A DNA stretch of 25,125 bases from a virus, in IMG/VR virus record IMGVR_UViG_3300003691_000047, positions 1 to 25,125 of that record; one strand, 5' to 3'. How positions within the stretch are numbered: position 1 is the first letter of the stretch; the number at the start of each line of letters is the position of its first letter. Of this stretch, positions 1 through 25,125 are shown in pieces. The notes below the pieces were generated by a model. It was not told the DNA's origin. It saw only the letters and a list, made by a program, of their open reading frames with translations, and did no database searches. Made by a program: the position numbers and the translations under genes.

Positions 1-104
1 GTGACAGCACAAAGGTTATCGGGTCAAAGCGGTATATCAGCTTTAAGAAAAAGAATGAGAAGGGTGACTGGGAAGCTGTGTCGCTGGATATTGCACGTTG
101 TTAA
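1..104 (+). CDS. C-terminal end of an unidentified early phage gene (partial)
   Basis: Reading from base 3, the sequence encodes 33 residues ending in TAA at 102-104. The visible tail is hydrophilic and basic, with a stretch reading KRYISFKKKNEKGDWEAVSL, and looks like a genuine protein C-terminus rather than noise. One other frame (from base 1) is also open here, but its product looks unnatural. The gene starts to the left of the window. By position, upstream of the Mor-type activator, it should belong to the early or middle block of a Mu-like phage, but too little is visible to name it. Confidence 0.5.
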   Translation, partial: DSTKVIGSKRYISFKKKNEKGDWEAVSLDIARC

Positions 105-120
105 TTTTTTGCCACTAATT

Positions 121-139
121 GGACACGAATTCAGGAGGG
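121..139 (+). repeat. GGACACGAATTCAGGAGG unit, copy 1, carrying a ribosome site
   Basis: This short block just before the first complete gene recurs almost unchanged at 1702-1720, before the Mor-type gene. Both copies end in the AGGAGG ribosome-binding site. The second copy is preceded by further CACGAAT-like units, so this copy looks like the end of the same interspersed repeat. Confidence 0.5.
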
Positions 140-142
140 AAT

Positions 143-367
143 ATGAAGTCAGGCGATCAGGTTAAATGGGTGGTTACCCGGAAAGTAGGTAAAGGCTATC
201 GTATGAGTCAGAGAGAGGGGGCAATTGTTGAAATTGATAATGACATAGCAATAGTTAAGCACCGGAACGGCCATAAAAAACAAATCCATATTGGAAACTT
301 AAGACTGCTTAACGAAAAGGGAGTACTTACAGAACTTATTGAGGGGGCTGCAGATGCCAGCGCTTAA
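143..367 (+). CDS. Small SH3/KOW-like phage protein
   Basis: This gene encodes 74 residues starting at ATG 143, chosen because GGAGGG at 134-139 lies just upstream; an in-frame start further upstream has no such site. The protein is rich in short beta-strand-like segments with a GDQVKWV opening, a REGAIVEI segment and AIVKHRNG, the pattern of a small SH3- or KOW-like barrel. Such barrels often bind nucleic acid or protein, but no specific function can be assigned. Its end overlaps the start of the next gene (ATG 354), so the two are probably translationally coupled. Function unknown; the gene call is fairly secure because of the ribosome site and the overlap. Confidence 0.7.
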   Translation: MKSGDQVKWVVTRKVGKGYRMSQREGAIVEIDNDIAIVKHRNGHKKQIHIGNLRLLNEKGVLTELIEGAADASA

Positions 368-710
368 TTTTCTGAAGCAATTTGCGGATGATGTTGAGAG
401 TGGCAAGAAGCGGCAGACGATCAGGGCTTTCCGGAAGGATGGCCGTGATCCGACGCCGGGTCGGACGCTTTATCATTATACCGGGATGAGGTCAAAGGCT
501 TGCAGGCTGTTGGGGGTCTATGTCTGCCGGGATACAACGTCGTTGAAGATTACAGAGCATGGGGATGTGTTGATATCGGGCAATCCGATTGCGGAATATG
601 TAGTGAAGAACCTTGCTGAAAATGATGGTTTTGATGATGTTGAGGGCTTTTTGAATTTCTTTGATAAGACTCACGGACTGCCTTTTAACGGGCTTTTAAT
701 CGAGTGGTAG
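354..710 (+). CDS. ASCH/PUA-like domain protein
   Basis: This gene encodes 118 residues from ATG 354, which has GAGGGGG 7 bases upstream. Features of the ASCH superfamily, a PUA-like beta-barrel fold, are visible: the SGKKRQTIR segment at residues 16-24 (family pattern sGxKxxTIR), an RTLYHYTGMRS strand region around 37-47, and a C-terminal hydrophobic FNGLLIEW. ASCH proteins are proposed to bind RNA or modified nucleotides, and phage members are common, but the target of this one is unknown. It sits in a tight row with the SH3-like gene before it (14-bp overlap) and the membrane protein after it (9-bp gap). The family assignment rests on motif recognition by eye. Confidence 0.6.
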   Translation: MPALNFLKQFADDVESGKKRQTIRAFRKDGRDPTPGRTLYHYTGMRSKACRLLGVYVCRDTTSLKITEHGDVLISGNPIAEYVVKNLAENDGFDDVEGFLNFFDKTHGLPFNGLLIEW

Positions 711-719
711 GGAGGTTTT

Positions 720-1673
720 ATGTTTAGATATTTAATAACTGCAGCGTTGCTGATGGTATTCGGGGCAACGTCTTATATGTCGGTTTCGGGTCTGGTTGCG
801 GTGTTTTCTGCAAACCTGCCTTTGATTATTGTTCTGGGTGTGGGGATGGAGCTGGGGAAAATACTGGTTGTTGTTTATCTGCATCGGAACTGGGGCGAAA
901 TGTTTATTGCCACAAGAATGATGTATATCGGTGTGGCTGGGGTTCTTTTGATGATAACGACCTGTGAGGTTTTGGGGTATCTGAGTCTGAACCATAGGGT
1001 TGTTGCTTCAGGGACTGAGACGTTAATTGCGGCTGATCATGCGCTAAGGGTTGAAGCGGATCTGCTTGCGGACCAGGTTCGCGTGATAGATGAGACATTG
1101 GCCCAGTTGCCTGAAGGGTTTGTTTCAAGACGGATTAATGAGCGGAAGGCGGCTGGGTATGGTGATAAGCAGGCAAGGCTTCTTGAGATTGTGAGAAAGC
1201 GGGCTGAACTGGCCGGGCGGTTGAAGGGTGAGACGGGAGCTGCCGGGCCGGTTTTCGCTGTTGCTGAGATTTTCAATCTGGATGGTCGGAAAGTGGCGTT
1301 GTTTTTTATTCTTGTGTTGGTTGGGGTTCTTGAGCCTTTGAGTGTTGGGCTTGCGGTGGCTGTGTCGGCTGTTTGGGATTCTGTTGATGATGAGCCGGAA
1401 GTAGAGCCGGAGGTTGTTGTTGATCCGGAAGAATTGCCGATTGCTGCTGAGGTCAAGGGCACGGCACGCCGTGCCCCTACGAAGAATCATGTGATGTTGA
1501 TGGATATTGTTGGTCAGTACAATTTTACGGTTGCTGATTTGATGAGGATCACAGGGAAGAAACAGGAAAAGACTGTTCAGGAATGGCTGAAGGATCAAAG
1601 GAGTATTCCTGATAAGGCGATACGGGCGATTGTTAAGTATGTTCAGGGGAAGCCTAAGCTTCGGGTTGCGTAA
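720..1673 (+). CDS. Four-pass membrane protein with coiled coil and C-terminal HTH-like domain
   Basis: This gene encodes 317 residues from ATG 720, preceded by GGAGG. Hydrophobic segments lie at about residues 3-30, 33-54, 67-90 and 192-218. Between the third and fourth is a charged, probably helical stretch (100-170). After the last membrane span comes an acidic Pro/Glu-rich linker (221-245), then about 60 residues (256-317) that look like a helix-turn-helix domain, including DLMRITGKKQEKTVQEWLKD. The N-terminal block with GMELGKILVVVYLHRNW resembles membrane proteins I know from large tailed phages; function there is unsettled. The linker contains a near-perfect palindrome (1457-1476) that looks like an inserted mobile repeat read in frame. 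A membrane-tethered DNA-binding regulator or anchor is possible but is inference. Confidence 0.65.
   Translation: MFRYLITAALLMVFGATSYMSVSGLVAVFSANLPLIIVLGVGMELGKILVVVYLHRNWGEMFIATRMMYIGVAGVLLMITTCEVLGYLSLNHRVVASGTETLIAADHALRVEADLLADQVRVIDETLAQLPEGFVSRRINERKAAGYGDKQARLLEIVRKRAELAGRLKGETGAAGPVFAVAEIFNLDGRKVALFFILVLVGVLEPLSVGLAVAVSAVWDSVDDEPEVEPEVVVDPEELPIAAEVKGTARRAPTKNHVMLMDIVGQYNFTVADLMRITGKKQEKTVQEWLKDQRSIPDKAIRAIVKYVQGKPKLRVA
1457..1476. repeat. GGGCACGGC..GCCGTGCCC palindrome inserted in frame
   Basis: Nine-base arms GGGCACGGC and GCCGTGCCC flank a 2-base AC centre, followed by CTAC. The sequence matches a widespread small interspersed palindrome that I know from cyanobacterial and deltaproteobacterial genomes (GTAGGGGCACGGC type). 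Here it codes in frame for residues 247-253 (GTARRAP) of the membrane protein, exactly in the flexible linker between its membrane and HTH-like parts. Confidence 0.65.
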
Positions 1674-1681
1674 AGAATATT

Positions 1682-1720
1682 TAGCCACGAATGACGCGAA
1701 TGGACACGAATTTCAGGAGG
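1682..1720. repeat. CACGAAT-type interspersed repeat, copy 2
   Basis: The block contains TAGCCACGAATGACGCGAAT followed by GGACACGAATTTCAGGAGG. It consists of three degenerate CACGAAT-like units. The last 19 bases match the block at 121-139 with one extra T. It supplies the ribosome site of the Mor-type gene. Similar CCACGAATGACACGAATGGACACGAAT strings are, from memory, common intergenic repeats in environmental bacterial genomes. Confidence 0.55.
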
Positions 1721-1726
1721 AAAGCG

Positions 1727-2044
1727 GTGTCAGATAAATACGATATTCAACTTGAGGATCTACCGGAGAGTATTCGGGATATTGCCGAGGCCATTGGTCT
1801 TGGCAATATGCTTGAGCTGGTTCGGTTGTGTGGTGGGTTGACGGTTTATATTCCGAAGCTGGAGAGCTGTGAGCTTGAGGCAAAGAAGAGGCAGATTTTT
1901 AAGGAATATAAAGAGAGTAAATCTGGGTATGTTTTTACTGAATTGGCTAAAAAATTTAACTTGTCTGAATCGCATGTTCGTGCAATAGTTCGTGAAAAGC
2001 GGTTGGTGATTTCACCTAAGGCTATACAAATAGAACTATTCTAA
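1727..2044 (+). CDS. Mor/C-type transcription activator
   Basis: This gene encodes 105 residues from GTG 1727, preceded 6 bases away by AGGAGG (1715-1720). It matches the Mu Mor/C family: a dimerisation part with IAEAIGLGNMLELVRLCGG (19-37) leading to the signature YIPK (41-44), then a C-terminal helix-turn-helix (about 66-92) with YVFTELAKKFNLSESHVRAIV. In Mu, Mor activates the middle promoter and C the late promoters. Here only one such protein is visible, so it probably switches on the late genes directly, binding upstream of the lysis and head operon. Its usual next neighbour would be that late operon, but a NACHT gene lies between. Assignment is confident; the target promoter is not identified. 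Confidence 0.88.
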   Translation: MSDKYDIQLEDLPESIRDIAEAIGLGNMLELVRLCGGLTVYIPKLESCELEAKKRQIFKEYKESKSGYVFTELAKKFNLSESHVRAIVREKRLVISPKAIQIELF

Positions 2045-2060
2045 TAAAGTGGAGATGGAA

Positions 2061-3929
2061 ATGCCTGAACCTATAAGTACTACGGCTTTATTAAAAAAAT
2101 ATGGTGCTACAGCTGGAGCAAAACTATTTCTTACATTAACTAAAAACATAACAAAAAAAATGAAGAAAAATTACTCTTCCTGGCAGAATACTCAGAAAAT
2201 ATCGAAATTATATTTACATTTAGTAAGCTATAGAACAGTTAGAACCCTTTGGCAGATGGACAAAAATGTTGACTTAATGTCTTTTTTTTGGGTTCCAACA
2301 ATTTCATATAAAGGAAAAGATATTAAAATAGAAGACGTTTCTGATTTAAAATTGGGCAGTAATCATTTGTTGATTCAAGGGATAGCAGGCCAAGGTAAAT
2401 CGATGTTGATGCGCTACTTATGCCAAAGAGAATTAATACATTGTGAAAGAATTCCCGTTTTTATTGAAATGAGAAAAATTACTAAAGAGTATACAATTTC
2501 GAAATTAATTTATTATACCTTTCAAAGTTTCGAAATAGAAATAGATGATGATTTAATAAATGATCTATCCAACTCAAAACAGCTTTTACTCCTATTGGAT
2601 GGATTTGATGAGGTTGCCCCTGAATTAGTTCAAGACGTTATTAATGAAATTGAATTCTTAATTAATACAAAACCTGGTATAAATATAATTATTTCATCGC
2701 GACCAAATAGTGCAATATTAAACTCTGCTTTGTTTGATGTAGCTAAACTTAATAATTTAAAAGAAGATGAATATAAGGAAGTAATATATAAACTTGAAGA
2801 TGCTGCAAATTATTGTGAAATTTCAAAATTATTAATAAAAAAAATTGACGAAAAGCCAAATTACAGGAAATTGTTATTAACTCCATTAATGGTTACAATT
2901 CTCATCGTTACTTATAAATTGAGCAATGAGTTACCTGAAGAAATATCAGATTTTTATAATAACCTGTTTACAACTCTATTAAGTCGACATGATGGGAATA
3001 AAGTAGGTTATGTAAGGCCAAGAAAGTGTGATTATGATGCGAGTAAGTATAAAATGATTTTTGGTGCCTTTTGTTTGTTTTCTAAAAATAATAAACTTAT
3101 TGAATATACAGAAGATGAAGTACAAAATTACCTAAATAAGACAAAGTCACATTTGAAAAGTGATTTTAATAATGATGATTTTTTGTATGATATAATATCA
3201 ATAACAAACTTAATAATTATTGAAGGTTTTAATTATAGATTTATTCACAAAACAATTCAGGAATTTTTTTCAGCGCACTATATATTTTCATTAAGCACAC
3301 CTTTGATTGAGAAGTTTTATGAAGGATTGACTGCAAACCCAAATGAGATAAGAAAGTTTTCACAAGAGCTCAGTTTTTTATATGTGATGGATCAATATAG
3401 ATATATTAAACTCTTTGTTATTAAAATATTTAATAAAAATAATTTTGTTTTTAATCCAAATAGCAAACCTTTAACGATAGTTAATAATTTCATCAAAGTG
3501 ATTAGTAGTAATTCATTTGGGCTGATTGGTAAATCAGGTAAAGATAATGAACTTCGTTACAATGCTATGTCATTGGGGCTATTAGGGGATTATGTTGGGC
3601 TTTCTAATCCCATTTTAGATGAAATTGGAGTGTGTCAGGCCTTGATGATATCATTAACTCAAGAACTTTGGTTAAAAGAAAATAATATTGAAAAAATTGT
3701 TGACAAAAATAAGCTGACTTATCACTTTATTGATGATGTAAATTCTCTTTTAGGGTGCACGTTTAACTCAGAAAATGAATCAATAGTAATTGAGTTTAGC
3801 TATTATTATAATAAATACCCTGATGAATTTATGCATATACATCAAAGAATAACAAAAATATTTATTAAAATTATAACCATAATTAATGAAAATGAAGATT
3901 GCTCAAAAATCGAAGATTTGTTTAATTAA
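2061..3929 (+). CDS. NACHT-family STAND NTPase, probable anti-phage defence protein
   Basis: This gene encodes 622 residues from ATG 2061, chosen because GGAG at 2051-2054 is well spaced; GTG 2049 and ATG 2055 are alternatives. An N-terminal helical part (1-100) has no recognised effector. The NTPase core shows Walker A GIAGQGKS (107-114, K113), Walker B LLLLLDGFDE (175-184) with the DGFDE form typical of NACHT proteins, and a sensor segment IISSRPN (210-216). The motif HKTIQEFFSAHY (396-407) is the winged-helix H-x3-QEFFxA signature of this class. The C-terminal 215 residues match no repeat I recognise and would be the sensing part. Bacterial NACHT proteins (bNACHT, Avs-related) sense phage products and trigger abortive defence. 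The gene is far richer in A and T than its neighbours and sits between the activator and the late operon, as expected of a recently acquired cargo gene. The NACHT call is strong; a defence role is inference. Confidence 0.85.
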   Translation: MPEPISTTALLKKYGATAGAKLFLTLTKNITKKMKKNYSSWQNTQKISKLYLHLVSYRTVRTLWQMDKNVDLMSFFWVPTISYKGKDIKIEDVSDLKLGSNHLLIQGIAGQGKSMLMRYLCQRELIHCERIPVFIEMRKITKEYTISKLIYYTFQSFEIEIDDDLINDLSNSKQLLLLLDGFDEVAPELVQDVINEIEFLINTKPGINIIISSRPNSAILNSALFDVAKLNNLKEDEYKEVIYKLEDAANYCEISKLLIKKIDEKPNYRKLLLTPLMVTILIVTYKLSNELPEEISDFYNNLFTTLLSRHDGNKVGYVRPRKCDYDASKYKMIFGAFCLFSKNNKLIEYTEDEVQNYLNKTKSHLKSDFNNDDFLYDIISITNLIIIEGFNYRFIHKTIQEFFSAHYIFSLSTPLIEKFYEGLTANPNEIRKFSQELSFLYVMDQYRYIKLFVIKIFNKNNFVFNPNSKPLTIVNNFIKVISSNSFGLIGKSGKDNELRYNAMSLGLLGDYVGLSNPILDEIGVCQALMISLTQELWLKENNIEKIVDKNKLTYHFIDDVNSLLGCTFNSENESIVIEFSYYYNKYPDEFMHIHQRITKIFIKIITIINENEDCSKIEDLFN

Positions 3930-4042
3930 GCCGTTTCTTATATAAATGTTTCTTTATTAATCTGCTACAGTAAATTTACGCTATATTCTTCAAACATCTT
4001 TCACAGACATCTTAATATTTAAATCATAAAAATTACTGCATT

Positions 4043-4129
4043 CTGAAAACAGACTAAGGGTTTTGTTTGTTGCCATTGTCGTTCCGGTTCTTTGAGATCC
4101 GGGGCGGCATTGTCATCATCTGTTTTCAG
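4043..4129 (+). promoter_or_regulatory. Late-operon leader with 11-bp inverted repeat masking the endolysin ribosome site
   Basis: CTGAAAACAGA at 4043-4053 is perfectly complementary to TCTGTTTTCAG at 4119-4129. The right arm's last two bases are the first two of AGGAGG (4128-4133), the ribosome site of the next gene. Between the arms lies a smaller hairpin at 4084-4102 (CCGG arms plus TCT/AGA, loop TTG). The RNA could fold so that the ribosome site is partly hidden. No T-run follows, so it is not a typical terminator. The rest of the gap after the NACHT gene (3930-4042) is AT-rich without a recognisable gene; a late promoter may lie here but I could not fix one. Confidence 0.4.
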
Positions 4130-4139
4130 GAGGCAGAGA

Positions 4140-4487
4140 ATGATCCATGTTAAAGATATTTCCGTTTACAAAGGGCTGCTTGCACGGCCAAATCATCCAA
4201 CACTTATAAGACTATTCTGCTGGCTTGAAGAACGTCATCAAGGCAATGTGCTTACCTGCGCTTATGAAGCACGATCAAAGGGCGGCGTTCATACATCGAA
4301 TCCAGTCCGGGGCTGGGATTTACGATCGTGGATTTATGACGATCCTAAAGCGATCGCTGATGAGATTAACGAGCACTGGATTTATGATCCGCAGCGGCCT
4401 GAATTAAAGTGCTGCATCTTTCATGATGTGGGCCGTGGGGCTCATTTCCATTTACAGGTTCATCCGAACACACAACTCAGATTTTAA
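4140..4487 (+). CDS. Putative M15-type peptidase, phage endolysin
   Basis: This gene encodes 115 residues from ATG 4140, preceded by AGGAGG (4128-4133). A longer reading from 4092 is possible but lacks a ribosome site. Metal-ligand-like residues fit the M15 (VanY / DD-peptidase-like) pattern: GVHTSNPVRGWDLRS offers a His and an Asp, and HFHLQVH near the C-terminus offers the H-x-H pair. M15 phage enzymes cut peptide cross-links in peptidoglycan to release virions. The His-to-Asp spacing is two residues longer than the usual H-x6-D, so the assignment is not certain. No signal peptide or membrane anchor is seen, so it would need a holin. It is the first gene after the leader at 4043-4129, the normal place of lysis genes in Mu-like phages. 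Confidence 0.6.
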   Translation: MIHVKDISVYKGLLARPNHPTLIRLFCWLEERHQGNVLTCAYEARSKGGVHTSNPVRGWDLRSWIYDDPKAIADEINEHWIYDPQRPELKCCIFHDVGRGAHFHLQVHPNTQLRF

Positions 4488-4490
4488 ATG

Positions 4491-4517
4491 CATTACCACG
4501 GGGACCGTGGGAACGAT
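4491..4517. repeat. CCACGG-GAC-CCGTGG hairpin repeat, copy 1 of 4
   Basis: CATTACCACGGGGACCGTGGGAACGAT lies in the gap between the peptidase gene and the gene at 4565. The core CCACGG and CCGTGG arms form a hairpin. Three further copies are at 11515, 11980 and 13107, always directly upstream of a phage gene. The type (CATT-CCACG...CGTGGGAACGA) is, from memory, a widespread bacterial intergenic palindrome. Confidence 0.75.
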
Positions 4518-4564
4518 ACGAGACCTGCAGGATTGCGGGGTAATCATAACAACGGGAGAGGAAT

Positions 4565-4924
4565 ATGTTTTCAATACTTAAGGCGATTTTGAGACGGATT
4601 AAGAATGAGCTGATTGATTCAGCGTTAACCAGGATAACGCATACAGCTGAGACAACTGTTGCAAGTATCTCACAGACTATTGCTAAGGAGCTGAGAGAAA
4701 AGAGTGCTGACGGTAGGCTTACGTCAAAGGATGCACAGGAGCTGAAAGCGGTTGCTGTTCAGACGATCTTTGACCAGGTGCCGGGAGATATTATGAAACT
4801 TGCAACGGACGGTGTGAATGATCTGACCCGGTTTGTTGAGGCGAAGATTGAACAAGCTGTTGTGAAGCAGAAAGCTGTGCTTCCACCTCTTTCACGAATC
4901 TTTAAAATGGGTTCGGGGGAATAG
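4565..4924 (+). CDS. Unidentified helical lysis-region protein
   Basis: This gene encodes 119 residues from ATG 4565, preceded by GGGAGAGG. The product is predicted by eye to be almost entirely helical, with an amphipathic, basic N-terminus (FSILKAILRRIKNELID) and a KSADGRLTSKDAQELKAVAVQTI segment. The DGxLTxxDAxEL pattern resembles small holin-associated proteins of some phages, but there is no clear membrane span. It lies between the putative endolysin and a single-span membrane protein, so a role in lysis is likely from context only. Repeat copy 1 sits in its upstream gap. Confidence 0.6.
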   Translation: MFSILKAILRRIKNELIDSALTRITHTAETTVASISQTIAKELREKSADGRLTSKDAQELKAVAVQTIFDQVPGDIMKLATDGVNDLTRFVEAKIEQAVVKQKAVLPPLSRIFKMGSGE

Positions 4925-4927
4925 TCT

Positions 4928-5305
4928 ATGTCTTCAGTATTAGCAGGGATATCGATTCCACAGTTGATGCTCATCGTTAATGTTTTGGGATTGCCTGGGC
5001 TCTTTGTTGTCTTCTGGTTTGTGATGACTCAGAACCAGGCAAAGCTGATTGAGAAGATGGATGATCATCGTGAAGAAGAAAAAGACAGAGTCGCTGCAAT
5101 ACTGAAGGAATATAAGGATGATGTTGCCAAGGTCAGCACGTTTTATGAGCGGAATGTTGAGCTTGTAGATAATTACGAAAAGCTTGCAAATTCGCTGGCT
5201 AATATCATCCACTTAAACACCCAGGTGCAAACCCAGTTAGTTGAATCCATCAAAAACAATATGTTCTGCCCTATCGTGAGAAAGCAAGGGCCGGAGGGGA
5301 AATGA
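4928..5305 (+). CDS. Single-span membrane protein with coiled coil (holin/spanin-like or DUF2730-like)
   Basis: This gene encodes 125 residues from ATG 4928, three bases after the previous stop. One hydrophobic span (about residues 9-34, IPQLMLIVNVLGLPGLFVVF and following) is followed by a long charged helix (38-110) rich in Glu and Lys, probably a coiled coil. An N-terminal anchor plus periplasmic or cytoplasmic coiled coil fits an i-spanin, a holin accessory, or the DUF2730-type proteins found in this place in Mu-like phages. I looked for an embedded lipoprotein partner (Rz1-like) and did not find a convincing one. Its stop overlaps the next ATG (ATGA at 5302). Confidence 0.65.
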   Translation: MSSVLAGISIPQLMLIVNVLGLPGLFVVFWFVMTQNQAKLIEKMDDHREEEKDRVAAILKEYKDDVAKVSTFYERNVELVDNYEKLANSLANIIHLNTQVQTQLVESIKNNMFCPIVRKQGPEGK

Positions 5306-5547
5306 GCGAGTACTTAAGAAATCAGGGCCGTCTGGCTCAGGATAAGGAAAAGGCAGCAAAACTTGAGCTGAGGATTGAAGGGTTCCGGGATTCTATCCGG
5401 GGCAATCTGGATCCGTTTGAGCCGGTTGAAAATTTGAAGCTGGATCTGGTTGCAGAAGAGGCATTTGAGATCCGGGCTTTACAGATCGAATTGATCGAAG
5501 TGAATGCAGAGATTAAAGCCATCAATAAAGCATTAGGACGGAATTAA
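5302..5547 (+). CDS. Small conserved Mu-like phage helical protein
   Basis: This gene encodes 81 residues from ATG 5302, overlapping the previous stop by four bases. The sequence is all-helical with a central RDSIRGNLDPFEPVENLKLD turn and a C-terminal INKALGRN. I recognise this type (a DSIRxxLDPFEPVxxL turn, then AxQxAFE-like helix) as a regular neighbour immediately upstream of the small terminase in Mu-like prophages. Its function is unknown; a coiled-coil adaptor in packaging or lysis is possible. The tight spacing to the small terminase gene (1 base) supports cotranslation. Confidence 0.7.
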   Translation: MSEYLRNQGRLAQDKEKAAKLELRIEGFRDSIRGNLDPFEPVENLKLDLVAEEAFEIRALQIELIEVNAEIKAINKALGRN

Positions 5548-5548
5548 G

Positions 5549-6130
5549 ATGCCGACTGAGATCCCCTGGGAAAAACGAATAGCTGCAGAGGATTTATATA
5601 TCACCGGCAATTGCACTTACGCTGAAGTATCAAGGCGAACCGGTGTTTCTGTTTCTCAGCTTAAGCGGTGGGGGGCTGAGGGGAACTGGAAAGAAGAAAA
5701 AAAGGAAATGCTTGAGAGCCTTTCGGCGATTAAGCAGAACACAGTCAAGCTCCGTTTGGGGCTGATTGAAAAAGCGATTGCCGGTTATGATCCACAACAG
5801 ACTTTTGCGGCGGCTCAGTTCGAAAAGATTGCGTTGAAAGCTGCGGAAAACAGAGCAAAAAACGAGCTTCCGGAGCGTGTGGAAAGCTTTGAATTTGAAA
5901 CGCCTGGTGAGGCTGTTGATGCTTTGCAAAATGCTGTTGAAAGAAAGATCGGGATGCTGATCAGCGGAGATGATCTTGATCTGAAATCGATAAAAGATAT
6001 GAAGCAGGCACTTGAGCTGCTGGATGGCATGAAGGTGAAATATAATCCGGAAGATAAGAAGGCCAAAAACAAAGGGCTTTCAGATGAAGCAGCTGATGAA
6101 ATTAGAAAGAAAATTCTGGGGATTGGTTAA
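5549..6130 (+). CDS. Small terminase subunit, Mu gp27-like (DUF3486 position)
   Basis: This gene encodes 193 residues from ATG 5549. The N-terminal third has a helix-turn-helix, CTYAEVSRRTGVSVSQLKRW (about 21-40), followed by GNWKEEKK, the layout of phage small terminase subunits that recognise packaging DNA. The rest is long charged helices suitable for oligomer formation. It directly precedes the large terminase; the two overlap by one base (TAATG). In Mu-like phages packaging starts near the left prophage end and proceeds headful-wise; this subunit would dock the motor on that DNA. The assignment rests on the HTH, the length and the position. Confidence 0.8.
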   Translation: MPTEIPWEKRIAAEDLYITGNCTYAEVSRRTGVSVSQLKRWGAEGNWKEEKKEMLESLSAIKQNTVKLRLGLIEKAIAGYDPQQTFAAAQFEKIALKAAENRAKNELPERVESFEFETPGEAVDALQNAVERKIGMLISGDDLDLKSIKDMKQALELLDGMKVKYNPEDKKAKNKGLSDEAADEIRKKILGIG

Positions 6131-7629
6131 TGGCCAAACGCATCTTAGAAGATCGATCAAAACGAACACCGATGGCTTTGTTGCCTTATCAGCAACGATG
6201 GTGTGCGGATCTTTCTGATGTCAAGGTTATCGAAAAATCCAGGAGGATTGGTATTACCTGGTGTGAGGCGGCTGATTCTTCTCTTTTAGCAGCATCAGAG
6301 AACGGAATGGATTGCTGGTATATCGGTTACAACAAAGACATGGCCCTTGAGTTTATTGAGGATTGCGCGGACTGGTCACGGCATTATGCCCATGCGGCAG
6401 CTGAGGTTGAGGAGTTCGTTTTTCAGGATTCTGAGGATAAAGATATTCAGGCGTTCAGGATTCGGTATGCATCGGGACATAAGATTGTTGCTTTAAGTTC
6501 ACGGCCTTCAAACCTTCGTGGAAAACAGGGGAAAGTCATCATTGATGAGGCGGCTTTTCATGACAATTTGAAAGAGCTTATCAAGGCGGCTATTGCCCTT
6601 TTAATGTGGGGTGGCCGGGTTGTTATTATTTCGACTCATGATGGTGATGAGAATGAGTTTAATGAGATTATTAAAGCTATCCTGGCAGGTAAGAAGCCTT
6701 ACAGTAAACACCGGGTAACGCTGGATGATGCGCTTGAGGAAGGCCTCTATCAACGGATCTGTTTAAGGCGTGGTCTTAAATGGAGCCAGAAAGGCCAGGA
6801 TGAATGGCGCAAGCTACTGATTGATTTTTATGGTTCTGACAATGCTGATGAAGAGCTGTTCTGCATACCGTCCAAAGGTACTGGTACATATTTGCCAACG
6901 GCTCTGATTGAGTCCTGTCAGGCTGATGATATTCCAATTTTAAACTATACCTGTAGTCCAGAGTTTGTTGATTATCCGGAGCATATAAGAATAGCGGAGA
7001 CAGATGAGTGGTGCAACGAAAACCTTCTGCAGTATCTTGAGGCAATGCCGGAAAACTTCCCGTCTTATTTTGGTGAAGATTTTGCTAGAAACGGAGACCT
7101 TGCCGTTCAATGGCCTATCCAGGAACAACCTGGTTTAAAACATAAACCACCTTTTATTATTGAGCTTCGGAACGTGCCTTTTGAACAGCAGAAGCAGGTT
7201 CTTTTCTATATGTGCGACCGTCTTAAGCGATTCCGTGGCGGGGCTTTGGATGCCAGGGGAAACGGCCAGTATCTGGCTGAAGTTGCCAGACAGAAATACG
7301 GTGCCAGCCGGATCTTTGAAGTGATGCTTTCCGAGTCCTGGTACCGGGACAATATGCCGAGAATGAAACAGGCTTTTGAAGACAAAGAAACCTATGTGCC
7401 GAAAGACGGCGATACGATGGATGATCACCGGGCCGTTAAGATGATTAAAGGCGTTGCCAAGGTGCCGGATACCGGCAGATCAAAGGGCCGTGATGGTTTA
7501 GGCCGTCATGGTGACAGTGCGATTGCTCATTGCCTGGCTTTGTATGCGGCAAGGGAACTGGCCGGGAGTGGTGAGATTCATTATGAGAGTGTTACAAAAT
7601 CAAGATTTTCGAAAAAAGGAGCATGGTAA
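6130..7629 (+). CDS. Large terminase subunit, Mu gp28-like
   Basis: This gene encodes 499 residues. The ATPase half has a Walker A-like EKSRRIGITW (35-44), typical of terminases that have KSRRxGxT in place of classical GKT, a Walker B with acidic pair VIIDEAA (136-142, D139, E140), and a coupling motif STHDG (168-172). The nuclease half shows spaced aspartates of an RNase H-like fold: GEDFARNGD (D317), LDARGNG (D374) and RHGDSAIA (D462). The protein pumps DNA into the prohead through the portal and cuts it when the head is full. It overlaps the small terminase by one base and abuts the portal gene with no gap. Length and motifs are complete, so it should be active. Confidence 0.93.
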   Translation: MAKRILEDRSKRTPMALLPYQQRWCADLSDVKVIEKSRRIGITWCEAADSSLLAASENGMDCWYIGYNKDMALEFIEDCADWSRHYAHAAAEVEEFVFQDSEDKDIQAFRIRYASGHKIVALSSRPSNLRGKQGKVIIDEAAFHDNLKELIKAAIALLMWGGRVVIISTHDGDENEFNEIIKAILAGKKPYSKHRVTLDDALEEGLYQRICLRRGLKWSQKGQDEWRKLLIDFYGSDNADEELFCIPSKGTGTYLPTALIESCQADDIPILNYTCSPEFVDYPEHIRIAETDEWCNENLLQYLEAMPENFPSYFGEDFARNGDLAVQWPIQEQPGLKHKPPFIIELRNVPFEQQKQVLFYMCDRLKRFRGGALDARGNGQYLAEVARQKYGASRIFEVMLSESWYRDNMPRMKQAFEDKETYVPKDGDTMDDHRAVKMIKGVAKVPDTGRSKGRDGLGRHGDSAIAHCLALYAARELAGSGEIHYESVTKSRFSKKGAW

Positions 7630-9207
7630 ATGGCTCAGCAAATAACAATATATGACCAGTTTGGCCGCCCTGTTCCACCAACTAAAAAGCCTCCTGTTGA
7701 AAGTCGTGTTCTTGCGGCGGCTCCCGTAACTGACAGTTACCGGGAGTATATTGCAGCCGGTCTGACTCCTGAAAGACTGGCTGCAATTTTCCGCCAGGCT
7801 GATGCGGGTGAGATCCGGCAGCAGGCAGAGCTGTTTGATCAGATTGAAGAAAAGGACGCTCATATTCTGGCTGAACATGCAAAACGAAAGAACGTGATTC
7901 TGGATGTTGATTTCCAGATTACTCCGGCGTCTGAGGATGCCCGGGATTTACGGGTTGCTGAATTCTGTTCCGAGTGGATGGAAAACGTTTCTGACTGGGC
8001 TGATGTGCTGATCGGTATGCAGGATGCAGTTGGAAAAGGGTATTCTGCTTTTGAAATGGACTGGGATTATTCTGAGGGTCAATCGATTCCGACTCATTTT
8101 GATTTTATTGAGCAGAAGCGGTTCGTCTTTACGGATGAAAATAACATTCTAAGCAAGACACCAAAGCTGATCACGGATGAAGAGATGATGGGGATGGAGA
8201 TCCCGCCGTGGAAGGTTCTTTTTCATCAATATGGCGGGAAATCCGGACACCCGACACGGAGCGGAATTTTCAGGGTTTGTGCGTGGATGTTTCTGTTTAA
8301 GAATTACGCGATTAAAGACTGGCTGATTTTCTGTGAGGTTTTCGGGATGCCGTTGCGTTTAGGCAAGTATGATCCGGGTGCGAGTAAGGATGATAAGGCA
8401 GCTCTTCACCAGGCGTTGATGTCGATCGGATCGGATGCGGCCGGGATTATTTCAAAGTCGACTGAGATTGAATTTATCCAGAATTCCGGGACGGCTAAAG
8501 GGGATTTATGGGAGCTGCTTGCAAAATTCTGCAATGGCGAAATGAGCAAGGCTATTCTTGGCCAGACGTTATCTGCTGAGCCGGGGAAATCCGGGTCTTA
8601 TGCTTTGGGTAAGGTTCATGATGGTGTCCGGCTGGATCTGCTTCGGGCTGACGGCCGGGCTATGGCTGCGACACTTCGGAGCCAGGTGCTTAAGCCTATT
8701 GTCGGGTTTAACTTCGGATTTGATACAGCATTGCCAAAGGTTGAGGCGGTTTTTGAAGAAGAAGAGGATCTTAAAACCAAGGCAGAAACGTATGAAATAA
8801 TTTTGAACAGAACAGAGATTGGGGAAGATTTTTATCGTAAAGAGTTGAGGATTCCGAAGCCTGAAGAGGGTGAAACGACTGTGGGCGGTGCTCCGGTTGC
8901 GGGGATAGACACAGAAGGAGAGCCGGTTGCAGCAAAGAGTCAGCGGATTATCGCAAAATGGACCGGAATAGACCTTGATCCGGCTCCGGGCGATACTTTG
9001 ATAAAGATTGGTGAAAAAACGCTTAATACGGCCGATATGGACGCTTTGATTGAGCCTCTTGAGCAATTACTGGATGAGGTTGATTCCCTTGAGGAGTATC
9101 TGGGTATTTTAGATTATGCAGGGAAGAATCTGGATTCTTCTGCTTTGGGTGCGTTTATTGCCCGTGCAATGACGGTTGCGGCTCTGGCCGGGAGGTTTGA
9201 TGCCTGA
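7630..9207 (+). CDS. Portal protein, Mu gp29-like (DUF935)
   Basis: This gene encodes 525 residues from ATG 7630, immediately after the terminase stop. Features of the DUF935 portal family are visible: a start with YDQFGRPVPP, TDSYREYIAAGLTPERLAAI (36-55), a central GKGYSAFEMDWDYSEG, and HQYGGKSGHPTRSGIFR followed by KNYAIKDWLIFCEVFGMPLRLGKYD. Twelve copies would form the ring at the head vertex through which DNA passes and to which connector and tail attach. The gene is full length with no sign of damage. It overlaps the following minor head gene by one base (TGATG), so translation is coupled. Assignment is confident. Confidence 0.93.
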   Translation: MAQQITIYDQFGRPVPPTKKPPVESRVLAAAPVTDSYREYIAAGLTPERLAAIFRQADAGEIRQQAELFDQIEEKDAHILAEHAKRKNVILDVDFQITPASEDARDLRVAEFCSEWMENVSDWADVLIGMQDAVGKGYSAFEMDWDYSEGQSIPTHFDFIEQKRFVFTDENNILSKTPKLITDEEMMGMEIPPWKVLFHQYGGKSGHPTRSGIFRVCAWMFLFKNYAIKDWLIFCEVFGMPLRLGKYDPGASKDDKAALHQALMSIGSDAAGIISKSTEIEFIQNSGTAKGDLWELLAKFCNGEMSKAILGQTLSAEPGKSGSYALGKVHDGVRLDLLRADGRAMAATLRSQVLKPIVGFNFGFDTALPKVEAVFEEEEDLKTKAETYEIILNRTEIGEDFYRKELRIPKPEEGETTVGGAPVAGIDTEGEPVAAKSQRIIAKWTGIDLDPAPGDTLIKIGEKTLNTADMDALIEPLEQLLDEVDSLEEYLGILDYAGKNLDSSALGAFIARAMTVAALAGRFDA

Positions 9208-9911
9208 TGAGTAAATCAGCCCTTTATATGAATTTGCCCAATAGCGAAGCGATCGCATTCTTTCGTCAGAAAATGAATATCAGTACTGAGGCGTGGGATG
9301 TCCTTTGGCGTGAAATGCATAGTCAGGCTTTTAGTGTGGCCGGTGCGATCGAGGATGAGCTGCTGATTGATCTTCGAACGGCTGTTGAGAAAGGGATTGC
9401 TGAAGGGACAACGGTTCAGGAATTCAAAAAGGATTTTGCCGGGATCGTCAATAAACACGGCTGGGCATATAAAGGCGGGGCTGCATGGCGGGCTTCGATT
9501 ATCTTTAACACGAATTTAACGGTGGCTTATCAGCGTGGCCACTGGAAGCGGATGACTGATCCGGACGTTCTGAAAGTCCGGCCATATCTGCGTTATATCC
9601 GAAGTAGTTCAAGGAACCCACGACAGGCGCATTTAAACTTTGCTGATATTGTTCTTCCGGCTGATCATCCATGGTGGAAAACCCATTATCCGCCGAATGG
9701 CTGGGGTTGACAGTGTGGAACGGTCGGCGTGTCCGAACGAGAGATTCAGAAGTTGATTGATAAGGGTGTGAAGGTGAACAGGAAGGCTCCGGTGATTGAG
9801 TATCGGGATTGGGAAAACAAGCGAACCGGTGATGTTCATCAGGTTCCGATCGGGATTGATCCGGGCTGGGATTATAACGTCGGTCTTGACGGGTTTAAAG
9901 GTGCTGCATGA
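9207..9911 (+). CDS. Minor head protein F (Mu gp30-like), probable selenoprotein with in-frame UGA
   Basis: Read through, this is a 234-residue phage Mu F-type minor head protein, starting at ATG 9207 with a one-base overlap with the portal. The family features are RASIIFNTNLTVAYQRGHWKRM (95-116), RPYLRYIRSSSRNPRQAH (125-142), VLPADHPWW and THYPPNGWG (159-167). In the family this last motif continues C-x-C. Here codon 168 is TGA (9708-9710), followed by Gln169 and Cys170, and the same frame stays open for 66 codons with expected content (SEREIQKLIDKG, GIDPGWDYNVG) up to TGA 9909-9911, which overlaps the next ATG. UGA in place of a conserved Cys, with a SECIS-like hairpin just behind it, points to selenocysteine. 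A recent nonsense mutation, or two separate pieces (9207-9710 and GTG 9729-9911), are the alternatives. F-like proteins sit at the portal vertex and help head assembly or DNA injection. Confidence 0.8.
9721..9739 (+). promoter_or_regulatory. Candidate bacterial SECIS hairpin
   Basis: Arms CGGTCGG (9721-9727) and CCGAACG (9733-9739) form six Watson-Crick pairs with one G-A mismatch, closing a five-base loop CGTGT (9728-9732). Counting the UGA's U as 1, the loop G is at 22 and U at 23, close to G23/U24 of the E. coli fdhF element. A G within the first two loop bases and this spacing fit the published bacterial SECIS rules as I remember them. Confidence 0.55.
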
Positions 9912-10357
9912 CAGGAACGGCCATTGACATAAAAGTGGATGATAAGGGGCTGAAAAAAGTCCTTAGCCGTTTTTTAGCCAGGGTTGGCCATGCCGAACCG
10001 GCCATGAAAATCATCGGCCAGATTATCCGGACGTCCGTTGTTGAAAACTTTCAGGTGGCCGGACGGCCAGAGACCTGGAAGGCGTTGGCCGATAATACGC
10101 TGCTGACGAAGAAAGGCGGCAAGGTGCTTATTGAACAAGGGTTTGCCGCTGGCCTGATGGGGAGCATCCATGAAGAGATTTCGGCCGATTCTGTTCTGGT
10201 CGGAACGGACAAAGTCTATGCGGCCATTCATCATTTTGGCGGGATGGCCGGTCGTGGCCGGAAGGTTAAAATACCGGCCAGACCATACATGATGATTCAG
10301 GATGAGGACTGGCCGGAAATTGTGGCCAGCCTGGAAGATTATCTTTTGGCCGATTGA
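9908..10357 (+). CDS. Virion morphogenesis protein G (Mu gp31-like)
   Basis: This gene encodes 149 residues from ATG 9908, overlapping the stop of the F-like gene (ATGA). It has the Phage_tail_S / Mu gpG layout: an N-terminal amphipathic helix region, RTSVVENFQVAGRPETWKAL (46-65), LIEQGFAAGLMGSIHEEI (104-block typical of the LxxTGxLxxSI motif), KVYAAIHHFGG, then IPARPYMMIQDEDW. The family is needed for head or tail completion in Mu-like phages; some relatives act as tail-completion proteins. The gene is unusually dense in GGCC, about seventeen sites by eye in 450 bases, unlike the gene before it, hinting that it has a different recent origin. Confidence 0.85.
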   Translation: MTGTAIDIKVDDKGLKKVLSRFLARVGHAEPAMKIIGQIIRTSVVENFQVAGRPETWKALADNTLLTKKGGKVLIEQGFAAGLMGSIHEEISADSVLVGTDKVYAAIHHFGGMAGRGRKVKIPARPYMMIQDEDWPEIVASLEDYLLAD

Positions 10358-10386
10358 TGGCCGGAAAAAAATAAGGAGAAACGGCA

Positions 10387-11490
10387 ATGGATAAAGGGTG
10401 TGTTTTGATAGTGGGTGGCGGGATGGGTTGTGGGATGTCTGATGACCTTATCCGGTTGGTGGCCAAAGCGGAAACTGAAGAGGTTGTCTGTCTGGTGGCC
10501 AAACTGGATGACGATGACACCGGCAAGGTTCCGGATTGGGTTCTGCTTTTTAAGGCCGGGACTGTTGAGCTTGATGGCGGTGAACAATTCATTGTCGACC
10601 GTGATGCTTTTGACCTCGTGTCTGCCGGAATTGAGAAATACGGGAATGAGCTTGTTTTTGATTATGAACATCAGACGCTTGAAGGGGTGAAGGCACCTGC
10701 GGCCGGATGGATCAAGGCTCTGAAATATGAGGATACCGGGATCTGGGCAAATGTGGAATGGACTGAAGAGGCTGCCGGGTACATTGCCCGGAAAGAGTAC
10801 CGGTATTTTTCTCCGGTCTTTGATGTCCGTAAGTCTGACAGGCGGGTTGTGGAGCTATACAGCGTTGCGCTGACGAACAGCCCGAAAACAAGAAACCTGC
10901 AGCCGATAGCTGCAAAACTGACCGGGAGACCGGCAAAGAATAAAGGAGACGTTATGGATCGTGAAAAACTGATTGCAAAACTGGGTCTTTCGGCGAATGC
11001 CACGGATGCTGAAATACAGGCGGCACTGGATGAGATTGTGGCAAAGGCGGCAAAGGGGCCTGAGACAGTTGAGGTTGTGGCCAAGGGTGTTATTGAGGCT
11101 CTTAATCTGAAAGATGGTGATGATGTGTCGACTGTTGTTGCTACGATTCATGCGCTGAATCAGAACAGTAATAATACTGTCAGTAAGGCTGATTTTGATG
11201 CTCTTGAAAAGAAGCTGCTTGATCGTGATGTTGATGAAGTCGTTGCCAAGGCTTTGACTGATGGAAAGCTTACTCCTGATCAGAAGGACTGGGCTGAGGA
11301 TTATGCCAGGAAAGATATGAAAGGGTTTGAGACTTTCATTACAAAAGCTGCTGTTGTTGTTCCTGTTGGTAAGCTGCCAGGGAAACAGACAGAGGTTGAT
11401 GCGGTTGAAGCTGATGCTGTGACAATGAAAATTGCAAAGAGCATGGGGTTGACTGCGGAAGATATAAAGACATACGGCGGCGACGAATAG
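10387..11490 (+). CDS. Prohead protease I with C-terminal scaffold (Mu gp32-like)
   Basis: This gene encodes 367 residues from ATG 10387, preceded by AAGGAG. Residues 48-180 form the Mu I protease: VPDWVLLFKAGTVEL, FDYEHQTLEGVKAPAAGWI (91-109, candidate catalytic H95), EYRYFSPVF and ELYSVALTNSPKTRNL (156-171, with candidate serines S159 or S165). After a short linker the rest (190-367) is a helical scaffold domain. As in Mu, the protease would cut the scaffold after prohead assembly so that DNA can enter. The N-terminal 45 residues, rich in Cys, Gly and Val, are not typical of the family. An internal start at 10954 produces the scaffold alone. Assignment is confident; the catalytic residues are by eye. 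Confidence 0.87.
   Translation: MDKGCVLIVGGGMGCGMSDDLIRLVAKAETEEVVCLVAKLDDDDTGKVPDWVLLFKAGTVELDGGEQFIVDRDAFDLVSAGIEKYGNELVFDYEHQTLEGVKAPAAGWIKALKYEDTGIWANVEWTEEAAGYIARKEYRYFSPVFDVRKSDRRVVELYSVALTNSPKTRNLQPIAAKLTGRPAKNKGDVMDREKLIAKLGLSANATDAEIQAALDEIVAKAAKGPETVEVVAKGVIEALNLKDGDDVSTVVATIHALNQNSNNTVSKADFDALEKKLLDRDVDEVVAKALTDGKLTPDQKDWAEDYARKDMKGFETFITKAAVVVPVGKLPGKQTEVDAVEADAVTMKIAKSMGLTAEDIKTYGGDE
10954..11490 (+). CDS. Nested scaffold protein Z (Mu gp33-like), internal start
   Basis: ATG 10954 lies in frame in the protease gene and has AAAGGAG at 10942-10948, a strong ribosome site at good spacing. It would give a 178-residue protein starting MDREKLIAKLGLSANATDAE, helical and acidic, with a region SKADFDALEKKLLDRD suited to a coiled coil. 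In Mu the scaffold Z is made from an in-frame internal start of the I gene, so the same arrangement is expected here. The scaffold shapes the prohead and is later degraded. Confidence 0.75.
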   Translation: MDREKLIAKLGLSANATDAEIQAALDEIVAKAAKGPETVEVVAKGVIEALNLKDGDDVSTVVATIHALNQNSNNTVSKADFDALEKKLLDRDVDEVVAKALTDGKLTPDQKDWAEDYARKDMKGFETFITKAAVVVPVGKLPGKQTEVDAVEADAVTMKIAKSMGLTAEDIKTYGGDE

Positions 11491-11514
11491 GCATTCGTTT
11501 GTCTGGCGGGTAGG

Positions 11515-11541
11515 CATTACCACGGAGACCGTGGGAACGAT
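11515..11541. repeat. CCACGG-AGA-CCGTGG hairpin repeat, copy 2 of 4
   Basis: CATTACCACGGAGACCGTGGGAACGAT lies in the gap between the protease/scaffold gene and the decoration-like gene. It differs from copy 1 by one base. It ends 26 bases before the ATG at 11567. Confidence 0.75.
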
Positions 11542-11566
11542 TAACTTTTAAACAATGGAGGCTGAA

Positions 11567-11956
11567 ATGTCTGAAAGAAATACACATCAAAAAGACGGGG
11601 AATTGATTCCATACAAAATGGGTGCCGTCAAAATTGAGGCTGGGAATATTGTTGGTCTGGTTGCCGGATTTGCACAGCATGCTGCGGATACTGCCGGGGT
11701 TAAGGTTGTGGGTGTTGCAGATGAGACGGTTGATAATACCGGAGGTTCTGCAGGCGATAAAACCATTAATGTCCGCAGAAAGAAGGCTTTTAAGCTGGCA
11801 AACTCAGCAACGAATGCACTGCTTCAGGCTGATGTCGGGGATAACTGTTATGTGGAAGACAGTGTCACGGTATCAGATAACGGTGCGACAAATGACATCG
11901 TGGCCGGTGAGCTGTTGGGACTTGAATCTGATGGTGTCTGGGTTGCGATCGGTTAG
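11567..11956 (+). CDS. Head decoration-like protein (DUF2190-like)
   Basis: This gene encodes 129 residues from ATG 11567. An ATG at 11555 is in frame, but GGAGG at 11557-11561 lies within that extension and serves the later start. The product is short, beta-rich and alanine/glycine-rich, with GNIVGLVAGFAQHAADTAG, KTINVRRKKAFKLANSATNA and GELLGLESDGVWVAIG. This pattern resembles capsid cement or decoration proteins found between scaffold and capsid genes in several phage groups. It would bind the outside of the mature shell to stabilise it. Mu itself has no gene here, so this is a difference from Mu. The role is inferred from position and composition. Confidence 0.6.
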   Translation: MSERNTHQKDGELIPYKMGAVKIEAGNIVGLVAGFAQHAADTAGVKVVGVADETVDNTGGSAGDKTINVRRKKAFKLANSATNALLQADVGDNCYVEDSVTVSDNGATNDIVAGELLGLESDGVWVAIG

Positions 11957-11978
11957 CCGGTGATTTGATAGAGGATAG

Positions 11979-12033
11979 ACATTACCACGGAGACCGTGGG
12001 AACGACGAAACTAAAACGGAGGTTGTAACGTGA
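11979..12033. repeat. Hairpin repeat copy 3 of 4, with extended duplicated leader
   Basis: The hairpin CATTACCACGGAGACCGTGG (from 11980) is followed by GAACGACGAAACTAAAACGG and AGGTTGTAACGTGA. The whole 55-base block, including ribosome site and GTG start codon, is repeated at 13106-13161 with only a few differences. It provides the translation start of the major capsid gene. Confidence 0.8.
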
Positions 12034-13079
12034 AACGAATAATGACTTTGATAGCTGGTGTTTTTGGGATGGCGGTTTTTTTTCTGCTGGCCGGGCCGGT
12101 TTCGGCTGGTGACATAACAAATTTGGCGGGTGATATGCCTACTGATCCGATCGGCGGGATTACCGGGATGGCGATTCTGGTTAATGCGACTGCAATTAAC
12201 GGACTGTTTACAAGCCTGAAGGCAACTTTTAATAAGGCTTTTGCGGGTGCAGAAAGTCAGTGGAAGGAAACAGCAATGCTGGTTCCGTCAACGACAAAAC
12301 AGAACGATTATGCCTGGCTTTCAAATTTCCCAAAAATGCGGAAATGGATTGGCGATAAGGTTGTTAAGGCTCTGTCTGCATTTTCCTATACAATTGTGAA
12401 TGAAGACTTTGAGGCAACGGTTGAGGTTGACCGAAATGACATTAAAGATGATGACCTTGGTATTTATGGAATACAAGCACAGGATGCAGGCATGTCGGCT
12501 AAAGAGCTGCCGGATGAAATTGTTACGGAGCTTAAAGACAAAGCCTTTGAATCAGAGTGTTTTGACGGGCAGTATTTTTACGATACGGATCATGTCGTTG
12601 CCGGTGCGTCAATCAGCAATAAACTGACGGTTCCTCTGTCTGCTGCATCTGTTGCCGCTGCAAAAGCCAGCTGGGGGGCAGCAAAGGATATGATGGCAGG
12701 ATTCACGGACGATGAAGGTCGACCGCTGGGGTTAAGGCCGAATATTCTTGAAGTCGGATCTGCTCTGGAAGAAACTGCAAAGCTGCTTGCTACCGGAGAT
12801 AAGCTGGAAGATGATTCTCCAAATCCATATAAGGGCACTATCAAGGTAGTTGTAAATGACAGGCTTTTGAGCGGTACGCAATGGATGGCTCACTGTACCA
12901 AACGAGCTGTTAAGCCATTTGTTTATCAGGAACGTGAAAAGCCTTCGTTTGTATCTCAGACGAATATGGACAGCGATGATGTCTTTATGCGGAAAAAGTA
13001 CAAGTTTGGCGCTGAGGCAAGGGCCGCAGGCGGTTACGGTCTATGGCAGCTTTCTGTAGGTAGCACAGGTGCTGGTTGA
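12030..13079 (+). CDS. Major capsid protein T (Mu gp34-like) with signal-peptide-like N-terminus
   Basis: This gene encodes 349 residues from GTG 12030, with ACGGAGG 8 bases upstream. From residue 47 on it aligns in pattern with Mu gpT: MAILVNATAINGLFTSLKAT, SQWKETAMLVPSTTKQNDYA, FPKMRKWIGDK, FEATVEVDRNDIKDDDLGIY, then CFDGQYFYDTDH and KRAVKPFVYQEREKP. It forms the head shell. The first 46 residues are extra: MKRIMTLIAGVFGMAVFFLL followed by AGPVSAGD, which has the charged start, hydrophobic core and AxA-type end of a Sec signal peptide. ATG 12168 would give a Mu-length start but has a poorer ribosome site. Possible meanings are a prohead-protease-cleaved extension, a membrane-targeted assembly step, or an artefact of the inserted leader repeat. 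Confidence 0.92.
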   Translation: MKRIMTLIAGVFGMAVFFLLAGPVSAGDITNLAGDMPTDPIGGITGMAILVNATAINGLFTSLKATFNKAFAGAESQWKETAMLVPSTTKQNDYAWLSNFPKMRKWIGDKVVKALSAFSYTIVNEDFEATVEVDRNDIKDDDLGIYGIQAQDAGMSAKELPDEIVTELKDKAFESECFDGQYFYDTDHVVAGASISNKLTVPLSAASVAAAKASWGAAKDMMAGFTDDEGRPLGLRPNILEVGSALEETAKLLATGDKLEDDSPNPYKGTIKVVVNDRLLSGTQWMAHCTKRAVKPFVYQEREKPSFVSQTNMDSDDVFMRKKYKFGAEARAAGGYGLWQLSVGSTGAG

Positions 13080-13105
13080 TCAATACTGTTCTGATAACTG
13101 GCTAA

Positions 13106-13161
13106 ACATTCCCACGGGAGACCGTGGGAACGATGAAACTAAAACGGAGGTTGTAACGTGA
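13106..13161. repeat. Hairpin repeat copy 4 of 4, with extended duplicated leader
   Basis: CATTCCCACGGGAGACCGTG (from 13107) has the longest arms of the four copies. It is followed by GATGAAACTAAAACGGAGG, TTGTAACGTGA, the same tail as in copy 3. It provides the ribosome site and GTG start for the gp35-like gene. Confidence 0.8.
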
Positions 13162-13646
13162 TTAAAATAATTTGTTCGAAAAAAAATGGTTTCAGGCGTG
13201 GTGGGATTTTGCACCAGCATGGTGCGAACCTGTATCCGGAAGACTTTTTCACACCAGAGCAGCAGAAGCTGCTTATGGCTGAACCGAATCTGGTTTGTTT
13301 GGGTGGGCTCCCGCCAACGGCTCCAGGACTGATGTCTGAAGAAGAGCTTCATGCCGAACTGGAACAACTTAAATCTTCATTCTCGAAGAATGAACCTAGA
13401 GTGCTGCTTGTTGAAAAGCTGAAAAAAGCAATCGAGCTGGCGGGATCTGCTCAGACTCCGGAGACAGGTGCTGAAGCGACTGTTGATATTGCTGAGTTGG
13501 TTAAAGCTGCAAAACAGGCGATTGCTGACGGCAATACAATTGGTTCCGGAGCTCCGGACATTAAGGCAATGGAAGCGATTCTGGGCGTTGATGTTTCGGC
13601 TGAAGGAAGAAACCAGGCATGGGAAGCCATTCAGGCTGAAGCTTAA
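13158..13646 (+). CDS. Mu gp35 / HI1506-like protein
   Basis: This gene encodes 162 residues from GTG 13158, in the duplicated leader. The N-terminal 50 residues carry the HI1506-like pattern: KNGFRRGGILHQHGANLYPE then FFTPEQQKLLMAEPNLVCLG (about 9-49). A helical middle and C-terminus follow (AELVKAAKQAIADGNTIG and DIKAMEAILG). The family, named after Haemophilus FluMu and Mu gp35, always follows the capsid gene and is probably a head protein of unsettled role. The C-terminus beyond the conserved part is typical of the longer members. Confidence 0.82.
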   Translation: MIKIICSKKNGFRRGGILHQHGANLYPEDFFTPEQQKLLMAEPNLVCLGGLPPTAPGLMSEEELHAELEQLKSSFSKNEPRVLLVEKLKKAIELAGSAQTPETGAEATVDIAELVKAAKQAIADGNTIGSGAPDIKAMEAILGVDVSAEGRNQAWEAIQAEA

Positions 13647-13668
13647 GCTGAAAAAAGGATAATACAAT

Positions 13669-14091
13669 ATGGCTTATTCCACACTGGCAGATCTGGACGA
13701 CAAAATTGACGAATCTGAATTGATTGCGGCAACCGATGATGACGACACCGGCGCAGTGATTCTGCCCCGTGTGGATGCGGCCATCGCTTCAGCTGATGCA
13801 GAAATTGACGGTTATCTTGGGGGCCGGTATCCGGTTCCGCTTAACCCGGTGCCACCAATTCTCAGGTCTCTTTCTGTCGATATGGCGATTTATCATGTCT
13901 ATCTCAGACGGATGGGGCCACCGGAACATCGTACGGATCAGTACAAGAATTCCATCAATTTTCTGAGATTGGTTGCAAAGGGTGATGTGAGTTTGGGTGT
14001 TGATGATCCTGCCGGCAATGCAAATGATGACCGCCCTGAATTTTCCGGGTCGGAAAGAGTATTTTCACGTGAGTCAATGAAGGGTTGGTAA
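13669..14091 (+). CDS. Head-tail connector, Mu gp36/J-like (DUF1320)
   Basis: This gene encodes 140 residues from ATG 13669. The DUF1320 pattern is clear: a start MAYSTLADLDDKIDESELIA, then DAAIASADAEIDGYLGGRYP (35-54) and DMAIYHVYLRRMGPPE with a C-terminal NSINFLRLVAKGDVSLG. Members are adaptor proteins related to HK97 gp6, forming a ring under the portal. It is followed with no gap by the next connector gene, as in Mu. Confident family assignment. Confidence 0.88.
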   Translation: MAYSTLADLDDKIDESELIAATDDDDTGAVILPRVDAAIASADAEIDGYLGGRYPVPLNPVPPILRSLSVDMAIYHVYLRRMGPPEHRTDQYKNSINFLRLVAKGDVSLGVDDPAGNANDDRPEFSGSERVFSRESMKGW

Positions 14092-14547
14092 ATGAAGACA
14101 TTAATTCAGGCCGTACAGACAGCATTGGAAGGATCGGACACACTCTCTTATATCCGGGACAGAGATATTTTTATCAGCCCGACTGAGAACTATATTCCGA
14201 AGCTTTCAAAAGAGCATGCGATCGGGATTGTTCCTGGACGGAGACGCCGGTCTGAAAAAATGGGTGGTGTTCTTGATGTGAAGGCAGAAGTGAAGGTGAT
14301 TCTCTGGATGTCTTTGCTGCAAGAGGATGCTGCGATTGTCGGCACCAGTCGGGAAAAAGGACTTCTTGATTTTAGTGATGATGTCGACAGTGTGCTTGAT
14401 GAGAACAAGCTGGGGTTACCAGGGATTGAAGATGCATTCTGCAGGGAGTTTTCTGAGCCGGTTGTTTTTGGTTCCAAAAAAGAGCACGGACGGTTCCTGG
14501 TCAGACTGACCTTAACGTATGAATACGAAATGGAGGTTGAACGATAA
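14092..14547 (+). CDS. Connector / tail-terminator-like protein, Mu gp37/K position
   Basis: This gene encodes 151 residues from ATG 14092, abutting the DUF1320 gene. The sequence starts MKTLIQAVQTALEGSDTLSY, includes AIGIVPGRRRRSEKMGG and ends with a beta-strand LTLTYEYEMEVER, the layout of small neck or tail-terminator proteins (alternating helix and strands, then an edge strand). In Mu the DUF1834 protein gp37 is in this position. It would close the tail tube or join tail to head. The function is inferred mainly from position. Its stop overlaps the next ATG by one base. Confidence 0.65.
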   Translation: MKTLIQAVQTALEGSDTLSYIRDRDIFISPTENYIPKLSKEHAIGIVPGRRRRSEKMGGVLDVKAEVKVILWMSLLQEDAAIVGTSREKGLLDFSDDVDSVLDENKLGLPGIEDAFCREFSEPVVFGSKKEHGRFLVRLTLTYEYEMEVER

Positions 14548-14750
14548 TGCCAAAGCAAAAATATAAACTGAAAAAAGGGCCTGCATTTGAAATTGTTGAC
14601 GGGCCTCTTGCCGGGCGGAAGTTTGCGCCGGGTAAGGTTTACACGGAAATTCCGGAAGGGATGGAAAACCGGTTTAAAGAGGTGGCTGAACCAAAGGCCC
14701 CGGCAAAGGCTGAAATCAAGCCAAAAACAAAAAAGAAAGGGGGTGAATAA
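14547..14750 (+). CDS. Small basic phage protein, Mu gp38 position
   Basis: This gene encodes 67 residues from ATG 14547. It has an N-terminal core with FEIVDGPLAGRKFAPGKVYT and a disordered Lys/Pro/Ala-rich C-terminus (KAPAKAEIKPKTKKKGGE). In Mu-like phages a similarly short protein (DUF2635-type gp38) separates the connector genes from the tail sheath or tube gene, so this is the positional equivalent, though sequence similarity is not obvious to me. It overlaps both neighbours by one base, so it is tightly coupled. Function unknown. Confidence 0.6.
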   Translation: MPKQKYKLKKGPAFEIVDGPLAGRKFAPGKVYTEIPEGMENRFKEVAEPKAPAKAEIKPKTKKKGGE

Positions 14751-16027
14751 TGCACTCTGACAGAGCAAAACATAATCTGTTTGCAGTTTCGGCAAATAAT
14801 GCAGAAGCGGCAATCAACACAGAGCGGGCAACGGATACAACCTTGCTTTTGAATACGTCTGATGTGCTTAACCTGGAGCCAAGGCGTGAGTCTAATGAGG
14901 ACGAACAGAACGGGAAAGAAGAAGTTGATGCCATTTATGACCTGGGCGGGCTTGCAAATCTTTCGGCCAACTTTGATAAGGCTCAGTGTCAGCATATTGC
15001 TTTTCTTTGTGCTTATGGTCTTGGCACTATTGTAACCATTGCAGCGGGTGCGGGATATCTGCACACGATTACACCGATTTCAGGTCAGTTGGATGAAGAC
15101 AGGTCAAACCCGTCTTTTACAGCGGCTTACCGGTATGGTGATTCGATTCTGAAACGGCGTCTTGCTTCGATGTTTGTTGATTCGTTTTCGGTCTCTTTTA
15201 ATGAAGATGACTGGGTGAAGGCTTCCGGAACGTTTAAGGGAACCGGCAAAGCAACTGTCAACGTGATTGAAGAGAGTGTCAGTGCTGCTGAAAATGTTGT
15301 GGTTCTTTCTCCTGCTGCCAATGGTGTTCATGGGGCAACGGCTGAAGCCCGACTTGATAATGTCCATTCGATCATTGCAGAGACTGCTGCCGATGTCTGG
15401 GAGCGGGTTGAGTATTCTGCTGTGTCTGATGCGATTCCGGGTGTGATTACGATTACGGCTCCGGGTGTTGGAACTGATGAGATTAATTATAAGATTCTTT
15501 ATGTTCCGACTGAAGAAGCCTGGTGCAGCTTTCCTGCAAAGATATCTGAGACGCCGCTGCGGGTTTCTGAAACTCAGGTCAATCTGGGTGGTGCATGGAA
15601 CGGAGCTGCTTTTGTGGGTGGTGTCGACATTAGTAAAAACGTTAAGTCGATCGAGTATTCCTGCAGCAACAACCACCAGCTGGTTTTTGGTTTTGGTGCC
15701 GGTGGGGTGTATGCGTCCAAGTGTAAACGAGACGGCAGGCAGCAGACGCTGAAGCTAAATAAAGAATTCAAGGACTATGTGCTTCAGAACAAGATGGATA
15801 AGAATGAATATTTTGGCATCAGGATTCTGGCTGAAGGTGGGCCGATTGATGGCGGCAATAATTATCAGGTTGAATTCATTTTTCCAATGGTGGGCGTTCT
15901 TAATGCTCCGATTTCGGCTGACGGAAAAACACTGGCTGAAGCCGGTGATCTGACGGTGATGGAGCATGCAACCTACGGTTCTGTAATCGCAAAAATCAAG
16001 AACGAAGTTGCAACGTATGCAGTTTGA
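14750..16027 (+). CDS. Major tail tube protein of siphovirus type
   Basis: This gene encodes 425 residues from ATG 14750. No contractile sheath gene is visible at this place, where Mu has its sheath L, so the tail is non-contractile. Recognisable parts are DAIYDLGGLANLSANFDKAQ (about 62-81), the PSFTAAYRYGDSILKRRLAS segment and VDSFSVSFNEDDWVKASGTF, typical of long siphovirus tube proteins, followed by a second beta-rich half with a Big-like ITITAPGVGTDEI and a C-terminal KNEYFGIRILAEGGPI region. Rings of this protein stack around the tape measure. The large size fits members of the B3-like transposable siphophages. Assignment rests on sequence pattern and on its place before chaperones and tape measure. 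Confidence 0.78.
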   Translation: MHSDRAKHNLFAVSANNAEAAINTERATDTTLLLNTSDVLNLEPRRESNEDEQNGKEEVDAIYDLGGLANLSANFDKAQCQHIAFLCAYGLGTIVTIAAGAGYLHTITPISGQLDEDRSNPSFTAAYRYGDSILKRRLASMFVDSFSVSFNEDDWVKASGTFKGTGKATVNVIEESVSAAENVVVLSPAANGVHGATAEARLDNVHSIIAETAADVWERVEYSAVSDAIPGVITITAPGVGTDEINYKILYVPTEEAWCSFPAKISETPLRVSETQVNLGGAWNGAAFVGGVDISKNVKSIEYSCSNNHQLVFGFGAGGVYASKCKRDGRQQTLKLNKEFKDYVLQNKMDKNEYFGIRILAEGGPIDGGNNYQVEFIFPMVGVLNAPISADGKTLAEAGDLTVMEHATYGSVIAKIKNEVATYAV

Positions 16028-16093
16028 TTAAACCGGCAGTTTTTTAGCCATGTAAAAGATTAACCAACGCAAATAATTCAGGAGGCAACAACA

Positions 16094-16489
16094 ATGGCAA
16101 GGCGACTTTCAGCACAGGAAAATACGCTTACACTTCATGACAATATTTCAAATTCTGACATTGTTCTCAGTTACAGAATGCCAACAACAAAAGAGCGGAC
16201 AGACTATCAGAATATGGCCGTTAAAAGAAAGCGGAACAAGATTGATTTTCAGTCGGTAAAAGCCCGGCAGAAATTCGGCCTGGATATCCTTACTGGAATT
16301 CGTGAGGGTGATTTTGAAATTGAAAAGACCAAAGGTAAGTTTGTAACAATTTCCTCTGACTCAAAGAGTGAATTTTATGATGAGAAGTGGAAAAAGCATA
16401 TTGAAGAACATGCGATTGATATCGTTGAAATTCTGGCAGCTCAGGTCTTTGACGGTTCTGTTGAAATTGATGGTGACGCCCAGGACTGA
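16094..16489 (+). CDS. Tail assembly chaperone, upstream (G-like) part
   Basis: This gene encodes 131 residues from ATG 16094, with AGGAGG a few bases upstream. It has the make-up of siphovirus tail assembly chaperones: small, charged, between tube protein and tape measure, with RLSAQENTLTLHDNISNSDI and YRMPTTKERTDYQNMAVKRK near the start. Such proteins coat the tape measure while the tube polymerises. A second reading frame opens at its end (16486-16758), matching the two-part G/GT architecture. No canonical slippery heptamer is visible near the junction. The upstream gap 16028-16093 holds no gene. Confidence 0.72.
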   Translation: MARRLSAQENTLTLHDNISNSDIVLSYRMPTTKERTDYQNMAVKRKRNKIDFQSVKARQKFGLDILTGIREGDFEIEKTKGKFVTISSDSKSEFYDEKWKKHIEEHAIDIVEILAAQVFDGSVEIDGDAQD

Positions 16490-16758
16490 TCGATGAGGAT
16501 CTTGAAGCCCTGAAGAAAGGGCTTTGCACTGAGACTGAAGAGGCGAAGTGCATTGAAGAGTTCGGAGAGAATCTTGAATGGAGCTGTCTGAACTGCCCTA
16601 AAAGAAGGCTTGAGGATCTGTCTGATTATACCAAAAAGCTGCTCCGGCTTCGACTTATGCGCCGGGGCGGCTATCCTTTCGGGGCGAATGATCTTGAATA
16701 TGAAGAATGGATTGATTTAGGGAGAATGGAACAATGTCTGGCAATGCCGGTGTTTTAA
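16486..16758 (+). CDS. Tail assembly chaperone, downstream (T-like) part without a normal start codon
   Basis: In the -1 frame relative to the preceding gene, the sequence is open from 16477 to the TAA at 16756-16758. From CTG 16486 it encodes 90 residues with natural composition: DEDLEALKKGLCTETEEAKC, a CLNC pair (34-37), and YTKKLLRLRLMRRGGYPFGA followed by NDLEYEEWIDLGRM. The GGYPF-x-ANDL-x-x-EWxxLG pattern is what I know from the second chaperone frame of related phages. There is no ATG until well inside. Either CTG or ATC at the junction is used, or ribosomes shift -1 between 16477 and 16489, where no canonical slippery site exists. It overlaps the tape-measure start by 25 bases. Confidence 0.65.
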   Translation: MIDEDLEALKKGLCTETEEAKCIEEFGENLEWSCLNCPKRRLEDLSDYTKKLLRLRLMRRGGYPFGANDLEYEEWIDLGRMEQCLAMPVF

Positions 16759-19700
16759 ATATTGAGCTTAGGGTTGATGATAAGGGGTCTGTATCTGTTC
16801 GTCAATTTGGCAAAGAAGCTGATAAGGCCGGGCGGAAGACAACGGAGAGTTTTAAACGTTCCGGGAAGTCGATTAATGATTTCAATCAGAATTTATCAAA
16901 GTCATTCAACCTGTTGTTAAAGATCACCGGCATTGCCGGTGGTCTTATGATTTTGCAACGGATTTTTTCTGAGCTGGTTCAGCTTGCGGGGTCTTTCCTG
17001 AAGACAGCTGAGTCCTTTGAGGCGATGGAGATCCAACTGGAGACCCTTACCAAAGGCCGGGGTGCTGAAACCCTGGACAAGCTCAACAAATGGGCTCTTG
17101 ATATGCCGGTGAACACTGAAAAGGCTGTTGATTCATTTCGGTTGATGACTGCAATGGGGCTTAATCCGGCGATTAAAGAACTCCAGATATTGACGGATGT
17201 TGCCAGTATTTTTGGTGAAGATGTTCTGAACAGGCTTGCTTTGCAGCTTGGCCAGGCATCTGCCAAGGGTAAGATTATGGCTCAGGATTTGAATATCATG
17301 GCAGAGGCCGGTATCAATGCCAGGGGGTATCTGAGTGATGCTTACGGGATGACGGTCGAAGAGATCCAGAATTCAAGTATTGATATCAAGGATGTTATCA
17401 ACACAATTTTTGCGGGAATGGAAAAGGATTTTGGCGGGTCTGCAAAGAAAATGATGGGAACCTGGCGGGGGCTGAAAACGGTTACAAAGAGTTATTTTGT
17501 TGAGATCAAAAGAGAGGTGATGTCAGCCGGTATTTTTGATGAACTGAAAAGTCAGCTGGCCGGGTTTAATGCAGAAATGAAAATCTGGCTTGAGGCAAAC
17601 CGGGAGCTGATCCAGCAGAAGGTTCCGGAGTATATCGAGGATTTTAAAGAGGCTGTTCAGGTGATTACAACACTTGGTCGGGCTGTTGTTGAGTCAGTAA
17701 AGCAGTTTCAGACGATGAATACCTGGCTTGACAGGACGATTGAAAAAACAGGCACGTGGGCAAAATTAATTAAGACGACGTATAAATCGACAATAGTGAT
17801 TCCGTCTCCGGGTAAGGTGTGGGGAGTTGTAAAAGAGACCGGCATAACAGAAAATCTATATGATATTGTAAAAGCTTCTGACCTTGCTCTTCAGGGGTTG
17901 GTAAATTTAAACGATTTGCCTGTTTCTCCGGCCGGGCTGCATAAATGGCTTGAAGATTTTGAAAAAAATCCTGCTCTGACGAAATTAAAACAGGAGGCGG
18001 AAGATCTTGAGTGGACGATTGATGGGCTTCAAAAACAATTCGATAAAGCAGAAAAATGGGATTGGCTTATCAAGATTTTTGAGCCGGAGAGTCTGTCCGG
18101 TTTAAATAATGCGCTGACTGCAAAAGTTAAAGAGCTTGAAACAGTTAAAGAACAAATTGAAGAACAAATTGAAGAACAAACGAGGAAGGCGAACAGTGCT
18201 GACGTGAGTGGCTCGACAAAGATCGATACGAAGGCTGCAGATCTTGAGGCATTGAAGAAACAGCAAGCAATAGCTGCAGAACAAAAGAGAGAGGCAGCGG
18301 AAAAAGCCACTATGAAATATGACGCCTTTGTCCTTGCAAATATGGATAAGACAACTCAGGCATATAAAGATAAGTGGATTAAGGCTTCGCTTGAAAAATG
18401 GAAAGAGGAAGAGGCGCTAACAAAGGCTCAGATGGCAACTATTGAGGCGATTTTAATTGAGTCAGTAGATAAGTATGAAGCAGCTCAGAAAGCCAAACGT
18501 TTAGAACAGTATAACGAAGATTATGAAAAAGCGATTTCTGATCCGTTTGATTATGAGCTTAAAATGATTGAAAAGGCTCGACAAGCCAGAGTTAAAGACG
18601 GGTATGATACTGTTAAGCTTGCTGAGTGGGTGTCTGCTGAGAAACAACGAATTGAGAAAGAACGCCAGGAGTCTGAAGAGAAGGAATATGATGATAAACT
18701 GCGTGGCTGGGCCAAGTTTGATCAGCTGTCGGAAAAAATTAATCAATTAAAAGCTCAGGCAAAAACGGCAGGTGTTAACTATAAGATTTCCGAAGCGGAA
18801 CTCAAAGCAGTAAATATAGCATTCATCCAAGGTATTACTGATGATGTAAAAAATACTGTTCAGTCTCAAATGGGAGGGGTTTTCTCTGATGCCCTTCGAA
18901 CTGATCTGAGTTCTGCATTAGAATATTTTTCAAATTTTACCAGTTCTCTACAGTCTATCTGGGGAGCTGCTATGGCCCGAATGATGATGACAAAAAGCAT
19001 GTGGAGTGTTGGCGGCTTTGCCGGAATGGGTGTTGCCGGGCTGGCTCTTGCCGGAGTTGGAAGTGTTTTGAATAAACGGGCTGAAGAGAAAGCAGAAAGA
19101 GAACGGAAAAAGCAGATGCGGGCTCAGCTCTCTGATCAGCTGGGGAGCGAGATTGCACAGCTTGAACTCTCTGATGTGAACTTTCAGATTTTTGAAATGA
19201 ATAAGAAATTTAAAGACCTGGCAAAGAATGCTGCTTATGCCGGTTACCCCATGGAAGAAATTATCAAGTTAAGGAAACTTGAAACAGAAGAGATAATCAA
19301 ACAGTCCAGGGCGGTTTATGATGGTTTGAGTGGTGAAATTAATGACTGGGTTAAAGGCAAACAGCGTCAGGACTGGGGCGTGAATGATTGGGCTGAAGAG
19401 TATGGTAACCTGTCTGATCAGCTGATGAGTCTTGATAGAAATGATGCTTCATACCAGGAGGAAAGCCTTAACCTGTTAACGGAACAATGGGCTGTTCTTC
19501 AAAAAATGTATGAGATTCAGGAGAGCCAGTTGCGGTCTCTTGAAAGCACGTCTCAAAGCCTTTCCTCTCAGATCTGGGGGTTGAATCATTCTGAAGGCAT
19601 GCCAACCACAGCATCTGAATATCAGGCCCGGTATGACGACCTGTTGAAAGAGGCCAGAGAAGTCAATGCGGATGGTTTTCACGATACGGAAGCCATTGCA

Positions 19701-20654
19701 GAATTTCAGAGTTTTGCTTCTGAATATGTTGATGAGATGGCTGCTTACGGGCGTGATTATAATACGCTGATTTCTACGGTCACGGACGATCTGTTAAAGC
19801 TTGATGATGATATTCAGAGTGAAATGGAGATACTTACGGCTGCTTTGGGTATGAATACCGGAGCTGTTGACGGCAACACGCTTGCCATTATTGATGCCAT
19901 TACCGGTGAGGGTGGGCTGCAGGATACGATTCAGGATATTGCTGACCGTGAGGAGCGGGATGCGTATGTTAAGGCCATACCGACACCGGATATGATTACA
20001 CGATCGAACACCGGACAATATGGGTTTTCTGGGCTTAAAATGGGGTTCCAAGGTCTTGACTGGATTCAGGGTGTTGGTGATGGTTCAATCGGCAATCTTA
20101 CATATGGCGCGTTGGAGCAGGAATTAGTCGGCTGGAATGACTATCAGAAATTGCTTGTAGATTGGTATGGCAATGCAGAGGCTTCTCTTGATGATACTAC
20201 GAAAGCGACTGTTAACCAGTGGTTGACATGGCTCGATAAGATGCCCTGGGAAATGATGGAAAACGATTATCTTGCCAATGGTGGACAATGGAAAACTCAG
20301 CAGGGCTGGCTTGATTTTATGTCCGCTTTTAAACTTTGGGCTACAGAATCAGAATCACTGCCTGACTTACCAACGTTTGCCACAGGTGGGCTTATGACCG
20401 GACCGTCGATTGGTGGTGAAGCCGGTCACGAATGGGCTGTACCTGCATATAACAATAAATATAATGATAATTTTCTTGAATCAGTGGGTATCAAACAGAT
20501 TTTAGCGGCTATTTCTGCAAACCAGGTCGGCTCCGGAGAGATTCATGTACATGTCACAGTGGATGGCCGCGAGCTGGGATATGTCATTGCTGATCAAACC
20601 CGCAAAAACCCGGAACTGAAAGAAGCTATGAAGAGGGCTGTTGCTTATGCTTGA
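16734..20654 (+). CDS. Tail tape measure protein
   Basis: This gene encodes 1306 residues from ATG 16734. Its length sets tail length: at roughly 1.5 angstrom per residue this suggests a tail near 200 nm. The N-terminal tape-measure domain is plain, with ESFEAMEIQLETLTKGRG, GEDVLNRLALQLGQASAKGK and DLNIMAEAGINARGYLSDAY (about 85-210) and then KDFGGSAKKMMGTWRGL. Hydrophobic stretches occur at about 58-85 and 740-790 (ARMMMTKSMWSVGGFAGMGV onwards), as usual for tape measures that reach the host membrane. The middle is long charged coiled coil, with a 12-base tandem repeat (EQIE units). The C-terminus has GEAGHEWAVPAYNNKYN and a beta-rich end. Stop overlaps the next start. Confidence 0.93.
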   Translation: MSGNAGVLNIELRVDDKGSVSVRQFGKEADKAGRKTTESFKRSGKSINDFNQNLSKSFNLLLKITGIAGGLMILQRIFSELVQLAGSFLKTAESFEAMEIQLETLTKGRGAETLDKLNKWALDMPVNTEKAVDSFRLMTAMGLNPAIKELQILTDVASIFGEDVLNRLALQLGQASAKGKIMAQDLNIMAEAGINARGYLSDAYGMTVEEIQNSSIDIKDVINTIFAGMEKDFGGSAKKMMGTWRGLKTVTKSYFVEIKREVMSAGIFDELKSQLAGFNAEMKIWLEANRELIQQKVPEYIEDFKEAVQVITTLGRAVVESVKQFQTMNTWLDRTIEKTGTWAKLIKTTYKSTIVIPSPGKVWGVVKETGITENLYDIVKASDLALQGLVNLNDLPVSPAGLHKWLEDFEKNPALTKLKQEAEDLEWTIDGLQKQFDKAEKWDWLIKIFEPESLSGLNNALTAKVKELETVKEQIEEQIEEQTRKANSADVSGSTKIDTKAADLEALKKQQAIAAEQKREAAEKATMKYDAFVLANMDKTTQAYKDKWIKASLEKWKEEEALTKAQMATIEAILIESVDKYEAAQKAKRLEQYNEDYEKAISDPFDYELKMIEKARQARVKDGYDTVKLAEWVSAEKQRIEKERQESEEKEYDDKLRGWAKFDQLSEKINQLKAQAKTAGVNYKISEAELKAVNIAFIQGITDDVKNTVQSQMGGVFSDALRTDLSSALEYFSNFTSSLQSIWGAAMARMMMTKSMWSVGGFAGMGVAGLALAGVGSVLNKRAEEKAERERKKQMRAQLSDQLGSEIAQLELSDVNFQIFEMNKKFKDLAKNAAYAGYPMEEIIKLRKLETEEIIKQSRAVYDGLSGEINDWVKGKQRQDWGVNDWAEEYGNLSDQLMSLDRNDASYQEESLNLLTEQWAVLQKMYEIQESQLRSLESTSQSLSSQIWGLNHSEGMPTTASEYQARYDDLLKEAREVNADGFHDTEAIAEFQSFASEYVDEMAAYGRDYNTLISTVTDDLLKLDDDIQSEMEILTAALGMNTGAVDGNTLAIIDAITGEGGLQDTIQDIADREERDAYVKAIPTPDMITRSNTGQYGFSGLKMGFQGLDWIQGVGDGSIGNLTYGALEQELVGWNDYQKLLVDWYGNAEASLDDTTKATVNQWLTWLDKMPWEMMENDYLANGGQWKTQQGWLDFMSAFKLWATESESLPDLPTFATGGLMTGPSIGGEAGHEWAVPAYNNKYNDNFLESVGIKQILAAISANQVGSGEIHVHVTVDGRELGYVIADQTRKNPELKEAMKRAVAYA
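18150..18181 (+). repeat. 12-base tandem repeat in the tape measure gene
   Basis: The unit GAACAAATTGAA occurs twice in full and then as GAACAAA, coding EQIE-EQIE-EQT in a coiled-coil stretch. Unit length is a multiple of three, so copy-number change would alter tail length in four-residue steps without breaking the frame. Confidence 0.8.
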
Positions 20655-21039
20655 TTATTTACCGATCCTGGTCCCGGACTATGCTGGAGAAACACTGACT
20701 ATGAATCCCACGGGTGACATACAGGCTTCCGGTCAACGTCGACAGGTCATTACTGAGACTGACGGTGATAATCCAAAGGGGGTTACGCTTAAGCAGACTC
20801 CGGATTATTATATCCCGCTTTCTTTTAAATGGTTGTCTGAAAGTGCTCGAAATATACTTTCAGATCTATACTATAACCCTGCCAAAGCATACGGCATGGT
20901 AAAAAGTTTTCGCTGGCAACATCCTGTTTCTGAGGTTGTGTATGTTGCGCGGTTTGTGAGTGAATTTAACGAAATATTGCGCCCAAACGGATATTATGAG
21001 GTTTCACTGAGGATAAAGGTTATAGGGAGACTTTCATGA
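20647..21039 (+). CDS. Minor tail protein (distal tail / gpM-like)
   Basis: This gene encodes 130 residues from ATG 20647, which overlaps the tape-measure stop by eight bases; a TTG at 20641 is in frame but less likely. The product is beta-rich with YLPILVPDYAGETLTMNPTG, a central LSFKWLSESARNILSDLYYN and an end GYYEVSLRIKVIGRL. It resembles small lambda-M-like or distal tail proteins that follow the tape measure and start the tail tip. Its end overlaps the start of the large tip protein by four bases (ATGA). The role comes from position and shape, not from a firm family match. Confidence 0.65.
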   Translation: MLDYLPILVPDYAGETLTMNPTGDIQASGQRRQVITETDGDNPKGVTLKQTPDYYIPLSFKWLSESARNILSDLYYNPAKAYGMVKSFRWQHPVSEVVYVARFVSEFNEILRPNGYYEVSLRIKVIGRLS

Positions 21040-24000
21040 GAGTCGGCTTATTGGAAATTATTAATGCCACTCATGTTACTGTGGACTGGCTTTTTGAGTG
21101 CAACGGTAATTACTGGACGTTTGGTGATGCTGGTTCGTTTGGTGGTAACATTTATGAGTCAAAGATTATTACAGAGACATTTTCAGGGGTGTCAGAACAC
21201 CGATGCAATCCGGCTGATAATCTCATACCGCCAAATGAAACAAGATTCTCAATTGCAGGTGAAAAAACAGATTTTTCAGCTCCTTCATTTATTAGGAAAG
21301 ATTTAACGATCCGGATGTTGATTGATGGTGTTGAGAAGGTCGCATGGGGATTTTATGTTAAGTCCTGTTATTATTCATATGGCCGGTTTAATTTTTCATG
21401 TGAGGATTTTCTCCAGAAATATATGTTTAATTCTGAATTTCCGAATACAGAACTATTAAGCGGTTTCAACTCGACTTCTGCAAAATTCTCAGGGTCTGAC
21501 AAAGCGTGTATTCCGGAAGTCTTTGGCACTCCTTATGCACCGTTAAGGCCGATACCATATGATGATGAATGGCTTTATGTTTTGGGCATGGCGGGCACAT
21601 ATTCGATTGAAAAAGCTGCAAGCCCGGTGGATTTTGATTTTAGTTCTGAATATCTGACTCCGGAACATATGTTTACTCAGTCTGAAATAAACGGGCTGCA
21701 GGTGTTTGCGAATGATTTAGGTGCCGGAGGCGTCAATTCCCCCTTTATTTCAGCTAAAAAGATTTGTGACCTTCCGACACAGTTCTCAAAATCTGATACT
21801 GCTTTAATGACAAGTCCGGCTGATATTATATCAAGTGTCCTTCAGAAATTAGGTTTGCCAGTGGGGCTGATTGATACTACCGGAACTTTTGCCGCGTCAA
21901 AATCTCTGATGGGCACACAGGGTGTTTCATTTGATATTGCTTTTACGACACGTGAAGAGGCGATAAAAGTTCTTTGTAAGCTTTTGCTTTCCTGTAATTG
22001 CATATTGCTCAGGACCGACAAGGTTCTTTTGATTCCTCTTGAGGATGATGTTGCAGTTAAGACACTTACCCGGGATCATATAAAGGATTTTTCATTTTCT
22101 CCTAAGATATACAATGATGAGTACGATGCCGGTTATGTTCAATATTATACCGGTATTCAGGCCGGTGATCCGGAAGAAATACCGATTGCAATTAATGGTG
22201 TTGATTACAGCAATATTTCGAGTGAAAAATTATTATTGCCGTATATGTCTGATTCTCAGATCATCCAGAAACTTGCGATTATCCATTATCGAAGAAAATA
22301 TTTACAAACAGGATCGGTATCCTTTCAATCAAATTTTTCACTGCTTGATTTGCAGCCGGGAGACAGGCTTATAATTTCTGATGATCTGTATGAAGATTAT
22401 CAGAATGTTTACGTTGACAGTATAAATATTAAACCTGATCTCTCATTGAGTATTACGTGTAGCGTTTACAGTGAGGTAATAGGCGATTTAACAGATTATT
22501 CTCCGGCAGTGGTTACGCATGCAACGGATAACAGTCCTGGTATCGTGCCTTTGGCTGACCGTTGGTTGAAGCCGGTTTATACTCGATCTGCGACACTTCC
22601 GGAAACCCCAGCTGGTGATTCCCCGGCAGGATGGTCGGCAACAATACCGACTGGGGCTGATTTGCTGTATGAATCCGTTGCATGGTTTGGAAATAACAAC
22701 AAGCTGCTTGCCGGTGAGGTATGGAGTGTTCCGATTCAGAAAGAAGGTTTGCAGGGCGTTCCGGGCCTTCAGGGTGTACAAGGTGAGGACGGCGATCAGG
22801 GCATTCAAGGTGTTGCCGGCACAAACGGAAATACATCATATTTTCATGTAAAATATGCAGACGACGAAACCGGCACAAACATGAACGAGTCCGGAGGGGA
22901 TTATATTGGCACATATGTTGATTTTACAGCCGCCGATAGTGCAATCCCTGGCACATATAATTGGGTGCTTACAAAGGGCGTTCAGGGTGTTGCCGGTGAA
23001 CATGGGATTCCAGGTGAAAATGGCAGCAATGGTCAGACGTCATATTTACACATTAAATACAGTGATAACGGAACCACATTTACAGGGAATACCGGTGAAG
23101 ATGTTGGTGATTATATCGGAACATATGTGGATTTCGTGCAAGCTGATAGCACTGTTTTTTCTGCTTATTCATGGAAGAAAATCGCGGGTGCCCCTGGTGC
23201 GACCGGTGACACCGGTCCGGGGTTAACATATACCGGCGAATGGTCGAACACTTCGCAGTATTATGCAACGTCCGTAAAAAGAGACGTTGTTAAATCAGAT
23301 AATAATTTTTACGCCTGCAAAGGCACCCATGTAAATATAGCCGTTACAAATACGACATATTGGGAGGCTGTACCGGCATTTCAAAGCATAGCCACCGGCA
23401 TTTTACTTGCTGATGATGCAACAATTTTAAGAAGTCTTGTCATAGGCACAAGTACAGATAACGCACATCTTGAAAATTGTGCTATCAGATCAGGTATGAC
23501 AAGCCCTGATAATGGAACCGGGTTTTATATCGGGCGGCATGGCGGCAAAGCGGTTGCAAGCTTTATCAGTGATGACGGAGCAGGTTTTAAAATAAAAGCA
23601 GACGGAACAACAGAATTTTTAGGGATTACAGGTGATAACACAAAGACTGCTATCGATGGCGGCATTGTTACAACAGGTTCCATAAGGGATGCCGATGAAA
23701 ACCTTGTAATTGATTTTTCCACGGCTACAATGATAATAAAAAAAGAATCTGGGTTGTTGATTGATTCAAATGCCGGAATGACTGTTAATGGTGATATAAA
23801 TATTAATAGTCAGGGCAAGTTAAATGTTGGTTTTGGCGGTGAAATTAATTGTGATGGCAGTATAAATATGTATAGTGGCCACTTAACATTGATGGCGGAT
23901 GGTAGCGGACAAACAAGCGAATTAATTTTAGGCACTGGCTCAAATATTACCGCACGTATAGGTTCTGAACCGTTCACAAATATAGGCATGTATATAATGC

Positions 24001-24437
24001 CTGAATATACAGCAAATCAATATTTAAGTATCGGCACATCTTCAAAAAAATGGAAGGATATATCTCTTGTTGCGTCAAGTACCTTACAGATTTTAGGCGG
24101 AACATCATTGACAATTACCGGAACAACAATAAATCAAACCGGAACAACAGTAAATTTGACCGGTTCGTCTGCATTAAACCTGAATACCAGTGGCACTACA
24201 ACCATAACAGCAGCAACAAGCATTCATCAAACCGTAGGGGCAACAACAGTTTCAATAAAAAACGGCGGAATATTTGTATTTAAGGGACTTAGAACGTTGA
24301 CAACACACGGGTTCGGTAATGCTGCCGATGCTGTACTGTTGCCAAGTACAGGCGATTCTTATTTATACAAAATCGGTGAGGTAACTTATCGCAGATACCG
24401 AAGGGCAGGCGGAACTTTTTATTCTGTAGTCTTTTAA
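21036..24437 (+). CDS. Tail tip / central fiber protein with collagen-like repeats
   Basis: This gene encodes 1133 residues from ATG 21036. Residues 1-490 look like a phage tip hub: VDWLFECNGNYWTFGDAGSF at the start, YVKSCYYSYGRFNFSCEDFL, and LDLQPGDRLIISDDLYEDYQ with a VDSINIKPDLSLSITCSVYS segment. From residue 571 collagen-like G-x-y triplets begin (GLQGVPGLQGVQGEDGDQ and so on). Two similar units of about 65 residues follow, each with TSYxHxKYxD and DYIGTYVDF, separated by a second triplet run; a third run lies at about 716-728. A YTGEWSNTSQYYATSVKRDV module (730-780), with a final YWEAV, resembles carbohydrate-binding modules common in tail fibers. The C-terminal 350 residues are Thr/Gly-rich beta repeats (TITGTTINQTGTTVNLTGSS). 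It would contact the host surface. No Sec-dependent signal or intramolecular S74 chaperone is seen. Confidence 0.78.
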   Translation: MRVGLLEIINATHVTVDWLFECNGNYWTFGDAGSFGGNIYESKIITETFSGVSEHRCNPADNLIPPNETRFSIAGEKTDFSAPSFIRKDLTIRMLIDGVEKVAWGFYVKSCYYSYGRFNFSCEDFLQKYMFNSEFPNTELLSGFNSTSAKFSGSDKACIPEVFGTPYAPLRPIPYDDEWLYVLGMAGTYSIEKAASPVDFDFSSEYLTPEHMFTQSEINGLQVFANDLGAGGVNSPFISAKKICDLPTQFSKSDTALMTSPADIISSVLQKLGLPVGLIDTTGTFAASKSLMGTQGVSFDIAFTTREEAIKVLCKLLLSCNCILLRTDKVLLIPLEDDVAVKTLTRDHIKDFSFSPKIYNDEYDAGYVQYYTGIQAGDPEEIPIAINGVDYSNISSEKLLLPYMSDSQIIQKLAIIHYRRKYLQTGSVSFQSNFSLLDLQPGDRLIISDDLYEDYQNVYVDSINIKPDLSLSITCSVYSEVIGDLTDYSPAVVTHATDNSPGIVPLADRWLKPVYTRSATLPETPAGDSPAGWSATIPTGADLLYESVAWFGNNNKLLAGEVWSVPIQKEGLQGVPGLQGVQGEDGDQGIQGVAGTNGNTSYFHVKYADDETGTNMNESGGDYIGTYVDFTAADSAIPGTYNWVLTKGVQGVAGEHGIPGENGSNGQTSYLHIKYSDNGTTFTGNTGEDVGDYIGTYVDFVQADSTVFSAYSWKKIAGAPGATGDTGPGLTYTGEWSNTSQYYATSVKRDVVKSDNNFYACKGTHVNIAVTNTTYWEAVPAFQSIATGILLADDATILRSLVIGTSTDNAHLENCAIRSGMTSPDNGTGFYIGRHGGKAVASFISDDGAGFKIKADGTTEFLGITGDNTKTAIDGGIVTTGSIRDADENLVIDFSTATMIIKKESGLLIDSNAGMTVNGDININSQGKLNVGFGGEINCDGSINMYSGHLTLMADGSGQTSELILGTGSNITARIGSEPFTNIGMYIMPEYTANQYLSIGTSSKKWKDISLVASSTLQILGGTSLTITGTTINQTGTTVNLTGSSALNLNTSGTTTITAATSIHQTVGATTVSIKNGGIFVFKGLRTLTTHGFGNAADAVLLPSTGDSYLYKIGEVTYRRYRRAGGTFYSVVF
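22746..23220 (+). repeat. Collagen-like triplets and a duplicated ~65-residue domain in the fiber gene
   Basis: Three collagen-like G-x-y runs (from about 22746, 22978 and 23188) alternate with two related domains, TSYFHVKYADDETG...DYIGTYVDFTAADS and TSYLHIKYSDNGTT...DYIGTYVDFVQADS. The duplication is seen at the protein level; the DNA copies have drifted apart, so the event is not recent. Confidence 0.75.
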
Positions 24438-24468
24438 TTTTTAACTTAATTATAAAGGACTTTTTATC

Positions 24469-24660
24469 ATGGAAAACCAGGACACACAAAATATAGCAAA
24501 CGAAGGCACACAGGCATTATCACTGTCAGTTAAAACACATATCGGGGATTTAACCTTTCAGTTATTAGGGGCACAAAACACGATTGAAAGTTTAAATCAG
24601 ACTGTTTCTGACCTGCAAAACCAGCTTGCCGAGGCATTGGGCAAGCAAGAAAAAAAATGA
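24469..24660 (+). CDS. Small coiled-coil protein after the fiber gene
   Basis: This gene encodes 63 residues from ATG 24469; AAAGGAC lies at 24457-24461 upstream. The C-terminal half, QLLGAQNTIESLNQTVSDLQ and NQLAEALGKQEKK, has clear heptads, so a short coiled-coil oligomer is likely. It is placed between the tip protein and the next fiber-like gene, where fiber accessory or chaperone proteins are common. No family recognised. Confidence 0.6.
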   Translation: MENQDTQNIANEGTQALSLSVKTHIGDLTFQLLGAQNTIESLNQTVSDLQNQLAEALGKQEKK

Positions 24661-24687
24661 TAAGGACTATAATTCAAGGAATTTAAT

Positions 24688-25125
24688 ATGCCAAATTATA
24701 TAAGTTCAAATGATGGAAATTGGGGTGATTCGTCAACATGGGGCGGGACTGGTGTGCCAGGGGATGGGGATACTGCTGTTATCGGGCATACTGTTACGGT
24801 TGATCAGGACACTATAATTGGCACGTCTCCAAGTGACACAACAACTGATGTTGTTGCAATTACAGGTAACGGATTATTAATTGTTGATACAGATATATCG
24901 TTTATAATTAGAGGCAATGTTTTGGGTGATGTTGGCGCTTCTAATAACACTAAGGATTGTATGGTTGTTAACGCAGGTGGCGCTATTATCTTTGATGCTA
25001 CTCAAGCCGCTACGCCTACTACAAAATACACCATGGAATTCGGGCAGTACGCAACATTAAGCACCAACGGAACACCAGAAAAAAGATGCTATCTTGGTGC
25101 AAATAACGGGTCTGGGCGAATGGAC
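24688..25125 (+). CDS. Beta-helix tail-spike-like protein, N-terminal part (runs off the window)
   Basis: The gene starts at ATG 24688, preceded by CAAGGA, and stays open to the window end (146 codons, no stop). The visible N-terminus, SSNDGNWGDSSTWGGTGVPG then DGDTAVIGHTVTVDQD (about 4-40), has the WGDxxTWxGxxxPGxGDxxxI pattern of G8-like and other parallel beta-helix surface proteins, and continues with short strands separated by turns (GNGLLIVDTDISFIIRGNVL). In this position it is most likely a second receptor-binding spike or fiber. The active or binding part lies outside the window. Confidence 0.65.
   Translation, partial: MPNYISSNDGNWGDSSTWGGTGVPGDGDTAVIGHTVTVDQDTIIGTSPSDTTTDVVAITGNGLLIVDTDISFIIRGNVLGDVGASNNTKDCMVVNAGGAIIFDATQAATPTTKYTMEFGQYATLSTNGTPEKRCYLGANNGSGRMD

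Follow-up and report, generated by a model that had tools for sequence, protein, structure and literature searches.

An in-frame UGA at a conserved motif cysteine of a phage Mu F-like minor head protein gene is a probable selenocysteine codon

The closest described counterparts of the gene considered here are Mu protein F and SPP1 gp7 (PF04233, PHROG 220). SPP1 gp7 binds the portal, and a few copies of it go into the procapsid; efficient infection requires it, but assembly does not (PMC6316719). Our gene lies in a viral stretch of 25,125 nucleotides, analysed at its full length and called the window below; it resembles Mu F and gp7 in sequence family, in its place between portal and head genes and in the C-x-C motif, but whereas relatives mostly have cysteine in that motif, in the genes described here one or both cysteines are TGA-encoded. 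A second comparison is offered by bacterial selenoproteins whose motif is CxU or UxC, such as rhodanese form 3 (CxU) and the thioredoxin-like Sec.1 (CxU) and Sec.2 (UxC) (PMC13188914, Table 1), where TGA and Cys are likewise exchanged in a two-cysteine motif, with a SECIS-like hairpin and in hosts that use selenocysteine (Sec). Those proteins are cellular and mostly redox-active, whereas MuF is a phage structural gene with U at either or both positions; no thioredoxin-like fold was detected for its product. Among phages, the Basilisk-like Bacillus phages encode a tRNA-Sec, and the accessible part of that account names no selenoprotein (PMC6145125). The link to Sec decoding is thus shared, but theirs is a tRNA gene, whereas neither the window nor the TGA-bearing MuF loci examined yielded a tRNA-Sec. 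The table of 119 prokaryotic selenoprotein families in a 2026 review contains no phage or capsid protein, and the word "phage" is absent from the review's text (PMC13188914); the accessible portions of the 2025 deep-Sep paper and of earlier metagenome surveys contain no phage selenoprotein either. To our knowledge, and within the literature covered, phages have no earlier selenoprotein family than the one these genes would form, which would also include the first Sec in a predicted phage virion protein; this priority is not certain.

The MuF gene starts with an ATG and belongs to a Mu-like head module, directly after the portal gene and before a tail-completion gene (Table 1). The preliminary description, made from the letters alone, had placed an in-frame TGA at the first cysteine of PPNGWG-C-x-C in an F-like gene, and both the DNA reading and the relatives agree: codon 168 is TGA, directly after PPNGWG, and is followed by CAG and TGT, so that Cys170 is kept as described. 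It is the only TGA inside the frame, which continues for 66 sense codons to a stop (TGA, 9909-9911) that forms an ATGA overlap with the next gene. Translated with Cys at the TGA, the gene product matches Pfam Phage_Mu_F at 43.2 bits (curated cut-off, 29.6) and, at 1.3e-73 over residues 4-228, PHROG 220 ("minor head protein and DNA pilot"); homology therefore spans the TGA, and the family content anticipated beyond it is present. The related NCBIfam domain TIGR01641 stays below its cut-off (21 versus 39.65 bits). In the alignment H142 and H160 are invariant, and the tail after TGA168 retains all family residues.

Table 1. Positions in the window of the MuF gene, its motif, its neighbours and the candidate hairpins
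Feature	Position	Strand	Basis or details
Portal protein gene, adjoins the MuF gene upstream	7630..9207	+	PHROG 113, 1.8e-133
MuF gene (Mu F-like minor head protein), 234 residues when UGA168 is decoded	9207..9911	+	Translation, Pfam PF04233, PHROG 220
PPNGWG, invariant, preceding the proposed Sec codon	9690..9707	+	Alignment
In-frame TGA, proposed selenocysteine 168	9708..9710	+	DNA reading, homolog comparison
Most stable hairpin past the UGA, candidate atypical SECIS	9713..9738	+	-7.0 kcal/mol, loop GUCGG at +13..+17
Cys170 codon (TGT), the cysteine of the UxC motif	9714..9716	+	DNA reading, alignment
Alternative hairpin UCGG-CGUGU-CCGA, candidate SECIS	9721..9739	+	Canonical spacing, loop +18..+22, -5.2 kcal/mol
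Gene after MuF, encoding a tail completion or Neck1 protein; overlaps MuF by 4 bases	9908..10357	+	PHROG 26

Downstream of TGA168 there is also an ORF of 60 amino acids that begins with GTG (9729-9911), and the locus could accordingly be read as a gene for a 167-residue head protein followed by a separate one restarting at that GTG. The Cys homologs are one continuous protein, and the long MuF homologs have about 240 residues downstream of the TGA; we regard two genes as extremely improbable. In one long homolog (L097:1764-3026, + strand) the part after the TGA includes a PBECR2 nuclease-like domain.

The AlphaFold model of the window protein has a mean pLDDT of 69.6 and gave no usable PDB match with Foldseek or VIA-align; we therefore claim no fold or site geometry. 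A weak sequence match to PDB 7rdr covered 20 residues only and was set aside. An Rfam scan of the window returned no match, and among isolate phages the nearest match just 3% of the head region, at about 66%. Elsewhere in the window, an early-region gene (2049-3929, + strand), possibly a defence or accessory gene, encodes a 626-residue protein that looks NACHT-like and has a Walker-A-like motif (GIAGQGKS). A tail-region protein (21036-24437, + strand) contains collagen-like GxxG stretches (GVPGLQGVQGEDGDQGIQG), and a short gene (16094-16734, + strand) and a gap lie upstream of a tape-measure-like gene, the usual place of tail assembly chaperone frameshifts.

Relatives of the MuF gene show how the TGA is distributed. 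A search made without using codon 168 recovered 80 relatives. Relatives carry PPNGWG-C-x-C where the window has PPNGWG-U-x-C, so that the TGA is aligned with a conserved cysteine; two of the 80, L022 and L023, of one lineage 48% identical to the window protein, also have TGA at this codon. When the DNA pattern PPNGW-x-TGA-x-C was run over viral contigs, it matched 22 stretches, of which 21 were true MuF genes, giving 21 more genes besides the window. On the same contigs TGA at the second cysteine (CxU) gave 24 raw matches, 14 of them MuF genes, and TGA at both (UxU) gave two distinct MuF genes, L270 and L271, in each of which Sec is predicted at both sites, two codons from one another. Replacement of the second cysteine, or of both, goes beyond the preliminary description. 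The same pattern with TAA or TAG at codon 168 found nothing in the viral contigs, and moving the TGA two codons upstream, to the invariant Trp, gave 18 raw matches, none in a MuF gene. TGA at exactly two Cys codons is not what random nonsense mutation or sequencing error would pick out. Across 157 MuF loci (32,752 codons), the in-frame stops within aligned regions were four TGAs, all at codon 168, a count not independent of the pattern search because the census was seeded by the genomes that contribute two of these four loci. The pattern scan of genome contigs held two MuF genes among the matches listed, the rest being chance matches in other frames. Two TAG stops were met in the profile search, in G054 (where the MuF domain ends) and in G785. 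A weak MuF fragment with one in-frame TGA (G393:C1:858699-858797, E 3e-4) was also seen, in the phylum of G001.

These distributions bear on whether the window TGA is a recent nonsense mutation, or a sequencing error, of a Cys codon, leaving a truncated and perhaps dead protein. TGA is one base from TGC and TGT, the window hairpin is the weakest of its set, and the sequence is a single contig for which no near copy was found. That many independent relatives have TGA at exactly codon 168 and none TAA or TAG, that the frame has no other stop and keeps the family residues of its tail, and that the window groups with the TGA relative L085 all tell against such an origin, which we judge improbable.

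In a tree of 117 proteins built with both motif columns masked, the distribution of U-bearing and C-bearing sequences needs at least 14 changes, and nine are forced by starred branches for the CxC group. The window, L085 (UxC) and L012 (CxC) together make up one starred set. Most TGA-TGA pairs have dN/dS of about 0.07-0.20 after the TGA, with similar values upstream; constraint past the TGA is weaker for L088/L100 (0.90) and L093/L095 (0.42), and some TGA pairs are saturated. These ratios indicate that purifying selection is acting on the codons past the TGA in most TGA-bearing pairs.

The preliminary description also held that a hairpin behind the UGA follows the bacterial SECIS rules, and this stood only in part. 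The bSECIS rule asks for a small loop with an early G, a spacing of 16-37 nt and an energy of -7.5 kcal/mol or lower, and a subset of accepted selenoprotein genes also misses the model (PMC13188914). In the window the alternative hairpin has the right geometry, its loop starting 18 nt past the UGA with G at loop position 2, but it falls short of the energy rule and is not better than synonymous recodings (p 0.82). The most stable hairpin narrowly misses the energy rule and, with a spacing of 12, lies too near the UGA. Under constraints close to the published ones (PMC13188914), a SECIS-like hairpin at or below -7.5 kcal/mol followed 28 of 29 TGA sites, the window included, versus 27 of 68 Cys sites (Fisher 6e-8, ignoring the kinship of the sequences). 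Scoring with bSECIS rules thus bore out the suggestion for the relatives and not for the window itself, the lone failing site and the one with the weakest hairpin. Over the 42 nt past the site, folding energies compared with synonymous recodings gave a mean z of -1.65 for UxC genes (n=19) and -0.34 for Cys genes (n=68). One hairpin class, UCCGCC-CGUGA-GGUGGA, is common to many UxC and CxU genes; three of its six pairs have changed on both sides with all cells paired, the compensatory changes being seen in L101, L167 and L254. The Cys gene L003 also retains this hairpin. The SECIS of the window may be atypical, or may be in the course of being lost.

Two bacterial MAGs, a Desulfobacteraceae (L167) and a Nitrospirae (L216), contain TGA MuF genes, and both of these genomes that hold relatives (2/2) have selA, selB, tRNA-Sec (selC) and selD over cut-off. 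In the Nitrospirae MAG, selB (28657-30510) and the MuF gene (48574-49233) share contig C85, of 72 kb. The selD of both MAGs (L372 and L373, in G001 and G002) has an in-frame TGA and appears to be a selenoprotein itself. A census of about 1,180 genomes from two phyla, with a class re-scan, found no TGA host beyond the two seeding genomes. Since selA also turns up in 58 of the 65 genomes from these phyla that encode a Cys-type MuF, the host evidence is consistent and not discriminating, and selA was dropped as a host discriminator on account of this high base rate.

Read-through need not mean Sec. TGA is the ordinary stop at ten gene ends in the window, so the code is not reassigned, and we rejected a reassigned genetic code. 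Some bacteria have tRNA-Cys variants that read UGA, and UGA168 might be read as Cys by a selC*-type tRNA-Cys(UCA), or as Trp or another residue by leaky termination that yields truncated and extended forms. Set against this are the Sec-type hairpins behind the TGAs, the canonical selA/B/C/D and Sec-type selD in both identified host genomes, and the restriction of TGA to the motif Cys positions, never the adjacent Trp; decoding as another residue seems very improbable.

We therefore prefer decoding of UGA168 in the window MuF gene as selenocysteine, with a probability of roughly 0.88. The preliminary description had reached the same reading, and had proposed looking for homologs with Cys at codon 168 and for other phages with TGA there; relatives of both kinds were found, the latter many and independent, and together with hairpins that are commoner after TGA than after Cys, and with TGA-bearing MuF genes in bacterial genomes that have the full Sec machinery, they support it. 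For the family as a whole, Sec insertion is very well supported by these sequence comparisons. For the window copy it is likely and not proven, a lower grade because its own hairpin is the weakest and misses the energy cut-off and because the host genomes examined are those that hold relatives.

If UGA168 is so decoded, the host SelA/SelB/SelC/SelD machinery would insert Sec under the direction of an mRNA hairpin just past the codon, and the product would be a full-length MuF protein in which a Sec-x-Cys pair replaces the Cys-x-Cys of the family. This protein probably enters the procapsid with the portal, as SPP1 gp7 does. The pair, in its C-x-C, U-x-C, C-x-U and U-x-U forms, most likely either is bonded as a selenenylsulfide or disulfide or serves as a metal ligand, and such a dichalcogenide or metal site could stabilise or switch the C-terminal part. 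Sec at position 1, 2 or both suggests equivalent residues, which favours a dichalcogenide bond or metal ligation, possibly with H142 and H160 taking part, over a single catalytic nucleophile; this proposal is a guess. Sec might also act as a switch, with full-length MuF made only in cells with active selenium metabolism, so that host selenium or redox state would govern completion of this protein of the portal vertex as well as delivery, by long homologs, of the PBECR2-type nuclease domain encoded past the UGA, the U/C pair then acting within the capsid as a redox switch or a metal switch. We consider this extension unlikely.

If selenocysteine is indeed inserted, repeated exchange of Cys and Sec would have produced a selenoprotein family of predicted phage virion proteins, and virus assembly or infection would depend on host SelB/SelC and selenium supply. 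In homologs such as L097, whether the PBECR2 domain is made would hinge on Sec decoding. Standard phage annotation would truncate TGA-bearing MuF genes. The natural series CxC, UxC, CxU and UxU provides a route to the role of the old C-x-C motif of Mu F and SPP1 gp7.
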